From NCBI RefSeq assembly GCF_004168035.1, contig NZ_SDPU01000014.1:1-64000 (forward strand): DNA of 64,000 nucleotides, written 5' to 3'. A program made the position numbers and the translations under genes. The DNA is from Nocardioides iriomotensis. Its GTDB lineage: Bacteria; Actinomycetota; Actinomycetes; Propionibacteriales; Nocardioidaceae. The notes under the pieces were generated by a model. It searched no databases and was not told where the DNA came from. It worked only from the letters and a program-made list of their open reading frames with translations. Position 1 is the stretch's first letter. Every line of letters begins with the position of its first letter. This document shows, piece after piece, positions 1 to 64,000 of the stretch.

Positions 1-75
1 CTGACCGACGCCACAGCGCACTCGGAGGACGCCCGCCAATCAGCCGCCTGGCACCAACGTGATGGCCGGGTACAG

Positions 76-621
76 CTAGCGGGCCGCGACCAACGCGTCC
101 GCGATGGTCCGGCAGGTGTCGTCGAGCAGGTCCGCCACCTCGCGGTGCACGGTCTCCGACTGCCCCATCGGGTCGGGCACGTCGTGGTCGGGCACGGGCA
201 CCCCGGCCCGCAGCCGCGCCGCCGCCCGGACCAGGTCCTGGGGGCTGGTCGCGGCCTCCTTCGCGCGCGGGTCCTGGGCAAGCGTCTCGAACTCACGCAG
301 CGTGAACGCCCGCTTCATCAGCCGCGGCGCCTCCCGCACCACCTGCTCGCGGATCTCCTTCGTGGCCGTCAGCACGAGCTCCGCCTGACCGGCGAGCGCG
401 GGCGTGAACTGCCGCGCCGCAAACCCGGCCCCGTCGCTGCCCAGGCGCGCGAGCTCTCGTGCCGCGTTGGGCTCGACCGGGTAGCCCACCATCGCGCCGA
501 CCCCGGCGCTCGCGACCTCGAAGTCGCCTGCCGGCAGCCGGGCGGCCAACAGCCGCTCGGCCAGCGGGGACCGGCACACGTTGCCGACGCAGACCACGAG
601 GACGGCGAACCGCTCAGCCAT
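76..621 (-). CDS. Low-molecular-weight protein-tyrosine phosphatase
   Basis: Cytosolic phosphatase of the LMW-PTP/Wzb class, which removes phosphate from tyrosines, commonly on BY-kinases of polysaccharide export. The P-loop C11-VGNVC-R17-S18 matches C-x5-R-S, and D150 in DPMGQS stands where the general acid is expected. At 181 aa it is slightly longer than the usual 150-160. Its ATG overlaps the end of the upstream PqqD gene by 8 bases (ATGGCTGA), so it is the last visible gene of a minus-strand operon with a nucleotidyltransferase and a PqqD protein. A BY-kinase that could be its substrate is encoded at 4682. An arsenate-reductase role is less likely because the context is polysaccharide. 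Family is secure; the substrate is inferred. Confidence 0.9.
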   Translation of the reverse strand: MAERFAVLVVCVGNVCRSPLAERLLAARLPAGDFEVASAGVGAMVGYPVEPNAARELARLGSDGAGFAARQFTPALAGQAELVLTATKEIREQVVREAPRLMKRAFTLREFETLAQDPRAKEAATSPQDLVRAAARLRAGVPVPDHDVPDPMGQSETVHREVADLLDDTCRTIADALVAAR

Positions 622-895
622 GCCGGCCGTCCTCCCTGGTGATCAGTCCTCGAGCCTCCAGGTCCTCGAGGAAGGACCGTACGTCGTCGGCGACCGTGTC
701 GGCCGGCACGTCGAACAGCTCGGCCACGCTCGTGATGACGTCCTCGCCCCAGCTGGCATGGCCGATGGTGTGCCAGATAGCCGCACTCGAGCCAGTGAGC
801 ACGGCCGGCTCGTCCGGCCGCTTGAGGTCGACGAGGGCGACCCGGGAGGTGTCGCCCACCCAGGCCACGTCCGCGCCAATGGTCCAGTGGCTCAC
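614..895 (-). CDS. PqqD-like protein B (RRE-type peptide-binding fold)
   Basis: Small 93-aa protein read as PqqD family from the pattern WxxGxxVAWVGD...VALVDLKRPDEPAVLTGSSAAIW followed by a winged-helix-like segment with regularly spaced acidic and hydrophobic residues. PqqD domains bind leader peptides for RiPP-modifying enzymes, and related stand-alone forms occur beside HprK-like kinases. The start is GTG at 893-895, which overlaps the stop of the nucleotidyltransferase as GTGA; an open frame to 1057 exists but lies inside that gene. Its 3' end overlaps the phosphatase start by 8 bases, so the three genes look translationally coupled. Its peptide partner is unknown; the two nearby Tat proteins are candidates (inference). 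Confidence 0.75.
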   Translation of the reverse strand: MSHWTIGADVAWVGDTSRVALVDLKRPDEPAVLTGSSAAIWHTIGHASWGEDVITSVAELFDVPADTVADDVRSFLEDLEARGLITREDGRHG

Positions 896-1809
896 GAGCG
901 GCGCCGCTCTCGTCGAACCACCCGGACAGCGGTAGGGAGGTCTCGCAATCCGGCTCTTAGGCGGCGAATGCGGGCGGTGAAGAGTCCCCATCGACCGGGT
1001 GCGGCGTCGGGGAACGAGTTGCGGATCTCGGCTTCGGTCAGCACCAGGGCGTGCCACAGCCGGCCGGGGAGTCTGCGCCAGGGCAGCGCGGACAGTTCGG
1101 TCACCCAGCCGACTGTCTTCACGCTGGTCGTCTGGGTGCGAATGCGCCAGGCGGTGGTGTCGAAGGTGGGAGCCGGGAGCGGCGCGACACCCAGCCGCTC
1201 GAGCAACGGCGCAAGGGTCTCGTTCGCCCCGGTGACCGCGCAGACCTGGGCGAGCTGGCTCAGGTCGGCTGACGTGAGCTGCGACTCCAACGCCGTCACC
1301 AGGTAGTCGAGCTTGGGAGCGTGCGCGTCGGTGCCGTCCCGCAGCCAGTGCAGCGCGGCTACGACGGCGTGGCTGACCACGTCGGGACAGCGCACTGGTT
1401 GAGCGCCGATCCGGACGGAGCTGCGGCGTCGCCAGAGCTCGTTGAACACAAGTTCAGCGTCGGCCAAGAAGCCCGGGAACCGATCGTGCAGGTCGACCTC
1501 ACAGGGCCACAGGCGGTGCCTGAGAGTCCGCGAATGCTGAGGCAGCGCAGTTGCACCCGTGTGGGGAACCGCTTCATGCCAACCGATCGCGGCTAACGCC
1601 TCGAGCGCACGGTCACGGTCGGCGGGGCGGACCAGGACGTCGACGTCGACCGACGGGTGCGGCTCCCGCAGCCCCTGTAGCACGAGAGCATTGCCCTTCA
1701 AGCAGAGAGCCTCAATGTCGACAGCCTCGGTTGCGCGCAGCACCAGCGGGTGAGCGAGGGCGACCGCTTCGGCCGGAGTGAGTGCGCCGCTTCGCTGCGC
1801 CGAGATCAC
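892..1809 (-). CDS. Nucleotidyltransferase family protein (NTP_transf_5-like)
   Basis: A 305-aa protein with the pol-beta-fold nucleotidyltransferase signature of the NTP_transf_5 type: CLKGNALVLQGL followed by HPSVDVDVLVRPADRDRA, where the D-x-D pair would bind metal. A later EVDLHDRF segment may supply the third acid. Such proteins recur beside PqqD and HprK-like genes, and in some lasso-peptide clusters, where they are thought to transfer a nucleotide or sugar phosphate to a peptide or protein. The start is GTG at 1809, 15 bases after the stop of the Tat protein gene. It is followed by a GTGA overlap into PqqD-B. The substrate cannot be read from sequence. Confidence 0.75.
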   Translation of the reverse strand: MISAQRSGALTPAEAVALAHPLVLRATEAVDIEALCLKGNALVLQGLREPHPSVDVDVLVRPADRDRALEALAAIGWHEAVPHTGATALPQHSRTLRHRLWPCEVDLHDRFPGFLADAELVFNELWRRRSSVRIGAQPVRCPDVVSHAVVAALHWLRDGTDAHAPKLDYLVTALESQLTSADLSQLAQVCAVTGANETLAPLLERLGVAPLPAPTFDTTAWRIRTQTTSVKTVGWVTELSALPWRRLPGRLWHALVLTEAEIRNSFPDAAPGRWGLFTARIRRLRAGLRDLPTAVRVVRRERRRS

Positions 1810-1824
1810 CGGTCCAGGGTAGGT

Positions 1825-2337
1825 CTACTTGGCACTGAACGTGGTCGAACCCGTTGTCGTGCCACCCGACGACGCCACGACCGAACCGGTGAGTGCCCCG
1901 GACTCGGGGCCGCTCGTCGGAGAGAAGTGCGCGGAGAACAAGATCGTCTTGCCCGCGCCGAGCCCGCCCTTCGAGACGACCGTGATGGGGTCCGAGCCGG
2001 CGCTGGGTGTGTTCCAGTCGCGATCTGTTTTGTCCGACCACGACTTCCACGTGAGCTCGCGACCGTCGAACTCGATCGTGAGCGTGACCACGCCACACGG
2101 GAGGGTGCTGGTGTTGACCACGAGCACCTTGAGGTGGAAGCCCGCATTGCCGGTCCACTGCTGCTTCTCGATGGTGAGGACACACGAGCAGGTCGGGTCG
2201 TTGCTGCCGGCGAAGGCCGGCACCGCTGAGACGAGCTGGACTGCCGGCACCGTCCACGCGACGGTCGCGGCTCCCTTGACGAGACTGCGACGGCTGATGC
2301 TGCGCGCCTCGGACGGCAAGTGCTGGTTGGCACTCAT
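1825..2337 (-). CDS. Small Tat-exported protein A (unknown function)
   Basis: A 170-aa protein beginning MSANQHLPSEARSI, then a twin-arginine leader: SRRSLVKG, a hydrophobic stretch AWTVPAVQLVSAVPA, and likely cleavage after AFA. The mature part is about 125 aa, rich in beta-prone Thr/Ser/Gly, with Cys pairs near its start (CSC and one more Cys), resembling a single beta-sandwich domain. The ATG at 2337 is preceded by GGGGGAACTTC, a G5-type ribosome site. An open frame extends upstream to 2634 but overlaps the PqqD-A gene, so it is rejected. The leader is 23 of 31 identical to that of the Tat protein at 3810, while the mature parts do not resemble each other. The gene lies between PqqD-A and the nucleotidyltransferase on the same strand, so it may be their substrate (inference). 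Confidence 0.75.
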   Translation of the reverse strand: MSANQHLPSEARSISRRSLVKGAATVAWTVPAVQLVSAVPAFAGSNDPTCSCVLTIEKQQWTGNAGFHLKVLVVNTSTLPCGVVTLTIEFDGRELTWKSWSDKTDRDWNTPSAGSDPITVVSKGGLGAGKTILFSAHFSPTSGPESGALTGSVVASSGGTTTGSTTFSAK

Positions 2338-2467
2338 GAAGTTCCCCCACCCCTGGACTGGTGCGAATGTCGATGAACCTTGCCGCCCCGAAGTGCCCCC
2401 ACTCGGAGACGGCATCGAGAGGATCGTACGGGTTGTCCGGAATTTGGGGAACCAGGGCGGGCCAGAA

Positions 2468-2758
2468 TCAGCCGTTCGGCCGATCCTCCGCGTCGCGCAC
2501 CTCCACCACGCCGTCCGCGGCCAGCTCACGGACCAGGTCGGCTGTCGCTTTTTCCGCGCTCCTCCCGTCCGTCGGGGGGCCGACCGCCGCCGCCAGCGAC
2601 GCCGCGAGCCCGTCCACGTCGGTCCAACCCTCACCTATCAGGGCTAGCAGGCGGGTCGCCAGCGGCGAGAGCACCAGCACCCGACCATCGATCAGCACGG
2701 CTGCTTCCCCCGAGCCGTCGCGGTACTCGTCGGTCGATTTCCCCCTTCGCACTTTCAC
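2468..2758 (-). CDS. PqqD-like protein A
   Basis: A 96-aa PqqD-family protein: short N-terminal strand region, AAVLIDGRVLVLSPLATRLLALIGEGW, then a winged-helix-like segment ending ATADLVRELAADGVVEVRDA. The start is GTG at 2756-2758, overlapping the HprK-like stop as GTGA; the longer open frame to 3472 is a shadow of the kinase gene. Coupling to the kinase matches known HprK-related kinase/PqqD neighbourhoods. It probably presents a peptide or protein to the kinase (inference from PqqD biology). About 130 bases without a gene separate it from Tat protein A. Confidence 0.75.
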   Translation of the reverse strand: MKVRRGKSTDEYRDGSGEAAVLIDGRVLVLSPLATRLLALIGEGWTDVDGLAASLAAAVGPPTDGRSAEKATADLVRELAADGVVEVRDAEDRPNG

Positions 2759-3612
2759 GGCGTCGCCCCCACATGCCGACTCACAACGTCCGCGAGCTGC
2801 GCCGCCTCGCCGTACCGCACGCTGACGAGTCCCCCGGCTCGCTCGACGATCGAAGCGACGGTCGCCAGGGGCCGGTCCAGCCGGGTGAGGTAGGAGATCT
2901 GCGGTGCCAGGAGCGCAAGCGCGCGCACCGTGGTCACCGGCTCGACCTGTGGCGCCGTACGGGACGGGTCTCGGTCGAGGAGGAAGATGCCCGTCAGCTC
3001 GGGCCCCCGTCCTCCGGCGACGATCAGCCCCTCGTCGCTCGGTGCCAGCTGGGTCTTGATGCCGTTGCCGCCTTCCGCGAGCACGGACAGCGGCTTGGGA
3101 TACGGGAGGACCCTGCCGCCGGCGTCCACGGCAACGGTCTCGTCGGTGAGGTAGCGCATCGTGCGTCCGAGCAGGCGTGATGCTGTCGTCTTGCCGGTAC
3201 CGGACGGAGCGACGAGCGCGACCGTCCGGCCCGTCCCGGGGTCTGCCAGTCCCGCGGCGTGCAGCATCACCAGGCGGCCGGCGTGCGCCTCGACCAGTGC
3301 CGCCGTCAGTCGCGGGCTGAGCACGTGGAGCAGCTCGTCGAGACCGGTTGCCGCGACCGCACCGCGCGCCCCGGCCTGCCCGACCGTGCCTACATCGGGG
3401 TCGAGAACGACGTCGAGCGTCACGGACTCCGGGTAGGAGGTCAACCCGTCGCCGAGGCAGTCCGACCAGCAACGCTCGACAGCCTCCCGCGCCTGCCGGG
3501 CATGAGCGCCGGCGTAGCGGAGCACGACGGAGAGGCCCATCGCAGACAGATGGGTGTCCGCAGCAGGTCGTGGCTGGGTCACCGGGCGGAGTCTAGTGAG
3601 CCGGTCGTTCAC
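2755..3612 (-). CDS. HprK-related serine kinase-like protein
   Basis: A 285-aa protein with an HPr-kinase-like P-loop A135-PSGTGKTT-143 and a DE pair (D157, E158) in YLTDETV, as expected for the HprK catalytic core. The first 115 residues are divergent. No PTS gene (HPr, EI) is visible, so an HPr substrate is unlikely; HprK-related kinases beside PqqD proteins are thought to phosphorylate other peptides or proteins. GTG at 3612 is taken as the start because GGAAGG lies upstream, but M25 (3540) is possible. It is the first gene of the minus-strand module and is divergent from Tat protein B, with an inverted repeat in the gap. Confidence 0.75.
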   Translation of the reverse strand: MNDRLTRLRPVTQPRPAADTHLSAMGLSVVLRYAGAHARQAREAVERCWSDCLGDGLTSYPESVTLDVVLDPDVGTVGQAGARGAVAATGLDELLHVLSPRLTAALVEAHAGRLVMLHAAGLADPGTGRTVALVAPSGTGKTTASRLLGRTMRYLTDETVAVDAGGRVLPYPKPLSVLAEGGNGIKTQLAPSDEGLIVAGGRGPELTGIFLLDRDPSRTAPQVEPVTTVRALALLAPQISYLTRLDRPLATVASIVERAGGLVSVRYGEAAQLADVVSRHVGATP

Positions 3613-3623
3613 GAGCGTTGACC

Positions 3624-3648
3624 TTCCGCCGGAATGACTACGGCGGAA
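3624..3648. promoter_or_regulatory. Perfect inverted repeat between divergent genes
   Basis: TTCCGCCG (3624-3631) and CGGCGGAA (3641-3648) are exact complements separated by 9 bases. The repeat lies 12 bases before the kinase GTG and about 160 bases before Tat protein B. Its size and spacing suit a dimeric repressor, but it could also be a hairpin in the kinase mRNA leader. No regulator gene is adjacent. Confidence 0.4.
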
Positions 3649-3809
3649 CCACCCGACTGAAGGGCGGGCCGCACTGGACGTTCGGTCAACTTTCCCTCAA
3701 CCCCTGTGAGTTCGGCTCGCCGCGTGGCACGATCCTGTGTGAAGCCGCGATGCGGCGTGGGGGACCCCGGGGGGCCGGGGCAAGTTCTGTTCCGGTGGGG
3801 AGCCACAGC

Positions 3810-4601
3810 ATGACCTTGCAAGAGCACGCTTCCGAGCGTCGTCTGATCGATCGACGGACGGTAGTCCGAGGCGCGGCGGTCGCCGCCTGGACCGTCCCCG
3901 CCGTGCAATTGGTCGGCGCCGCCCCCGCCTTCGCCGGGTCAGGGCCTACGTCGTTCTCGGGTCTTTCGGGAAGCGGGTCCTACTCGACTCCATCGCGTCT
4001 TCTTCTGCTCGTATCGTTTAACAATGCAGGGGCGAGCCCGGCAACCGGGGTGCAGGTCACAGTGAAGATGCCGAGGGCGATGCCGTCAGCCCCCACGGCC
4101 GCCGGATGGAACGTCTCCGGCTCCGGCGACACCTTCGTCTTTACGCTGAACGCAACTGTCCCTGCCGGCCAAAGTCAGAGTCTGCAGGCCGATTTCACAG
4201 TGAGCGATACGACGATCGAGGGCACGGCGGCCGTCGCGCTGACGGCGACCAACGTCACGGGAACATCGAATACCAACGCGCCCATCACGCCCGCCTACAA
4301 GGTTTCGTACAGCGGCCCGACAGTCAGCAACGTGACGGGCAATCGCCGGGTCTCCGTTACAGCTATCGACAACATCGGCTCGCTGGCCGGCGTCCTTCGA
4401 GTGGCGCTGACCTTGGACCGTGCACGAACGCTGGTGGGCGGCGCGCCATCTGGGTGGTCGCATCAGGCTTCGAACGGCAATAGAACGCACACCTTCACCA
4501 GGGGACCTTTCGGTCCGAGCGACTCTGTGGTTGCGTGTGAGCCGGTCTTCGACGGAAACCTCATGGTTACATCCCACTCCGTGACCATCACCGCCAGTTG
4601 A
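3810..4601 (+). CDS. Tat-exported beta-rich surface protein B (unknown function)
   Basis: A 263-aa secreted protein. MTLQEHASERRLI leads into DRRTVVRG and AWTVPAVQLVGAAPA, with cleavage likely after AFA. The mature part looks like a DUF11/CARDB-type beta-sandwich (LLLLVSFNNAGASPATGVQVTVKMPRA...) followed by a second Ser/Thr-rich half. ATG at 3810 follows GTGGGGAGCCACAGC; upstream in-frame codons lack such a site. The leader is nearly a copy of that in Tat protein A. It has no LPxTG tail and no C-terminal membrane helix, so it is probably released or held by interactions. It is divergent from the HprK/PqqD genes and 80 bases ahead of the BY-kinase. GC looks lower than in the kinase gene that follows. 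Confidence 0.75.
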   Translation: MTLQEHASERRLIDRRTVVRGAAVAAWTVPAVQLVGAAPAFAGSGPTSFSGLSGSGSYSTPSRLLLLVSFNNAGASPATGVQVTVKMPRAMPSAPTAAGWNVSGSGDTFVFTLNATVPAGQSQSLQADFTVSDTTIEGTAAVALTATNVTGTSNTNAPITPAYKVSYSGPTVSNVTGNRRVSVTAIDNIGSLAGVLRVALTLDRARTLVGGAPSGWSHQASNGNRTHTFTRGPFGPSDSVVACEPVFDGNLMVTSHSVTITAS

Positions 4602-4681
4602 GATTCGCTCGATTGCCGGACCGGCACCTGAAGTTCCGCCTATCCTGACCTCTGTCGCGTTGCCCGACCCGGGGGAAGAGC

Positions 4682-6142
4682 GTGGAACTCACTGATTACT
4701 TGCGTGTGTTGCGCGCACACTGGCTCGGTTTTGTCGCCCTGATGCTGGTCGGTGTCGGAGCTGCAGCGATCTTCAATCTCACTCAGCCGCGGGTATACGC
4801 CGCCGACGCCACTGGCTTTGTGAGCGCAGGTAACGACACCAACCCCGCGTTGGGGTCGGTAGCAGACACCCTGGCGAAGTCGCGCGCCAAGTCGTACGTC
4901 GACATCGCCCGCAGCCGCGCCACGGCCGAGGGAGTCATCGACGAGCTGGGCCTCGACGACTCGCCGGCCTCGCTCATCGGCAAGATCTCCGTCGAGCAGC
5001 CGCTGGACACCGTGCTGATCAAGGTGACCGCCAGGGACGCCACTCCGCTGGGAGCTCAGCAACTCGCCGACGCGTGGGTCTCGGCGTTAGCGGACCAGGT
5101 CGCCGAGATCGAGAATCCGCGCGGCGAAGCGGGGGCCCTCAAGGTCGTCCCGATCGAAGCGGCCGCCCTGCCGTCGGCACCGGTGTCACCCCGCGTCGAG
5201 CTCAACCTGCTAATCGGCGGTGTCGTCGGTGTCCTGCTGGGCCTGGCCTACGCGCTGCTGCGCAACCAGCTCGACCGTCGGCTGCGGTCGTCCCAGGCCG
5301 TCGAGCGGCAGTTCGGCGTCACCGTCGTCGGCGCGATCCCGACCGCCAGCGACCTCGCCTCGACGGACGGCGCCGGCCCGGTCGCCGTCCAGGACCGCAG
5401 CGGCTCGCAGCGCCGCTCGGAGTCGGCCGAGGCGTTCCGCAAGCTGCGCACCAACCTGCAGTTCATGGACGTCGACAACCCGCCCCGGGTCATCATCATC
5501 ACCAGCCCGCAGCAGGGCGACGGCAAGTCGACGGTCGCGGCCAACCTCGCCGGCGCGCTGGCGGTCTCCGGTGAGCCGGTGATCCTCATCGACGGCGACC
5601 TCCGCCGACCCACGGTCGCCGAGAAGTTCGGGCTCGTCGAGGGCGCGGGCCTCACCGACGTGCTGATCGGGCGGGTCGACTTCGAGGACGTCGCCCAGGA
5701 GCACCCCGATTACCCCAACCTGCTGCTCCTCGCCGCCGGCGGCGTACCGCCCAACCCGAGCGAGCTGCTCGGCTCCCAGACCATGCGCCAGCTGCTCACC
5801 GAGCTGGCCAAGACGGCGCTTGTCATCGTCGACGCGCCGCCGCTGCTGCCGGTCACCGACGCCGCGGTGCTGACCGCCGTCGCCGACGGCGCGTTCGTGG
5901 TCATCTCCAGCGGGCGGACGGTCGACACCGAGCTCCGCGACGCCCTGGCGAACCTCGACGCCGTCCGCGGCCGGGCGCTGGGCGTGATCCTCAACCGGGT
6001 CGCCCGCCGCGACGCCGCGGCCGGCTACTACGGCGGCACCTACGAGCTCTCAGACAAGGACAAGGTCCCCGCCGCCGTGGGGGCCACCGACGAGGCCGAC
6101 GCGACCGAGGTCTCGAGCAAGCACCGCCGCCGGACCGCCTGA
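4682..6142 (+). CDS. Polysaccharide co-polymerase / BY-kinase (Wzz plus CapB-like)
   Basis: Inner-membrane chain-length regulator with tyrosine autokinase activity. The N-terminal Wzz domain is bounded by membrane helices at about 15-36 and 172-195. The kinase half has Walker A S-PQQGDGKST (275-284), Walker A' LIDGDLRRP (302-310) and a later VIVDAPPLLPVTDA. The tail has a small tyrosine group (GYYGGTYELS), a short version of the Tyr cluster these kinases autophosphorylate. At 486 aa it is the usual fused actinobacterial form. The GTG start follows GGGGGAAGAGC. It pairs functionally with the LMW-PTP at 76 and with the Wzy-type genes from 8720 to 16720. Confidence 0.9.
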   Translation: MELTDYLRVLRAHWLGFVALMLVGVGAAAIFNLTQPRVYAADATGFVSAGNDTNPALGSVADTLAKSRAKSYVDIARSRATAEGVIDELGLDDSPASLIGKISVEQPLDTVLIKVTARDATPLGAQQLADAWVSALADQVAEIENPRGEAGALKVVPIEAAALPSAPVSPRVELNLLIGGVVGVLLGLAYALLRNQLDRRLRSSQAVERQFGVTVVGAIPTASDLASTDGAGPVAVQDRSGSQRRSESAEAFRKLRTNLQFMDVDNPPRVIIITSPQQGDGKSTVAANLAGALAVSGEPVILIDGDLRRPTVAEKFGLVEGAGLTDVLIGRVDFEDVAQEHPDYPNLLLLAAGGVPPNPSELLGSQTMRQLLTELAKTALVIVDAPPLLPVTDAAVLTAVADGAFVVISSGRTVDTELRDALANLDAVRGRALGVILNRVARRDAAAGYYGGTYELSDKDKVPAAVGATDEADATEVSSKHRRRTA

Positions 6143-6185
6143 CCCGCGCGTCGCCGTACCGCTCGGCGTCTGCCACGATGCGGCC

Positions 6186-7025
6186 ATGACCGTCCCGTCC
6201 GACCGCCTCCTGATCACGCTCGCCCCCACCGGGGCCGAGACGTCCAAGGAGGACTGCCCGCAGCTCCCGACCACGCTCGAAGAGCTCGTCGACACCGCCC
6301 GCCGCTGCGAGGCCGCCGGCGCCGCGATGATCCACGTGCACATCCGCGACGAAGAGCACAAGCCCAGCCTCGACCCGGGCCGGCTGGCGGCGACCGTCGA
6401 GGCGCTGCGCGACCAGACCAACCTCGTCGTCCAGTTGTCCACCGGCGGCAGCGTGCACGACCCGCTCGACGCCCGGCTCAAGGTGCTCGACGCCGAGCCC
6501 GACTCCTGCAGCCTGACCATGGGCACCACCAACTTCGGCGACGATGTCTTCTCCAACCCCTGGCCGTTCATCACCGAGCTCTACCGGCTCTCCCAGGAGC
6601 GCGAGGTGGTCCCCGAGTTCGAGCTGTTCGACCTCGGCCACGTCGCCGCCCTGCGGCGGTTGCTGGACAAGCTCGGCCTGCCGTACGGCGGCCGGGTGCA
6701 CGTCGACCTCGTGATGGGCGTGCCCGGCGGGATGCCCGGCACCGCCGACGCGCTCGTCGCCGCCGTCGCGGCGCTGCCCGAGGCGGTGACGTCGTGGTCG
6801 GCCACGGGCATCGGACGGTCGACCCTGGCCGTCGCCCTGGCGTCGCTGAGCAAGGGCGGCCACCTGCGGGTCGGCATGGAGGACGTGCTCACCCTGGCCA
6901 AGGGCGTCCCCGTCGAGCACAACGAGCAGCTCGTCTCCCGGGTCGTCGAGCTCGGCCGGATCGCGCAGCGCACCCCGATGACGCCGACTGAGGCGCGCGA
7001 CCTGCTGCAGGTCAAGCGGCGGTAG
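6186..7025 (+). CDS. BKACE family beta-keto acid cleavage enzyme (DUF849)
   Basis: A 279-aa TIM-barrel enzyme of the 3-keto-5-aminohexanoate cleavage family, which condenses a beta-keto acid with acetyl-CoA and splits it to acetoacetate and a CoA ester using a divalent metal. Visible signatures are LIITLAPTGAE near the N-terminus, the metal pair H50 and H52 in MIHVHIRDEEHKPSLD, and EFELFDLGHV further on. No lysine-fermentation genes are nearby, so the substrate is unknown. ATG at 6186 lies 43 bases after the BY-kinase stop. It is probably unrelated to polysaccharide. Confidence 0.85.
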   Translation: MTVPSDRLLITLAPTGAETSKEDCPQLPTTLEELVDTARRCEAAGAAMIHVHIRDEEHKPSLDPGRLAATVEALRDQTNLVVQLSTGGSVHDPLDARLKVLDAEPDSCSLTMGTTNFGDDVFSNPWPFITELYRLSQEREVVPEFELFDLGHVAALRRLLDKLGLPYGGRVHVDLVMGVPGGMPGTADALVAAVAALPEAVTSWSATGIGRSTLAVALASLSKGGHLRVGMEDVLTLAKGVPVEHNEQLVSRVVELGRIAQRTPMTPTEARDLLQVKRR

Positions 7026-7060
7026 CCGGTCGGAACGCGGTTGGGCCGGCCGGGGCGCGG

Positions 7061-7507
7061 TCAGCCCGCCGGCGCCTCGCAGTCCAGGCAGGTGCCGAAC
7101 ACCGTCAGGTGCGCCACATCGACCTCGAACCCCTCGCCCTCGCGGAACGTCGCCACCAGCTCGGCCGTGCGCGGCTGGGAGAGCTCGCGGACCCTGCCGC
7201 AGCGGCGGCACACCGTGTGCGCGTGCGGCGGCGACGTCGTCGAGTGGTAGGTCGGGGCCCGGTCGTGCAGGTGCGCGTGCCGGACCAGCCCGAGCTCCTC
7301 CAGCAGGTCGAGGGTGCGGTACACCGTGGACAGGCTGACCGCCGAGGTCGACTTGCGGACCTCGGCCAGCACCTCGTCCGGGGTGGCGTGCCCGAGCGTG
7401 TCGACCGCCTGCAGCACCAACTCGCGCTGGGCGGTCAGCCGGTGCCCGCTCGCCCGCAGCCGCTCACGCCAGCTGTCGCCCGCGGTCGCGTCGTGTGTCT
7501 CGGCCAC
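7061..7507 (-). CDS. Fur family metal-dependent regulator
   Basis: A 148-aa DNA-binding repressor. The winged helix spans about residues 10-80 (GHRLTAQRELVLQAV...SLSTVYRTLDLLEELG). The C-terminal dimer domain carries a structural zinc site C100-x2-C103 and C140-x2-C143, and the metal-sensing HAHTVC segment (H95, H97). Fur, Zur and PerR cannot be separated from sequence alone. The arrangement with DsrE, a tiny membrane protein and nitrobindin resembles a neighbourhood seen in other actinobacteria. It is separated by 44 bases from the DsrE gene on the same strand. Confidence 0.88.
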   Translation of the reverse strand: MAETHDATAGDSWRERLRASGHRLTAQRELVLQAVDTLGHATPDEVLAEVRKSTSAVSLSTVYRTLDLLEELGLVRHAHLHDRAPTYHSTTSPPHAHTVCRRCGRVRELSQPRTAELVATFREGEGFEVDVAHLTVFGTCLDCEAPAG

Positions 7508-7551
7508 CCGCCCATCCTAGGAGCCGGCCGAGGCGCTTCCGTCCGGACGAG

Positions 7552-7914
7552 TCAGTAGACCAGGGCCTGCGTCCCCTCGGCCAGCGCCTCCTCGACGAAC
7601 ACCGCGGCCCCGGCGATCCGCACGCCCGGCAGGGTGTCGTCCTCGCCCAGGCCACGCCGGGCCGCGCACTGCGTGCACAGGGTGACCTGGCCGCCCTCGC
7701 GCACGATCGTGACCAGCGCGCCGGCCGGGGAGGCGTGCGGCAGCCCAAGGTCCGGCGTACGGTCCCCGGTCGCGAACCACGCCGCCTCCCCGGTCAGCCA
7801 CAGGCTGACATCGGCCCCCGCCGCCACCGCGGCCGACGCCACGGTCAGGCCCTGGTTGCTCCGCTCGGGGTCGTCGGTGCCGCACGTCACCTTGACCAGC
7901 AGTCGTCGTGCCAT
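7552..7914 (-). CDS. DsrE family protein
   Basis: A 120-aa protein with the Rossmann-like DsrE/DsrF fold: LLVKVTCGTDDPERSNQGLTVASAAVAAGADVSLWLTGEAAWF, then a Cys pair LCTQCAARRGL. Three cysteines (C11, C80, C83) could carry sulfur or form a disulfide. DsrE proteins relay sulfur or have uncharacterised roles. It lies on the same strand as Fur and divergent from the microprotein at 7939 with only 24 bases between, so the promoters must overlap the coding ends. Confidence 0.8.
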   Translation of the reverse strand: MARRLLVKVTCGTDDPERSNQGLTVASAAVAAGADVSLWLTGEAAWFATGDRTPDLGLPHASPAGALVTIVREGGQVTLCTQCAARRGLGEDDTLPGVRIAGAAVFVEEALAEGTQALVY

Positions 7915-7938
7915 GCCCCGAACACTAGACTCCGCCTC

Positions 7939-8043
7939 ATGGAAGCCGTGTTCATCGCCCTGATGGCGCTGGTCGTGCTGCTCAGCGGCTACGTCAGCCT
8001 GCTCGTGCTCTACCGCCTGTTCAAGGCGGACGAGCAGCGGTAA
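7939..8043 (+). CDS. 34-aa single-span membrane microprotein
   Basis: A 34-residue open frame beginning MEAVFIALMALVVLLSGY: an N-terminal helix of about 22 hydrophobic residues, then YRLFKADEQR with a positive cytoplasmic-side end. The TAA overlaps the ATG of nitrobindin (TAATG), so translation is probably coupled. Coding is supported by that overlap, by the clear membrane segment and by the lack of space for another gene. Function unknown; it may anchor or modulate the neighbouring heme protein (inference). Confidence 0.65.
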   Translation: MEAVFIALMALVVLLSGYVSLLVLYRLFKADEQR

Positions 8044-8543
8044 TGCCGTTCGAGATCCCGGACAACCTCCACCCCGACTGCGCGCCCGTCGCCTGGCTGC
8101 TCGGCACCTGGCGGGGCAACGGGCACGGGGACTACCCCACGATCGAGGCGTTCCAGTTCGGCCAGGAGTGCATCTTCACCCACGACGGCCGGCCCTTCTT
8201 CCACTACATGAGCCGCGCCTGGATCGTCGACGACAACGGCGACAAGGTCCGTGACGCCGCCATCGAGACCGGGTTCCTGCGTCCCAAGGCCGACGGCTCG
8301 CTCGAGCTGCTGCTCACGCACAACACCGGTTTCGTCGAGATCTGGTACGGCACCGCCGAGATCGGCACCCCGCGCGTCGAGCTCACCACCGACGCCGTCG
8401 TCCGCACCCAGACCGCCAAGGAGTACACCGGCGGCCACCGGATGTACGGCATGGTCGAGGGCGACCTGCTCTGGGCCTACGACATGGCCGCGATGGGTCA
8501 GGCGCTCCAGCCGCACCTGTGGGGGCGGCTAGTCCGCCAGTAG
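8043..8543 (+). CDS. Nitrobindin-like heme-binding beta-barrel protein (FABP family)
   Basis: A 166-aa ten-stranded beta-barrel of the nitrobindin/DUF1794 family, which binds heme b and reacts with NO and peroxynitrite. The family signature GxWxGxG is seen as G21-TWRGNG-27, followed by DYPTIEAFQFGQE, and the likely proximal ligand H158 is in QPHLWGRL near the C-terminus. Length matches the family. The start codon overlaps the microprotein stop. The Fur regulator two genes away is consistent with iron or heme control (inference). Confidence 0.88.
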   Translation: MPFEIPDNLHPDCAPVAWLLGTWRGNGHGDYPTIEAFQFGQECIFTHDGRPFFHYMSRAWIVDDNGDKVRDAAIETGFLRPKADGSLELLLTHNTGFVEIWYGTAEIGTPRVELTTDAVVRTQTAKEYTGGHRMYGMVEGDLLWAYDMAAMGQALQPHLWGRLVRQ

Positions 8544-8719
8544 TCCGATGCTCGTCAGCACTCGTCCAGCCGTGTCACCGTCGCGTCCGTACCGCGCCAC
8601 GAGGGGGCGCCACCAACGTCGCCGAGCACGTGCTGGGCTAACGTCGCCATAGGTCCTGACTCAGCAGGCTGGGGAGTTCGAACACTTAGCCACGCTCCGG
8701 CGTCTGCTCGCGTAGCCTC

Positions 8720-9946
8720 GTGCGAGTGATTCGGGGGACGGGGCGCTGGGCGCCGCACGAGCTCGCGGTTATCGCGATGGGCTTCCTGCTACCGCTGGGT
8801 GGCGACCAGACGGTACCGCCGTGGCTGGCCTACGACTCGGTGAAGTTCCTGACGATCGCGGCTGCGGCCGTGCTTCTCGTCTACAACCAGCTCGGTCAGC
8901 GGCCGTCGTTTGCCCTCGATCACCGTTTGCGACGGAGTCTCGTCCCGCTCATCGCCTACGGTCTAGTTCTTGGCGTCGCGAGCCTGGCGTGGTCCTTGCC
9001 GGGAAACCGAATGGCACTCTACGTCGCACACATCGTCGCCACGGTCGGCGCGTTCATCCTGGCTGAACGCGGCCGGCCAGGTGCGTGGCTCGACATCGTC
9101 TACCGGATCAGCGTGCTGCAGCTGGCCTACCACGCGGTGGTTGGGCAACGGGCCGGACTGTTCGGGGAGGTTGAGCGGCTCAGCGGCGGCCTCAGCGCCG
9201 TGTCGCTCGGCTTCGTAGCGGCAATGGTGCTGGGCTACTCGATTCACCGGTTCGAGCGCGGGAAGCGCGCCCTGTCGCTGCTCGTGGCGGGCCTGGCTTT
9301 GTACATGCTGTACGCCACGTTCAGTCGGGCGGCGCTCGTCTCGGCGGGGCTCGGGATCTTGCTGGTCATCGCCCTGCGCGGCCGCAGTCGGTTCGTGCGC
9401 ATGCTTGTCGTGGTTGGTGGCGGTGTGCTCGCGTATCAGGCGGCCGGCGACGCTCTGCTCAATGCGCTCTCTGGCGCCGAGCGGGCTGGCGTGGACACAC
9501 TCACCGGGCGGGTTCCGATCTGGCAGACGATCATCGACGTCAACGAGCACTGGTGGCGGGGTTACGGATACGCCGCGCTTCGATTCGACGATGGCGCCGG
9601 GCCGGACAGTGGCCTCTACGTAGCCACTGGAAAGTTGCCCGCCGAGAGCGGCCTGCTCAACGCACTCGTGATGGGGGGAGTCGTCGCGGCTGGCTTGTGG
9701 TTGTGGTTCATCCTCTGCGTATTTCGCGACCTCTGGCGGGCCCGCCGAGAGGCTCCGGTAGCGGCCTACTTCCTTGTCGTTCTGGCGGTGAACGCGGTGT
9801 TGTCTAATGGCACCTCAGGTAGTCCGCCCGTCTTTTGGTGGGTGCTAGGCGCCTTGTCCTTGTTGGCTTCGCTCGGCAACAGGGCGGACAGCGGACACGT
9901 CAGCGCTGAGCCACCAGCAGTCGTGCAGCGACGCGCATCCTGGTGA
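8720..9946 (+). CDS. O-antigen ligase/polymerase-like membrane protein (Wzy candidate)
   Basis: A 408-aa protein with about ten to twelve hydrophobic helices and a large extracytoplasmic loop around residues 240-320 (WQTIIDVNEHWWRGYGYAALRF...), typical of Wzy_C/O-antigen ligase proteins. It would polymerise repeat units outside the membrane. The RGYGYG-like segment and the arginine-rich loop fit the family. The GTG start at 8720 has no convincing ribosome site; GTG at 8726 is an alternative. GC is visibly lower than in flanking genes. It is convergent with the flippase-like gene. Confidence 0.8.
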   Translation: MRVIRGTGRWAPHELAVIAMGFLLPLGGDQTVPPWLAYDSVKFLTIAAAAVLLVYNQLGQRPSFALDHRLRRSLVPLIAYGLVLGVASLAWSLPGNRMALYVAHIVATVGAFILAERGRPGAWLDIVYRISVLQLAYHAVVGQRAGLFGEVERLSGGLSAVSLGFVAAMVLGYSIHRFERGKRALSLLVAGLALYMLYATFSRAALVSAGLGILLVIALRGRSRFVRMLVVVGGGVLAYQAAGDALLNALSGAERAGVDTLTGRVPIWQTIIDVNEHWWRGYGYAALRFDDGAGPDSGLYVATGKLPAESGLLNALVMGGVVAAGLWLWFILCVFRDLWRARREAPVAAYFLVVLAVNAVLSNGTSGSPPVFWWVLGALSLLASLGNRADSGHVSAEPPAVVQRRASW

Positions 9947-10016
9947 AGGTGACGTCGATGCGGTATCGCTGACGAACCGAGGCCTTGGAGGGGGCTTTGC
10001 GGTTGCGCTGGCCAAG

Positions 10017-11324
10017 TCACGGGTCTCTGTGGCTGACGCGGAGAGGTCTGAGTTCCGATGATGATCGGAGACCCTTGTAACGCGACGTGGCTACGACGAG
10101 ACAAGAGTTGGCCACGAGGATGTTTGAGGCCAGCCCTGGGGCTCCAATCAGACGGCCAAGCAGAAGCGTCGCAGCCAACTCGACGACCGCGATGGCGGCA
10201 CGAAGAGGGAGCCATCGGCGCCAGCCCCAGCTTCGGCGGACCAGGGTGAGCCAGATCGCCATGCCACTGCCCATGGAGAATCCGAGTCCGAGGAGGACCA
10301 CGCACAGTCGAAACTCCGCGTTTGGTGGGAACCCAACGGTCTCGAGCGCAGCGGTGGGCAACGCGAACAATATGAGGACGAGCGCGCCTGTCGCGCTGAT
10401 GGCCACCGCTGTTGTCTGAAGGGCGACCTTGGCGACCGATCTCGCATTCGACAGATCGATACGGGGGATGGCGATTGTCTGAGCCAATGAGCTGTAGAGG
10501 CTCAGGGGAGTCACCGCGATGAGGGCGGAGCGGGCGGTGCCGATCACAGACAGGGGGACGATCGTGCTCGCCAGGATGGGTGTCAGCGCACTGAGGCCGT
10601 AGGTCAACGATGCTTCGACTGTCAGAGGAGTCGACCCCAATGTCGATGTTTCGCCACGTCCGCGCATGCGGCGTGTGGCGAACCACAAAGCGACAACGGC
10701 GCAAAGGGCACCGCCGGCGTAGGAGATGACAACCGCTCCGCCCGCACCGGGAGTCGCCACCAGAAATGAGATGGCCGGCCAGGGCAGGAACACAATCAGC
10801 CAAGTCACGTCGCTCAACAAGGCAAGTTGGGCGCGCTGAGCTCCGAACGAACGGACTCGGAGCGTCTCTTGGGCGACGACGAGCGGGATGGTGGCTGCCG
10901 CGATATAGAGGTACGTGGGCATGGCAAGCATCGCGACCAGGAGAGTCGACACTGCGGTCGCCCCCACTGTTGTGAGAGAAAGAGTCGCCCGGAGGCGTGG
11001 CACCTCATCAACCGAGTGACCCCGGAGGAGTGTCTGGTTCGAGACCGTGCGCGCAATGGCGAGTGCCGCAGCCTGCGGTGCAAGTGTGACGGCGTAAGCG
11101 CCTAGGTCCGACACCGAAGTCAGCGCTTGCAGCGTTAACGGTACAAGGGCATTGGTCCCACCACTTACAACGGCGCTGGCGACGACCGCCTGACGCTGCC
11201 TCACCGCTTTGACACAGGGAACGTGCGGAATTTCTGCCTGGATCCCACTGCTGTGTGCTGTACCCGTGGGCACGCAGACGCGGGTCGCGCGTTCGAGCGC
11301 TGCGGCGTGTTCAACCCCGAGCAC
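10017..11324 (-). CDS. Polysaccharide flippase-like membrane protein (Wzx/MATE type)
   Basis: A multi-pass protein with about twelve hydrophobic segments in paired arrangement and short basic loops (FATRRMRGRGE, RRSWGWRRW), as in lipid-linked oligosaccharide flippases. It lacks any soluble domain. Function is inferred from topology and position next to glycosyltransferases and a Wzy-like gene, not from a motif. The start is uncertain: GTG at 11324 overlaps the upstream stop by 14 bases, but its first 38 residues are not membrane-like and GTG at 11204 would put the first helix near the N-terminus. A 60-base line at 10021 counts 57% GC by hand, well below the surroundings. Confidence 0.6.
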   Translation of the reverse strand: MLGVEHAAALERATRVCVPTGTAHSSGIQAEIPHVPCVKAVRQRQAVVASAVVSGGTNALVPLTLQALTSVSDLGAYAVTLAPQAAALAIARTVSNQTLLRGHSVDEVPRLRATLSLTTVGATAVSTLLVAMLAMPTYLYIAAATIPLVVAQETLRVRSFGAQRAQLALLSDVTWLIVFLPWPAISFLVATPGAGGAVVISYAGGALCAVVALWFATRRMRGRGETSTLGSTPLTVEASLTYGLSALTPILASTIVPLSVIGTARSALIAVTPLSLYSSLAQTIAIPRIDLSNARSVAKVALQTTAVAISATGALVLILFALPTAALETVGFPPNAEFRLCVVLLGLGFSMGSGMAIWLTLVRRSWGWRRWLPLRAAIAVVELAATLLLGRLIGAPGLASNILVANSCLVVATSRYKGLRSSSELRPLRVSHRDP

Positions 11325-12414
11325 TTCCGAGCGCGTTCAAGATCCCTCCTGTGAATCTGTCGGCCATCTCGTCGACCGAGAACATTCTGCTTGATGCGAT
11401 AGCTCCCTCCCGTAGCGCCGAGAGACGAGAAGGGTCGAGCAACAGGTCGGCCACTGCCATGGCGAAGTCGGCTGCGCTCGCTTCGCCTGGGAGGACGAGC
11501 CCGTTCCGACCATCCTCGAGGTACTCGAATTCGGGACTGTGCCAAGGGATCCTGGTCGTGACCATGGGGCTGCCGGAGGCGAAGGAGTCCAGGACTCCCA
11601 AGCCGACCAGGCCGGGCATCAGGGTGAGAGACGACGATGAAACCGCCTCGGCCTTCGCCTTCCCGAAGAGTGCTCCTCGGTAGGTCAGCCAGCGTGCCTG
11701 ACGCGCGGTTTGTTCAACGCGGGCACGGTCAGGGCCGTCACCAACGACGAGCAACTCGAATCCGTCGACGCGCTCGGCCACCAGGGCGGCTGTCTCGAGC
11801 AGAAAATCTAGGCGCTTGTGCTCGTGCAGGGAGCCGACATAAACGCAGCGACGGGGGGAGCGTTCAATACCGTTCACCGCGTAGTCCGAGGTGTCGATGG
11901 CGTTCTGCACGACTGTGACGCGGTCGCTAGGAAAGCCCGCGCGCCGGACGCGCTCTGCAGACCCTTCTGTGTACGCGAACCACCAGTCCGGCCAGCGGGC
12001 GGAGGCCGCTTTGAAGCGTTCCTCAAACGAATCTGGCCTACTGGACTGGAGGTTCGCGCCGTGACCCCAGAAAGCGACATGAGGCTTGCGTGCGACCTTC
12101 GACGTCAGAAGCAGCGGGTAATTCAACAACTGCCGATTTGCATGCTCGACGATGGTGAGGTCGGAAGCAAGCGCTTGCTTCAGGGCCGGCTGCCAGACGG
12201 CTGCCCGGCGTCTCCCGACCGGCAGTTGGATGGACCTCACGGTCGTCGCCCAGTCAAGGTGAGCCTCATCGCCCCGCATCGCTCGCTGCCCGGATGCTCG
12301 ACCATGCACCAAGTCCAGTTGGACATCGGCTCGGTTCAGTTGCTCGCGGAGGCGCTCGTAGAACGGCACACGATACTGAGCAAGCAATTCCTGCACGATC
12401 ACAACGCGAGTCAT
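11311..12414 (-). CDS. Glycosyltransferase family 4
   Basis: A 367-aa GT-B enzyme that moves a sugar from a nucleotide donor to a lipid-linked acceptor at the cytoplasmic face. The N-terminal acceptor half starts MTRVVIVQELLAQYRVPFYERL. The donor half shows RRCVYVGSLHEHKRLDFLLE, LLVVGDGPDR, and LMPGLVGLGVLDSFASGSPMV in place of the E-x7-E motif. The ATG at 12414 overlaps the previous stop (ATGA), so it is coupled to the next GT4 upstream; the longer frame to 12576 is rejected. Donor and linkage are unknown. Confidence 0.85.
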   Translation of the reverse strand: MTRVVIVQELLAQYRVPFYERLREQLNRADVQLDLVHGRASGQRAMRGDEAHLDWATTVRSIQLPVGRRRAAVWQPALKQALASDLTIVEHANRQLLNYPLLLTSKVARKPHVAFWGHGANLQSSRPDSFEERFKAASARWPDWWFAYTEGSAERVRRAGFPSDRVTVVQNAIDTSDYAVNGIERSPRRCVYVGSLHEHKRLDFLLETAALVAERVDGFELLVVGDGPDRARVEQTARQARWLTYRGALFGKAKAEAVSSSSLTLMPGLVGLGVLDSFASGSPMVTTRIPWHSPEFEYLEDGRNGLVLPGEASAADFAMAVADLLLDPSRLSALREGAIASSRMFSVDEMADRFTGGILNALGSARG

Positions 12415-13562
12415 CTCTGCGTGAGCTCCTGGTAATGCTGAATGAGAGTTCGCACGGACTGTTGCTCTCCATAACGCGTGACGAACCGAGCCCGAGCGCT
12501 GTGGCCCCTCGCGTCGAGGTCGGATTGCAGGGCGCGCTCTAGCGCCCCCTCGAGAGGTTCCGAGTCGACACGCCAAACCTCGCCGACGTCCGGATCGACC
12601 AGTTCCGGCAGTGCACCTCTATCGGAAACGACCACGGGTCGACCGCCGGCGAAAGCCTCGGCAACGACGCGCCCGAAGGTCTCCGGCCCCAGGGAGGGGA
12701 CCACGACTAAGCGGGCTCGCTCGCGCGCCTCTGCCAGTTCGACGGTGGTAAGGCTGCCAAGGTACTCAACGGACGGATCACGGGATGCCACCGCTGCTAC
12801 TTGGTCGACGAGTGGCCCGTGGCCGGCGATGAGCAGCCGTGTCGACGGTGGTCGTCGCAGTCGCTGCCAGGCGTTCAACAGCTGTGACAGTCCCTTTTCC
12901 TCCGAGAGTCGTCCTGCGAACAGGACGTGATCCCCGAGCTTTCCGGCATGCCCCGCGTCACGAACACCGTTCGGCTTGATGTAGACGCGCTCGTCAGGGA
13001 AACCGATTGCACAGAGGTGGTCCCTGACAAATTGGCTCACTGCCAGGAAGCGACTGACTCGTCGCCAGGAGCCATGATGTGCCACGGCTCCCAAAGCCAT
13101 CGGAAGTGTCTGGACTGCCGACTCCCGGTAGCAACCGTGGGTCAAAGCAGGCAGAGGCAGCCTCCTACCGACGCAATCCATGCATGCCCGATCGTCGCGA
13201 AAGTGTGTGCCCTTCACGCAGCTGTGTCGGAAGTTGTGCACCGTTTGAATGACGGGGACCCCGGCCTCAGTGGCGACGCGGACGATCCACGGTGAGAGCA
13301 AGGGAAAGACGTTGTGGACGTGCATTACATCCGGCCGAACGCGCTTCAGCTGCGAGCGGAGTTCGCGAACGGAACTGTGGGAGTAGACGGGGCCTGCGGC
13401 CGCAAGTGCAACACGCATTCTCGTCAGGTCGTCGCTGTTTCGCTCCAGCATGTGAACATCAACGCCGCTCTCACTGAGCGCCGTCACCTCCTCGTCCACG
13501 ACCATGTTCTCGCCACTGGGTACATCGCTTCGGTACCGGTTGTGAGCAATGAGGACCCTCAC
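12411..13562 (-). CDS. Glycosyltransferase family 4
   Basis: A 383-aa GT-B glycosyltransferase. The N-terminal domain has RVLIAHNRYRSDVPSGENMV and DVMHVHNVFPLLSPW. An unusual Cys-containing insert (CVKGTHF...ACMDCVGRRL) sits around residues 125-145 and resembles the zinc-ribbon-like insert found in a subset of GT4 proteins. The donor half has GRLSEEKGLSQLLNAW, LIAGHGPL and VVPSLGPETFGRVVAEAFAGGRPVV with the E-x7-E motif. The start is GTG at 13562, overlapping the WecG stop as GTGA. It is the middle gene of a three-gene coupled string. Confidence 0.87.
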   Translation of the reverse strand: MRVLIAHNRYRSDVPSGENMVVDEEVTALSESGVDVHMLERNSDDLTRMRVALAAAGPVYSHSSVRELRSQLKRVRPDVMHVHNVFPLLSPWIVRVATEAGVPVIQTVHNFRHSCVKGTHFRDDRACMDCVGRRLPLPALTHGCYRESAVQTLPMALGAVAHHGSWRRVSRFLAVSQFVRDHLCAIGFPDERVYIKPNGVRDAGHAGKLGDHVLFAGRLSEEKGLSQLLNAWQRLRRPPSTRLLIAGHGPLVDQVAAVASRDPSVEYLGSLTTVELAEARERARLVVVPSLGPETFGRVVAEAFAGGRPVVVSDRGALPELVDPDVGEVWRVDSEPLEGALERALQSDLDARGHSARARFVTRYGEQQSVRTLIQHYQELTQR

Positions 13563-14395
13563 CGGCCAGCGCGCCCGCGTGAGAATGTGTATCGCAGAGC
13601 GATCAAGATGAAGGTCGGATTGCCGAGCAGGTAGCGACGCCAGAGACGTCGCGGCTCCTTCAGGAGTCGGTACGCCCACTCCACGCCACTTCCGTGCAGC
13701 CAGCGGGGCGCTTCGCGGACGCTGCCCGCCCAGAAGTCGAAGGCTGCGCCCACAGGCACTGCGGGACCGTCAAGCCTGTCCCTGATGTCGGCGACCAGGT
13801 AGTCCTGGCGCGGCGTGCCGAGGCCGATCCAGAGGACGTTCGCGCCGCTCGCTCGGACCCGATCCGCCAAGGCCGCGACGTCAGCCTTGGTCAGGGAGCG
13901 GAACGGAGGCGTCTCGGTGCCGACGATGGCGACGCCAGGGAAGTCCCGCTCGAGGCGCGCGCGCATCAAGTCGGCGACACCGTCGTGCCCGCCGTATAGG
14001 TAGTGCTTGAGTCCGATCTCCCGGCCGCGGTCGACGACCTCGCCCACCAGCTGCGGTCCGCGCACGGGGGAGTACTGCCCCCTGCGCCGGCCGAGCCAGG
14101 CGATGGGCGTGCCGTCGGAGAGGTTGAGATCCGCTTCTTGGAGTGCGGTCATGAGCCGCTCGTCGGAGTCGCTGAGGGTCACGGTGTGTGCGTTGCACAG
14201 ATGCACCGCGAGCCGTTCGCCGCGGGAGGCGGCCCCCGTGATCCGATCCGCCGCGGAGCCGGGGTCCGCCACGTCGATCGGCACGCCGCACGCGTCGTAC
14301 CGGGCGATCGCCGTGACGGTGTCGGTGGCCGGGTAATCGCTCGACACCGAGCCCTCCGCCAGGTGCACGACTCGCCGCTTGCGCAAGCCCTTCAC
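13559..14395 (-). CDS. WecG/TagA/CpsF family glycosyltransferase
   Basis: A 278-aa GT26 enzyme that adds an N-acetyl-hexosamine or glucuronic acid to a polyprenyl-diphosphate sugar. Signatures are LAVHLCNAHTVTLS, LNLSDGTPIAWLGRRRG (catalytic Asp region), YLYGGHDGVADLMRARLERDFPGV, and VLWIGLGTPRQDYLV. The C-terminal basic tail (RLLKEPRRLWRRYLLGNP) is the usual membrane association element. The GTG start at 14395 follows GGGGGAACACA. It heads the minus-strand string of WecG, GT4, GT4 and flippase, all overlapping. Confidence 0.9.
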   Translation of the reverse strand: MKGLRKRRVVHLAEGSVSSDYPATDTVTAIARYDACGVPIDVADPGSAADRITGAASRGERLAVHLCNAHTVTLSDSDERLMTALQEADLNLSDGTPIAWLGRRRGQYSPVRGPQLVGEVVDRGREIGLKHYLYGGHDGVADLMRARLERDFPGVAIVGTETPPFRSLTKADVAALADRVRASGANVLWIGLGTPRQDYLVADIRDRLDGPAVPVGAAFDFWAGSVREAPRWLHGSGVEWAYRLLKEPRRLWRRYLLGNPTFILIALRYTFSRGRAGR

Positions 14396-14708
14396 TGTGT
14401 TCCCCCTTGTTCAGCCGCCGGCTCAGCGAGTCGAACTCGCCTCGGGTCCCCACCGCGGTCGGCTGTCGATGTTTACCTTCGAGAGCGTGAGGCCCTCGGC
14501 CCGCCATAATCTACCGACTGGCTGACGCTACGTCCGCGGAACCTGTTGGCTCATCTCTTCGCACGTCAGGCTGCCGATGCGGTACTCACCGATGCCGAGG
14601 ACCGTCGATTGGCTTGAGTCCGGGTCAGCCGTCGTCCGAGCGCCGGGCAGCGCCTAGACTGTCTCACTGTTTGCCACCGAACCAATGCACGGCCAAGGGG
14701 ACTCACGC
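14396..14708. other. 313-base intergenic region between divergent polysaccharide genes
   Basis: Separates the minus-strand glycosyltransferase string from plus-strand gmd. No open frame is convincing. TAGATT on the minus strand (near 14508-14513) and TAGACT on the plus strand (14655-14660) are possible -10 elements, but neither has a good -35 at the right distance. No riboswitch or terminator was recognised. Confidence 0.4.
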
Positions 14709-15752
14709 ATGACCAAGAAGGCACTGATCACCGGCATCACGGGTCAGGACGGCTCGTACCTGGCCGAGCTCCTGCTCGGCAAGGGATACGAGGTGCACGG
14801 CCTGATCCGGCGGGCGTCGACCTTCAACACCTCGCGGATCGACCACCTCTACCAGGACCCGCACGACCCCGAGGCCAAGCTCTTCCTGCACTACGGCGAC
14901 CTGTCCGACGGTGCCCGACTGGTGACGCTGCTGCACGAGATCGACCCCGACGAGGTCTACAACCTCGCGGCGCAGTCGCACGTGCGGGTCAGCTTCGACG
15001 AGCCGGAGCACACCGGTGACACCACCGGCATCGGCGCGATGCGCCTGCTCGAGGCCGTGCGGATGGCCGGCGTCAACTGCCGCTACTACCAGGCGTCCAG
15101 TTCGGAGATGTTCGGCGCGACCCCGCCGCCGCAGAACGAGGAGACCCCGTTCTACCCGCGCTCGCCGTACGGCGCGGCCAAGGTCTACGCCTACTGGGTG
15201 ACGCGCAACTACCGCGAGGGCTACGGGATGTTCGCTACCAACGGCATCCTGTTCAACCACGAGTCCCCGCGCCGCGGCGAGACGTTCGTGACCCGCAAGG
15301 TCACCCGCGCGGTCGCCCGCATCCAGGCCGGCCTCGACGACTACGTCTACATGGGCAACCTGGACGCGATCCGCGACTGGGGCTACGCGCCGGAGTACGT
15401 CGAGGGCATGTGGCGGATGCTGCAGGCCGACGAGCCGGACGACTTCGTACTCGCCACCGGGGGCAACTTCACCGTCCGCGACTTCGTGGTGACCGCGTTC
15501 GAGCACGCCGGCCTCGACTGGGAGAAGCACGTCAAGTTCGACGAGCGCTACCTGCGCCCGACCGAGGTGGACGCGTTGATCGGCGACGCCTCCAAGGCCA
15601 AGGACAAGCTCGGCTGGGTGCCGAAGGTGCAGACCGACGAGCTCGCTCGGATCATGGTCGACGCGGACGTCGAGCTGCTCAAGCACGAGGGCCGCCACTG
15701 GATCGACCGTCCCACCCTGGAGGACTGGCCGACCTTCGGCACCAGGGCATGA
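14709..15752 (+). CDS. gmd: GDP-mannose 4,6-dehydratase
   Basis: A 347-aa extended SDR that converts GDP-D-mannose to GDP-4-keto-6-deoxy-D-mannose, the first step to GDP-L-fucose. The NADP-binding G9-ITGQDG loop, QASSSEMFG, and the catalytic Y154-x3-K158 in RSPYGAAK are all present, as is [17 protein letters not shown], a strong Gmd signature. ATG at 14709 follows AAGGGGACTCACGC; an in-frame ATG at 14685 exists. It overlaps fcl by four bases (ATGA), giving a two-gene GDP-fucose operon that serves the nearby glycosyltransferases. Confidence 0.96.
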
Positions 15753-16720
15753 GCGACTCCTTCACGCCCGGCCCCCTCGACCGCGACGCGACCGTCTACG
15801 TCGCCGGTCACCGGGGCCTGGTCGGGTCGGCGATCTGGCGGCGCCTCGCGGCGGAGGGCTTCACCCGTCTCGTCGGCGCCACCTCGTCCGAGCTCGACCT
15901 GAAGGACCGCGACAAGGTGTTCGCGTTCCTCGCCGAGCACAAGCCTCGGTACGTCGTGCTGGCGGCGGCCAAGGTCGGCGGGATCATGGCCAACAACACC
16001 TACCCGGTCGACTTCCTCAGCGAGAACCTCCAGATCCAGCTCAACGTGATGGACGCGGCGCTTGAGCAGCGGGTGCAGCGGCTGCTGTTCCTCGGCTCCT
16101 CGTGCATCTACCCCAAGCTCGCGCCGCAGCCGATCCCCGAGGACTCCCTGCTCACCGGGCACTTGGAGCCGACCAACGACGCCTACGCGATCGCCAAGAT
16201 CGCCGGCATCCTGCAGGTCCAGGCGGTACGCCGCCAGTACGACCTGCCCTGGATCTCGGCGATGCCGACCAACCTCTACGGGCCCGGCGACAACTTCTCG
16301 CCGCAGGGCTCGCACGTGCTGCCCGCGCTGATCCGCCGGTACGACGAGGCCGTCCGCGACGGGGCTACCGAGGTCACCAACTGGGGCACCGGCTCGCCGC
16401 GGCGCGAGTTCCTGCACGTCGACGACATGGCCCACGCGTGCCTGCACCTGCTGGAGCACTACGACGGGCCCGAGCAGGTCAACGTCGGCACCGGCAAGGA
16501 CAGCACGATCAAGGAGATCGCCGAGACGATCGCCGGCGTGGTCGGCTTCGAAGGCACCACGAACTGGGACACCTCCAAGCCCGACGGGACGCCTCAGAAG
16601 CTGCTCGACGTGTCCAAGCTCGCCAAGGCCGGCTGGACGGCGCGGATCGGGCTCGAGGAGGGCCTGCGGTCCACGGTCGAGTGGTACCGCGCCCACCAGG
16701 GCGAACTGCGCGAGAAGTAG
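15749..16720 (+). CDS. fcl: GDP-L-fucose synthase
   Basis: A 323-aa SDR epimerase/reductase that turns GDP-4-keto-6-deoxymannose into GDP-L-fucose using NADPH. Visible are GHRGLVG (20-26), the [20 protein letters not shown] stretch with the Ser-Cys active-site region, Y146-x3-K150 and [13 protein letters not shown]. The ATG overlaps the gmd stop. Length is usual. No fucosyltransferase can be named among the nearby GT4 enzymes, but fucose in the polymer is a fair inference. Confidence 0.95.
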
Positions 16721-16802
16721 CCCGGCGAGGGCGACACGCGTAACTCCGTCGCGTCCGACGCGTTGACCAGCGCAGAGGTACGTCGACCCCCGGAGGACCC
16801 GC

Positions 16803-18161
16803 ATGCGCCGAGCGCCTGTCCTGCTCGCCACCGCCGCGCTCGCCGCCGTCACCGGACTGAGCGTGTCGCCGAAAGCCCAGGCCGAACGAGTGACGGCGAC
16901 GCGTGCTCCCGACGGGCGCGACGTGATGGTCGTCGGCAACAACTGGGCCGGCACCGCGGACGTCGTCGACGCCCGCACCTTCGAGGTCGTCAAGCGGCTC
17001 GACATCGTGCCCGACCGCGACGAGCGGATGCGCGAGATCGTCACCGACCCGGCCCGGCTCGGCTTCTACCTGGCCATCCAGCAGGCAGTGGGTGAGGGGC
17101 ACGACCAGCTCGTCGACGACCTCTTCACCACGCGCGACGGCACGCTGCTCGCCGCGTCCCGGCCCAGCTTCGGCGACGTCGTGTGGATCGACCTGGCCAG
17201 CGGCGCGATCGTGAAGCGGCAGCGCATGGACGGCTACCGCACCGACCACATGAACGTCTCGCCGGACGGCCGGCGTCTCGTGGTGAGCGACTCGACCTCG
17301 AGGTCGGTGCACGAGTACGTCCTCGGCGGTAAGGGCAACCCGCGCACCGGCACCCGGCTGCGCACCTTCGAGTCCGGCGAGACGCCCCACGAGAGCAACT
17401 ACACCGCCGACGGCCGTCGCATCTTCCACGCGAGCATCGGCCGCGTCTACACGCCAGTGGACGCGGGCGAGCTCGACCCGGTCGGCGACGTGGTCAAGTC
17501 CGACCGGTGGTTCGAGATCGTGCGCACCAAGGACTTCTCCATCGCGCGGCGCTGGGACATGGGCCTCGAGCTCGAGGAGGCCGGCTACGACAACATGAGC
17601 TCCGCGGTGCGCCCGATGGCGATCTCGCCCGACGAGCGCTACGTCTACTACCAGGTCTCGTTCTTCCACGGCTTCGTGGAGTTCGACCTGAAGGCGAAGG
17701 ACCCCACCGGCGGTGGCGACTACACCACCGGCGGCAAGCCCGAGCCTGCCACCGGCAGAGTCACCCGGCTGATCCCGCTGCCCAACCAGGTGCCCGACAT
17801 GCCGCGCGAGCAGTACGTCCTCGACTCCGCCCACCACGGCCTCGCGATCAACGACAAGGGCACCAAGCTCTGCGTCGCCGGCACCATGGACGACTACGCC
17901 GCGGTCGTCACCCGCCGCACGATGCGGGCGACGATCCTCGACGGCCGGGGCGACGCGGAGGACCGCAAGTACCTCAAGCCCTACTGGGCCACCGACGGCC
18001 CGGGCAACACCTGCTGGATGTCGATGAGCGGCAACGACGCCGTCGCTGTCATCGACCTGCGCACCAAGCGCGAGATCGCCTGGGTGAAGGTCGGCGACCA
18101 CCCGCAGCGGGTCCGACCGGGCACCATCGCGCCCGAGGTCGAGGCCGCCTGGCGCTCCTAG
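16803..18161 (+). CDS. Exported YVTN/YncE-type beta-propeller protein
   Basis: A 452-aa protein with a Sec signal (MRRAPVLLATAALAAVTGLSV, cleavage near AQA) and repeated propeller blades, for example NWAGTADVVDARTFEVVKRLDIV, HMNVSPDGRRLVVSDSTS, MAISPDERYVYYQVS and DAVAVIDLRTKREIAWVKVGDHPQRV. Such propellers act as surface or periplasmic interaction modules. The ATG follows CGGAGGACCCGC. It stands alone after fcl and is convergent with manA, with only 17 bases between the stops. The ligand is unknown. Confidence 0.75.
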   Translation: MRRAPVLLATAALAAVTGLSVSPKAQAERVTATRAPDGRDVMVVGNNWAGTADVVDARTFEVVKRLDIVPDRDERMREIVTDPARLGFYLAIQQAVGEGHDQLVDDLFTTRDGTLLAASRPSFGDVVWIDLASGAIVKRQRMDGYRTDHMNVSPDGRRLVVSDSTSRSVHEYVLGGKGNPRTGTRLRTFESGETPHESNYTADGRRIFHASIGRVYTPVDAGELDPVGDVVKSDRWFEIVRTKDFSIARRWDMGLELEEAGYDNMSSAVRPMAISPDERYVYYQVSFFHGFVEFDLKAKDPTGGGDYTTGGKPEPATGRVTRLIPLPNQVPDMPREQYVLDSAHHGLAINDKGTKLCVAGTMDDYAAVVTRRTMRATILDGRGDAEDRKYLKPYWATDGPGNTCWMSMSGNDAVAVIDLRTKREIAWVKVGDHPQRVRPGTIAPEVEAAWRS

Positions 18162-18178
18162 CTCCTGAGCTGGTGGCC

Positions 18179-19414
18179 TCAGTGGGCCGGGCGCCCGACG
18201 GCGACCCGGCCGTGCCCGTCGATCGTGGCCGCGCCGTCGCCTGCGCCGACGAAGACCGACTCGCCGACCCTCAGCGCCTCGCTGCCCGCGGCGGTCGAGA
18301 CGGTGACCTGCCCCTCGAGGCAGAGCACGACCTGCGCGGTGGCGGCGAGCTCCACCGTGCTCGCGAGCCGGTGCACGACGAGCTCGAACTCGGCGACCGG
18401 GGGAGACAGCACCGTGCAGGTGGCGTCGCCGTTGGCGGCCCACAGCGGCGGCGGCATCGGGGTGAAGTTCGTGACCTCGAGCAGCTCGGGGATGTCGACG
18501 TGCTTGGGCGTCAGGCCGGCCCGCAGCACGTTGTCGGAGGCCGCCATGATCTCCACGCCGAACCCCGACGTGTAGGCGTGGATGACGCCGGCGTCGATGA
18601 ACATCGCCTCCCCGGGCGCGAGCACGACGTGGTTGAGCAGCAGGGTGACCAGCACGCCGGGGTCGTTCGGGTACCGGTCGACGAGCTGGGTGGTGGCGGC
18701 GTACACCCGCACCGACTCGCGCTCCACGGCGGTCGGGTCCTCGTTGAGGGAGCCGCGGCGTCCGGCGACGGCGGCGTGCAGGCCCAGCTCGGCCGAGGCG
18801 GCCGCGGCGCGGAGCTGCTGCAGCCGATGGCTGAGATGCTGCCCGGACAGGGCCAGCATGTCGGTGACGACGCCGCGCAGCGTCTGGAACGGCGTCGCGC
18901 TGGCCTCGATGGTCGCGGCGATCTCGTCGAGCCACGGGAGGCCCAGACCGCGCAGGATGGCGGCGGTCTTCACCGGGTCGCGGAACCCGGCCATGCCCTC
19001 GAAGCGCGTCAGCGCGTAGATCAGCTCGGGCTTGTGGGAGGAGTCCGGGTAGGTGCGCTCCGGGGCGTCCAGCGGGATGCCGGCGGCGTCCTGCGCGGCG
19101 TGCCGGATCCGCGCCCGCTCGGAGGTCGGGTGCACCTGGAGGGACAGCGGCTCGGCGGCGGCGAGCAGCTTCATCAGGAACGGCAGCCGGTCGCCGAACG
19201 TCGCCCGCAAACGAGGCCCGAGCAGGGTCTCGGCGTCGGCGGCGAGCAGGGCGTCGAGCGTGCCGTCGCCGTCCACCCGGGACGGCGCGGAGGGGTGGGC
19301 GCCGAGCCAGAGCTCGGCCCAGGGCTCGCCGTCGGGCGGGACGCCGAGCAGCTTGGGGATGTGCGTGCGAGAACCCCATGCGTAGTGACGCACGGGGTTC
19401 TCGAGGCGGTACAT
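18179..19414 (-). CDS. manA: Mannose-6-phosphate isomerase, class I
   Basis: A 411-aa zinc cupin that interconverts fructose-6-P and mannose-6-P, feeding GDP-mannose and so Gmd. The N-terminus YAWGSRTHIPKLLG and the zinc ligands Q93 and H95 in SLQVHPTSERA are clear, followed by SHKPELIYALTRFEGMAGFRD and HAYTSGFGVEIMAASDNVLRAGLTPKHVD with the catalytic Arg. A C-terminal cupin closes the protein. It is on the opposite strand to gmd-fcl, downstream of the cysDN pair, with a repeat-containing hairpin between. Confidence 0.94.
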   Translation of the reverse strand: MYRLENPVRHYAWGSRTHIPKLLGVPPDGEPWAELWLGAHPSAPSRVDGDGTLDALLAADAETLLGPRLRATFGDRLPFLMKLLAAAEPLSLQVHPTSERARIRHAAQDAAGIPLDAPERTYPDSSHKPELIYALTRFEGMAGFRDPVKTAAILRGLGLPWLDEIAATIEASATPFQTLRGVVTDMLALSGQHLSHRLQQLRAAAASAELGLHAAVAGRRGSLNEDPTAVERESVRVYAATTQLVDRYPNDPGVLVTLLLNHVVLAPGEAMFIDAGVIHAYTSGFGVEIMAASDNVLRAGLTPKHVDIPELLEVTNFTPMPPPLWAANGDATCTVLSPPVAEFELVVHRLASTVELAATAQVVLCLEGQVTVSTAAGSEALRVGESVFVGAGDGAATIDGHGRVAVGRPAH

Positions 19415-19437
19415 GGTGCTCCGTGGGTTGGGGTGGT

Positions 19438-19534
19438 GGTCTCGACAAGCTCGACCAGCCGGAGGTGGGGCCCGACCGGCCTAACGCACGCACCGCCCGG
19501 GTGGTCTCGACGAGCTCGACCAGCCGGGCGGTGC
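19438..19534. terminator. Hairpin built from dispersed repeats between cysN and manA
   Basis: GCACCGCCCGG (19490-19500) pairs exactly with CCGGGCGGTGC (19524-19534). Its loop holds one copy of the 19-bp dispersed repeat (19503-19521) and a second copy lies just outside (19438-19456). Lying directly downstream of cysN on the minus strand, it probably ends or attenuates that transcript before manA. There is no T-tract. Confidence 0.55.
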
Positions 19535-19541
19535 GGGAAGA

Positions 19542-20792
19542 TCAGCTGCCGGAGTTGATCATGCCGGCGCCGACGGTCACGCCGGTCGCCTCGTCGATCA
19601 GGATGAACGAACCGGTGGTGCGGTTCTTGGAGTACGGGTCGCACAGCAGCGGGACGGTCGTGCGCAGCTGCACGCGGCCGATCTCGTTGAGCGCGAGCTC
19701 CTTGGTGTCCTGGTCGCGGTGCAGGGTGTTGACGTCGAGGCGGTACTGGATGTCCTTGACCATCGCGCGGCCCGTGCGGGTCGTGTGCTTGATCGCGAGC
19801 TTCTGGCGCGGGCGCAGCGGCTCGTTGGTCATCCAGCAGATCATCGCGTCGATGTCCTGGCTGGGCTTCGGGGCGTTGTTGACCCGGGCGATCATGTCGC
19901 CGCGGCTGACGTCGACGTCGTCCTCGAGGCGCACCGTCACCGACATGGGCGGGTAGGCCTCGGTGATCTCATGGTCGAACAGGTCGATCCCGGCGATCTT
20001 GCTGGTCAGGCCCGAGGGGAGCACGACGACCTCGTCGCCGGGCTTCAGCACGCCGCCGGCCACCTGGCCGGCGTAGCCGCGGTAGTCGTGGAACTCGTCG
20101 GACTTGGGCCGCACGACGTACTGCACCGGGAACCGGGTGTCGACCAGGTCGCGGTCGGAGGCGACGTGGACGTTCTCCAGGTGGTGCATCAGCGACTGGC
20201 CGTCGTACCACGGCATGTTCTCGCTGCGCTTGACCACGTTGTCGCCGAGCTTCGCCGAGATCGGGATGATCTCGAGGTCGGGGATCGACAGCTTGGTCGC
20301 GAAAGAGGTGAACTCCTCGTGGATCTTGTCGAAGGTGGCCTGGTCGTAGTCGACGAGGTCCATCTTGTTCACCGCGAGCACCAGGTGCGGCACCCGCAGC
20401 AGCGACAGGAGTACGGCGTGCCGGCGGGACTGCTCGGTCAGGCCCTGGCGGGCGTCGACGAGCACGAGGCCGAGGTCGGCGGTGGAGGCGCCGGTGACCA
20501 TGTTGCGGGTGTACTGCACGTGGCCGGGCGTGTCCGCGATGATGAACTTGCGCTTGGGCGTCGCGAAGTAGCGGTAGGCCACGTCGATCGTGATGCCCTG
20601 CTCACGCTCGGAGCGGAGCCCGTCGGTGAGCAGCGCGAGGTCGGTGTAGTCGTAGCCGCGCGACTGCGAGGTCGACTCCACGGCCTCGAGCTGGTCCTCG
20701 AAGATCGCCTTCGAGTCCAGCAGCAGGCGACCGATCAGGGTGGACTTGCCGTCGTCGACGGAGCCGGCGGTGGCGAAACGGAGCAGGTCCAT
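19542..20792 (-). CDS. cysN: Sulfate adenylyltransferase subunit 1 (GTPase)
   Basis: A 416-aa EF-Tu-like GTPase that drives ATP sulfurylase (ATP + sulfate to APS + PPi). G1 is GSVDDGKSTLIGRLL near residue 10, G3 is DTPGH followed by VQYTRNMVTGAS, and G4 is NKMDLV. Two beta-barrel domains follow. It lacks a fused APS kinase, which is supplied by the gene at 25385. Its ATG overlaps the cysD stop by one base (TGATG). Confidence 0.96.
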   Translation of the reverse strand: MDLLRFATAGSVDDGKSTLIGRLLLDSKAIFEDQLEAVESTSQSRGYDYTDLALLTDGLRSEREQGITIDVAYRYFATPKRKFIIADTPGHVQYTRNMVTGASTADLGLVLVDARQGLTEQSRRHAVLLSLLRVPHLVLAVNKMDLVDYDQATFDKIHEEFTSFATKLSIPDLEIIPISAKLGDNVVKRSENMPWYDGQSLMHHLENVHVASDRDLVDTRFPVQYVVRPKSDEFHDYRGYAGQVAGGVLKPGDEVVVLPSGLTSKIAGIDLFDHEITEAYPPMSVTVRLEDDVDVSRGDMIARVNNAPKPSQDIDAMICWMTNEPLRPRQKLAIKHTTRTGRAMVKDIQYRLDVNTLHRDQDTKELALNEIGRVQLRTTVPLLCDPYSKNRTTGSFILIDEATGVTVGAGMINSGS

Positions 20793-21709
20793 CAGAAGTA
20801 GCCTTCCTTCTTGCGGTCTTCCATGGCTGCCTCGGAGAACCGGTCGTCGCCGCGGGTGGCGCCGCGCTCGGTCACCTTCGCGATGGCGATCTCGTCGATG
20901 ATCTCGGCCGTCGTCTTGGCGGTGCTCTCGACGCAGCCGGTCTGGGACTTGTCGCCGACGGTGCGGAACCGCACGGTCAGCGTCTCGGTCTGCTCGCTCT
21001 CCTTGGGCACGACGGCGTCGGAGACGGAGAGCAGCATGCCGTCGCGGCGGACGACCTCACGCTCGTGGGCGAAGTAGATCGAGGGGATCTCGATCTCCTC
21101 GCGGTGGATGTAGTCCCAGATGTCGAGCTCGGTCCAGTTGCTCAGCGGAAAGATCCGCATGTGCTCGCCGCCGTGGATGCGGCCGTTGTAGAGGCTCCAC
21201 AGCTCGGGGCGCTGGTTCTTGGGGTCCCACTGGCCGAAGTCGTCGCGGTGGGAGTAGACGCGCTCCTTGGCGCGGGCCTTCTCCTCGTCGCGGCGGCCAC
21301 CACCGAAGGCGGCGGTGAAGCCCTCCTCCTCGATGGTGTTCAGCAGCGTGCCGATCTGGAGGCGGTTGCGGCTGGTCTTGCCGTCGTCGACCACGATGCC
21401 CTTCTCGATGGCCTCCTCGACCGAGGCGACGATCATGCGCAGGCCCAGGCGGTTGACCCAGTTGTCGCGGGTCTCCAGGACCTCGTCGAAGTCGAGGCCG
21501 GTGTCGACCTGGAGCACCGGGAACGGGATCTTGGCCGGGTAGAAGGCCTTCTCGGCCAGGCGCAGCATCACGATGGAGTCCTTGCCGCCCGAGAACATCA
21601 GGACCGGCTTCTCGAACTCCGCCGCGACCTCGCGGAAGATGTGGATCGACTCTGCCTCCAGCTGATCCAGCTGGCTCAGGCGGTAGTCGGCATGCGTGTT
21701 AGACGTCAT
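20792..21709 (-). CDS. cysD: Sulfate adenylyltransferase subunit 2
   Basis: A 305-aa catalytic subunit of ATP sulfurylase, PAPS-reductase-like fold. The PP-loop SGGKDS is at residues 40-45, followed by FPVLQVDTGLDFDEVLETRD, AFGGGRRDEEKARAKERVYS and IFPLSNWTELDIWDYI. ATG at 21709 is chosen because MTSNTHADYRLSQLDQLEAES is the usual N-terminus; upstream in-frame ATGs (21745 and further) are less likely. Together with cysN and the CysC fusion it makes PAPS or APS for cysteine synthesis, or possibly for sulfation of surface glycans (inference). Confidence 0.95.
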   Translation of the reverse strand: MTSNTHADYRLSQLDQLEAESIHIFREVAAEFEKPVLMFSGGKDSIVMLRLAEKAFYPAKIPFPVLQVDTGLDFDEVLETRDNWVNRLGLRMIVASVEEAIEKGIVVDDGKTSRNRLQIGTLLNTIEEEGFTAAFGGGRRDEEKARAKERVYSHRDDFGQWDPKNQRPELWSLYNGRIHGGEHMRIFPLSNWTELDIWDYIHREEIEIPSIYFAHEREVVRRDGMLLSVSDAVVPKESEQTETLTVRFRTVGDKSQTGCVESTAKTTAEIIDEIAIAKVTERGATRGDDRFSEAAMEDRKKEGYF

Positions 21710-21799
21710 GAGACTGAGGGGACCTCTCTGTAGAGCAGCCGTCATGCTACCGAGTACCCCGGTTGAGGGCGATTCGCGCCCAGAGCGGGCCGCGGGCCC

Positions 21800-21815
21800 G
21801 GTGACGAGCGTCACC
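21800..21815. promoter_or_regulatory. Inverted repeat between cysD and the LAxTG protein gene
   Basis: GGTGACG-AG-CGTCACC, perfect 7-base arms, lies in the 238-base divergent region about 90 bases before cysD and 130 before the surface-protein gene. It may be an operator for sulfur control. No regulator is adjacent and no promoter could be fixed. Confidence 0.35.
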
Positions 21816-21947
21816 CGGGGTCGGCCGAACGGACATTTTTCGTCTAGTCCCGTAGCGGTGTCCGGTTTGGGTTGTTACCTTTCTGCAGCGGAAGTGGGGG
21901 GCCACGACCGTTTCTTCGGTACAACTTTCGACTCTGGGGGATCTTCC

Positions 21948-22580
21948 ATGGTGTCGCTGCTCAAGCGAGTCCTGTCCGCGTGCGCTGCCGTCGCACTCCT
22001 GGCGACGGGTTCGGTCGCGTTCGCCGGTACGGCGTCCGCGCTGAACGCGCCGGCCTGCCCGTCGTACGGCACGCCGGCCCAGACGACCACGTCGGTGACC
22101 CTGACGCCGCCCAACCCGTCCGCGGGTGACAAGTTCCGTGCGACCGCGACCGTCGAGGTCGACGGCCGGCCGGTCACCGGCGGGACGGTCGTCTTCAACT
22201 ACCGCGGCACCAAGGACACCCAGACGGTCGTGAACGGCACCGCGACGTCGCGCGAGTTCACCGCCAAGAAGGGCAGCAACCAGGAGGTGCGCGCCAACTA
22301 CCGCGGCAGCTGCACCAACGGCACCGCCGCGGTCTCCGCGAGCCAGGGCGCCCAGATCCTCGGTGTCGAGGCCTTCGCCGGCAACGGCAACAACAACGGG
22401 AACGGCAACGGCGGCACCCTCGGCGCGGCCGGCACCAACGCCGGCGGCGGCGCGGTCGGCGGCCTGGCGGCCACCGGTCTCACCCCCGGCGCGCAGCTGA
22501 TCGGCCTCACCGGCATCGCGCTGCTGGTCGCCGGCGCGTCTACCCTGGTGATCCGCCGCCGTCGCGTGACTGTCATCTGA
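21948..22580 (+). CDS. Secreted Ig-like protein with LAATG sortase signal
   Basis: A 210-aa cell-surface protein. The signal peptide MVSLLKRVLSACAAVALLAT ends near ASA (residue 31). A single Ig-like domain (about 35-135) is recognisable by TTSVTLTPPNPSAGDKFRATATVEVDGRPVTGGTVVF and includes two Cys that may form a disulfide. A Gly/Asn linker follows. The tail is L173-AATG-177, a hydrophobic helix and RRRR, matching the LAxTG motif used by class E sortases of high-GC actinobacteria. ATG follows GGGGGATCTTCC; longer upstream frames lack a signal peptide. No sortase gene is in the window. Confidence 0.82.
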   Translation: MVSLLKRVLSACAAVALLATGSVAFAGTASALNAPACPSYGTPAQTTTSVTLTPPNPSAGDKFRATATVEVDGRPVTGGTVVFNYRGTKDTQTVVNGTATSREFTAKKGSNQEVRANYRGSCTNGTAAVSASQGAQILGVEAFAGNGNNNGNGNGGTLGAAGTNAGGGAVGGLAATGLTPGAQLIGLTGIALLVAGASTLVIRRRRVTVI

Positions 22581-22617
22581 CCGGTCACCCGCCCCGAGAG
22601 GGCTTGCGCCACCACTC

Positions 22618-24384
22618 GTGACCTCGCACCACGGACGACCGCACCGGCTCCGACGAGCGCTCCTGCTCGTCGGAGCCGTCGTCGTGCTGGCCGGGATCGC
22701 GTTCACCGCCTGGGAGGCGTTCCGCGCCCGGACCGCCCTGCAGCAGATGGCCGCCGACGTGGAGACGCTGGCCGGCCAGCTCACCGAGGGTGACGTCGCC
22801 GCGGCGCCCGCCACGCTGGACCACGCGCAGGCCGAAGCCCGCACCGCGGTCGACAGCACCACCGGCCCCGGCTGGTGGCTGGCCGCCCGGCTGCCCTGGG
22901 TCGGCGACGACGTCCGCGCCGTCCAGGTGGTCGCCGGGGTGGGCCGGGACCTCACCACCGACGCCCTGCCCGGGGTGGTCACCTCCGCCGCGGCCCTCGA
23001 CCCCGCCCGACTGCGGCCCGTCGACGGCCGGGTCGACCTGCAGCCCATCGAGGACGCCGCGCCAGGCGTCGTCCGCGCCGCGGAGGTCATCGCAGAGCTG
23101 CGCGGCCGGGCCGACACGCTCGACCCCACCGCGCTCGTCGACCAGGTCGCGACGCCCGTGGTCGACCTGCAGACCCGGCTCGAGGAGGCGGCCGTCCTCG
23201 CCGACCGGGCGTCGCGCGCGGTCCGGCTGCTGCCGCCGATGCTCGGCGCCGACGGCCGCCGCACCTACGTGCTGGTCTTCCAGAACAACGCCGAGGCCCG
23301 CGCGACCGGCGGCATCCCCGGGGCGTTCGCCCAGGTCGTCGCCGACGACGGGCGGCTGGTCCTGGGCCGCCAGTCCGACGCCGCCCGCCTCGGCGGTCAG
23401 CCGGAGCGCCCGGTGCTGCCGCTCACCGAGCGCGAGGTCGCGCTGTTCACCGATCGGCTCGGCCGGTTCAGCCAGGACGTGAACCTCACCCCCGACTTCC
23501 CCCGCACCGGCGAGCTGGTGCGCGCGATGTGGCAGAAGCGGTACGGCACCCGCGTCGACGGCGTGCTGTCAGCAGATCCGGTCGCGCTGTCCCACCTGCT
23601 CCGCGCCACCGGCCCGGTCGACGTGGCCGGCGAGCCGGTCGACGCCGACTCGGCGGTCCCGCTGCTGCTCAGCCAGGTGTACGCCGACGTGGCCGACCCG
23701 GCCGCGCAGAACCGGTTCTTCGACCGGGTCGCCCGGAGCGTCTTCGGCGCCGTCGTCACCGGGCAGGGCGACGCCCGCGGGCTGCTCGACGGGCTGGTGC
23801 GCAGCACCGAGGAGGGCCGCACGCTCGTCTGGTCGGCGCATCCCGAGGAGCAGGACCTGCTCGCGCCGACCCGGCTCGGCGGCGCGTTCCCGGTCGCCGA
23901 TGACGCCACCCCGGACGTCGGCGTCTACCTCAACGCCGTCCCGGCCTACAAGCTCGACTACTACCTCGACCACCGGGTCGACGTCGTGGCCGACCGGTGC
24001 GCGCGCGGGCGCCAGCACCTCACGGTGACCGTCCGGCTGTCGTCGCGGGTGCCGCGGGGCTACCGCCGGCTCTCGGAGTACGTCGCGCCCGAGGTGCCGG
24101 TGTTCGGCCGCGGGGCGATCGTGCAGACCCTCTACCTCGCCGTCCCGCGCGACGGCCGGCTGCTGTCGATGAGCGTCGACGGCCAGGCGCTGGAGCCCCA
24201 GCTGTCGTCGTACGGCGACCGCCCGGTGGTGATCCGCACGGTGGCGCTGCAGCCGGGGAAGAGCCGCGAGATCGTGCTCGAGCTGCGCACCGGGAACGGC
24301 CAGACCGGCGACCCCGACGTCCGGACCACGCCGGGGGTCCGCTCGTCCGGGCTCGGTGAGGTCAGCGCGTCGGCGTGCGCCTAG
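22618..24384 (+). CDS. DUF4012 membrane-anchored protein
   Basis: A 588-aa protein with one N-terminal helix (LRRALLLVGAVVVLAGIAFTA, about 11-32), a helical region rich in Ala/Asp to about 200, and the DUF4012 core beginning YVLVFQNNAEARATGGIPGAFAQVVADDG. Members of this family are common beside actinobacterial polysaccharide genes; the function is not established. The GTG start at 22618 is 37 bases after the LAxTG gene, so the two may be co-transcribed. The 3' end overlaps the convergent TauE-type gene by 23 bases. Confidence 0.8.
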   Translation: MTSHHGRPHRLRRALLLVGAVVVLAGIAFTAWEAFRARTALQQMAADVETLAGQLTEGDVAAAPATLDHAQAEARTAVDSTTGPGWWLAARLPWVGDDVRAVQVVAGVGRDLTTDALPGVVTSAAALDPARLRPVDGRVDLQPIEDAAPGVVRAAEVIAELRGRADTLDPTALVDQVATPVVDLQTRLEEAAVLADRASRAVRLLPPMLGADGRRTYVLVFQNNAEARATGGIPGAFAQVVADDGRLVLGRQSDAARLGGQPERPVLPLTEREVALFTDRLGRFSQDVNLTPDFPRTGELVRAMWQKRYGTRVDGVLSADPVALSHLLRATGPVDVAGEPVDADSAVPLLLSQVYADVADPAAQNRFFDRVARSVFGAVVTGQGDARGLLDGLVRSTEEGRTLVWSAHPEEQDLLAPTRLGGAFPVADDATPDVGVYLNAVPAYKLDYYLDHRVDVVADRCARGRQHLTVTVRLSSRVPRGYRRLSEYVAPEVPVFGRGAIVQTLYLAVPRDGRLLSMSVDGQALEPQLSSYGDRPVVIRTVALQPGKSREIVLELRTGNGQTGDPDVRTTPGVRSSGLGEVSASACA

Positions 24385-25354
24385 CTTCGTCCTCGTCGCC
24401 GGACGACACGGAGGACGAGGACCGCTCGGGCAGCCGCCACGCGGCGGCGTTGTTGTCGAAGGCCGGCAGCCCGCGGGTCTGCCGGATGAAGCCCCACACG
24501 AGCGGGCCGAGCAGCAGCATGGCGGCGCCGATGAGGCCGACGATCTCCGGCGGGACGCCGAGCATCTTCAGGCCGGTCAGGCTGAGCACGATCACGATGC
24601 CGCGCCGGATCACCGACTGGGAGACCCAGTTGGCCAGCCGGGCGCCGAGGAACGTGCCGGGGGTGCCGCCGACGATCAGCGGGATCAGCACCGCCCAGTC
24701 GACGCCGGTGACCAGCACGTGGCTGATCGCGGCGGAGAGGACGAGCGGGACGGCCTGGACCAGGTCGGTGCCGACCAGCTTGATCGCGCTCAGTGTCGGG
24801 TAGAGCAGCAGCAGCGCGACCATGATCAACGAGCCGGAGCCGACGGACGTGATGCCGACCAGGAGGCCGCCGGTGGCGCCGACCAGCAGCGTCGGCACGA
24901 CCCGAAGCTTCGGGTCCTCCTCGGAGATCGTGTTGCCCGAGGTGACGTGCCGGAGCTGGAGGTACATCCGCAGGGCGTAGGTCGCGGCGGTGAACAGCAG
25001 CGCGCAGCCGATCGCGTAGGTCAGGAAGCTCTCGGTGGACTCGGCCTCGCCGCCGCCGAGCGCCTTGACGATGAACGCGCCCGCGAACGCGGTCGGCACC
25101 GAGGCGACGATCAGCAGCGACGCCAGCCGGATGTTGGGCTTGCCGTGCTTCCAGTGCACGGCGGCGCCGACCGACTTGTTGACGCTGGCCGCGACCAGGT
25201 CGTTGGCGACCGCGGCGGTCGGGTTGACGCCGAGGAAGATCAGCGCGGGGGTCATCAGCGCGCCGCCGCCCATGCCGGTCAGGCCGACGACGATGCCGAC
25301 GCCGAAGCTGACCAGGAGGACGGACAGCGCGGCCGTCGTGAACAGCTCGCTCAT
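24362..25354 (-). CDS. TauE/SafE family sulfite or sulfonate permease
   Basis: A 330-aa membrane protein with eight or so helices in two related halves, each beginning with a conserved Gly-rich loop (VGLTGMGGGALMTPALIFLGVNPTAAV and GGLLVGITSVGSGSLIMVALLLLYP). The family exports or imports sulfite, sulfonates and related anions. The position next to the APS kinase fusion suggests sulfate or sulfite transport in sulfur assimilation (inference). A polar C-terminal tail follows. Its ATG lies 30 bases after the APS-kinase stop, so the two are probably one operon. Confidence 0.88.
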   Translation of the reverse strand: MSELFTTAALSVLLVSFGVGIVVGLTGMGGGALMTPALIFLGVNPTAAVANDLVAASVNKSVGAAVHWKHGKPNIRLASLLIVASVPTAFAGAFIVKALGGGEAESTESFLTYAIGCALLFTAATYALRMYLQLRHVTSGNTISEEDPKLRVVPTLLVGATGGLLVGITSVGSGSLIMVALLLLYPTLSAIKLVGTDLVQAVPLVLSAAISHVLVTGVDWAVLIPLIVGGTPGTFLGARLANWVSQSVIRRGIVIVLSLTGLKMLGVPPEIVGLIGAAMLLLGPLVWGFIRQTRGLPAFDNNAAAWRLPERSSSSVSSGDEDEARRTPTR

Positions 25355-25384
25355 GTAATGCGCACCCTTTGTTGTCTGCCGGCG

Positions 25385-26602
25385 TCAGCCGGCCGGTCGG
25401 TGGAGGATCCCCTCGTCGTACAGGTGGTCGAGGACCTCGTCGAGGCAGTCCTCGATGCTGCGGCCGGTCGTGTCGATCCGGACCGCGGCGTCCTCGGGCT
25501 CCTCGTAGGGCGAGGAGATGCCGGTGAACTCGGGGATCTCGCCGCGCCGCGCCTTGGCGTAGAGGCCCTTGCGGTCGCGCCGCTCGCACTCCTCCAGAGG
25601 GGTTGCCACGTGGATCAGGACGAAACGGCCGCCGGCCGCGTCGGTCATCGCGCGCACCTGCTTGCGGGTTGCGTCGAACGGGGCGATCGGCGAGCAGATC
25701 GCCACGCCGCCGTGGCGGGAGATCTCGGCACCGACCCAGCCGATCCGGCGGATGTTGGTCTCGCGGTCGGCCTTGGAGAAGGTCAGCCCCGCGGAGAGGT
25801 TGCGGCGGACCACGTCGCCGTCGAGGCTCGTCACGGTGCGCTCGCCCTGCTCGAGGAGCACGTCGTGCAGCGCCCGGGCGATGGTCGACTTGCCGCTGCC
25901 CGACAGCCCGGTGAAGAACAGCACCAGCCCCTGCTCGTCGGGCGCAGGCAGGTCGCGCTCGACGACCGCCGCGATGTCGTCGGGCAGGTCGCCCTCGCCG
26001 GTGAGCCCGAGGACGGGGCCGGGGGCGTAGGACTCGACGACCCCCTTGCCGAGCGCGTGGTCGACCTCGGCGTCGCCGTGGCTGGCCAGGGGTACGGCGA
26101 CCACGGACGCGTCCGCGAGGTGCGCGGCGGCCAGCAGCGACGCCCGCACCAGCGCGGGGCCGGACAGCAGCGGCGTCCCGGTGCCGATCAGAGCCAGCAG
26201 CAGCACCGGGGCGCCGCCGGCGACGTGGCCGATCCGGTCGAGGTCCGCGTAGGTGAGCGCGTCGGTGACCGGCACGGTCAGCGTCGTGGCGTCGTACGCC
26301 TCGCGGACCTGGGCCGGGGTGAGGTGCAGCCGGCGGAAGGCGCCGTACTGCGCGTGCGTGAGCGGCGTGATCGTCCCGTCCGGCAGCGCCACCCGCGCCA
26401 GCGGCAGCCCCTCGGGGTCGACCAGCTCGACCGCGCCGGCGGCCTCCGCGGCCGCGCGCACGTCGTCGGGCAGCGCGAGCGTCACCGGGCTGCCCGGCTC
26501 GTCGAACCGGGTCAGCGGGGCCAGCGCCCCCGACACCAGCAGCTCGAGGTCGTCGAGCTCCGTGGGCGTCGGGCAGTGCTGGGGCACGGGCTGGTCGGGC
26601 AC
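25385..26602 (-). CDS. cysC: Adenylylsulfate kinase with N-terminal degenerate ATP-sulfurylase-like domain
   Basis: About 405 aa. The C-terminal 180 residues are a full APS kinase (APS + ATP to PAPS): P-loop GLSGSGKST, SLDGDVVRRNL, FSKADRETNIRRIGWVGAEI and KGLYAKARRGEIPEFTGISSPYE. The N-terminal 200 residues start like the PUA-like domain of ATP sulfurylase (ELDDLELLVSGALAPLTRF), but the catalytic motifs QxRNPxH and GRD are not seen, so this half is probably inactive. The true start is uncertain: the open frame reaches 26671, overlapping the divergent asparaginase; GTG at 26602 or 26620 avoids this. ATP-sulfurylase activity is supplied by cysDN. Confidence 0.85.
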   Translation of the reverse strand: MPDQPVPQHCPTPTELDDLELLVSGALAPLTRFDEPGSPVTLALPDDVRAAAEAAGAVELVDPEGLPLARVALPDGTITPLTHAQYGAFRRLHLTPAQVREAYDATTLTVPVTDALTYADLDRIGHVAGGAPVLLLALIGTGTPLLSGPALVRASLLAAAHLADASVVAVPLASHGDAEVDHALGKGVVESYAPGPVLGLTGEGDLPDDIAAVVERDLPAPDEQGLVLFFTGLSGSGKSTIARALHDVLLEQGERTVTSLDGDVVRRNLSAGLTFSKADRETNIRRIGWVGAEISRHGGVAICSPIAPFDATRKQVRAMTDAAGGRFVLIHVATPLEECERRDRKGLYAKARRGEIPEFTGISSPYEEPEDAAVRIDTTGRSIEDCLDEVLDHLYDEGILHRPAG

Positions 26603-26661
26603 CGGAACAGTGTGCCGCACCGGGGCCGGGACGGCCGCGACCGGCCGGTACAGTCCGCGCC

Positions 26662-27621
26662 ATGCCCGCACCCGTGGTCGTCGCCGAGATCGTCCGTTCC
26701 GGCTTCGTGGAGGGCCACCACTACGGCTCCGTGGTCGTCCTCGACCGGGCCGGCGACGTGGACTGGTCCGTCGGCGACGTCACGTCGGCGATGTTCCCGC
26801 GCTCCTGCAACAAGCCGGTCCAGGCGCTGGCGATGCTGCGCGCCGGCCTCGACCTGCCGCCGGACCTGCTCGCGCTGGCCTGCGCGTCGCACTCCGGCGA
26901 GGCCTTCCACCTCGACGGTGCCCTGCGGATCCTGAAGGGCGCCGGTCTGGACGAGTCCGCGCTGCAGACCCCGCCGGACTTCCCGATCGACGACACCGCC
27001 CGCGAGGAGTGGATCCGCGACGGCCACGGCCGCGAGCCGCTGGCGATGAACTGCTCCGGCAAGCATGCCGCGATGCTCGCCACCTGCGTCGTCAACGGCT
27101 GGGACACCACCACCTACCGCGACCCCGACCACCCCCTGCAGGTCGCGATCGCCGAGACCTTCGCCGAGCTGACGGGGGAGCCCGTCGAGGCGGTCGCGGT
27201 CGACGGCTGCGGCGCGCCGCTCCTCTCCACCAGCCTCTCCGGGCTCGCCCGGGCGTTCCGCACGCTCGCCACCGCGCAGGACGGGCTCGAGCAGCGCGTC
27301 GCCGACGCGATCCGCACGCACCCCGAGTTCACCTCCGGCACCCGTCGCGACGAGGCCGCGCTGCTGCGCGCGGTGCCCGGCGCGATCGGCAAGGCCGGCG
27401 CCGAGTCCTGCTACGCCGTGGCGCTGCCCGACGGCCGCGCCGTCGCGCTCAAGACCGACGACGGCGCCCCGCGGGTGCGGCCGGTGCTGATGGCCGCCGC
27501 GCTCGAGCGGATGGGCGTCCCCGACGAGACCGGCGTCGACGGCGACGCCGTCCGCCGTACCGGCGTGGTCGAGCTGCTGGGCGGCGGCGTGCCGGTCGGC
27601 AGCCTGCGCGCGGTGTTCTGA
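26662..27621 (+). CDS. Asparaginase (L-asparaginase II, PF06089 type)
   Basis: A 319-aa protein of the thermolabile asparaginase family typical of actinobacteria and rhizobia, which hydrolyses L-asparagine to aspartate and ammonia. Signatures are VVAEIVRSGFVEGHHYGSVVVLD, MFPRSCNKPVQALAMLRAGLD (the catalytic Ser-x-x-Lys region), ACASHSGEAFHLDG and MNCSGKHAAML. Length fits. The ATG is divergent from the cysC fusion. It stands alone on its strand and is followed 51 bases on by an HTH gene. Confidence 0.9.
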   Translation: MPAPVVVAEIVRSGFVEGHHYGSVVVLDRAGDVDWSVGDVTSAMFPRSCNKPVQALAMLRAGLDLPPDLLALACASHSGEAFHLDGALRILKGAGLDESALQTPPDFPIDDTAREEWIRDGHGREPLAMNCSGKHAAMLATCVVNGWDTTTYRDPDHPLQVAIAETFAELTGEPVEAVAVDGCGAPLLSTSLSGLARAFRTLATAQDGLEQRVADAIRTHPEFTSGTRRDEAALLRAVPGAIGKAGAESCYAVALPDGRAVALKTDDGAPRVRPVLMAAALERMGVPDETGVDGDAVRRTGVVELLGGGVPVGSLRAVF

Positions 27622-27672
27622 CAGCTGCCGCGGCGGCCCGCGAATAGGATGCCGTGGAGGACAGGGGGTGTC

Positions 27673-29265
27673 GTGACGGGCAGACGACCGGGTCGCGTGC
27701 AGCAGATCGCGTACGACGCCACGCCCCTCAACGCCGTCACGGTCGACGTCGAGGCGCGGATCGGCTGGCTGCTCGCGATGTCCCGGCTGCACCACCCGGA
27801 CCCGTCGTTCCAGGACGGCCGCGTCTTCATCGAGGCCCTCGGTGACGCCGGGATGCCCACCAGCCGGAGCCTGCTGTCGCGCTGGGAGTCCGGTGAGATC
27901 CCGATCTCCTACGAGGCGATGGCCGCCTACGAGCAGGTGCTGGGCATCGAGTCCGGCCAGATCTCCTCGATCACGGCGTACGTCGGCGCGATCCTCCCGC
28001 GGATCAAGGCCCGGCTGGCCCGGCCGAAGCTCGACCCGGCCACCCCGGAGTTCGCCGACCGGCTCGACGCGCTGATCGACCTGTGCGAGGACGGCGGCGC
28101 GCTGTCCCGCGACTGGCAGGACCTCGGCTGGCACCTCGCGGCCGTCCCGCACGCGTTCCTGCGCTCCTCGGTGTGGGCCGCGCTGTGCGGGCGGCTGGTC
28201 AACGAGATGCCGCGCACCGTCAAGCTCGCCTACCGCCAGTACAGCGCCGCCGCGTTCAACCTCGCCCAGGTCCCCCGCGCCCAGCCCTACCTCGTCGACG
28301 CCGTCGCGACCTGGGTCGCCGACCCGCGCGCGCAGGTGCTGACCACCCCGGTCGGCATGCTCGACCGGCTGCCCACCCGGGCCGCGGCCTCGCTCGTGCT
28401 CGACATGATCGAGAAGCCGCCGACGCAGTCGGTGTTCAAGGTCGGCATCTGGTCGGCCACCGAGAAGCTGGCGCGCGGCCAGTTCGACGACGAGGAGCGC
28501 GCCCGGCTCGACATGCTGGTGCTGCAGCTGTGGCGCCGGGACCCGGTGCGCGCCAGCGAGGACCTCGCCGAGCTGATCGCCGGCATGCCCGAGGGGATGC
28601 GGTCCACGCTGGTGCACGCGGCCGACCGGGCCGGCCGCCGCAGGTTGGGGTACGCCGTCGAGCACGGCGAGGAGGTCGTCGCGACCCGCGCCCGCGCCAT
28701 CGCGGGCCAGATCGCCGAGCAGGCCCGCACGCTCGTGCCGCAGGAGCCGACGTACGCCGAGGACCGGATGCTCACCCGGCTGGTGCGCGAGGCGCTGTTC
28801 CACCGCGACTCCGAGCGCCGGCACCTGTCCTCGCTGCTGATCGCGTCCTCGCCGTTCGGCCGCGCCGTCACCGACTGCCTGCTCGTGCTGCTCAAGGACA
28901 CCGGGCACTCGAACTGGATGCGAGGGCGCACCGCGACGCTGGCGCGCTACCTCAGCGACGAGACCCACCGGCTTCGGATGATCAGCCTCCTCGACGACCC
29001 CGCCGAGGACGTGGTCACGCCGGTCGCGCAGGCCCTCGGCCACATGCCGTACAGCGCGATGTCCGACCAGGTGCTGCGCAGCTCGCTGGGCCGCGAGCTC
29101 ACCAACGCCGCGCGCGGCAAGATGTACGCCCTCGGCATGTCCGGTTCGCCCGGGCTCGCGGCGATCGCCACCTCCGACCAGGTGCCGGAGTGGCAGCGCG
29201 TCGCCGCCGCCTGGTGGCAGGAGCACGGCTCCGCGATCCGCCCGTCGCCCGAGCCCGGCGCCTGA
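27673..29265 (+). CDS. Large HTH (XRE-like) protein with helical-repeat body
   Basis: A 530-aa protein. Residues about 25-95 look like a Cro/C1-type HTH with MPTSRSLLSRWESGEIPISYEAMAAYEQVLG as the recognition-helix region. The rest is alpha-helical and resembles HEAT-like repeats (EDVVTPVAQALGHMPYSAMSDQVL). Similar long one-component proteins occur in Nocardioidaceae; the function is unknown. GTG at 27673 is chosen because GGAGGACAGGGGGTGTC precedes it. It lies between asparaginase and the HbhA-type locus. Confidence 0.7.
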   Translation: MTGRRPGRVQQIAYDATPLNAVTVDVEARIGWLLAMSRLHHPDPSFQDGRVFIEALGDAGMPTSRSLLSRWESGEIPISYEAMAAYEQVLGIESGQISSITAYVGAILPRIKARLARPKLDPATPEFADRLDALIDLCEDGGALSRDWQDLGWHLAAVPHAFLRSSVWAALCGRLVNEMPRTVKLAYRQYSAAAFNLAQVPRAQPYLVDAVATWVADPRAQVLTTPVGMLDRLPTRAAASLVLDMIEKPPTQSVFKVGIWSATEKLARGQFDDEERARLDMLVLQLWRRDPVRASEDLAELIAGMPEGMRSTLVHAADRAGRRRLGYAVEHGEEVVATRARAIAGQIAEQARTLVPQEPTYAEDRMLTRLVREALFHRDSERRHLSSLLIASSPFGRAVTDCLLVLLKDTGHSNWMRGRTATLARYLSDETHRLRMISLLDDPAEDVVTPVAQALGHMPYSAMSDQVLRSSLGRELTNAARGKMYALGMSGSPGLAAIATSDQVPEWQRVAAAWWQEHGSAIRPSPEPGA

Positions 29266-29298
29266 GGCCGACCACCGGCCGCCTGTCCGCCACCCGTG

Positions 29299-29312
29299 TG
29301 CAACCGGTTGCA
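29299..29312. promoter_or_regulatory. 14-bp perfect palindrome TGCAACCGGTTGCA
   Basis: The palindrome is upstream of the XRE gene (start 29426), 34 bases after the previous stop. Its symmetry and length resemble LacI/GalR or XRE operators. It may bind the XRE product or a distant regulator. Confidence 0.45.
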
Positions 29313-29425
29313 TGCACGCCGTACACCTGAGAAAACCCTGTGCTGTAACGGCTTTGTGGGATGCTTCACGCCGAAATCGGTTCGGTGCGCTTGCAAGAGT
29401 TAGCACTCCGGGGCAGAGTGGAGGC

Positions 29426-29803
29426 ATGGCAAAGTTCGGGGTCGGAAAGACCGTCGGCACGCTGGGCGACTACCTCCGCGAGCAGCGAATGGCCGCCAAG
29501 CTCTCGCTGCGACAGCTGTCGGAGCAGGCCGGCGTCTCCAACCCCTACCTGAGCCAGATCGAACGCGGTCTGCGCCGTCCCTCGGCCGAGGTGCTCCAGC
29601 AGCTGGCCAAGGCGCTCCGGATCTCCGCCGAGACGCTGTACGTCCGCGCGGGGATCCTCGACCCGGACGAAGGCGAGGTCCGCTCGGTCGAGCTGGCCGT
29701 GCTCGCCGACACCGGCCTGACCGAACGACAGAAGCAGTCGCTGCTCGACGTCTACAACTCGTTCCGCGCAGCGAACTCCCACACCGAAGCCTCAGGAGGC
29801 TGA
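29426..29803 (+). CDS. XRE family transcriptional regulator (Rv0474-like)
   Basis: A 125-aa cytosolic regulator. The HTH at about 15-72 is clear: LGDYLREQRMAAKLSLRQLSEQAGVSNPYLSQIERGLRRPS. The C-terminal 50 residues end ADTGLTERQKQSLLDVYNSFRAA. The order XRE regulator, HbhA-like, DUF2516 matches that of Rv0474-Rv0475-Rv0476 in Mycobacterium tuberculosis (family knowledge). ATG at 29426 follows GTGGAGGC; the open frame from 29312 is not needed. It precedes the HbhA-like gene by one base, so the two are surely one transcript. Confidence 0.88.
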   Translation: MAKFGVGKTVGTLGDYLREQRMAAKLSLRQLSEQAGVSNPYLSQIERGLRRPSAEVLQQLAKALRISAETLYVRAGILDPDEGEVRSVELAVLADTGLTERQKQSLLDVYNSFRAANSHTEASGG

Positions 29804-29804
29804 C

Positions 29805-30419
29805 ATGGCTACCAAGACCAAGGCACCCAAGTTCGACGCCACCCGCCCGTTCTACGCCGCCGTCGGCGCCGGCGACCTCGCGGTGGGCTTCGCCCGCACG
29901 ACCGCCGGCGACGTGCAGGCGCGCTTCGCCAAGCTGGACCTCGAGCCGAAGATCCTGCGCGACCAGGCCGTCACCCTCGTGACCGCCCGCGTCGAGGAGC
30001 TCCAGGGCGACGCCAAGAAGGCGCAGACCGCCGTCGAGGCCCGCATCGCCGAGCTGCAGACCGACGCCAAGGGTCTGCCGGCCCGCGCGCAGAAGCTCGT
30101 CAACGAGTACCTCGCCGAGCTGAACAAGACTGTCGCCGAGCTCAACAAGAGCTACGCCGAGCTGGCCACCCGCGGGCAGGACTTCGTCGCCAAGGTGCGC
30201 GGCCAGGAGTCAACGCAGCAGGCCAAGGCCGCCGCCAAGACGACCACCACCAAGGCGAAGACCACCGCCACCACGGCCAAGAAGTCGACCAAGAAGGCCG
30301 CCAAGAAGACCGGCTCCCCGGCCAAGGCGACCAAGACCGCCGCCAAGGAGACCGCGGCCAAGACCGCCGAGGCCGCCGGCGACGCCGCCGACAAGGCCGG
30401 CGACAAGTCCGACTCCTGA
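29805..30419 (+). CDS. hbhA: HbhA-like / histone-like lysine-rich protein
   Basis: A 204-aa protein. Residues 1-125 form a coiled-coil-prone helix (ARVEELQGDAKKAQTAVEARIAELQTDAKGL). Residues 140-200 are a low-complexity tail with repeated KAAAK/KTTTTKAK/KSTKKAAKK motifs like the heparin-binding region of mycobacterial HbhA and like H1-type nucleoid proteins. It lacks a signal peptide. In mycobacteria HbhA is surface-exposed and adhesive; whether this one is exported is not shown. The ATG is one base after the XRE stop. A strong hairpin (30441-30475) follows. Confidence 0.82.
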   Translation: MATKTKAPKFDATRPFYAAVGAGDLAVGFARTTAGDVQARFAKLDLEPKILRDQAVTLVTARVEELQGDAKKAQTAVEARIAELQTDAKGLPARAQKLVNEYLAELNKTVAELNKSYAELATRGQDFVAKVRGQESTQQAKAAAKTTTTKAKTTATTAKKSTKKAAKKTGSPAKATKTAAKETAAKTAEAAGDAADKAGDKSDS

Positions 30420-30440
30420 GCAGCACCGCACCACCCCTTC

Positions 30441-30475
30441 CGCGCCCCCGCGCTCGCTGTCGAGCCGGGGGCGCG
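30441..30475 (+). terminator. GC-rich hairpin after the HbhA-like gene
   Basis: CGCGCCCCCG (30441-30450) pairs exactly with CGGGGGCGCG (30466-30475), 15-base loop, 22 bases after the stop. No T-tract follows, as is usual in actinobacteria. It may reduce read-through into the DUF2516 gene. Confidence 0.65.
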
Positions 30476-30514
30476 GTCGTGCCCGGATCCGGCCGAGGTC
30501 GCTACTCTGGTGAC

Positions 30515-30802
30515 GTGCTCGATCTCTTCGCCTTCCAGAACGGCCTCATGCTGCTCGCCACCCTGGCGATGTTCGCCGTCCAGGCGTTCGCGTTCGTCGA
30601 CGCGGTCTCGCACAAGCCCGAGGCGTACGTCGCCGCCGACAAGCTCACCAAGCCGGCCTGGCTGATCATCCTCGGGATCGCCCTGGCGGCCCACATGCTC
30701 ATCTGGAGCCCGATGAGCTTCCTCAACCTGATCGGCACCGTCGCGGCGATCGTCTACATCGTCGACGCCCGCCCGGCGCTGCGCGCCCTCACCCGCCGCT
30801 GA
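30515..30802 (+). CDS. DUF2516 family membrane protein
   Basis: A 95-aa protein with three hydrophobic helices: LMLLATLAMFAVQAFAFVDAV, WLIILGIALAAHMLIW and FLNLIGTVAAIVYIVDARPAL. The family (Rv0476 in M. tuberculosis) lies beside hbhA; function unknown. GTG at 30515 is chosen because it gives the known N-terminus MLDLFAFQNGL; upstream frame is short. It is separated from the HbhA-like gene by a hairpin. Confidence 0.8.
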   Translation: MLDLFAFQNGLMLLATLAMFAVQAFAFVDAVSHKPEAYVAADKLTKPAWLIILGIALAAHMLIWSPMSFLNLIGTVAAIVYIVDARPALRALTRR

Positions 30803-30950
30803 GCCCTCGGCCGCGCAGCCCTAGCACCTCGTCCACGGTTGCGGACGGTTTCTCCCGTCTTCGCCCGCTCGGTCCCGTCGACGTCCTATCGTGGCGGGAT
30901 GCTCGGGTCGGGTCCCGGGCTGTACGTGATCGACCCGGGGGTTCTCACAG

Positions 30951-32414
30951 GTGGCGTCCACGCAGCGCCTCGCCGAGCAGGCGGAGGTCGTCGACCGCTC
31001 GCGCACCGTCCGCGACCTGCTCGTGCTGCGCGTCTGGCTGGTCTTCCTCGACCTGATCGTCATCGAGGCCGCCCTGCTGTTCGGCTGGCGCCTGCGCGTG
31101 GGCATCGAGGGCTGGCTCGACCCCGTCGCCCGCGACAACGCCGTGGTGCTCGCGGCCGGCCCGTGGATCGTGCTGACCTGGCTGTTGCTGCTCGCCCTCC
31201 AGGGCGCCTACTCCGTGCAGTCGCTCGGCGCCGGCACGGCCGAGTACCGCGCGGTCGCGATGGCCTCGGTGATGGCCGCTGGTCTCGTCGGGCTCGGCTG
31301 CTACATGTTCAAGATCCCGCTGTCCCGGGGATTCCTGCTGCTCACCTTCCTCGTCGGCCTGCCGCTGGTGCTGCTCAGCCACTTCGTCGTACGACGGTTC
31401 ATGCACCGGATGCGCTCGCGGGGCCGGCTCGTGCACCGCGTGGTCGCGGTGGGTGGCGCGACGGGCATCGGCGAGGTCGTCTCCGTGCTGGAGCGCGAGA
31501 AGTACCTGGGCTACCAGGTGATCGGCGCCTGCACCCCGCGCAACGTCGAGCCCGACGAGGTGCCGGTCCCGATCTTCGGCGGGCCCACCGACATCCGCCG
31601 GATCTGCATCGAGGAGGGCGCCGACACCGTGCTGGTCGCCCGCGGCGGCTACAACACCGCCGGCGAGCTGCGCCGCATCGCGTGGGCGCTCGAGGGCGCG
31701 GGCGTCGAGCTCGTCGTCGTGCCGTCGCTCACCGACGTGGCCGGCCCGCGCATCCGGATGCGACCGGTCGCCGGTCTGCCGCTGATCCACCTCCAGGAGC
31801 CGCAGGCGGGCGAGGCGGGCGGGTTCGGCAAGCGGGCGTTCGACATCGTCCTCTCGCTCGCCGCCCTCGTGGTGCTGTCACCGGCGATGGTCGCGTGCGC
31901 CCTGCTGGTCCGGCGCGAGGACGGCGGCCCGGTGCTGTTCCGGCAGCCGCGCGTGGGCAGGACGGGCCAGCTGTTCGACATGCTGAAGTTCCGCTCGATG
32001 GTGGTCGACGCCGAGGCGCGACGGGCCGAGCTGGTCGGGCAGAACGAAGGCGCCGGCGTGCTGTTCAAGATGCGCGAGGACCCGCGGATCACCCGGGTCG
32101 GCCGGGTGCTGCGGCGCTACTCCCTCGACGAGCTGCCGCAGCTGCTCAACGTGCTCAAGGGCGACATGAGTCTGGTCGGCCCGCGCCCGCCGCTGCAGGA
32201 CGAGGTCGACCGCTACCACGACGACATGCGCCGCCGGCTGCTGGTCCGCCCCGGCATCACCGGGCTGTGGCAGGTCTCCGGGCGCTCCGAGCTGAGCTGG
32301 GACGAGTCGGTCCGGCTCGACCTCTACTACGTCGACAACTGGTCGATGCTCTCGGACCTGGTCATCCTGGCCAAGACCGTCCGGGCGGTCGTCGGCTCCT
32401 CCGGCGCCTACTGA
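30951..32414 (+). CDS. Initiating polyprenyl-phosphate sugar transferase (WbaP/CpsE type)
   Basis: A 487-aa enzyme that places the first sugar-1-phosphate on undecaprenyl phosphate for exopolysaccharide. Four N-terminal helices (about 25-130) and a CoA-binding-like middle domain (HRVVAVGGATGIGEVVSVLE) precede a fifth helix (AFDIVLSLAALVVLSPAMV) and the catalytic domain: RQPRVGRTGQLFDMLKFRSM, ITRVGRVLRRYSLDELPQLLNVLKGDMSLVGPRPP and RPGITGLWQVSGRS. GTG follows CGGGGGTTCTCACAG. It is the only such initiator in the window and probably serves the Wzy locus 15 kb to the left. Confidence 0.93.
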   Translation: MASTQRLAEQAEVVDRSRTVRDLLVLRVWLVFLDLIVIEAALLFGWRLRVGIEGWLDPVARDNAVVLAAGPWIVLTWLLLLALQGAYSVQSLGAGTAEYRAVAMASVMAAGLVGLGCYMFKIPLSRGFLLLTFLVGLPLVLLSHFVVRRFMHRMRSRGRLVHRVVAVGGATGIGEVVSVLEREKYLGYQVIGACTPRNVEPDEVPVPIFGGPTDIRRICIEEGADTVLVARGGYNTAGELRRIAWALEGAGVELVVVPSLTDVAGPRIRMRPVAGLPLIHLQEPQAGEAGGFGKRAFDIVLSLAALVVLSPAMVACALLVRREDGGPVLFRQPRVGRTGQLFDMLKFRSMVVDAEARRAELVGQNEGAGVLFKMREDPRITRVGRVLRRYSLDELPQLLNVLKGDMSLVGPRPPLQDEVDRYHDDMRRRLLVRPGITGLWQVSGRSELSWDESVRLDLYYVDNWSMLSDLVILAKTVRAVVGSSGAY

Positions 32415-32508
32415 CGTCCCCCGCACGCCGTACGACGGACACCGACCGTTCTTGCGCCGGTGGCGAAACCCACTGGAAACGGTCGGTGCCGCCTGGTGAG
32501 ATCGAGGC

Positions 32509-33507
32509 ATGACCCTGACCCCTGCCGTCGAGGCGATCGACCTGGTCAAGCGCTTCGGCGACAACACCGCCGTCGACCACGTCAGCTTCGCCGTGCCCGC
32601 CGGCACCGTGCTCGGACTGCTCGGCCCCAACGGGGCCGGCAAGACCACCACGGTCCGCATGCTCACCACGCTCAGCAGGCCCACGAGCGGCACCGGCCGG
32701 GTCGCCGGCTACGACATCCTCGACGAGCCTGAAGCCGTGCGGCGCAGCATGGGCCTCGTCGGTCAGGCCGCCACGGTCGACGAGCTCCTCACGGCCCGCG
32801 AGAACCTCTGGATGATCGGCCGCCTCGCGGGGCTGCCGACCTCCTACGTGCGGCCCGCCGGCGACGACCTGCTCGAGCGGTTCTCGCTGACCGACGCGGC
32901 CGACAAGGTCGTCAAGCAGTTCTCCGGCGGCATGCGCCGGCGCCTCGACCTCGCGGTCAGCCTCATCGCCGCACCGCCGGTGCTGTTCCTCGACGAGCCG
33001 ACGACCGGCCTCGACCCGCGCAGCCGCAACGACCTGTGGGACGTCCTGCGCGGCCTGGTCGGGGAGGGCACCACGCTCGTGCTCACCACGCAGTACCTCG
33101 AGGAGGCCGACCAGCTCTGCGACGACATCGTCGTGATCGACCGGGGCACGGTCATCGCCTCGGGCACGCCCACCCAGCTCAAGGACCAGGCCGGCGCCGC
33201 CTCCGTCGTGCTGACGCTGACCCACACCGCCGACCTCGAGCGCGCCGAGAGCCTGCTGCGCTCGTGCGCCCCCGAGGTGTACGTCGAGCCCGCGGCGCGC
33301 CGGCTCACGGCCCAGGCACACGGCCTCGACGACATGACCCGGATCGCGCACGCGTTCGCCGACAGCGGCATCACCGTGGACGACCTGGGCCTCCAGCGCC
33401 CCAGCCTCGACGACGTCTTCCTGGCGCTCACCGGCCACCGCGCCGAGGAGACCGGCGGCGACGACCTGGACGACGAGCTCGACAGCCTCGAAGGAGCCAC
33501 CCGATGA
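32509..33507 (+). CDS. ABC exporter ATPase, DrrA family
   Basis: A 332-aa ATPase. Walker A is G39-PNGAGKTT-47, the signature is FSGGMRRRLDLAVSL, Walker B is VLFLDEPTTGLDPRSR, and the D-loop/H-loop region is LVLTTQYLEEADQL. The C-terminal 100 residues are the DrrA-type extension (LQRPSLDDVFLALTGH). Such pairs export drugs, lipids or glycolipids. ATG follows GTGAGATCGAGGC; the stop overlaps the permease start as ATGA. Confidence 0.92.
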   Translation: MTLTPAVEAIDLVKRFGDNTAVDHVSFAVPAGTVLGLLGPNGAGKTTTVRMLTTLSRPTSGTGRVAGYDILDEPEAVRRSMGLVGQAATVDELLTARENLWMIGRLAGLPTSYVRPAGDDLLERFSLTDAADKVVKQFSGGMRRRLDLAVSLIAAPPVLFLDEPTTGLDPRSRNDLWDVLRGLVGEGTTLVLTTQYLEEADQLCDDIVVIDRGTVIASGTPTQLKDQAGAASVVLTLTHTADLERAESLLRSCAPEVYVEPAARRLTAQAHGLDDMTRIAHAFADSGITVDDLGLQRPSLDDVFLALTGHRAEETGGDDLDDELDSLEGATR

Positions 33508-34361
33508 CCACCACGCCGACCCGCCCGGCCGCCGCGGAGGTCGCCCGGCCCGAGCGCCCCGAGGTCTCCCCGCCGTCGCTGCTGGGCGCCTCGCTGATCG
33601 TCGTCCGCCGCAACCTGATCCACATCAAGCGGATGCCCGAGCTGCTCCTCGACGTGACCATCCAGCCGATCATGTTCGTCTGCCTGTTCGCGTTCGTGTT
33701 CGGCGGGTCGATCGCGGTCTCCGGCAGCGACTACCGGGAGTTCCTGGTGCCCGGGATCATGGCCCAGACGATGGCGTTCGCGTCGTTCATCGTGGCGATC
33801 GGGCTCAACACCGACCTCGACAAGGGCCTGGTCGACCGGTTCAAGTCGCTGCCGATCTCCCGGGCGTCGATCCTGGTGGGGCGGAGCGTCTCGAGCCTGC
33901 TGCACTCCAGCATCGGCATCACCGTGATGGCGCTGACGGGCCTCGCGATCGGCTGGCGGGTGCACAACGGCGTGCTCGACACGGTGCTCGGGTTCGCGCT
34001 GCTCCTGCTGTTCGGCTTCGCGATGATCTGGCTCGGCATCCTCGTCGGCTCGATGATGCGGTCGGTCGAGGCGGTCAACGGCTTCATGTTCACGGTGATG
34101 TTCCCGATCACGTTCGTCGCCAACACGTTCGCCCCCACCAGCAACATGCCCGACTGGCTCGCGACCATCGCCGAGTGGAACCCGCTGTCCTCCCTGGTCC
34201 AGGCGCTGCGCGACCTGTGGGGGAACGGCGAGCCGGCCACCGCCGACTCGGCCTGGCCGCTGCACCACCCCGAGCTGGTGACGGTCGTGTGGGCGGTGGC
34301 GCTCACGGCGATCTTCATGCCCCTCGCCCTGCGCGCGTTCGCCGCCCGTTCGCGCGACTGA
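33504..34361 (+). CDS. ABC exporter permease, DrrB family (ABC-2)
   Basis: A 285-aa ABC-2 type permease with six helices: after a cytoplasmic tail (about 1-50) the first is LLLDVTIQPIMFVCLFAFVFGG, then an extracellular loop, and FLVPGIMAQTMAFASFIVAIGLNTDLDKGLVDRFKSLPISRASILVGR, a hallmark of the family. ATG follows AAGGAGCCACCCG. The substrate is unknown; the pair sits between the initiating sugar transferase and a macro-domain gene. Confidence 0.9.
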   Translation: MTTTPTRPAAAEVARPERPEVSPPSLLGASLIVVRRNLIHIKRMPELLLDVTIQPIMFVCLFAFVFGGSIAVSGSDYREFLVPGIMAQTMAFASFIVAIGLNTDLDKGLVDRFKSLPISRASILVGRSVSSLLHSSIGITVMALTGLAIGWRVHNGVLDTVLGFALLLLFGFAMIWLGILVGSMMRSVEAVNGFMFTVMFPITFVANTFAPTSNMPDWLATIAEWNPLSSLVQALRDLWGNGEPATADSAWPLHHPELVTVVWAVALTAIFMPLALRAFAARSRD

Positions 34362-34372
34362 GGGGAGCGACC

Positions 34373-34870
34373 GTGCGGCTCACCGTGATCCGCGGCGACA
34401 TCACCGCGCAGGACGTCGACGCGGTCGTCAACGCCGCCAACCGCCGGATGCGCGGGGGCGGCGGCGTCGACGGCGCGATCCACGCCGCCGCCGGCCCCGG
34501 CCTCCTCGACGAGTGCGTGGAGCGGTTCCCCGACGGCCTGGCCACGGGCGGGGCGGGCTGGACGACCGGCCACGACCTGCCCGCGCGCTGGGTGATCCAC
34601 GTCGTCGGCCCCAACTACCGCGCGGGGGAGCGGGACCGGTCGTTGCTGGAGTCCTGCTACCGCGGCGCCCTCGAGGTCGCCGACGAGGTCGGTGCCCGCT
34701 CGGTGGCGTTCCCGCTGGTGTCGGCGGGCATCTACGGCTGGCCGCTGGAGGACGCCGTCCGCACCGCCGTGCGGACGGTGCGGGCCGCGGCGACCGGCGT
34801 CGAGGAGGCGCGGTTCGTCGCGTTCAACGAGACGATCTACGGTCTTTTGTCCTCTCAAAGTGAAATCTGA
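34373..34870 (+). CDS. Macro domain protein (ADP-ribose binding or hydrolase)
   Basis: A 165-aa single macro domain that binds ADP-ribose and may deacetylate O-acetyl-ADP-ribose or remove ADP-ribose from proteins. Signatures are IRGDITAQDVDAVVNAANRR, GGGGVDGAIHAAAG and FPLVSAGIYGWPLEDAVRTAV. The length fits the YmdB/MacroD type. GTG at 34373 follows GAGGGGAGCGACC, 11 bases after the permease stop, so it may be co-transcribed. A longer frame from 34175 is rejected since it lies inside the permease gene. Confidence 0.9.
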   Translation: MRLTVIRGDITAQDVDAVVNAANRRMRGGGGVDGAIHAAAGPGLLDECVERFPDGLATGGAGWTTGHDLPARWVIHVVGPNYRAGERDRSLLESCYRGALEVADEVGARSVAFPLVSAGIYGWPLEDAVRTAVRTVRAAATGVEEARFVAFNETIYGLLSSQSEI

Positions 34871-35040
34871 GCCAAGTTGTGCACATGCTGACCGTTTTTG
34901 TGGTTTACGCGGGGGTGCGTCCGGGGATGTAATGAAACCTGGGAATGGGAGGCCCACGTTGGGGGCGCCGGGGGGCGGCGCCCGTGGTTCATTCTCGAAA
35001 CCGTCACCACTCAGGGGTGATGGGGGGAAGAAGGTTTCGC

Positions 35041-36282
35041 ATGTCGCGCACTCCGCGACCTGCTCTGCGTCGCATCCCTGTGATGCTGGCGTTGCTGCTG
35101 GTCGCCTTCAGCATGTTCACCCTCGGTCCGGCGAACGCCGACCCGGGCAACGGAAACTCACACGGCAACGGCGGTCAGCCGCCGGGTCAGGTCACCGACC
35201 CACCGGCAGCCGCGGAGCCCGCTCCGGCGGCACCCGCGGCCCCGGGCAACAGCGGTGACGCGGCCGCGGCCGCGGCTCCCGCTCCGGCAGCTTCCGCGCC
35301 GGCGGCGGCTCCGGCGGCGGCTCCGGCGGCGAAGTCGAACGGCAACGGCAACGGCAAGGCCAAGGGCGCCGCGAACGGTGCCGGCGGCAACGGCGCCGCG
35401 TCCGACCACGCCACCAAGGGCACCGCCGGTACGTCGGGCGACCCGACGCAGCCGCAGCCGATCAGCGGCGCCGACGACAACACGGGCGGGGCCAACGGCC
35501 AGTGCCCGGACGGCGTCTACTGCTCGACCCGTGACGGCTCTCCGTCCGGCAACGGCAACGACGTCGGCAAGGCCACCGGCAAGCCCTGTGCGGGCTGCGT
35601 CGGCAAGGCCGACAACAAGAACCCGCCCGGTCAGATGCCGAATGCCGCCGACGACGGCAACAACGGCTACGAGTGCGACACCAACAACGGCATCGGTGTC
35701 GGCAAGGACGGCAAGAGCGCCGGCAACCCCGCGCACACGGGCTGCACGTCGCCGCCGACCGTGGCACCCTGCGTGCCGAAGCCGGGGGAGGACGCGTCCT
35801 GCAACCCGGTGACGCCGCCGTGCGAGCCGAAGCCGGGGCAGGACAAGGACTGCAACCCGGTGACGCCGCCGTGCGAGCCGAAGCCGGGGCAGGACAAGGA
35901 CTGCAACCCGGTGACGCCGCCGTGCGTCCCCAAGCCGGGAGAGGACAAGGACTGCAACACCGTCACCACCCCGCCGGGCAACCCGGTGTGCGTGCCGTCG
36001 GAGTCCAACCCGTGCGTCACGCCGCCTCCGTCGGAGTGCATCCCGGCGCCGGAGAACGACTTCTGCACCGAGATCCTCGGTGAGGAGGAGACCGCACCGC
36101 CGCCGGGCAACAACCGTCCGCCGACCGTGGTGGCAGGTGTCGAGCAGATCGCACCCCAGGGTGGCGTGCTGCCCAACACCGGCGCGTCCACGCTGATGGG
36201 CGGGCTCGGCGCGGCCGGTGTGCTGCTGCTCCTCGCGGGCGGCGCCACGCTGGTGCTGCAGCGCAAGCTGGTGCGCCGCTGA
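35041..36282 (+). CDS. LPNTG-anchored, low-complexity cell-wall protein with Cys-rich repeats
   Basis: A 413-aa surface protein. Signal peptide (about 1-33) MSRTPRPALRRIPVMLALLL, then a Pro/Ala-rich and Gly/Asn-rich region, a Cys-containing block, a tandem repeat with unit PCEPKPGQDKDCNPVTP (17 residues, about four copies, two identical at DNA level), and a terminal L377-PNTG-381, hydrophobic helix and QRKLVRR. It is a standard sortase substrate. Its upstream region of 170 bases looks lower in GC and has no gene. It ends in a strong hairpin. No sortase in the window. Confidence 0.85.
   Translation: MSRTPRPALRRIPVMLALLLVAFSMFTLGPANADPGNGNSHGNGGQPPGQVTDPPAAAEPAPAAPAAPGNSGDAAAAAAPAPAASAPAAAPAAAPAAKSNGNGNGKAKGAANGAGGNGAASDHATKGTAGTSGDPTQPQPISGADDNTGGANGQCPDGVYCSTRDGSPSGNGNDVGKATGKPCAGCVGKADNKNPPGQMPNAADDGNNGYECDTNNGIGVGKDGKSAGNPAHTGCTSPPTVAPCVPKPGEDASCNPVTPPCEPKPGQDKDCNPVTPPCEPKPGQDKDCNPVTPPCVPKPGEDKDCNTVTTPPGNPVCVPSESNPCVTPPPSECIPAPENDFCTEILGEEETAPPPGNNRPPTVVAGVEQIAPQGGVLPNTGASTLMGGLGAAGVLLLLAGGATLVLQRKLVRR
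35821..35922 (+). repeat. Two identical 51-bp tandem units in the LPNTG protein gene
   Basis: Units at 35821-35871 and 35872-35922, each 17 codons, flanked by degenerate copies to about 35764 and 35970. Exact copies within a gene are prone to length change, which would vary the stalk length. Confidence 0.9.
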
Positions 36283-36305
36283 CCTGGGCGCACACGCAGT
36301 GACAG

Positions 36306-36348
36306 GACGACGGGGAGGCCGCTCGGAGGGAGCGGCCACCCCGTCGTC
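36306..36348. terminator. Bidirectional terminator between convergent genes
   Basis: GACGACGGGG-A-GGCCGCTC pairs with GAGCGGCC-A-CCCCGTCGTC around a five-base loop, 18 base pairs with one A/A mismatch. It lies 23 bases after the LPNTG gene stop and 6 bases before the SDR stop, so it can serve both strands. Confidence 0.85.
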
Positions 36349-36353
36349 GCGTG

Positions 36354-37106
36354 TCAGCGCGGCGCCATGCGCAGCGCGCCGTCCATCCGGATGACTTCGC
36401 CGTTGAGGTAGTCGTGGTCGATGATCGCGAGCGCGAGCTGGGCGTACTCGTCGGGGCGGCCGAGCCGCTGCGGGAACGGCACCCCGGCGGCCAGACCGGC
36501 GCGGAACTCGTCGGAGACGGTGGCCAGCATCGGGGTCTCGACGATGCCGGGGGCGATGGTGGCGACCCGGATGCCGTACTGCGCCAGGTCGCGCGCGGCG
36601 GGCAGGGTCAGCCCGACGATGCCGCCCTTGGACGAGGCGTACGCCGCCTGGCCGACCTGTCCGTCGTACGCCGCGATCGAGGCGGTGTTGATCGCGACGC
36701 CGCGCTGGCCGTCCTCGAGCGGGTCGGTGGCCGCGATCTTCTCGGCCGCCAGGGTCAGCACGTTGAACGAGCCGATCAGGTTGACCTTGACGACGGTGGC
36801 GTAGAAGTCGAGGTCGTGCGGGCCCTTCTTGCCGAGGATCCGCATGGAGGGGCCGACGCCCGCGCAGTTGACCACGATCCGCAGCGGGTGCGCGGAGGCG
36901 GCTGCCGTGTCGACGGCGGCCTGGACCTGGGCGGGGTCGGTGACGTCGGTGGCGACGTAGGTGACCCCGTCGACCTGGGGTGCGCCGTCGACGTTGAGGT
37001 CGAGGGCGTAGACGTCGACGCCGTGCTTGGCGAGCGCGACCGCGGTCGCGTGGCCGAGGCCGGACGCGCCGCCGGTGACGATGGCGGCGGTGTCGGTGAG
37101 CTGCAT
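36354..37106 (-). CDS. SDR family 3-hydroxyacyl-CoA dehydrogenase-like protein
   Basis: A 250-aa classical SDR. The nucleotide loop is TGGASGLG (11-18), NCAGVG follows, and the catalytic Ser/Tyr/Lys set is in [23 protein letters not shown]. It most resembles type-2 3-hydroxyacyl-CoA dehydrogenases that oxidise short acyl-CoA. Its ATG overlaps the acyl-CoA dehydrogenase stop (TGATG), so the two form a beta-oxidation pair. The substrate class (branched or fatty) is not fixed. Confidence 0.88.
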
Positions 37107-38299
37107 CAGCTGGTCTCCTGCTGCTGGGTGACGTGGAGGGTCGCGGGCGCACCCTTGGCGAGTGCACGCCCGATCACCATGCGCTGGATCTGGTTGGTGC
37201 CCTCGAAGATCTGCATGACCTTGGCCTCGCGCATGTAGCGCTCGACCGGGAAGTCGCGCGTGTAACCGTAGCCGCCGAGCACCTGGACGGCGTCGGTGGT
37301 GACCTTCATGGCGTTGTCGGTGGCGACGAGCTTGGCGACCGACGCCTGGGTGGAGAACGGCAGGCCCTGGTCCTTGCGGCGGGCGGCGGCGAGGTACGTC
37401 GCCCGGGCGGTCTCGACCGCGGCCTCCATGTCGGCGAGCACGAACGCGAGGCCCTGGTGGTCGATGATCGCCCGGCCGAACGTCTCGCGCTCCTGGGCGT
37501 AGGCGACGGCCTGGTCGAGCGCGCCCTGGGCGAGCCCGGTGGCGACGGCGGCGATGCCGAGCCGGCCGGAGTCGAGGCCGGCGAGGGCGATCTTGAGGCC
37601 CTCGCCCTCCTCGCCCAGCCGGCGCTCCGCCGGGACGCGCACGCCGTCGAACCGCATCGTGGCGGTGGCGCTGCCGGTGAGGCCCATCTTCTTCTCGGGC
37701 GCGTCGGCGGTCAGCCCCGCGGCGTCGGCGGGCACGAGGAAGCAGGAGATGCCGGCGCGGTCGCCCGGCTCGCCGCTGGTGCGGGCCATCACCTTGTAGA
37801 AGTCGGCGTGTCCGCCGTGGGTGGTCCAGGCCTTCGCGCCGTCGAGGACGTAGTCGTCGCCGTCACGCCGGGCGCGGGTGGACATCGCCGCCGGGTCCGA
37901 GCCGGCCTGCGGCTCGGACAGGCAGTACGCGCCGAGAAGGTCGCCGCCGAGCATGTCGGGCAGGAACTTCTGCCGCTGCTCCTCGGTGCCGCGGGTGGCC
38001 AGGCCGAAGCAGCTGAGCGCGTGCACGCTGACCCCGACGCCGACGCTGCTCCACGCGGCGCCGATCTCCTCCAGCACCTGGAGGTAGACCTCGTACGGCT
38101 GCGCGCCCCCGCCGTACTCCTCCGGATAGGGGAGCCCGAGCAGACCCGCGCGGCCGAGCAGCCGGAACACGTCGCGCGGGAACGTCTCCGTCGCCTCCGC
38201 CTCGGCGGCGCGGGGCGCCAGCTCCTTGGTCACGAGGTCGCGGACGAGGCCGATCAGGTCGGCGGCCTCCTCGGTGGGCAGCACACGGGACGCAGGCAT
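37106..38299 (-). CDS. Acyl-CoA dehydrogenase
   Basis: A 397-aa flavoprotein that forms the alpha-beta double bond in acyl-CoA. Typical motifs are LLGLPYPEEYGGG, YCLSEPQAGSDPAAMSTRA (FAD), GAKAWTTHGGHAD, and ERETFGRAIIDHQGL; E366 in FEGTNQIQR is the likely catalytic base. ATG at 38299 is taken; the longer frame is a shadow crossing the LacI gene. It heads the two-gene unit with the SDR. Confidence 0.92.
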   Translation of the reverse strand: MPASRVLPTEEAADLIGLVRDLVTKELAPRAAEAEATETFPRDVFRLLGRAGLLGLPYPEEYGGGAQPYEVYLQVLEEIGAAWSSVGVGVSVHALSCFGLATRGTEEQRQKFLPDMLGGDLLGAYCLSEPQAGSDPAAMSTRARRDGDDYVLDGAKAWTTHGGHADFYKVMARTSGEPGDRAGISCFLVPADAAGLTADAPEKKMGLTGSATATMRFDGVRVPAERRLGEEGEGLKIALAGLDSGRLGIAAVATGLAQGALDQAVAYAQERETFGRAIIDHQGLAFVLADMEAAVETARATYLAAARRKDQGLPFSTQASVAKLVATDNAMKVTTDAVQVLGGYGYTRDFPVERYMREAKVMQIFEGTNQIQRMVIGRALAKGAPATLHVTQQQETS

Positions 38300-38340
38300 G
38301 GGCGCATGATAGTTGGACGCCCTACTAGTTTCCGATCCGG

Positions 38341-39393
38341 TCAGGACCGCCGGGTCGAGGCCCGGGCCACCAGCTCCGGGGTGAACAGCACCTGCTCGTG
38401 CCGGTGGTCGGGGTTGGTCGCCTCGTCGAGCAGCAGCTCGGTGGCCCGTCGGCCGAGCTGGCCGCGCGGCTGTCGCACCGACGTCAGCGGTACGGCGGCG
38501 GCCGCGGCGAACTCGATGTCGTCGAACCCGACGATCGCGAGATCGTCCGGCACCCGCAGGCCGAGGCCGACGCAGCTCTGCAGCAGGCCCAGGGCGACCA
38601 GGTCGTTGGCGCAGAACGCCGCGGTCGGCCGAGTCGCGGATGGCATCCCGGCGATGCGCTCCCCGGCGTTGCGCCCCTCGGAGACGGTGAGCGCCTCGGT
38701 CCTGACCTCGACGAGCGCGTCCGCGGGCAGCCCGGCGTCGGCCAGCGCGGCTTGCGCGCCGCGGCGGCGGTCGCGGACCTGCCCGATCCGCTCCGGGCCG
38801 CCGACGAACGCGATCCGCTGGTGGCCGAGGTCGACCAGGTGCTCGATCGCGAGCCGGCCGCCCAGGACGTCGTCGACGGCGACGGAGCAGTGCGAGTCGA
38901 CGTCGCGGACGCGGTCGACGATGACCACGGGAGTGCCCTGCCGGACGACCTCGTCGAGCAGCGGTTCGTCGGGGTCCACCGGCGTGATGAGGACGCCCTG
39001 GACGCGCTGCTCCTGCAGCCGGGTCAGGTACACCCGCTCGCGCTCGGCGCTCTGGTCGCTGTTGCACAGGAACAGCGACAGGTCGGCCTGCTCCGCCGCG
39101 CGCTCGATGCCCTGGGCGACGTCGGTGAAGAACGGGTTGGTCGCGTCGAGCATGACGTAGGCGAGCGTGCTGCTGCGGCCCGCGCGGAGCAGCCGGGCGG
39201 ACTCGTTGCGGACGAAGCCGAGCTCGGCCATCGCCTGCTCGACGCGCTCGCGGGTGCGGGCGCTGACCCGGTCCGGGCGGTTGAGCACGTTGGAGACGGT
39301 GCCGAGCGAGACCCCGGCCCGGGCGGCGACGTCCTTGACGCCGGCCGAACGGGCAGGGCCGGCCGTGCCGCCCTCGTCGCCCACGCGTGCCAT
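38341..39393 (-). CDS. LacI family regulator, probably of rhamnose catabolism
   Basis: A 350-aa repressor. The HTH is VKDVAARAGVSLGTVSNVLNRPDRV near residues 18-40, the hinge ARLLRAGRSSTLAYVMLD follows, and the rest is a periplasmic-binding-like sensor fold. ATG at 39393 follows GGAGGGGCGGC. It is divergent from the rhamnose ABC operon, and the region between holds operator-like repeats, so it is the natural candidate to control it. Copies of the dispersed repeat stand just upstream of its start. Ligand inferred from context only. Confidence 0.87.
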   Translation of the reverse strand: MARVGDEGGTAGPARSAGVKDVAARAGVSLGTVSNVLNRPDRVSARTRERVEQAMAELGFVRNESARLLRAGRSSTLAYVMLDATNPFFTDVAQGIERAAEQADLSLFLCNSDQSAERERVYLTRLQEQRVQGVLITPVDPDEPLLDEVVRQGTPVVIVDRVRDVDSHCSVAVDDVLGGRLAIEHLVDLGHQRIAFVGGPERIGQVRDRRRGAQAALADAGLPADALVEVRTEALTVSEGRNAGERIAGMPSATRPTAAFCANDLVALGLLQSCVGLGLRVPDDLAIVGFDDIEFAAAAAVPLTSVRQPRGQLGRRATELLLDEATNPDHRHEQVLFTPELVARASTRRS

Positions 39394-39420
39394 GCCGCCC
39401 CTCCTTCCCGCTGCCCGGCT

Positions 39421-39497
39421 GGTCGAGCCTTCGAGACCCACCCGGTCGGTCGAGCCTGTCGAGACCCACCCGGTCGGTCGAGACCTTCGACAGGCTC
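39421..39497. repeat. Three tandem copies of the dispersed 19-bp repeat
   Basis: GGTCGAGCC-TTCGAGACC (39421-39438), GGTCGAGCCTGTCGAGACC (39448-39466, exact reverse complement of the copy at 50245) and a degenerate unit 39476-39497. Joined by CCACCCGGTC spacers. They occupy the leader of the lacI gene. Confidence 0.8.
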
Positions 39498-39567
39498 AGG
39501 AACCACCTGTCGAGGCCCTCGCGTTGAAACGTCGTCAACGCCGGCGACAGCGTACGGCACGGACCCG

Positions 39568-39659
39568 TTTCCGTGCAGACACGGAAACTTTCGCATCACA
39601 GCCCTTGACCGCTGTGGCGGTGGTCACGTAGCGTCCAGGCACGGGTTGAAACCTTTCAA
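39568..39659 (+). promoter_or_regulatory. Promoter and operator candidates of the rhamnose operon
   Basis: -35 TTGACC (39605-39610), 18-base spacer, -10 TAGCGT (39629-39634). Two symmetric elements flank it: TTTCCGTG-CAGA-CACGGAAA (39568-39587) upstream, and TTGAAA-CC-TTTCAA (39646-39659) just after the start region. A further CGTTGA-N7-TCAACG lies at 39522-39540. The ABC ATPase starts at 39689. The arrangement fits repression by the divergent LacI protein, with the downstream box blocking transcription. Confidence 0.6.
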
Positions 39660-39688
39660 TCCAACGACGACGACGGAGGGTCCCCCGC

Positions 39689-41218
39689 ATGAGTCAGCCG
39701 ACTCCCGCCACCGGCCCGGCCGCAGCGCTCGAGCTGCGCGACGTGGCCAAGGCGTTCGGCGCCGTGGTCGCGCTCCGCTCGGGCAGCCTGCGCGTCGAGG
39801 CCGGCTCGATCCACGCCCTGGTGGGGGAGAACGGCGCCGGCAAGTCCACCCTGGTCAAGATCGTCGCGGGCGTGCACCGCCGCGACGCCGGCGAGCTGCT
39901 GCTCGACGGCCGCAGCATGGACTTCGGCTCCACGGCCGAGTCGAAGGCCGAGGGCATCGCGGTGATCTACCAGGAGCCGACGCTCTTCCCGGACCTCTCG
40001 GTCACCGAGAACATCTTCATGGGCCGCCAGCCCGTGGGCGCCGGCCGCCGGATCGACCGCGCGGCGATGCACACCGAGGCCGAGCAGCTGTTCCGTCGCC
40101 TGGGCGTGCACATCGACCCGCGCCGCCCGGCGCTCGGCCTCTCCATCGCCGACCAGCAGATCATCGAGATCGCCAAGGCGATCTCGCTCGACGCGCGCGT
40201 GCTGATCATGGACGAGCCGACCGCCGCGCTGAGCGGCGTCGAGGTCGAGCGGCTGTTCGCCGTCGCCCGCAGCCTGCGCGACGAGGGCCGGGCACTGGTC
40301 TTCATCTCGCACCGCTTCGACGAGGTCTTCGACCTCTGCGACACGATCACCGTGATGCGCGACGGCTCCTACGTCGACGCCGTCCGCACCGCCGACACCG
40401 ACGTCGACTCCATCGTGGCGATGATGGTCGGCCGCGAGGTGGGCGACCTGTTCCCCAAGACCCCCGCCGAGATCGGCGAGACGGTGCTGAAGGTCGAGGG
40501 CCTGAGCTCCACGGGCGAGTTCCACGACGTCTCGTTCGAGGTCCGCGCCGGCGAGATCGTCGGCCTGGCCGGCCTCGTCGGCGCCGGCCGCAGCGAGATC
40601 GCCCGCGCGGTGTTCGGCGTCGACCGGTACGACGCCGGCTCGGTCACCCTGGCCGGGAGGTCGGTGAAGCCGCACGACCCGCGGTCGGCGATCCGGGCCG
40701 GCATGGCCTTCGTGCCCGAGGACCGGCGCAAGCAGGGCCTCGTCACCGAGTCGTCCGTGGCGCGCAACATCTCCGGCGTCATCCGCGGCGGCCTGGCCAG
40801 GGCCGGGCTCCTCACCGGTGCGGCCGAGTCGCGCTCCGCGGCACCCTGGGCCGGCAGGCTCGAGGTCAAGACCGGCGCCCTCGACATGAACGCCGCGACC
40901 ATGAGCGGCGGCAACCAGCAGAAGGTCGTCATCGCCAAGTGGCTGGCCACCAACCCCCGGCTGCTGATCATCGACGAGCCCACCCGCGGCATCGACGTCG
41001 GCACCAAGGCCGAGGTGCACCGCCTGCTCTCCGAGCTGGCCGGGCAGGGCATGGCGATCCTGATGATCTCCTCCGAGCTCCCCGAGGTGCTCGGCATGGC
41101 CGACCGCGTCCTCGTCGTCTGCGAGGGCCGCATCACCGCCGACATCCCCCGCGACGAGGCGACCCCCGAGAACGTCATGCGGGCCGCCACCCGCAGCAGC
41201 CAGGAGGCGGCGTCATGA
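39689..41218 (+). CDS. rhaT: Rhamnose ABC importer ATPase (tandem NBD)
   Basis: A 509-aa CUT2/RbsA-type ATPase with two nucleotide-binding halves. The first Walker A is GENGAGKSTLVK near residue 47, and the first Walker B is VLIMDEPTAAL. The second half shows GLVGAGRSEIARAVFG in place of a perfect P-loop, with SGGNQQKVVIAKWL and LIIDEPTRGIDVGTKAE. ATG follows CGGAGGGTCCCCCGC. The symbol follows the rhizobial rha system by context and is tentative. It overlaps the first permease gene (ATGA). Confidence 0.9.
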   Translation: MSQPTPATGPAAALELRDVAKAFGAVVALRSGSLRVEAGSIHALVGENGAGKSTLVKIVAGVHRRDAGELLLDGRSMDFGSTAESKAEGIAVIYQEPTLFPDLSVTENIFMGRQPVGAGRRIDRAAMHTEAEQLFRRLGVHIDPRRPALGLSIADQQIIEIAKAISLDARVLIMDEPTAALSGVEVERLFAVARSLRDEGRALVFISHRFDEVFDLCDTITVMRDGSYVDAVRTADTDVDSIVAMMVGREVGDLFPKTPAEIGETVLKVEGLSSTGEFHDVSFEVRAGEIVGLAGLVGAGRSEIARAVFGVDRYDAGSVTLAGRSVKPHDPRSAIRAGMAFVPEDRRKQGLVTESSVARNISGVIRGGLARAGLLTGAAESRSAAPWAGRLEVKTGALDMNAATMSGGNQQKVVIAKWLATNPRLLIIDEPTRGIDVGTKAEVHRLLSELAGQGMAILMISSELPEVLGMADRVLVVCEGRITADIPRDEATPENVMRAATRSSQEAAS

Positions 41219-42288
41219 GCGACACGTCCACGACCCACGCGCTGGGCCACGACGCCGCCGTCGACCGGCTCGTCGAGCCCAGCCGGCAGTCGCCGGCGCG
41301 GCGCTGGTTCGACACCGTCGTGCGCTCGCGCGAGATGTCGATCCTGCTGGTGCTGATCGCGCTGATCACGGTCACGACCGTCAAGCAGCCGAACTTCCTG
41401 TTCAGCGCCAACTCCTGGCGCGACCTGCTGCTCACCCCGGCGATCCTGCTGATCCTCGCCGCGGGGCAGGCGGTCGTCATCATCACCCGCAACGTCGACC
41501 TGTCCGTCGGGTCGGTGCTCGGGTTCACGGCGTACCTCACCGGCCGGATGTTCATCGACTTCCCCGGCATCCCGATCGTCGCCGTCATCGCGATCGGTGT
41601 CCTGGCCGGGGGACTCCTCGGCCTCGTCAACGGCATGCTCGTCTCGTTCGGCCGGGTGCCGGCGCTGGTGATCACGCTCGGCACGCTCTACATCTACCGC
41701 GGCATCGTCCTCACCTGGGCCGGCAGCAACCGGATCAACGCCGGGGACCTGCCCAAGGACTTCCTGCGGCTCGGCACCCGCTCGGTCCTCGGCATCCCGA
41801 TCCTCTTCCTCGTCGCCGTGGTCGTCGTGGCCGCGGTCGGCTACTACCTGTACTCCCACCGCGGTGGCCGCGAGCTCTACGCCATCGGCTCCGACCCCGA
41901 CGCGGCCGTCCTCTACGGCCTGCGGGTCCGCCGGCGCGTCCTGTCCGCCTTCGTCCTGAGCGGTGCGCTCGCCGGCCTCGCCGGCGTCCTGCACGCCGCC
42001 CGGTACGGCACGGTCAGCTCGGCAGCAGGCGTCAACATCGAGCTCGAAGCGGTCGCCGCGGTGGTGATCGGCGGTGTCGCGATCTTCGGCGGCAGCGGCA
42101 CGGTCTGGGGCGCCGCGATCGGCGCGATCCTCCTGGTCACCATCGACCGCGCACTCCCGATCCTCGGCATCCCGGACTTCTGGCAGCGCGCCGTCGTCGG
42201 CGTCCTGATCCTCGGCGCCATCGTCCTCGACCGGGTGCTCTCAGCCCGCCAGGCCCGCAAGCTCATCGAAGCGAGGGACGACTCATGA
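41215..42288 (+). CDS. rhaP: Rhamnose ABC importer permease 1
   Basis: A 357-aa RbsC-like permease with about ten helices. Family motif: AAGQAVVIITRNVDLSVGSVLGF near residue 90, and GGVAIFGGSGTVWGAAIGAI towards the end. A 40-residue polar N-terminus precedes helix 1. It overlaps the ATPase and the next permease, so the three are translationally coupled. The pair of permeases is typical of rhamnose importers in the CUT2 family. Confidence 0.88.
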   Translation: MSDTSTTHALGHDAAVDRLVEPSRQSPARRWFDTVVRSREMSILLVLIALITVTTVKQPNFLFSANSWRDLLLTPAILLILAAGQAVVIITRNVDLSVGSVLGFTAYLTGRMFIDFPGIPIVAVIAIGVLAGGLLGLVNGMLVSFGRVPALVITLGTLYIYRGIVLTWAGSNRINAGDLPKDFLRLGTRSVLGIPILFLVAVVVVAAVGYYLYSHRGGRELYAIGSDPDAAVLYGLRVRRRVLSAFVLSGALAGLAGVLHAARYGTVSSAAGVNIELEAVAAVVIGGVAIFGGSGTVWGAAIGAILLVTIDRALPILGIPDFWQRAVVGVLILGAIVLDRVLSARQARKLIEARDDS

Positions 42289-43352
42289 CCACCCTTCAGG
42301 CCACCACCCGGTCGTACGTCGCCCACGAGTACCCGCTCTGGCGCCGGCTGCTGCTCACCCGCGAGACCGCGATCATCGCCGTGCTCGTCGCGGTCGTCTT
42401 CTACTCGATCGGCAACGTCGAGAACTTCGACGGCCCGCTGACACTGACCTACCTGCTGCTCGACACCGCGCCGATCCTGCTGATCGCGCTGCCCATGACG
42501 TTGGTGATCGTCACCGGAGAGATCGACCTGTCGGTCGCCAGCGTGGTCGGGCTGAGCAGCGTCCTGCTCGGCGTGCTGTTCGAGGCCGGCTACTCCATCC
42601 CGGTCGCGGCGCTCGTCGCGGTGCTGGCCGGCGTGGCGTGCGGCGCGCTCAACGGCTTCCTCGTCGCGTACGTCGGGCTGCCGTCGCTGGCCGTGACGAT
42701 CGGGACGCTCGCGCTGTTCCGCGGCGTCGCCGCCGGCCTCGTCGGCACCAAGGCGGTCACCGGGTTCGACGACCGCTGGACCGACCTGGCCACCGCCAAG
42801 ATCGGTGCGACCGGCGTCCCGGTGGTGATGATCCTGTTCGTCGTGCTCGCGATCGCCTTCGCGTTCCTGCTGCACTTCACGTCGTTCGGCCGCGGCGTCT
42901 TCGACATCGGCCTCAACAGCGAGGCCGCACACTTCACCGGCGTACCGGTCGAGCGCACCAAGCTGATCCTGTTCGTGCTCTCCGGCGCCGTGTCCGCGCT
43001 CGCCGGCGTCTACTTCACACTCCGGTTCGGCAGCGCCCGCGGCGACAACGCCACGGGCATGGAGCTCCAGGTCATCGCCGCGGTGCTGCTCGGCGGCGTG
43101 TCCATCTTCGGCGGCCGCGGCCGCCTGCACGGCGTGATCGCCGGCGTCCTGCTGATCGGCGTGATCTCCAGCGCCCTCCGGCTCGAGGGCGTCACGGTCA
43201 ACGTCACCAACATCATCATCGGCCTGCTCCTCGTGGCGTCGGTGATGACCCCCAGCGTCCTGGCGGCCCTCTCGGGCCTCGCCTCCAGGCGGAACAACCG
43301 GGGCCCGAGCCCCTCCAGCGCGCCGGTCGGCGTGGGAACACAGGAAAGGTAG
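42285..43352 (+). CDS. rhaQ: Rhamnose ABC importer permease 2
   Basis: A 355-aa CUT2 permease with the same plan: LIALPMTLVIVTGEIDLSVASVVG and LLGGVSIFGGRGRLHGVIAGVLL. The ATG overlaps the previous stop (ATGA). It ends with a basic/Ser-Pro tail. With rhaP it forms the membrane channel; each has its own set of about ten helices. Confidence 0.88.
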   Translation: MTTLQATTRSYVAHEYPLWRRLLLTRETAIIAVLVAVVFYSIGNVENFDGPLTLTYLLLDTAPILLIALPMTLVIVTGEIDLSVASVVGLSSVLLGVLFEAGYSIPVAALVAVLAGVACGALNGFLVAYVGLPSLAVTIGTLALFRGVAAGLVGTKAVTGFDDRWTDLATAKIGATGVPVVMILFVVLAIAFAFLLHFTSFGRGVFDIGLNSEAAHFTGVPVERTKLILFVLSGAVSALAGVYFTLRFGSARGDNATGMELQVIAAVLLGGVSIFGGRGRLHGVIAGVLLIGVISSALRLEGVTVNVTNIIIGLLLVASVMTPSVLAALSGLASRRNNRGPSPSSAPVGVGTQER

Positions 43353-43357
43353 AACTG

Positions 43358-44401
43358 ATGAAGTTCCACTCGAAGCGGGCAACCGCCTTCAGCGCGTTGC
43401 TGCTCAGCGGCGCGATGGTCCTCACCGCGTGCGGCGGGGACTCCGAGAGTGCCGACGGCGGCGACGGCGGCAGCAGCAGCGAGGCCGTCTCGATCACGAT
43501 GCTGCCGAAGAACCTCGGCAACCCCTACTTCGACACCAGCACCAAGGGCGCCAAGGCCGCGGCCACGGACCTCGGGGACGACCTCGAGGAGGTCGGGCCG
43601 GAGACGGCCAGCCCCGACGCGCAGGTGCAGTACATCAACACCGCGGCGCAGCAGGGCGTCGGCGCGCTCATCGTGTCGGCCAACGACCCGACCGCGATCT
43701 GCGACGCCCTCAACGAGGCCCGCGACGCCGGCACCAAGGTCGTCACCTTCGACTCCGACACCGACCCGGAGTGCCGCGACCTGTTCATCAACCAGGCGAC
43801 CGCCGAGGGCATCGCCAAGGTCCAGCTCGAGCTGATCGCCGAGCAGATCGGTGGCTCCGGTGAGATCGCGATCCTGTCGGCCTCGGCCAACGCGACCAAC
43901 CAGAACGCCTGGATCAAGATGATGGAGTCCGAGCTGGAGTCGAACCCCGACTACGCCGACATCGAGCTCGTCGACACCGTCTACGGCGACGACGACGACC
44001 AGAAGTCCTTCGACGAGACCGCGGCGCTGCTGCAGTCGCACCCGGACCTCAAGGGCATCATCAGCCCGACCACGGTCGGCATCTCCGCCGCGGCGCGCTA
44101 CCTGTCCGACTCGGACAAGAAGGGCAAGGTCATGCTGACCGGCCTCGGCACGCCGAACCAGATGCGCGAGTACGTCAAGGACGGCACCGTCACCGCGTTC
44201 GCCCTTTGGAACCCGGAGGACCTCGGCGCCCTCGCGACGTACGCCGCCGACGCCCTCGCCACCGGCGAGATCAACGGCGACCCGGGCGACAAATTCCAGG
44301 CCGGCGACCTCGGCGAGTACACCGTCGAGGAGGACAACTCCGTCCTGCTCGGTGACCCGTTCGTGTTCGACGAGTCCAACATCGACGACTTCGACTTCTG
44401 A
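43358..44401 (+). CDS. rhaS: Rhamnose-binding lipoprotein of the ABC importer
   Basis: A 347-aa substrate-binding protein. The lipobox LTAC (Cys near residue 25) lies in the leader MKFHSKRATAFSALLLSGAM; then an acidic Ser/Gly linker and the two-lobe RbsB fold (VSITMLPKNLGNPYFDTSTKGA). ATG at 43358 follows AGGAAAGGTAGAACTG, five bases after the permease stop. A long hairpin follows, which may stabilise the message for high expression of this subunit. Confidence 0.9.
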   Translation: MKFHSKRATAFSALLLSGAMVLTACGGDSESADGGDGGSSSEAVSITMLPKNLGNPYFDTSTKGAKAAATDLGDDLEEVGPETASPDAQVQYINTAAQQGVGALIVSANDPTAICDALNEARDAGTKVVTFDSDTDPECRDLFINQATAEGIAKVQLELIAEQIGGSGEIAILSASANATNQNAWIKMMESELESNPDYADIELVDTVYGDDDDQKSFDETAALLQSHPDLKGIISPTTVGISAAARYLSDSDKKGKVMLTGLGTPNQMREYVKDGTVTAFALWNPEDLGALATYAADALATGEINGDPGDKFQAGDLGEYTVEEDNSVLLGDPFVFDESNIDDFDF

Positions 44402-44415
44402 GTCGTCACCGCGAC

Positions 44416-44456
44416 GGTCGGGCTTGTCGGGATCAGTGGTCTCGACAAGCCCGACC
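44416..44456 (+). terminator. 14-bp hairpin between binding-protein gene and rhamnose mutarotase
   Basis: GGTCGGGCTTGTCG (44416-44429) and CGACAAGCCCGACC (44443-44456) are exact complements around a 13-base loop. The right arm lies within a copy of the dispersed 19-bp repeat (44438-44456). In-operon hairpins downstream of binding-protein genes often protect or attenuate mRNA; genes on both sides share one pathway, so complete termination is unlikely. Confidence 0.6.
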
Positions 44457-44470
44457 ACCCGGAGGAACCG

Positions 44471-44833
44471 ATGCAGCGCGTGTGCTTCCAGCTCCAGGTG
44501 AAGCCGGAGCGGATCGACGAGTACAAGGCCCGGCACGCGGCCGTGTGGCCGGACATGCTCCGGGCGCTGGCCGCCAGCGGCTGGCACAACTACTCGCTGT
44601 TCCTGCGCGACGACGGGCTGCTCATCGGGTACGTCGAGACGCCGTCGCTCGAGGACGCGCAGGCGGCGATGGCGGCCACCGAGGTCAACGCCCGGTGGCA
44701 GGCCGAGATGGGCGAGTTCTTCGAGGAGCTGGGCGACGCCCGGCCCGACACGGGGTTCGTGCAGCTCGAGGAGGTCTTCCACCTGGAGGACCAGCTCGCG
44801 GCGCACGACAGCAGCAGCACTGAGACGAGATGA
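44471..44833 (+). CDS. rhaM: L-rhamnose mutarotase
   Basis: A 120-aa ferredoxin-like dimer that interconverts alpha and beta L-rhamnose. Signature: QRVCFQLQVKPERIDEYKARHAAVWPDML with the catalytic His in KARHAAVW, then GWHNYSLFLRDDGLLIGYVE. ATG follows CGGAGGAACCG. Its TGA overlaps the isomerase start (ATGA). Confidence 0.94.
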   Translation: MQRVCFQLQVKPERIDEYKARHAAVWPDMLRALAASGWHNYSLFLRDDGLLIGYVETPSLEDAQAAMAATEVNARWQAEMGEFFEELGDARPDTGFVQLEEVFHLEDQLAAHDSSSTETR

Positions 44834-46002
44834 GTGAGATGACCAGCTTCGAGGCGGTGGCCGACCAGCTCGACCACCTCGCGGTCGAGGTCCCGTCGTG
44901 GGCCTACGGCAACTCCGGCACCCGGTTCAAGGTGTTCGGCAGCCCCGGCACCCCGCGCACGGTCGAGGAGAAGATCGCCGACGCCGCGGCCGTGCACCGG
45001 TTCACCGGGCTCGCGCCGACCGTGGCCCTGCACATCCCGTGGGACCTGGTCGACGACTTCGGCAAGCTCAAGGCGTACGCCGACGACCAGGGCGTCGCAC
45101 TGGGGACGATCAACTCCAACACGTTCCAGGACGACGACTACAAGCTCGGCAGCCTGACCCACGCCGACCCGAAGATCCGGCAGAAGGCCGTCGACCACAA
45201 CCTGGCCTGCATCGACGTGATGGACCAGACGGGGTCGCGCGACCTGAAGATCTGGCTCGCCGACGGCACCAACTACCCCGGCCAGGGCGACATCCGCGCC
45301 CGCCAGGACTGGCTCGCCGAGGGCCTGCGCACGATCTACGACCGGCTAGGCGGAGACCAGCGGATGGTGCTGGAGTACAAGTTCTTCGAGCCGGCGTTCT
45401 ACCACACCGACGTCCCGGACTGGGGCACGTCGTACGCCCACGTCAGCGCGCTCGGGCCCAAGGCGTTCGTCTGCCTCGACACCGGGCACCACGCGCCGGG
45501 CACCAACATCGAGTTCATCGTCGCGCAGCTGCTGCGGCTGGGCCGGCTCGGCTCGTTCGACTTCAACAGCCGGTTCTACGCCGACGACGACCTGATCGTC
45601 GGCGCGGCCGACCCGTTCCAGCTGTTCCGCATCCTCGTCGAGGTCGTGCGCGGCGGCGGGTACGGCGAGGGCAGCCAGACCGCGCTGATGCTCGACCAGT
45701 GCCACAACATCGAGAAGAAGATCCCCGGCCAGATCCGGTCGGTGCTCAACGTGCAGGAGATGCTCACCCGCGCCCTGCTGCTCGACACCGCCGCGCTCGA
45801 CGCGGCGCGCACCGACGGCGACGTGCTGCTCGCCAACGAGATCTACATGGACGCGTTCTACACCGACGTACGACGTGACCTGGCGGGCTGGCGCGAGCAG
45901 CGCGGCCTGCCCGCCGACCCGATGCGGGCCTTCCTCGCCTCGGGCTACCAGGACGACATCGAGGCCGCCCGCGTGGGTGGCACCCAGGCAGGATGGAACT
46001 GA
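44830..46002 (+). CDS. rhaI: L-rhamnose isomerase
   Basis: A 390-aa TIM-barrel metalloenzyme converting L-rhamnose to L-rhamnulose, of the rhizobial/actinobacterial RhaI type rather than the E. coli RhaA type. Visible metal-site stretches are EYKFFEPAFYHTDVPDWGTSY, VCLDTGHHAPGTNIEF, FDFNSRFYADDDLIVGAADPF and MLDQCHNIEKKIPGQ. The length is as expected. It is coupled to rhaM by ATGA overlap. Next gene follows one base after its stop. Confidence 0.93.
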   Translation: MSEMTSFEAVADQLDHLAVEVPSWAYGNSGTRFKVFGSPGTPRTVEEKIADAAAVHRFTGLAPTVALHIPWDLVDDFGKLKAYADDQGVALGTINSNTFQDDDYKLGSLTHADPKIRQKAVDHNLACIDVMDQTGSRDLKIWLADGTNYPGQGDIRARQDWLAEGLRTIYDRLGGDQRMVLEYKFFEPAFYHTDVPDWGTSYAHVSALGPKAFVCLDTGHHAPGTNIEFIVAQLLRLGRLGSFDFNSRFYADDDLIVGAADPFQLFRILVEVVRGGGYGEGSQTALMLDQCHNIEKKIPGQIRSVLNVQEMLTRALLLDTAALDAARTDGDVLLANEIYMDAFYTDVRRDLAGWREQRGLPADPMRAFLASGYQDDIEAARVGGTQAGWN

Positions 46003-46003
46003 C

Positions 46004-48040
46004 GTGAGTGACCAGACCCCCGGCGACCTGATCGCCCGGTCGAACCGTCTCGGGGCGGACGCCCGCAACACCAACTACGCCGGCGGCAACACCTCCGCCA
46101 AGGGCACGGCGACCGACCCGGTCACCTCCGAGCCCACCGAGCTGCTGTGGGTGAAGGGTTCCGGCGGTGACCTCGGCACCCTCACCGAGGCCGGCCTCGC
46201 GGTGCTGCGGCTCGACCGGCTCCGGTCCCTGGTCGCCGTCTACCCGGGCGTCGAGCGCGAGGACGAGATGGTCGCGGCGTTCGACTACTGCCTGCACGGC
46301 AAGGGCGGCGCGGCGCCGTCGATCGACACCGCGATGCACGGGCTCGTCGACGCGGCACACATCGACCACCTGCACCCCGACTCCGGCATCGCGCTCGCGA
46401 CCGCCGCCGACGGCGAGGCGCTGACCAAGGAGTGCTTCGGCGACAAGGTCACCTGGGTCGACTGGCGCCGCCCCGGCTTCCAGCTCGGCCTCGACATCGC
46501 CGAGGTCAAGCGCAACAACCCGCAGGCGATCGGCGTGATCCTCGGCGGGCACGGCATCACCGCGTGGGGCGACACCTCCGACGAGTGCGAGCGCAACTCG
46601 CTGGAGATCATCCGCACCGCCGAGCAGTTCCTCGCCTCGCACGGCAAGGCCGAGCCGTTCGGTGCGGTCGTCCCCGGATTCGAGGCGCTGCCCGAGTCCG
46701 AGCGTCGCGCCCGCGCCGCCGCCCTGGCGCCGGTGGTCCGGGGCCTCGCCTCGACCGACGCCCCGCAGCTCGGCCACTTCGACGACAGCGACGTGGTGCT
46801 GGAGTTCCTCTCGCGCGAGAAGCTGCAGCCGCTCGCCGAGCTCGGCACCTCCTGCCCCGACCACTTCCTGCGCACCAAGGTCCGTCCGCTGGTGGTCGAC
46901 CTGCCCGGCACCGCCCCGCTCGAGGACGTGGTCACCCGGCTCAAGGAGCTGCACGTCGCCTACCGGGAGGAGTACGCCGCCTACTACGACCGGCACGCGA
47001 CGCCCGAGAGCCCCGCCATGCGCGGTGCCGACCCGGCGATCGTGCTGGTGCCGGGCGTCGGGATGTTCTCGTTCGGCAAGGACAAGCAGACCGCCCGCGT
47101 GGCGGGTGAGTTCTACGTCAACGCGATCAACGTGATGCGCGGCGCCGAGGCGGTGTCGACCTACGCCCCGATCGCCGAGAGCGAGAAGTTCCGCATCGAG
47201 TACTGGTCGCTCGAGGAGGCCAAGCTCCAGCGGATGCCGAAGCCCAAGCCGCTCGCCGGCCGGGTCGCGCTCGTCACCGGTGCCGGCTCCGGCATCGGCA
47301 AGGCGATCGCCGAGCGGCTCGGCGCCGAGGGTGCCTGCGTCGTCGTGGCCGACCTGAACGCCGACGGGGCCCGTGCGGTCGCGGAGGGCATCGGCACCAC
47401 CGACCGTGCGATCTCCGTCGTCGCCGACGTCACCGACGCCGACGCGGTGCAGGCGGCCGTCGACGCGGCCGCGCTCGCCTTCGGTGGTGTCGACCTCGTC
47501 GTCAACAACGCCGGCCTCTCGATCTCCAAGCCGCTGCTGGAGACCACCGAGAAGGACTGGGACCTCCAGCACGACGTGATGGCCAAGGGCTCGTTCCTGG
47601 TGTCGCGCGCGGTGGCGAAGACGATGGTCGAGCAGGGGATGGGCGGTGACATCGTCTACATCTCCTCGAAGAACTCCGTGTTCGCCGGCCCGAACAACGT
47701 CGCCTACGGCGCCGCCAAGGCCGACCAGGCGCACCAGGTGCGGCTGCTCGCGGCCGAGCTCGGCGAGCACGGCATCCGGGTCAACGGCGTGAACCCCGAC
47801 GGGGTCGTCCGCGGCTCCGGCATCTTCGCCCAGGGCTGGGGCGCCCAGCGCGCCGCCGTGTACGGCGTGGAGGAGAAGGACCTGGGCGCGTTCTACGCCC
47901 AGCGCACCCTCCTCAAGCGCGAGGTGCTGCCCGAGCACGTCGCCAACGCGGTGTTCGCGCTGACCGGCGGCGACCTGACGCACACCACGGGCCTGCACGT
48001 CCCGGTCGACGCGGGCGTCGCGGCCGGCTTCCTGCGATGA
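46004..48040 (+). CDS. rhaD: Bifunctional rhamnulose-1-phosphate aldolase / lactaldehyde dehydrogenase
   Basis: A 678-aa fusion. The N-terminal half (about 1-400) is a class II aldolase: TNYAGGNTSAKGTA, LWVKGSGGDLGT, and the zinc site in HIDHLHPDSGIA near residue 120. The C-terminal half is an SDR: VTGAGSGIGKAIA near 424 and YGAAKADQ near 568. It would cleave rhamnulose-1-P to DHAP and L-lactaldehyde, then oxidise the aldehyde to lactate. GTG at 46004 follows the isomerase stop by one base. Confidence 0.93.
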   Translation: MSDQTPGDLIARSNRLGADARNTNYAGGNTSAKGTATDPVTSEPTELLWVKGSGGDLGTLTEAGLAVLRLDRLRSLVAVYPGVEREDEMVAAFDYCLHGKGGAAPSIDTAMHGLVDAAHIDHLHPDSGIALATAADGEALTKECFGDKVTWVDWRRPGFQLGLDIAEVKRNNPQAIGVILGGHGITAWGDTSDECERNSLEIIRTAEQFLASHGKAEPFGAVVPGFEALPESERRARAAALAPVVRGLASTDAPQLGHFDDSDVVLEFLSREKLQPLAELGTSCPDHFLRTKVRPLVVDLPGTAPLEDVVTRLKELHVAYREEYAAYYDRHATPESPAMRGADPAIVLVPGVGMFSFGKDKQTARVAGEFYVNAINVMRGAEAVSTYAPIAESEKFRIEYWSLEEAKLQRMPKPKPLAGRVALVTGAGSGIGKAIAERLGAEGACVVVADLNADGARAVAEGIGTTDRAISVVADVTDADAVQAAVDAAALAFGGVDLVVNNAGLSISKPLLETTEKDWDLQHDVMAKGSFLVSRAVAKTMVEQGMGGDIVYISSKNSVFAGPNNVAYGAAKADQAHQVRLLAAELGEHGIRVNGVNPDGVVRGSGIFAQGWGAQRAAVYGVEEKDLGAFYAQRTLLKREVLPEHVANAVFALTGGDLTHTTGLHVPVDAGVAAGFLR

Positions 48041-49503
48041 GCGGGACCCGTCCGCTGCGCGTCGCCGCGGTCGACCTCGGCGCCAGCAGCGGGCGGGTCA
48101 TGGTCGGCACGGTCGGCCCGGACCTCCTCGACCTCGAGGAGGTGCACCGCTTCCGCAACGGGGCGGTCGAGGTCGACGGCGCGCTCACCTGGGATGTGCG
48201 CGCCCTGCACGCCGAGGTGCTCGCCGGCCTCCGGGCCGCCGCGGCCGGGGGACCGGTCGACGGCGTCGGGATCGACTCCTGGGCCGTCGACTACGGCCTG
48301 CTCGACACCACCGGCGAGCTCGTCGGGCCGGTCGTCGCCTACCGCGACAGCCGCACCGACGGGGTCCGCGAGCGGGTCGTCGAGGTCGTGCCGGAGGAGG
48401 AGCTCTACGCCACCACCGGCCTGCAGCAGCTGCCCTTCAACACCCTGTACCAGCTCGTCTCCGCGCCCGACCTCCTCGGTGGCGCGGAGACGATGCTGCT
48501 GGTCCCCGACCTCCTGGCCTACTGGCTGACCGGCCAGGTCGGCGCCGAGCGCACCAACGCCTCCACCACGCAGCTGTACGACGTGCGCGGACGCGACTGG
48601 GCGACCGGGCTCGCCGAGAAGGTCGGTGTGCCGGCGCGGATCCTGCCGCCGCTGCGCGACCCGGGCACGACCATCGGCTCGCTGCTGCCGGACGTCTCCG
48701 CCGCCGTCGGCCTGCCGGCCGGCACTCCCGTCGTCGCGGTCGGCTCGCACGACACCGCGTCCGCCGTCGTGGGCGTGCCGTTCACCCACCGGTCGCGCGC
48801 GGCCTACATCTCCTCGGGCACCTGGTCGCTGGTGGGCGTCGAGCTCGACGAGCCGGTGCTCAGCGACGCGGCTCGCGAGGCCGACTTCACCAACGAGGGC
48901 GGCGTCGACCGGACGATCCGCTTCCTCCGCAACGTGTCCGGGCTCTGGGTCCTCTCCGAGGCGATCCGCACCTGGGAGTCCCGGGGCGAGGACGTCGGGC
49001 TCGCGGACCTGCTCGCGGAGGCGGCCGCCGTACCCGCGCTGCGGTCGGTGGTCGACCTGGAGGCCCCGGAGTTCCTGCCGCCCGGCGACATGGAGGCCCG
49101 GATCGCGGCGGCGTGCGCGGCCTCCGGCCAGCCGGTGCCCGGCACCCGCGCCGAGGTCGCCCGATGCGTCCTCGACAGCCTCGCCCTCGCCTACCGCCGC
49201 GTCGTCCGGCGAGCCGCCGCGCTCTCCGGCGTCGGCGTCGAGGTCGTGCACGTCGTCGGCGGCGGCGCCCGCAACGAGCTGCTCTGCGCGCTGACCGCGT
49301 CGGCCTGCGGCGTCCCCGTGCTGGCCGGCCCGGTCGAGGCCGCCGCGCTCGGCAACGTGCTCGTCCAGGCCCGCGCGCTGGGCGCCGACCTGCCCGACCT
49401 CGCCGCGATGCGCGCGCTGGTCCGCGCCACCCACGAGCTGGTGCGCCACGAGCCCGCGGAGGTCGGCGACTGGGACGCCGCCGAGCGGGCTGTGCGAGGG
49501 TGA
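48037..49503 (+). CDS. rhaB: Rhamnulokinase
   Basis: A 488-aa FGGY kinase that phosphorylates L-rhamnulose at C1. The ATP loop is VDLGASSGRVMVG at residues 10-20, then GIDSWAVDYGLLD, AYRDSRTDG, TGLQQLPFNTLYQL, and VVHVVGGGARNELLCALTASA at the nucleotide-binding C-terminus. ATG overlaps the aldolase stop. Its end runs into the lactate gene with a GTGA overlap. Confidence 0.93.
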   Translation: MSGTRPLRVAAVDLGASSGRVMVGTVGPDLLDLEEVHRFRNGAVEVDGALTWDVRALHAEVLAGLRAAAAGGPVDGVGIDSWAVDYGLLDTTGELVGPVVAYRDSRTDGVRERVVEVVPEEELYATTGLQQLPFNTLYQLVSAPDLLGGAETMLLVPDLLAYWLTGQVGAERTNASTTQLYDVRGRDWATGLAEKVGVPARILPPLRDPGTTIGSLLPDVSAAVGLPAGTPVVAVGSHDTASAVVGVPFTHRSRAAYISSGTWSLVGVELDEPVLSDAAREADFTNEGGVDRTIRFLRNVSGLWVLSEAIRTWESRGEDVGLADLLAEAAAVPALRSVVDLEAPEFLPPGDMEARIAAACAASGQPVPGTRAEVARCVLDSLALAYRRVVRRAAALSGVGVEVVHVVGGGARNELLCALTASACGVPVLAGPVEAAALGNVLVQARALGADLPDLAAMRALVRATHELVRHEPAEVGDWDAAERAVRG

Positions 49504-49508
49504 GCCGC

Positions 49509-50243
49509 ATGCGGGTGGCGCTGATGGTGACGTGCCTCAACGACGCGCTGTTCCCCGACGCGGGGAAGGCGGTCGTGTCGCTGCTGCGTCGTGTCGGGGT
49601 CGACGTGGAGTTCCCGCAGGCGCAGACCTGCTGCGGGCAGCCGATGGTCAACACCGGCTACCTCGACGAGGCGGTGCCCGTCGTCCGCACCTTCGTCGAC
49701 GCCTTCGCCGGCTACGACTACGTCGTCACGCCCTCCGGTTCCTGCGCCGGCTCGGCCCGGCACCAGCACGCGCTGGTCGCCCGGCGCTCGGGCGACAGCG
49801 GGCTGGAGACCTCGGTCGCCGAGGTGGCGCCGAAGGTCCTCGAGCTCACCGAGTTCCTCGTCGACGTGCTCGGCGTGACCGACGTCGGGGCGTCGTTCCC
49901 GCACACCGTCACCTACCACCCGACCTGCCACTCGCTGCGGATGCTCGGCGTCGGCGACCGGCCGCTCCGGCTGCTGCGCGAGGTGCGGGGCATCCGGCTC
50001 GTGGACCTGCCGCAGGCCGAGTCGTGCTGCGGCTTCGGCGGCACGTTCGCGGTGAAGAACGCCGACACCTCCATCGCGATGGGCTCGGACAAGGCCCGCA
50101 ACGTCGTCGCGTCCGGCGCCGAGGTGCTCGTCGCCGGCGACTCGTCGTGCCTGATGCACATCGGCGGCCTGCTGTCGCGGCAGCGCAGCGGCATCCGGGT
50201 GATGCACCTCGCGGAGGTGCTGGCGATGAAGGAGGGAGGGTAG
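49509..50243 (+). CDS. lutA: L-lactate utilisation Fe-S protein LutA
   Basis: A 244-aa protein with two CCG domains, each starting with a cysteine pair: QTCCGQPMVNTG (41-43) and ESCCGFGGTFAVKN. Such LutA/LldE proteins form a complex with LutB and LutC that oxidises L-lactate to pyruvate. ATG at 49509 or the in-frame GTG at 49500 (overlapping the rhaB stop as GTGA) may start it. Its stop TAG shares a base with the lutB start. It lies straight after the rhamnose genes, whose aldolase-dehydrogenase makes lactate. Confidence 0.92.
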   Translation: MRVALMVTCLNDALFPDAGKAVVSLLRRVGVDVEFPQAQTCCGQPMVNTGYLDEAVPVVRTFVDAFAGYDYVVTPSGSCAGSARHQHALVARRSGDSGLETSVAEVAPKVLELTEFLVDVLGVTDVGASFPHTVTYHPTCHSLRMLGVGDRPLRLLREVRGIRLVDLPQAESCCGFGGTFAVKNADTSIAMGSDKARNVVASGAEVLVAGDSSCLMHIGGLLSRQRSGIRVMHLAEVLAMKEGG

Positions 50244-50275
50244 TGGTCTCGACAGGCTCGACCACCCGGGGCGGC
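50243..50275. repeat. Dispersed repeat forming the lutB start
   Basis: GGTCTCGACAGGCTCGACC (50245-50263) is an exact match in reverse orientation to 39448-39466. GTGGTC (50243-50248) pairs with GACCAC (50260-50265). A partial copy CGGCTCGACCACCCG follows. The lutB GTG start codon is inside the repeat. Confidence 0.8.
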
Positions 50276-51721
50276 TCGACCACCCGAGCGACCTTCGTCG
50301 GGATGCCGGCCTTCCCCGCGGCCGCCCGGACGGCGCTCGCCGACTCCCAGCTGCGCGCCAACCTCGCCCACGCCACGGGCACGATCCGGGCCAAGCGGCT
50401 CCACGTCGTGTCCGAGGTGGACGACTGGGAGGAGCTGCGGCTGGCGGGCGCGGCGATCAAGGACAACACCCTGCGCCACCTCGACGAGCACCTGCTCACG
50501 CTCGAGACCGCGCTCACCGCCCGCGGCGCCACCGTGCACTGGGCCCGCGACGCCCAGGAGGCCTGCCGGATCGTGGCGCGGGTGGCCAAGGACAACGCCG
50601 TCGACGAGGTCGTCAAGGTCAAGTCGATGGTCACCCAGGAGATCGGCCTCAACGAGGCGCTCGCCACCGAGGGCGTCGCGGCCTGGGAGACCGACCTGGC
50701 CGAGCTGATCGTGCAGCTCGGCGACGACCTGCCCTCGCACATCCTCGTGCCCGCGATCCACCGCAACCGCGCGGAGATCAAGGCGATCTTCGAGCGGTCG
50801 ATGGCTGCCGCCGGCCGGCCCGCCCCCGACGACCTCACCGACGACCCGGCCCGGCTCGCGGAGGCCGCGCGGCTGCACCTGCGGGAGAAGTTCCTGCGGG
50901 CCCGGATGGCCGTCTCCGGCGCCAACTTCGCCGTCGCCGAGACCGGCACGCTGGTCGTCGTCGAGTCCGAGGGCAACGGCCGGATGTGCCTGACCCTGCC
51001 CGAGATCCTCGTGTCCGTCGTCGGGATCGAGAAGGTCGTGCCGACGTACGACGACCTCGACGTGTTCCTCCAGCTCCTCCCGCGGTCGTCGACGGGGGAG
51101 CGGATGAACCCCTACACCTCCACGTGGACCGGGGTCACGCCCGGCGACGGGCCGCAGCAGGTGCACGTGGTGCTGCTGGACAACGGCCGCACCCGGGCGC
51201 TCGCCGACGAGCTCGGCCGGCAGGCCTTGCGCTGCATCCGGTGCTCCGCGTGCCTCAACGTCTGCCCGGTCTACGAGCGCACCGGCGGCCACGCCTACGG
51301 CTCGGTCTACCCCGGCCCGATCGGCGCGATCCTCAACCCGCTGCTCAAGGGCGCGGGCCACGACCCGCAGACCGACTCGCTGCCCTACGCCTCCACGCTG
51401 TGCGGCGCGTGCTTCGAGGCCTGCCCGGTGCGCATCGACATCCCGTCGATCCTGGTCGACCAGCGCGCGAAGGTCGTCGACGCCCACCGCGGCCGCCCCT
51501 CGGTCACCGGCGTCGCGATGAAGGGAGCCGCCGCCACGCTCCGCACCGGACGCCGGCTCGGCCTCGCCGAGAAGCTCACCCCGCTCGGGCTCCGGGCCGC
51601 CCGCTTGCTCGGCGTCGCCCACCGCTGGACGTCCGCCCGCGACCTCCCGCCACCGGCGGCCGAGTCGTTCCGCGCCTGGTGGCAGCGCACCGACGGGGGC
51701 CGCGATGACGACCAAGCCTGA
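50243..51721 (+). CDS. lutB: L-lactate utilisation Fe-S protein LutB
   Basis: A 492-aa protein with two 4Fe-4S motifs: C331-x2-C334-x2-C337-x3-C341 (CIRCSACLNVCP) and C387-x2-C390-x3-C394 (CGACFEACP). Mid-section DUF162-like part contains DEVVKVKSMVTQEIGLNEAL. GTG at 50243 after GGAGGGAGGGTA is taken since TFVGMPAFP looks like the usual N-terminus; ATG at 50303 is an alternative. The first 17 codons lie in a dispersed repeat. It overlaps lutC by 17 bases. Confidence 0.92.
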   Translation: MVSTGSTTRGGSTTRATFVGMPAFPAAARTALADSQLRANLAHATGTIRAKRLHVVSEVDDWEELRLAGAAIKDNTLRHLDEHLLTLETALTARGATVHWARDAQEACRIVARVAKDNAVDEVVKVKSMVTQEIGLNEALATEGVAAWETDLAELIVQLGDDLPSHILVPAIHRNRAEIKAIFERSMAAAGRPAPDDLTDDPARLAEAARLHLREKFLRARMAVSGANFAVAETGTLVVVESEGNGRMCLTLPEILVSVVGIEKVVPTYDDLDVFLQLLPRSSTGERMNPYTSTWTGVTPGDGPQQVHVVLLDNGRTRALADELGRQALRCIRCSACLNVCPVYERTGGHAYGSVYPGPIGAILNPLLKGAGHDPQTDSLPYASTLCGACFEACPVRIDIPSILVDQRAKVVDAHRGRPSVTGVAMKGAAATLRTGRRLGLAEKLTPLGLRAARLLGVAHRWTSARDLPPPAAESFRAWWQRTDGGRDDDQA

Positions 51722-52328
51722 CGCGCGGTCCGAGATCCTGGCGCGTGTCCGCGGCGCGCTCGCCGGCACCGACGTGGCGCCCGTGCAGGTGCCGCGCGGC
51801 TACCGGTCCCGACCGGAGCGGCTCGACCGCTCCGGGCTGCTGACGCGGTTCGTCGAACGGGTCGAGGACTACCGCGCCCAGGTCACCCGCTGCGCCGAAG
51901 CCGACGTGATCCGCACGGTCGCCTCGATCCTGCCGACCGGTGCCCGGGTCGTGCTCCCGCCCGGCCTGCTTTGGGACGTGCCGGGTGTCGCCGACGACGG
52001 GTTCACCGCCACCGACCTCGACGGGTACGCCGCCGTCGTCACCGCCGCCACCGTCGGCATCGCCGAGACCGGCACGATCGTGCTGACCCACGGGCCCGGC
52101 GAGGGCCGCCGCGCGCTGTCGCTGGTGCCGGACCTGCACGTGTGCGTGGTGCGTGCTGACCAGGTCGTCGCCGACGTGCCGGACGCCGTACGCCTGCTGG
52201 ACGCGGAGTCCTACCGGGGCCGCCCGCAGACCTGGATCAGCGGGCCGTCCGCGACCAGCGACATCGAGCTCGACCGGGTCGAGGGCGTGCACGGCCCCCG
52301 CACCCTGCACGTCGTGCTCGTGTCCTGA
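51705..52328 (+). CDS. lutC: L-lactate utilisation protein LutC
   Basis: A 207-aa LutC/YkgG (DUF162) protein, third member of the lactate oxidising set. Recognisable by AVVTAATVGIAETGTIVLTHGPGEGRRALSLVPDLHVCVVRADQVV and the terminal SATSDIELDRVEGVHGPRTLHVVLV. Shorter than many LutC but complete. It overlaps lutB by 17 bases and is convergent with dctM, 9 bases away, leaving almost no room for a terminator. Confidence 0.92.
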   Translation: MTTKPDARSEILARVRGALAGTDVAPVQVPRGYRSRPERLDRSGLLTRFVERVEDYRAQVTRCAEADVIRTVASILPTGARVVLPPGLLWDVPGVADDGFTATDLDGYAAVVTAATVGIAETGTIVLTHGPGEGRRALSLVPDLHVCVVRADQVVADVPDAVRLLDAESYRGRPQTWISGPSATSDIELDRVEGVHGPRTLHVVLVS

Positions 52329-52337
52329 TCTCGCTGG

Positions 52338-53621
52338 TCACTCCAGGAGGACCTGGGTGAACCACGGGACGTAGGTGACCACCAGGAGTGCGCCGAGGAG
52401 CACGACGGCGGAGGGGATCGAGGCCTTCGCGACCCGCAACACGCTCATCCCGGACAGGCCGCTGGCGACGAACAGGTTGAGCCCGAGCGGCGGGGTGATC
52501 ATGCCGATCTCCAGGTTCATCACCATGATGATGCCGAGGTGGATCGGATCGATGCCGAGCTCCATGGCGATCGGGAAGAGGATCGGCGCGAGGATGAGGA
52601 TCGCGCTCGACGTCTCCATGAAGCACCCGGCGATGAGCAGGATGACCGTCACCATGGCGAGGAAGCTCCACGGTGCGAGGTCCAGCGACACCAGCGCCTC
52701 GGTGATGTCGTTGGGGATCCGCTCCGAGGTCAGCACGAACGAGAACAAGATGCCGTTGGCGATGATGAACATGACCATCGCCGAGGTCCGCGCCGACGCG
52801 AGCAGGATCGAGCCGAGGTCCTTGACCGTGATCTCCCGGTAGACGAACAACGAGATGATCAGCGCGTAGAACACCGCCATCGCCGCGGCCTCGGTCGGCG
52901 TGAAGAAGCCGCCGTAGATGCCGCCGAGCACGAACAGCGGGAGCAGCAGGCTCAGCGCCGCGTCGCGGAACGCGCGCACCTTCTCCTGCCTTCTCAGGAC
53001 GAAGGCGTTCTCGCCCGAGCCGTAGCCGCGTCGCCGCGAGACGACGACGACCATCACGAGCAGCAGGGCGCCGGCGAACAGCCCCGGCACGATGCCCGCG
53101 ATGAACAGGTCGCCGATCGACTGCTCGGTCGCGATCCCGTAGACGATGAGCGGGATCGACGGCGGGATCAGGATGCCGAGCGAGCCCGACGTCGCGATCA
53201 GGCCGGTGGAGAACTGCCGGTCGTAGCCGTTCCTGATCATGGCCGGGATCAGGAGCGTGCCGACCGCCACCACGGTCGCGGGGCTCGAGCCGGAGATCGC
53301 CGCGAAGAAGACGCACGACAGAACGGCGGTCATCGCGAGTCCGCCGCGGAAACCGCCGACGGCCGCGATCCCGACCTTGGTCAGGCGCTCGCTGATGCCG
53401 CCCCGGCTCATCAGGGTCGCGGCGAGCACGAAGAACGGGATCGCCATCAACGGGAAGGTGTTGAGCGCGTTGAACAGTGTCTCGGGCACCTGGGTGAGCG
53501 GGATGGTCGTGAAGTAGAAGAAGTAGACGAAGGTCGTGAGCCCGAGCGCCACCGCGATGGGGGCGGACGAGAAGAGCAGCGCGAAGAGCACCACCAGCAG
53601 GGCGATCGTGGCCTCGGTCAC
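52338..53621 (-). CDS. dctM: TRAP transporter large permease DctM
   Basis: A 427-aa membrane protein with about twelve helices. Family signature: PLMAIPFFVLAATLMSRGGIS, AISGSSPATVVAVGTLLIPAM, ATSGSLGILIPPSIPLIVYGIATEQSIGDLF and NLEIGMITPPLGLNLFVASGLSG. It couples sodium to uptake of an organic acid. The ATG overlaps the dctQ stop (ATGA). Last gene of a PQM operon. Confidence 0.94.
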   Translation of the reverse strand: MTEATIALLVVLFALLFSSAPIAVALGLTTFVYFFYFTTIPLTQVPETLFNALNTFPLMAIPFFVLAATLMSRGGISERLTKVGIAAVGGFRGGLAMTAVLSCVFFAAISGSSPATVVAVGTLLIPAMIRNGYDRQFSTGLIATSGSLGILIPPSIPLIVYGIATEQSIGDLFIAGIVPGLFAGALLLVMVVVVSRRRGYGSGENAFVLRRQEKVRAFRDAALSLLLPLFVLGGIYGGFFTPTEAAAMAVFYALIISLFVYREITVKDLGSILLASARTSAMVMFIIANGILFSFVLTSERIPNDITEALVSLDLAPWSFLAMVTVILLIAGCFMETSSAILILAPILFPIAMELGIDPIHLGIIMVMNLEIGMITPPLGLNLFVASGLSGMSVLRVAKASIPSAVVLLGALLVVTYVPWFTQVLLE

Positions 53622-54295
53622 CGGTCGTCCTTCCGGTCGTCGGGGCGGTCGGTCTCACGAGTGGGCGGTAGCCGGTCCCCGGCGTCCGCCTCGGCGTCGA
53701 GGCCGAGCGCGGCGCCGCCCTCGGCCTCCAGCAGGGTCGCTGCGGAGCCTGGGTAGGGGTCCTGCCCCCGCAGCAGCCGCACCAGCACCTGGACGGTGCG
53801 CACGAACATCAGCGTCAGGCCGATCGGCACCGGCAGGGTCACCACCCACAGCGGCAGATCCATGGCCGGGGTGAGCGTGGCGCTCGAGCGCGGATCGAGG
53901 ACCAGCGCCCAGGCGAACCAGCCGATGGCGCCGAGGTAGACCAGTGTCACCACGGTGGCGATCCCGGCCATGACCCGCTTGCCGCGCTCCTTGAGGAAGA
54001 CCGCGATGACATCCACGTTGACGTGCTCGTTGTGGCGCAGCGTGACCACGGCGCCGAAGAACGTGGAGCAGATGACCAGGTAGATGATCGCCTCCTCCGA
54101 CCAGAACAGGATCTGGTTGAACCCCGTCCGCAGGATCACGGCGACGATCGCGAGCACGGCCGCGGCCGCCAGGGAGCCGGCGGCCAGCACGTTCTCGACC
54201 TTGGCCAGTCCGTCATCGAGCGGGTGCGATGGACGAGTGGGCGCATGGTCGGGCCGTCCGGACCCGGGCGACCCCGTCCTTCCCGTCACGGTCAC
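53618..54295 (-). CDS. dctQ: TRAP transporter small permease DctQ
   Basis: A 225-aa protein with four helices (LAAAAVLAIVAVILRTGFNQILFWSEEAIIYLVICSTFFGAVVTLRHNEHVNVDV, ...). The long acidic C-terminal tail of about 50 residues is unusual in DctQ, which is generally around 170. Overlaps dctP (ATGA-type) and dctM. Supports assembly of DctM. Confidence 0.9.
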   Translation of the reverse strand: MTVTGRTGSPGSGRPDHAPTRPSHPLDDGLAKVENVLAAGSLAAAAVLAIVAVILRTGFNQILFWSEEAIIYLVICSTFFGAVVTLRHNEHVNVDVIAVFLKERGKRVMAGIATVVTLVYLGAIGWFAWALVLDPRSSATLTPAMDLPLWVVTLPVPIGLTLMFVRTVQVLVRLLRGQDPYPGSAATLLEAEGGAALGLDAEADAGDRLPPTRETDRPDDRKDDR

Positions 54296-55335
54296 CGCTG
54301 GGCGAGGAGCTCGTCGACCAGGTCCTGGCCGATGACGTCGGCGTACTGCTTCCAGACCTTGGGCACGACGGCGTCCTCGAAGACCTGCCGCTGCTCGTCG
54401 GTCAGCTCGGTGATCTCCGTGCCGCCGGCCTTCTCGATGACCTGCTTCGCCTCGTCGTTCAGCTTCGCGGCGACCTCACGGTTGTACGTCGCCGCCTCCG
54501 CCGACGCGTCGTCGACACAGGTCTGCAGCTCCGCGGGCAGCGAGTCGTAGAACTCCTTGTTGATGGTGTGCACGTAGCCGATGTAGCCGTGGTCGGACTC
54601 GGTGATGTGCTTCTGCACCGTGTGCATGTTCTGCGACTCGATGTTGGAGTACGGGTTCTCCTGGCCGTCGATGACGCCCTGCTGGAGCGCGTTGTAGACC
54701 TCCGCGAACGCCATGGGCGTGGTCTCCGCGCTCCATTCCTCGAACTGGCTGCGCAGCACGTCCGACGGCTGGATCCGGAACCGCAGCCCGCGCAGGTCGC
54801 TAGGCTGCGTCATCGCGTCGTCGGAGGACAGCTGCTTGAGCCCGTTGTCCCACAGGCCGAGGACCTTGATGCCGCGCTTGGCCAGCTCCGGGTTCTCATA
54901 GATCGCCTTCCCGGCTGCGGTGTCGGGAGCCACGACCTTCGGGATGTCCTCGACCGAGTCGAAGAGGAACGGGAGGTCGAGGACCTGCAGCTGTGGGGCG
55001 ATGGTGGTGAACTTGGCGCTCGCGGGGGCCAGCATCTGCACGGCGCCCGACTGCAGTGCCTGCAGCTCGTCCTCGTCGCCGTACAGCTCGGAGTTGGGGT
55101 ACACCTCGACGCTGAGCTGGTCGCCGCAGGTCTCGTCCACGACCTTCGCGAAGCGCTCGGCCGCCTGACCCTTCGGCGTGTCCGGGGTGACGACGTGGCT
55201 GAACTTGATCGTGTAGCCGTCCTCGCCGCCCCCGTCGGCGCCGGCACCGCGGGCGCCGCAGGCGGTCGCCCCCAGTGCGAGGGTCAGGAGGGCGGCGGTG
55301 CTGAGGGCCGTGCGTGAGCGGGGCCTGCTGGTCAT
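54292..55335 (-). CDS. dctP: TRAP solute-binding lipoprotein DctP
   Basis: A 347-aa receptor. Lipobox GATAC with Cys at about 26, then TRAP fold: YTIKFSHVVTPDTPKGQAAERFAKVVDE, AMTQPSDLRGLRFRIQPSDVLRSQFEEW with the carboxylate-binding Arg in FRIQ, and YNALQQGVIDGQENPYSNIES. The ligand is probably a C4-C6 carboxylate. Promoter about 150 bases upstream (55486-55515) carries the shared ATATGGCCG box. Confidence 0.93.
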   Translation of the reverse strand: MTSRPRSRTALSTAALLTLALGATACGARGAGADGGGEDGYTIKFSHVVTPDTPKGQAAERFAKVVDETCGDQLSVEVYPNSELYGDEDELQALQSGAVQMLAPASAKFTTIAPQLQVLDLPFLFDSVEDIPKVVAPDTAAGKAIYENPELAKRGIKVLGLWDNGLKQLSSDDAMTQPSDLRGLRFRIQPSDVLRSQFEEWSAETTPMAFAEVYNALQQGVIDGQENPYSNIESQNMHTVQKHITESDHGYIGYVHTINKEFYDSLPAELQTCVDDASAEAATYNREVAAKLNDEAKQVIEKAGGTEITELTDEQRQVFEDAVVPKVWKQYADVIGQDLVDELLAQR

Positions 55336-55479
55336 GTCCTTCTTCCCTTCCGGCGGTGGTGGCCGCCTGGCCGGGGAGTGACACGCTCGGGCGCGGCAGG
55401 GCCGGAGGCCCGAGACTCCTCCGGCGGCCCCGCCGATGCGTCCGGGACGCGAGCGGGCGAGACCATGTGCGAATAGGTA

Positions 55480-55515
55480 CGGCCATATCTAAAAGGACTA
55501 GCCAAAGTGTGTCAA
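55480..55515 (-). promoter_or_regulatory. dctPQM promoter with ATATGGCCG box
   Basis: On the minus strand -35 TTGACA (55515-55510), then TAGATAT about 18-19 bases on as -10, with ATATGGCCG (55488-55480) overlapping its end. The same box and the same position relative to TTGACA occur at 57942-57978. Likely bound by the GntR protein at 55623. Confidence 0.65.
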
Positions 55516-55622
55516 CCGTCACCTGCGAGGACCGAGACGCGGGCTGCGAGACGGCTTCGGGAGGTCGGGAGGTTGGTCGGGGTCCGCGCGGTGGTCGACA
55601 GGGGAGGGCTGTCCCGGAACGG

Positions 55623-56399
55623 TCAGGGCGCCTCGGAGCCCCCGCGGCCGAGCCGCAGCCGGTGCGAGTAGTGCTCGGGGAGGTAGTCGCTGATCGCGAG
55701 CTCCACGGGCACGCCGGCCACGTCGATGTACAGCCGCTCGATGTGCAACAGGGGTGCACCGGGGGTGCAGCCGAGCAGCTCGGCCTGGCGGTCGCTCGCG
55801 GCGACGGCCGTGGTGACTTGCTCGGCCTCGGCGATGCGGGCGCCGCGTGACTCCAGCAACCCGATGATGGTGATGCCGCTGCGGTGCCCGGCCTCGACGA
55901 GCTCGGGCAGCGTGTCGAGCGTCGACCCGACCGCCGCCGGGAGGAGGACGCGGGTGGTGCAGAAGATCTCGCCGCGGTGCAGCCGCCGGAACAGCACGGA
56001 GTACATGGACCGCCCGGTCAGCTGCAGGCGTTCGGCGACCTCCTCGTCGAAGGTGCCGGTCAGCGGCTCGATGACCTCCAGCTCGGTGTCGAGGGTGAGG
56101 TTCATCAGGTCCTCGACCGAGCTGAACCGGCGCCGGTAGCGGGAGTCCTTCGGCGTCACGAAGGTGCCCCGGCCCGGCACCCGGAACACCAGGCCCTCCG
56201 ACACCAGCTCGAGGAAGGCCCGGCGGACGGTCTGGCGGCTCAGGGAGAACGTCGCCGCGAGGGTCGCCTCGGTCGGCAGCGGCTGACCCTCGGCGAACCG
56301 GTCCTCGAGGATCGCCTCGCGCAGCGAACGGGCCAGCAGCCGGTAGCGGGACTCGCCCGGGTAGGGCGGCCGCATCGTCAGCGTGGGACTCGCGTTCAT
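55623..56399 (-). CDS. GntR family regulator with UTRA domain (HutC type)
   Basis: A 258-aa one-component regulator. wHTH: SRYRLLARSLREAILEDRFAEGQPLPTEATLAATFSLSRQTVRRAFLELVSEGLVFRVPGRGTFV (about 17-82). UTRA ligand domain from about 95 to the end, with LLHIERLYIDVAGVPVELAISDYLPEHY. It lies among the carboxylate catabolism genes and is convergent with none; the two nearby promoters share a box that suits it (inference). ATG at 56399. Confidence 0.87.
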   Translation of the reverse strand: MNASPTLTMRPPYPGESRYRLLARSLREAILEDRFAEGQPLPTEATLAATFSLSRQTVRRAFLELVSEGLVFRVPGRGTFVTPKDSRYRRRFSSVEDLMNLTLDTELEVIEPLTGTFDEEVAERLQLTGRSMYSVLFRRLHRGEIFCTTRVLLPAAVGSTLDTLPELVEAGHRSGITIIGLLESRGARIAEAEQVTTAVAASDRQAELLGCTPGAPLLHIERLYIDVAGVPVELAISDYLPEHYSHRLRLGRGGSEAP

Positions 56400-56508
56400 G
56401 CCGCTCCTGGGTCGGTCAGGGAGGGGTCGGTCCGGCCGGGCCGGACGGCCCGCCGGGCAAGTACATCACGCGGGGTGGCCACGTTCCCGGCTTCGCAGCC
56501 GGAGCCCG

Positions 56509-56928
56509 TCAGGCGCCCGACCCGCCCTCGTGGGCCTCGACCGTCGGCTCGAGCCCGGACGCTCCGACGACCTCGCGCCAGGCGTCGAAGCCGGTCTGGA
56601 ACGCGACGATGCCCGCCTCCGGCAGTGCGATCTCGATGGCCTCCAGGATCTCGCGGGCGGTCACGCCGAGGTCGAGTGCGACCCGGATGTGGCTCTGGAT
56701 GTGGCCCTTCGAGGCGCGCATCACCGTCAGGCTGACGATGAAGATCAGCTCCTTGGTGCGGCGGTCGAGCGTGCGTTGGTCGAGGTAGGCGGCCTCGACG
56801 AGGCCGTTGGTGGCCCGCAGCACCGGGAAGTCCTGAGCCGCCATCACCTTGTGGTAGTCGAGCACGTACCCGCGGGCGCGGGCCATCTCGTCGACGTAGT
56901 CCTGGGCGGCGGAGTGAGTGTCGGTCAT
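56509..56928 (-). CDS. Carboxymuconolactone decarboxylase family protein
   Basis: A 139-aa all-helical CMD/AhpD-like protein: LDRRTKELIFIVSLTVMRASKGHIQSHIRVALDLGVTAREILEAIEIALPEAG. The Cys-x-x-Cys of peroxidase AhpD is missing, leaving the lactone-decarboxylase-like subgroup. The function in this pathway is unknown. Its ATG overlaps the dehydrogenase stop (ATGA), so both are one unit. Confidence 0.85.
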   Translation of the reverse strand: MTDTHSAAQDYVDEMARARGYVLDYHKVMAAQDFPVLRATNGLVEAAYLDQRTLDRRTKELIFIVSLTVMRASKGHIQSHIRVALDLGVTAREILEAIEIALPEAGIVAFQTGFDAWREVVGASGLEPTVEAHEGGSGA

Positions 56929-57923
56929 CGGGGCGTCCTCTCGTCGTGGGCGGGTGCCGGGTCGGTCGTGGTCGCGCGCAGCGAGGTCGTGTTGACGTGC
57001 TCGACGTAGGTGACGAGCGCGGTGTGGTCGGGGCGCTCGGTGCCGGTCGCGGCCAGGTGCGCCCGGGCGGACCGCGCGAGCTCAACTGCCGCGGACGTGA
57101 CCGGGATCGTGCTGCCGAGCTGGTCGGCGAGGTCGGCGGCGATGGAGAGGTCCTTGACCATCAGCTCGAGCTCGAAGCCGGACGCGAAGGTGCCGGTGAG
57201 GACGTGCCGGGGGTACTTGACCTCGGTCGCCTGGCTGCGTCCGGTGGAGGAGTTGAGCACGTCCAGCATCACCGCGGGCTCGATGCCGGCCCGCTGCGCG
57301 ACCGACAGGACCTCGGCCGCGGCGGCGAGCTGGGTCGCGGAGAGCAGGTTGTTGAGCGCCTTCGCCGCGTGGCCGGAGCCCGCCGGTCCGACGGGGACGA
57401 TCGTGGTCCCCAGCGGCTCCAGGTGAGGCCGCGCGGCCCGGACGTGGTCGGGCTCGCCGCCGACCATGATCGCGAGCTCGCCGGTCTCGGCCCGGGCGAC
57501 GCCGCCGGACACCGGGGCGTCGACGTACCCGATGCCGCGCTGCGCGGCGAGGGCCGCGAGCCGACGGGTGCTCGCCGGCACCGACGAGCCGATGTCGACG
57601 ACGAGCGCCCCTGGGGCCAGCGTGTCGAGCACGCCGTCGGCGAGCAGCACCTGCTCGACGATCGTGCTGGTCGGCAGCACGAGCACCACGACGTCGATGG
57701 GTGAGCCGTCGAGATCGGGCAGGGCGTCGAGGGACGGCAGGGGCGTCGCGCCACTGGCCGCGGCGACCCGCTGTGTCGTCGCCGCGTCGGCGTCGTGCAC
57801 GACCGTGGGTCGGGTGGCGGCGTAGCGCCGCACCATCGGGGCGCCCATCCGGCCGAGTCCGACGAAGAGCGTGCGGCCTGGCAGCGCCCCGACTGGTCGT
57901 GTGGCGGGTGGTGGGCTGCTCAT
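56925..57923 (-). CDS. NAD(P)-dependent beta-hydroxyacid dehydrogenase (HIBADH-like)
   Basis: A 332-aa enzyme of the 3-hydroxyisobutyrate dehydrogenase family. NAD loop F20-VGLGRMGAP-29, then DAPVSGGVARAETGEL (135-150) and catalytic K188 in GSGHAAKALNNLL. ATG at 57923 follows GGAGGTCCC; the upstream frame to 58088 crosses the divergent promoter and is rejected. It probably oxidises an intermediate of the acid handled by the TRAP system (inference). Confidence 0.9.
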   Translation of the reverse strand: MSSPPPATRPVGALPGRTLFVGLGRMGAPMVRRYAATRPTVVHDADAATTQRVAAASGATPLPSLDALPDLDGSPIDVVVLVLPTSTIVEQVLLADGVLDTLAPGALVVDIGSSVPASTRRLAALAAQRGIGYVDAPVSGGVARAETGELAIMVGGEPDHVRAARPHLEPLGTTIVPVGPAGSGHAAKALNNLLSATQLAAAAEVLSVAQRAGIEPAVMLDVLNSSTGRSQATEVKYPRHVLTGTFASGFELELMVKDLSIAADLADQLGSTIPVTSAAVELARSARAHLAATGTERPDHTALVTYVEHVNTTSLRATTTDPAPAHDERTPR

Positions 57924-57941
57924 GGGACCTCCCGGAGCCGG

Positions 57942-57978
57942 TTGACACGTTGTGCGCTCATTTCTAATATGGCCGCAC
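57942..57978 (+). promoter_or_regulatory. Promoter and GntR-type box of the CoA-transferase operon
   Basis: -35 TTGACA (57942-57947), 17-base spacer, -10 TAATAT (57965-57970), and ATATGGCCGCAC (57967-57978) over the start point. Near-consensus sigma-70-like promoter, rare in this GC-rich window. Shares ATATGGCCGnAC with the dctP promoter; covers the divergent gap with the dehydrogenase gene at 57923. Confidence 0.75.
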
Positions 57979-58023
57979 AAATCGGTCAAGGTTCGGTCCG
58001 ACGCCTCGAGAGGAGGGCACCCG

Positions 58024-59178
58024 TTGCGACCTCTGGAGGGGCTCACGGTCGTCGCCGTGGAGCAGGCAGTCGCGGCACCGTTCGCCACCCGTCAGCTCGC
58101 CGACCTCGGCGCCCGCGTGGTCAAGGTGGAGCGTCCCGGACCCGGTGACTTCGCCCGGCAGTACGACGAGGCAGTGCGGGGGATGTCGAGCCACTTCGTG
58201 TGGCTGAACCGGTCCAAGGAGTCCGTCGCCCTCGACCTCAAGGACGCGCGGGACCGGTCGGTCCTCGACCGGCTGCTCGAGCGCGCCGACGTCTTCGTGC
58301 AGAACCTCGCCCCGGGCGCCGCCGAACGCCTCGGTCTCGGCGCGACCGCGCTGCGCGAACAGCACCCGCGGCTCGTGCACTGCTCGATCTCCGGCTACGG
58401 GACCGGTGGGCCGGTGACGCGCAAGAAGGCCTACGACCTGCTCGTGCAGTGCGAGGCCGGCGTGGTCTCGGTGACCGGAACGCCCGACGATCCGGCCAAG
58501 GTCGGGATCCCCGTCGCCGACATCGCGGCGGGGATGTACGCCTACTCGGGCATCCTCACCGCCCTCTTCCGGCGGGAGCGCACCGGCGAGGGCGCGACGC
58601 TGGAGGTGTCGATGCTGGAGGCGCTGGCCGAGTGGGTCGGCTTCCCGCTCTACTACGCCCTGTACGGCGGGTCGCCCCCGCCGCGCAGCGGGGCGGCCCA
58701 TGCCGCCATCGCGCCGTACGGCCCCTTCGCCTGCGGCGACGGCCGCCAGGTGTTCCTCGGCGTCCAGAACGAGCGCGAGTGGACGGTGTTCTGCGCCGAC
58801 GTGCTGGGCCGGCCCGAGCTCGCCGCCGACGAGCGGTTCTCCACCAACAGCCTTCGCGTCACGCACCGCGACGACCTCGGCGCCGTCGTCGCCGCCGCCT
58901 TCGCCGGGCTCTCCGGCGACCAGGTGGTGGAGCGGCTGGACGCGGCGGCGATCGCCAACGCGCGGCTCCGCGACGTGACCGAGCTCGGTGACCATCCGCA
59001 GCTCGCCGCCCGCGACCGGTGGCGCACCGTCGGCTCCGAGGTGGGCGACCTCCGCGCCCTGCTGCCACCCGCGACCCTGGAGGGCGACGAGCCGGTGATG
59101 GGCCCGGTCCCCACGGTCGGCCAGCACACCGACGCGATCCTCGCCGAGCTCGGCCTCGACGCCGGGGAGGCATGGTGA
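58024..59178 (+). CDS. Class III CoA-transferase (CaiB/BaiF family)
   Basis: A 384-aa enzyme that transfers CoA between carboxylic acids. RPLEGLTVVAVEQAVAAPFATRQLADLGARVVKVERPGPGD is the standard N-terminus, and D166 in GIPVADIAAG is the catalytic Asp. Start is TTG at 58024, since AGGAGGG lies seven bases upstream; the longer open frame from 57952 begins inside the promoter. Probably activates the acid imported by the TRAP or MHS carriers. It overlaps the next gene by seven bases. Confidence 0.9.
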   Translation: MRPLEGLTVVAVEQAVAAPFATRQLADLGARVVKVERPGPGDFARQYDEAVRGMSSHFVWLNRSKESVALDLKDARDRSVLDRLLERADVFVQNLAPGAAERLGLGATALREQHPRLVHCSISGYGTGGPVTRKKAYDLLVQCEAGVVSVTGTPDDPAKVGIPVADIAAGMYAYSGILTALFRRERTGEGATLEVSMLEALAEWVGFPLYYALYGGSPPPRSGAAHAAIAPYGPFACGDGRQVFLGVQNEREWTVFCADVLGRPELAADERFSTNSLRVTHRDDLGAVVAAAFAGLSGDQVVERLDAAAIANARLRDVTELGDHPQLAARDRWRTVGSEVGDLRALLPPATLEGDEPVMGPVPTVGQHTDAILAELGLDAGEAW

Positions 59179-60392
59179 GCACCCGGGGGAGCACCGCGGT
59201 GAGCACGGCGGCGGACCTCGCGTGCTGGGCGGTCGGCCACCGGCCCTCCGCCGACGACCTCGCACTCGCCGACCGGGCACTTCTCGACACCGTCGCGGTC
59301 GCGCTCGCCTCGCACGCCGAGCCGGTGCACCGGGTGACGGCGCCGCTGTCGGAGGCGGCGCGGTGGGCGGTGGCCGCTCACGTCCTCGACTTCGACGACC
59401 TGCACATGCCCACCACCACCCACATCAGCTCGGTCTGCGTCAGCGCTGCCCTGGCGACCGGGTCGGGAGGCCCGGGCTACCTGGCCGGCGCGGGTGTGAT
59501 GGCGCGGGTCGGCACCCTGCTCGGGTGGCGGCACTACGCGGCCGGCTGGCACGCGACCACGACGACCGGGGCGCTGGCCGCGGCGGCGACCGGCGCGTCC
59601 GCCCACGGCCTCGACGAGGACGGCACCGCTCGCGCGCTGGCGCTCGCGGTACCCGCCGCAGGGGGCGTGCAGCGCGCGTTCGGCACGGACGCGAAGTCGC
59701 TGCAGGTCGGCCTCGCCGTCGAGGCCGGGCTGCGCGCCGCCGACCTCGCTGCCGCCGGCGCCGGCGCCGACACCGGTGCGGTCGACACGTGGCTGACGTT
59801 GCTCGGGGGCGAGCCCGGGCCGGTGTCCGACGACGGGCCGGCGGTCCCGGATGGTCTCGCCGTCAAGATCCATCCCTGCTGCTACGCCCTGCAGCGCCCG
59901 ATCGCCGCGGCAGCGTCGCTGCGCGACCAGGTGGATCCCGCGACGGTGGACCGGATCGTCGTGCGCGCCCTGGCGGGCACCACCACACCCCTGATCCACC
60001 ACCGCCCGCGCACCGGGCTGCAGGGCAAGTTCAGCCTGGAGTACGCCGTGGCGGCCGCGTTGCTCGACGAGCACGCCGGCTTCGCCACCTTCACCGACGA
60101 GGCCGTCCTGCGGCCCGAGGCGCAGCGGCTCCTCGCGCGCGTCGAGGTGGATCTCGTCCCTGGCGGTGACTGGCTGCTCGCCGGCGAGACCGAGGTGGAC
60201 GTGCACGGCAGTGACGGCGTGCGCCGGGCTGTGCTCGACCTGCCGCCGGGGTCACCGAGGCGACCCCCGACCGGCGCCCAGCTCGACCGCAAGCTCGTCG
60301 ACTGCCTGGCCGGGCTCGACGTGTCGCCCGCCGACATCGACTGGTCGGGTGCCGCCGACCTGCTGCGCCGGCTGCTGCCACGTCCCGCGTAG
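59172..60392 (+). CDS. MmgE/PrpD family protein
   Basis: A 406-aa protein of the 2-methylcitrate dehydratase / cis-aconitate decarboxylase / iminodisuccinate epimerase superfamily. HVLDFDDLHMPTTTHISS (about 70-87) is the family's DFDD-x-H motif, and AKSLQVGLAVEAGLRAADLAAAG and VKIHPCCYALQRPIAAA follow. Shorter than typical members (about 450). ATG at 59172 or GTG at 59175. The substrate cannot be named: dehydration, decarboxylation and epimerisation are all possible. Confidence 0.85.
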   Translation: MVSTRGSTAVSTAADLACWAVGHRPSADDLALADRALLDTVAVALASHAEPVHRVTAPLSEAARWAVAAHVLDFDDLHMPTTTHISSVCVSAALATGSGGPGYLAGAGVMARVGTLLGWRHYAAGWHATTTTGALAAAATGASAHGLDEDGTARALALAVPAAGGVQRAFGTDAKSLQVGLAVEAGLRAADLAAAGAGADTGAVDTWLTLLGGEPGPVSDDGPAVPDGLAVKIHPCCYALQRPIAAAASLRDQVDPATVDRIVVRALAGTTTPLIHHRPRTGLQGKFSLEYAVAAALLDEHAGFATFTDEAVLRPEAQRLLARVEVDLVPGGDWLLAGETEVDVHGSDGVRRAVLDLPPGSPRRPPTGAQLDRKLVDCLAGLDVSPADIDWSGAADLLRRLLPRPA

Positions 60393-60441
60393 GACGCCGC
60401 GCCCCCCGCCGTACCCACTCGCACAAAGATCGGAGCGCCCC

Positions 60442-61599
60442 ATGGAAGGACTTCCCGAGGAGGAGCGGGCGATCGTCGAGCTGGTCCGCGAGTTCGTGGA
60501 CACCTCGGTCAAGCCCGTCGCTCACGACCTCGAGCAGGCGAACACCTACCCCGAGGCGCTCATCGATGCGATGAAGGAGATGGGGGTCTTCGGCCTGGCC
60601 GTGCCCGAGCCGTGGGGCGAGGCCAGTGTCAGCGCCTCCTGCTACGTGCTCGTGACCGAGGAGCTGGCCCGCGGCTGGATGAGCCTGGCCGGTGCGATGG
60701 GCGGGCACACCGTGGTGGCCAAGCTGATCCTCGACCATGGCACCGCGGAACAGAAGGACACCTATCTGCCCCGGTTGGCGACCGGCGAGCTGCGCGCGAC
60801 CATGGCGCTCACCGAGCCGGGCGGTGGCTCGGATCTTCAGGCGATGCGCACCACTGCGCGCCAGGTGGGCGATCATTACGTCGTCAACGGGTCGAAGACC
60901 TGGATCACCAACGCCCGCAGGGCCGGGCTGGTCGCTCTGCTGTGCAAGACCGACCCGCGGGCCGAGCCCGCCCACCGCGGCATCAGCATCCTTCTCGTGG
61001 AGAAGGGCGAGGGCTTCGAGGTCTCCCGCGACCTGCCGAAGCTCGGCTACAAGGGGGTGGAGAGCTGCGAGCTCTCCTTCGACGACATGCGCGTGCCTGT
61101 CGGGGCGCTGCTCGGCGAGAAGGAGGGCGCCGGCTTCGGCCAGATGATGCGTGGCCTCGAGATCGGGCGGCTCCAGGTGGCCGCGCGGGCCCTCGGGGTC
61201 GGCCGGGCGGCGCTCGAGGACAGCCTGCGCTACGCCCAGGAGCGGGAGAGCTTCGGCGTCCCGATCTGGAAGCACCAGTCGATCGGCAACTACCTCGCCG
61301 ACATGGCCACGCAGCTCCTCGCCGCTCGGCAGCTCACGCTGGCTGCCGCGCGCAGGTACGACGCGGGCGAGCGGGCCGACATGGAGGCCGGGATGGCCAA
61401 GCTGTTCGCCTCCGAGACGGCCATGAAGATCGCGCTGGACGCGGTGCGGATCCACGGTGGCTACGGCTACTCGACCGAGTTCGACGTGGAGCGCTACTTC
61501 CGCGACGCGCCGCTGATGATCGTCGGCGAGGGCACCAACGAGATCCAGCGCACCGTCATCGCCCGGCAGCTGGTGAAGCGCGGCAGCGTGGCGCCGTGA
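60442..61599 (+). CDS. Acyl-CoA dehydrogenase
   Basis: A 385-aa flavoprotein. FAD and substrate motifs: MALTEPGGGSDLQAMRTTA, NGSKTWITNARRAG, GYKGVESCELSFDDMRVPVGALLG and catalytic E363 in VGEGTNEIQR. ATG follows CGGAGCGCCCC. It belongs to the CoA-transferase operon and would desaturate the acyl-CoA formed. It differs clearly from the one at 37106. Its stop overlaps the hydratase start (GTGA). Confidence 0.92.
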   Translation: MEGLPEEERAIVELVREFVDTSVKPVAHDLEQANTYPEALIDAMKEMGVFGLAVPEPWGEASVSASCYVLVTEELARGWMSLAGAMGGHTVVAKLILDHGTAEQKDTYLPRLATGELRATMALTEPGGGSDLQAMRTTARQVGDHYVVNGSKTWITNARRAGLVALLCKTDPRAEPAHRGISILLVEKGEGFEVSRDLPKLGYKGVESCELSFDDMRVPVGALLGEKEGAGFGQMMRGLEIGRLQVAARALGVGRAALEDSLRYAQERESFGVPIWKHQSIGNYLADMATQLLAARQLTLAAARRYDAGERADMEAGMAKLFASETAMKIALDAVRIHGGYGYSTEFDVERYFRDAPLMIVGEGTNEIQRTVIARQLVKRGSVAP

Positions 61600-62420
61600 G
61601 CGAAGACGTGGCCGCCGAGGCGACCCGCGAGGAGGTGCTCGCCGCCGAGCCCGCCGAGGGGCTCGCCGCCCTGCTCGACCTGCCGACGGGCGGGATCGCC
61701 GCCGGCGTGGAGCTGCCGCCACTGTGGCACTGGGTCTACCTGCTCGAGCGGCGCGCGCAGCGTGACCTGGGACCGGACGGCCATCCCATGTCGGGTGTGC
61801 CGGCACCGCCCGGCCCAGGCCGCCGTCGGATGTTCGCCGGCGGGCGGGTGCTGCACGTGCGCCCGCTGGTGCTCGGCCGGCCCGCCGTCCGCCGTACCCG
61901 CCTGCTGAGCACCCAGGCGAAGGCCGGCCGCACCGGCCCCCTGACCTTCGCGACGGTGCGCAGCGAGATCCACCAGGACGGGCGGCTCGCCGTCGTCGAC
62001 GACCAGGACATCGTCTACCGCGCGCCCGGCGGGTCGCTGCCGCCGGCCGAGCCGGGGCCCGGCCCCGTCGCCGACCCGCCGCGGCTCGACCTCGACGTCG
62101 ACGCCCGGCTGCTCTTCCGCTTCTCCGCCCTGACCTACAACGCGCACCGGATCCACTACGACCGCGAGTTCGTGGCGCAGGAGGGCTACGACGACCTCGT
62201 CGTGCACGGCCCGCTGCAGGCGCTGATGATCGCGGAGCTCTTCCGTCGCCACGGCGTCGAGCTGCGCGGCCGGGAGCTCGGCTACCGTCTTGTCGCCCCG
62301 ATGACCGGTGCCCAGCGCCTCACGGTCACCGGCGACCTGGCCGGGGCAGAGCCCACTGCCGACGTGTTCGGCGCGGCCGGCAGCGTGACCGCGACGGGCC
62401 GGCTCAGGGCCCCCGGCTGA
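61596..62420 (+). CDS. MaoC/HTD2-like acyl-CoA hydratase (mesaconyl-CoA hydratase type)
   Basis: A 274-aa double-hot-dog protein. The N-terminal FAS1-like half has PPLWHWVYLLERRAQRDLGPDGHP and RRRMFAGGRV. The C-terminal MaoC half has RFSALTYNAHRIHYDREF with N182 and H184 in the N-x-H-x-I-H-Y-D motif and DDLVVHGPLQALMIAEL. This type hydrates mesaconyl-C4-CoA or methylfumaryl-CoA. GTG start overlaps the dehydrogenase stop. It points to a branched C4-C6 dicarboxylate pathway (inference). Confidence 0.88.
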   Translation: MSEDVAAEATREEVLAAEPAEGLAALLDLPTGGIAAGVELPPLWHWVYLLERRAQRDLGPDGHPMSGVPAPPGPGRRRMFAGGRVLHVRPLVLGRPAVRRTRLLSTQAKAGRTGPLTFATVRSEIHQDGRLAVVDDQDIVYRAPGGSLPPAEPGPGPVADPPRLDLDVDARLLFRFSALTYNAHRIHYDREFVAQEGYDDLVVHGPLQALMIAELFRRHGVELRGRELGYRLVAPMTGAQRLTVTGDLAGAEPTADVFGAAGSVTATGRLRAPG

Positions 62421-62528
62421 CGCCGGCCGTCGGCGTCGGAACGGTCTGGACCACCCCGCCGCGGAACCGGTTTCATGCCGCGACCAGTGGGCACGGTCAC
62501 ACCGAGTCCCCTGTCTCGGAGGAGCAAC

Positions 62529-63860
62529 ATGTCCACATCGAGCGACCCCACCGCCCCTGCGGCCGGCGGCACCACCCGCGACGACACGCAGGCGCCGCAC
62601 AAGCTTCCGGTCCGGACCCTCATCGCGGCCAGCGTCGGCAACGCGGTCGAGTGGTACGACTGGACCGTCTACGCGACGTTCTCGATCTACTTCGCCACCC
62701 AGATCTTCCCGGCGGAGAACGAGTCGCTCGCGTTCATCGGCACCTTCGCCACCTACGCCCTCGCGTTCTTCTTCCGCCCGCTCGGCGGCATGCTGCTCGG
62801 GCGGTACGCCGACCTCAAGGGTCGCAAGCAGGCGATGCTGCTGACGATCGCGCTGATGGCCGGCGGGTCGATGGTGATCGCGATCCTGCCGACCTACGGC
62901 CTCGTGGGCTGGCTGGCGCCGATCCTGCTGCTGCTCGCGCGGATCGCGCAGGGCATGTCGCTCGGCGGCGAGGTGTCCAACGCGTCGGCGTACCTCGCCG
63001 AGATCGCTCCTCCCGAGCGCCGCGGCCGGTACTCCTCGTTCTTCTACATCTCGACCGGCTCGGCGGTGCTGATCGCGTCGCTGCTCGGTGCCGCGCTCGC
63101 GTCGACGATGTCCGACGACGCCCTGGCCAGCTGGGGCTGGCGGGTTCCGTTCGTCGTCGGCGGCCTGCTCGGTCTCGTCGGCCTGTGGCTGCGCAAGGAC
63201 ATGGCGGAGACCGAGCAGTACGAGGAGAACGCCGAGAAGGCCCGGGCGATCAAGAACCCGCTGTGGCTCACGCTCCGCGACCACCCCAAGTCCGTCGCGC
63301 AGCTCATCGGCTTCACCCTGCTGAGCACGCTCTGCTACTACACGTTCTTCTCCGCGCTGACGCCGTACGCCGTCACCGGCCAGGGCCTCGACGACGGCAT
63401 GGTGTTCTGGGCGCTGTCCATCGCGACCGCGTTCTTCGTGATCCTGCAGTACCCGTTCGGCTGGACCGCCGACCGGTTCGGCCGCAAGCCGCAGATGCTC
63501 GTGTGGTCCGGCGCGATCGCGCTGCTGATGGTCCCGGTGTCCAAGCTGATCGTGCCCGGTGCGTCGTTCGGCGCGGTGCTGCTGGTGTTCAGCTTCGGCC
63601 TGTGCCTCTACCCGATGCTGAGCTCGATCGCGCCGGCGATCATGAGCGAGCTGTTCCCGACCGAGCTGCGCGGCCTGGGCATCGGTGCCTGGTACAACCT
63701 GACCGTCGCGATCTTCGGTGGCACGGCGCCGCTGGTGATCCAGTGGCTCGGTGGCGCCGGTCGCGGTGACTGGTTCTTCATCTACGTCTCGGTCGGCGCG
63801 GCGATCGCGTTCGTCGCGACGCTGACGCTGCCGGAGACCAAGGGGTCGGTCCTCAAGTGA
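62529..63860 (+). CDS. MFS transporter, metabolite:H+ symporter (MHS) family
   Basis: A 443-aa twelve-helix carrier of the KgtP/ShiA/ProP group. Signature: AASVGNAVEWYDWTVYATFSIYFATQIFP in helix 1, GRYADLKGRKQAMLLTI between helices 2 and 3, and RIAQGMSLGGEVSNASAYLAEIAPPERRGRYSSF. ATG follows CGGAGGAGCAAC. It supplies proton-coupled uptake of a carboxylate beside the sodium TRAP system. Overlaps the next gene (GTGA). Confidence 0.92.
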   Translation: MSTSSDPTAPAAGGTTRDDTQAPHKLPVRTLIAASVGNAVEWYDWTVYATFSIYFATQIFPAENESLAFIGTFATYALAFFFRPLGGMLLGRYADLKGRKQAMLLTIALMAGGSMVIAILPTYGLVGWLAPILLLLARIAQGMSLGGEVSNASAYLAEIAPPERRGRYSSFFYISTGSAVLIASLLGAALASTMSDDALASWGWRVPFVVGGLLGLVGLWLRKDMAETEQYEENAEKARAIKNPLWLTLRDHPKSVAQLIGFTLLSTLCYYTFFSALTPYAVTGQGLDDGMVFWALSIATAFFVILQYPFGWTADRFGRKPQMLVWSGAIALLMVPVSKLIVPGASFGAVLLVFSFGLCLYPMLSSIAPAIMSELFPTELRGLGIGAWYNLTVAIFGGTAPLVIQWLGGAGRGDWFFIYVSVGAAIAFVATLTLPETKGSVLK

Positions 63861-64000
63861 GCCGGGCGACCGACCTGCTGGCCGAGCTGGTCCGGGCCGA
63901 CACCGTCGGCGCCCGCGAGGAGGGGCTGGCCCAGCGCTGCGCCGAGATCCTGGAGAAGTCCGGGTTCGCGGGACGGTGGCTGGACTTCGAGCCCGAGCGG
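63857..64000 (+). CDS. M20 family peptidase or deacylase, N-terminal part (cut by window end)
   Basis: Only the first 48 codons are visible: GTG AGC CGG... giving ATDLLAELVRADTVGAREEG, then LAQRCAEILEKSGF, which resembles the N-terminus of ArgE/DapE/M20 metallopeptidases. The metal-binding residues lie beyond the window. GTG overlaps the MHS stop as GTGA, so it is in the same operon. Call is tentative because so little is present. Confidence 0.5.
   Translation, partial: MSRATDLLAELVRADTVGAREEGLAQRCAEILEKSGFAGRWLDFEPER

Follow-up and report, generated by a model that had tools for sequence, protein, structure and literature searches.

Gene order, together with the near-identical distribution of leader and kinase among genomes, suggests that these bacteria chemically tag leader-bearing exported proteins before export. 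The best explanation for the whole is a leader-guided protein-modification module, to which we assign a probability of roughly 60%. RiPP-type leader recognition is known from short peptides; here such a motif appears as part of the Tat signal in exported proteins of full size, of which a genome has several. Should this reading be correct, it would add a class of leader-guided modification acting on exported proteins and explain what the HprK-like kinase, PqqD and NTP_transf_5, so far an unexplained set of genes near polysaccharide genes, do. It would also name one candidate residue and, the profile having 232 matches across 69 genomes, more than 200 candidate substrates.

The window, that is, the whole stretch of DNA analysed, comprises 64,000 nucleotides of a Nocardioides iriomotensis contig (NZ_SDPU01000014.1). 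All genes listed below were found at the coordinates given, and their translations contain no internal stops. The kinase was placed by profiles and PqqD-B by profiles and fold, neither being over any curated cut-off.

76-621, minus strand: LMW-PTP (low-molecular-weight protein tyrosine phosphatase); Pfam LMWPc 1.9e-20, 74 bits, over cut-off
614-895, minus strand: PqqD-A, recognition (RRE) protein adjoining the NTP_transf_5 gene; Pfam PqqD 5.9e-10, 39.8 bits, over cut-off
892-1809, minus strand: NTP_transf_5 nucleotidyltransferase; Pfam PF14907 4.5e-13, 49.8 bits, over cut-off
1825-2337, minus strand: Tat protein A, putative substrate, in the operon between PqqD-B and NTP_transf_5; W-16, P-13, V-11, Ser+2
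2200-2307, minus strand: leader motif of Tat protein A; profile A1, E 2.3e-13
2468-2758, minus strand: PqqD-B, recognition (RRE) protein paired with the kinase; profiles and predicted fold, below curated cut-offs
2755-3612, minus strand: HprK-like kinase; TIGR04352 (HprK-related kinase A) 2.2e-6, far below cut-off; alignment A3
3810-4601, plus strand: Tat protein B, putative substrate, divergent from the operon; W-16, P-13, V-11, Ser+2
3837-3944, plus strand: leader motif of Tat protein B; profile A1, E 2.8e-14
4682-6142, plus strand: BY-kinase/Wzc-type polysaccharide co-polymerase; TIGR01007 6.9e-46, over cut-off

Tat proteins A and B (170 and 263 aa) were described in a preliminary account of this DNA as sharing a leader but not a core, and this is borne out: their leaders are identical at 23 of 31 positions, and comparison of the mature parts gave no phmmer match and only chance matches by BLAST (E 4.6 and 5.6). 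Both proteins have by sequence the Tat features of an RR motif, a hydrophobic stretch and AxA; Pfam TAT_signal gives 10.9 bits for Tat protein A (cut-off 22.7) and no match for Tat protein B. A search of the same genome with the leader profile recovers these two proteins at E<1e-5, and the third match has an E of 0.08.

The leader follows a ruler that is counted from AxA, the motif from which alone the cleavage sites of the two proteins were predicted. The ruler consists of W-16, P-13, V/I-11 and Ser+2, and the distance from RR to W is variable. The W lies 16 residues from AxA in 87 of 89 proteins, with an RR-to-W distance of 9 in 79 and 12 in 8. Profile A1 was seeded with leaders near the kinase that were picked by a pattern demanding W (or F) and P; its 117 distinct matches, read without preset patterns, include 112 with WxxP and 5 without. 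Those 112 have V or I at -11 in 108 cases, AxA at -3/-1 in 99, and Ser at +2 in 99 (Thr in 4). Ser is absent from positions +1 to +4 in three of the 89 leader proteins, one of which (L177) belongs to a genome, G106, in which the kinase was searched for and not found. No Pfam family exceeded the cut-off in the mature parts of 17 further leader proteins (10 + 7).

The distribution of the leader among genomes closely matches that of the kinase. The leader was found in 20 of 20 kinase-positive and none of 20 kinase-negative genomes; generic Tat signals are present in the kinase-negative relatives as well and do not separate the groups. Across the order (293 genomes), the leader profile matched in 69 genomes and the kinase in 68, with both in 66, kinase only in 2, leader only in 3 and neither in 222 (Fisher 2.7e-59, phi 0.95, the genomes not being independent of one another). 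The preliminary description had named equal frequency of the leader in genomes without the module as the outcome that would count against its proposal, and this outcome was not observed. Beyond the order, the kinase is strongly matched (E<=1e-50) in nine more genomes of the class, and eight of these have the leader. The exceptions are G106, G188, G504 and G513, which have the leader but no detected kinase, and G577, G363, G312 and G229, which have a kinase (broken in G229) but in which no leader was found. The leader nearest to the kinase lies within 5 kb in 12 of 20 genomes and within 50 kb in 16; the remaining leader proteins are scattered, a single genome having as many as 14 at E<=1e-5. 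On this distribution, and on controls with generic Tat signals and distant BY-kinases, a generic Tat leader was rejected; the leader goes beyond an ordinary Tat signal.

The structure predicted for PqqD-B is that of a lasso-type recognition domain. The model has the winged helix, three-stranded sheet, three helices and terminal strands of the RRE fold, and the top matches listed for the model are lasso RRE complexes. The family profile of PqqD-A (A5) matches the lasso RRE TbiB1 (5v1u) at 3.3e-13; the pocket is partly kept, with Ser or Thr at the position of I44 in 23 of 29 sequences and variation at Y69/V71. In the kinase family (alignment A3, 22 sequences), His118, Lys141 of the P-loop and Asp157-Glu158 are invariant. 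Profile A3 matches the kinase of genome G478 at 8.1e-15, and that kinase scores 27.8 bits against Hpr_kinase_C (cut-off 33.3). The kinase profile has 95 matches in the PDB, of which the 60 listed are P-loop stretches. Kinase and PqqD share a single open frame at 25 of the 61 loci, as do NTP_transf_5 and PqqD at 5. The preliminary description had proposed that the Tat precursors reach the kinase and nucleotidyltransferase by way of the two PqqD proteins, and this part has strong computational support in the co-occurrence, the nearby Ser and the motif register of linear polyphosphorylated peptides (LPP; see below). The part it gave to LMW-PTP is not supported, that gene being present in 20 of 61 loci; LMW-PTP is probably a polysaccharide-locus gene and not core to the module.

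From the computed gene order, the predicted fold of PqqD-B, the family of PqqD-A, the motif register, the conservation of Ser and the co-occurrence with dispersed leaders, we infer the following pathway. PqqD-B (adjoining or fused to the kinase) and PqqD-A (adjoining the nucleotidyltransferase) would bind WxxPx[V/I] in the Tat signal of cytoplasmic precursors. Binding would present Ser+2 of the mature protein (in some cases Ser+3) to the HprK-like kinase for phosphorylation, and NTP_transf_5 might next add to, or cap, the phosphate. Tat would then export the tagged protein, and cleavage at AxA, in polysaccharide-producing surroundings, would leave the tag at the N terminus, on the cell surface. 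Because WxxP lies in the hydrophobic part of the Tat signal, the RRE and Tat would have to use the motif in turn, which speaks against the pathway. NTP_transf_5 is present in 45 of 61 loci and was not found in the other 16 stretches. It was rejected as the determinant, since it occurs in all 20 positive genomes but also in 8 of 20 kinase-negative ones.

One might instead suppose that WxxP...AxA serves as a recognition motif for the export/cleavage apparatus, or for a membrane factor associated with polysaccharide, and that the kinase module simply co-travels with one and the same kind of polysaccharide locus. The motif does lie entirely inside the signal peptide, and close BY-kinase homologues track the module nearly as well as the leader does in the 40 genomes (18 of 20 module genomes versus none of the 20 others). 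However, the positive genomes G183 and G199 have no close BY-kinase, numerous leader proteins are encoded far away from the kinase, and the motif, which leads up to a conserved Ser, has the register of an RRE ligand. Archaeal-type signal peptidases are found in 18 of 20 genomes with the module versus 19 of 20 without, and none is listed within 50 kb of the kinase. Recognition by the export apparatus or such a membrane factor seems unlikely. Distant BY-kinase homologues occur in 19 of 20 genomes without the module, and a polysaccharide locus in general was rejected as the cause, since 39 of the 40 genomes, those 19 negatives among them, have a BY-kinase at E<=1e-20. The BY-kinase/Wzc gene is probably polysaccharide-locus context and not core.

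It is distinctly unlikely that the product of the module is a small RiPP, or that the module regulates polysaccharide enzymes by phosphorylation, with the Tat proteins as unmodified polysaccharide-binding partners. This idea draws on the BY-kinase and PTP genes that adjoin the module in the window, and on the roles of LPP and paeninodin, which are unknown in the literature. Against it, leader proteins encoded in trans track the kinase, and a hidden short precursor was rejected when no recurrent small gene appeared in the listed intergenic gaps of the module (130-1300 bp). Several of these gaps contained a Tat gene, and eleven contained a reverse-strand VanZ-like frame (the family was scanned in one). 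A Tat gene occupies the operon position of Tat protein A in 6 of 61 loci.

Alternatively, the Tat proteins could be RiPP precursors in the strict sense, whose phosphorylated N-terminal portion is set free later as a bioactive peptide. Precursors of LPP vary at the C terminus and span 35-200 aa (PMC13381572), a range that includes Tat protein A but not Tat protein B. This account is very unlikely, given that the mature parts of leader proteins reach several hundred residues in places and that most Tat proteins of a divergent PqqD-kinase clade end in LPXTG-like motifs, which fits anchoring and not release. In this clade a Tat gene with the same ruler adjoins the kinase in eight loci, Ser being at +4 in three of the eight proteins, and the LPXTG-like ends follow a Pro-rich stretch or a short spacer. 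The clade's substrate often has little beyond its putatively modified N terminus, a Pro-rich stalk and an LPXTG-like wall anchor. In the one locus of the clade that was annotated, the Tat gene lies beside sugar-nucleotide, C-methyltransferase and glycosyltransferase genes. Finally, it is scarcely credible that these are ordinary Tat signals, alike through composition or recent duplication: the leaders of Tat proteins A and B are very similar and alanine-rich h-regions are common in high-GC genomes, but the leader was not found in kinase-negative relatives that do have Tat-like signals, and spacing and Ser are kept across leader proteins with dissimilar mature parts.

The leader-guided module most resembles the LPP systems, described as restricted to Bacillota (PMC13381572). 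In these, [Y/W]xxP is bound by recognition domains, and an HprK-like kinase, LppK, phosphorylates Ser3 of the core, but not Thr or Tyr substituted there (PMC13381572). Y-16 and P-13 are needed for efficient RRE binding, whereas V-11 sits in a second RRE pocket and the V-11A change left binding undiminished (PMC13381572), so that the -11 position lends weak support. The window module likewise has a putative HprK-like kinase (below the HprK cut-offs), a discrete RRE, an NTP transferase, a polysaccharide-locus setting, a [Y/W]xxPx[V/L..] motif with its aromatic, Pro and aliphatic residues at -16/-13/-11, and Ser just past the cleavage site. It differs in that its putative substrates are Tat-exported, genome-dispersed proteins, often of more than 200 residues, and not short peptides; in having Trp for Tyr and Ser mostly at +2 (+3 in LPP and Bsf); and in having two RREs. 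The archaeal-type signal peptidase gene of LPP systems is absent from the module, and the sole match in the same genome is on another contig (24.9 bits, cut-off 51.85). The best reading is that the module would work like LPP but without the LPP signal peptidase, as a variant of that kind of system.

Phosphorylated lasso peptides (paeninodin and Bsf) also combine an HprK-like kinase, an RRE, a nucleotidyltransferase and a W/YxxP leader; BsfK is reported to phosphorylate Ser3, and YxxPxL to lie at -17 to -12 of the Bsf leader. A lasso cluster was rejected because the B2 leader peptidase (PF13471), which the preliminary description had not seen, was not found in the window's own genome either; among 20 module genomes it occurs in two, at distances of about 197 kb and 307 kb from the kinase. 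The nearest named families for the window kinase and PqqD proteins are those of the HPr-rel-A system (NCBIfam TIGR04352/TIGR04353), with scores far below the cut-offs (27 versus 200 bits; 18.4 and 17.1 versus 35 bits). In Azoarcus taiwanensis (L214), a Tat-like gene heads PqqD, kinase and NTP_transf_5 genes; its leader has P-13 and V-11 but, unlike the window leaders, neither Trp nor Ser at +2/+3.

Exosortase/PEP-CTERM is a dispersed-substrate sorting system in which one module serves many substrates with a short signal, in a polysaccharide setting. The module shares these traits, although its signal is N-terminal and its enzymes are a kinase and a nucleotidyltransferase, with no transpeptidase. 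One can tentatively imagine, as a doubtful extension, a protein-tagging or tethering system parallel to exosortase and sortase, in which surface proteins encoded across the genome carry a WxxP-Tat zip code, an RRE-guided kinase would place phosphoserine at the second mature residue, and the phosphate would be the link to a sugar or exopolysaccharide, with the divergent clade tethering glycan to the cell wall.

At the start of the window (the genome itself comprises 4.7 Mb in 47 contigs), the genes lie as follows:

Window start, minus strand: HprK-like kinase, PqqD-B, Tat protein A, NTP_transf_5, PqqD-A and LMW-PTP, in this order
Window start, strand opposite to the module: Tat protein B and a Wzc/BY-kinase gene

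The module genes overlap by a few bases at their junctions, except at the flanks of the Tat protein A gene, which is preceded by a gap of about 130 bp and followed by one of 15 bp. A search of 293 genomes of the order found relatives of the window kinase (E<=1e-5) in 68, with 75 matches in total; 60 of the other 74 were fetched and, together with the window, make up a set of 61 loci, each read over no more than 18 kb, apart from the window, with 20 kb. PqqD is present at all 61 (106 PqqD frames), and at 60 of them a PqqD lies downstream of the kinase in the same orientation, at most 150 bp away; NTP_transf_5 falls within the stretches read at 45 loci and PTP at 20. A single open frame covers kinase and PqqD at 25 of the 61 loci and NTP_transf_5 and PqqD at five, arguing that fusion is likely and that the recognition protein goes with the enzyme. 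At six of the 61, a leader-bearing Tat gene has the same place as in the window, between PqqD-B and NTP_transf_5. At one locus (L078:7718-8164) the NTP_transf_5-PqqD and HprK-PqqD pairs are separated by a VanZ-like gene (Pfam 3e-16) on the opposite strand, and by eye alone such a gene occupies the corresponding place at L075, L079, L080, L082 and L086-L091. In one genome, a lasso-type B2 peptidase match adjoins a strong NTP_transf_5 match some 307 kb away from the kinase module (G220:C2:1334529-1336835); this pair is perhaps a separate lasso-like cluster.

The preliminary description had remarked that the two window Tat proteins share a leader and little else, and this is borne out: the leaders are identical at 23 of 31 positions, and the mature parts are alike no more than by chance. 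Both leaders carry W-16, P-13 and V-11, counted back from the AxA cleavage motif, and Ser at mature position +2. A pattern search that fixed W and P, left the AxA distance free from 13 to 24 and left position -11 and the Ser unconstrained gave 99 raw matches, of which 10 were removed as open-ended or compositionally false. In 87 of the remaining 89 proteins W stands 16 residues from AxA, and the RR-to-W spacing is 9 residues for 79 proteins and 12 for eight; among the 78 most regular leaders, 76 have V or I at position -11. At the eight loci of a divergent clade the two distances are 16 and 15-16, respectively, and in both Tat genes of genome G261 W-to-AxA is 15. Since W-to-AxA is nearly constant and RR-to-W variable, the motif keeps a fixed distance from the cleavage site and not from the RR. 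The RR-to-W values, mostly 9, 12 and 15-16, look as if three-residue steps had been inserted before the fixed part (window 2200-2307 and 3837-3944; other loci). Ser+2 occurs in 77 of the 89 proteins; in the other 12, Ser is at +3 in seven and at +4 in one, one is a misread pattern with a real +2, and three (two in G017, one in G106) lack it. In the divergent clade Ser is at +2 in five of eight and at +4 in three. A pattern-free check of all fetched DNA, which depends on its profile seeds because most of the loci had been fetched with this same profile, gave 117 distinct matches of at least 25 bits, 112 with WxxP; these have V/I at -11 in 108, AxA at -3/-1 in 99 and Ser+2 in 99.

The leader profile (A1) was built from 20 leaders, with seeds chosen near kinases by a pattern demanding W or F, and P. 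Among 40 genomes picked by kinase search, it matched (E<1e-5) in all 20 that have the kinase and in none of the 20 that lack it, where the top match was partial (E 0.0017); the leader is thus not equally frequent in genomes that lack the module. The wider co-occurrence search suggested at the outset found 69 leader-positive genomes among the 293 of the order, 66 of them kinase-bearing. As to the five exceptions, in leader-only G192 a partial match to the kinase (4.8e-32) adjoins PqqD, and G261 has a divergent kinase with two WxxPxV Tat genes nearby. In G229 a stop codon breaks the kinase frame, and neither PqqD (13 kb read) nor a leader was found. No kinase was found in G106, whose leader lacks Ser from +1 to +4, or in G188 (180 contigs), whose leaders have Ser.

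In a class sample of 393 genomes, which shares nine kinase-positive genomes with the order sample, the kinase profile (E<=1e-15) matched in 26, the leader in 23 and both in 18. Strong kinases (E<=1e-50) are accompanied by the leader in 17 of 18 genomes, including eight of the nine outside the order. Flanking DNA of the eight kinase-only genomes contained a leader gene after all in five (G399, G364, G493, G528, G307), and none was found beside the kinase in G577, G363 and G312. In the five leader-only genomes, a weak kinase lies directly beside the leader in G409 and G478, and none was found adjoining it in G106, G504 and G513. The Fisher value for kinase versus leader, 2.7e-59, overstates the evidence because the genomes share kinship. 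Differences inside the window's genus (G000 versus G191) and inside another, large one (g3) point to something beyond common descent. By computation, module and leader are strongly linked.

Other gene families provide controls in the same 40 genomes. Generic Tat signals occur in all 40 at a loose E<=1 and above the family cut-off in 11, NTP_transf_5 in all 20 positives and in 8 of the 20 negatives, and BY-kinases (E<=1e-20) in 39, including 19 of the 20 module negatives. A close BY-kinase subfamily (E<=5e-136) tracks the module, in 18 of 20 positives and none of 20 negatives, and is the finding of most use to a rival explanation.

The mature parts of the leader proteins are diverse and nearly devoid of known domains: Tat protein B has sub-threshold DUF11/NPCBM-associated matches, and 17 further proteins gave no Pfam match above cut-off. 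Adjacent leader proteins form runs at L123, L124, L125, L129 and L131, perhaps one paralogous family; many start ASPC and end in or near Cys. In G017, a leader-protein run far from the kinase has a match to archaeal-type signal peptidase (66.6 bits) at a distance of about 10 kb or less (G017:C1:981972-993963). The divergent PqqD-kinase clade (L194-L197, L200, L201, L211, L212) had no NTP_transf_5 match within the stretches read, and its Tat-leader gene mostly has an LPXTG-like end. The L196 protein has an LPXTG anchor above the NCBIfam cut-off (19.1 versus 15.9) and below Pfam's; by eye, the ends are LPxTG-like at L194, L211, L212 and L200 and LAxTG-like at L197 and L201, and L195 is truncated by the contig end. 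Next to the L211 module, the one annotated of the eight, are glycosyltransferases, a C-methyltransferase, sugar nucleotidyltransferases and dehydratase/epimerase and RmlD families. These sugar and glycan genes, together with the LPXTG-like ends, inspired the suggestion that leader proteins may act as surface tethers, linked to sugar or exopolysaccharide through a phosphoserine at mature residue 2.

The only relative in the named genome collection, in a single scan with the window kinase, is that of Azoarcus taiwanensis (L214), where four genes form a consecutive row (L214:6780-9673):

L214:6780-7409: Tat-like gene (by eye)
L214:7406-7705: PqqD (by eye)
L214:7680-8594: HprK-like kinase (profile)
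L214:8591-9673: NTP_transf_5 (profile)

Its leader, one case read by eye, has P-13 and V-11, but position -16 is Ala and Ser is absent from +2 and +3. Titles and abstract openings, in a coverage outside which most subscription journals and preprints fall, gave no match tying HprK-like kinase, PqqD or NTP_transf_5 to Tat leaders.

His118, Lys141, Asp157 and Glu158 are invariant in an alignment of 22 kinases of the family, and the Asp-Glu pair recurs in nine divergent kinases and that of Azoarcus; these are probably the same four residues as in the published kinase description. The report on linear polyphosphorylated peptides (LPP) describes Bacillota clusters in capsular loci, with an HprK-like kinase, an RRE, an NTP transferase, an archaeal-type signal peptidase and an exporter, and a leader YxxPxVLxHQxIxFETxxS (PMC13381572). 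According to the same paper, efficient RRE binding requires Y-16 and P-13, V-11A has no effect, core Ser3 is multiply phosphorylated and S3A, S3T and S3Y are not, and deletion of the NTP transferase causes no visible change (PMC13381572). BsfK, the kinase of a phosphorylated lasso peptide system, targets Ser3, and the leader motif YxxPxL spans -17 to -12 there (PMC10368454). The window module would work like LPP, but differs in two LPP features, the signal peptidase in the cluster and the precursor length, and for this reason is not classed as LPP. By analogy, from the register that it shares with LPP, the module would modify the Tat precursors.
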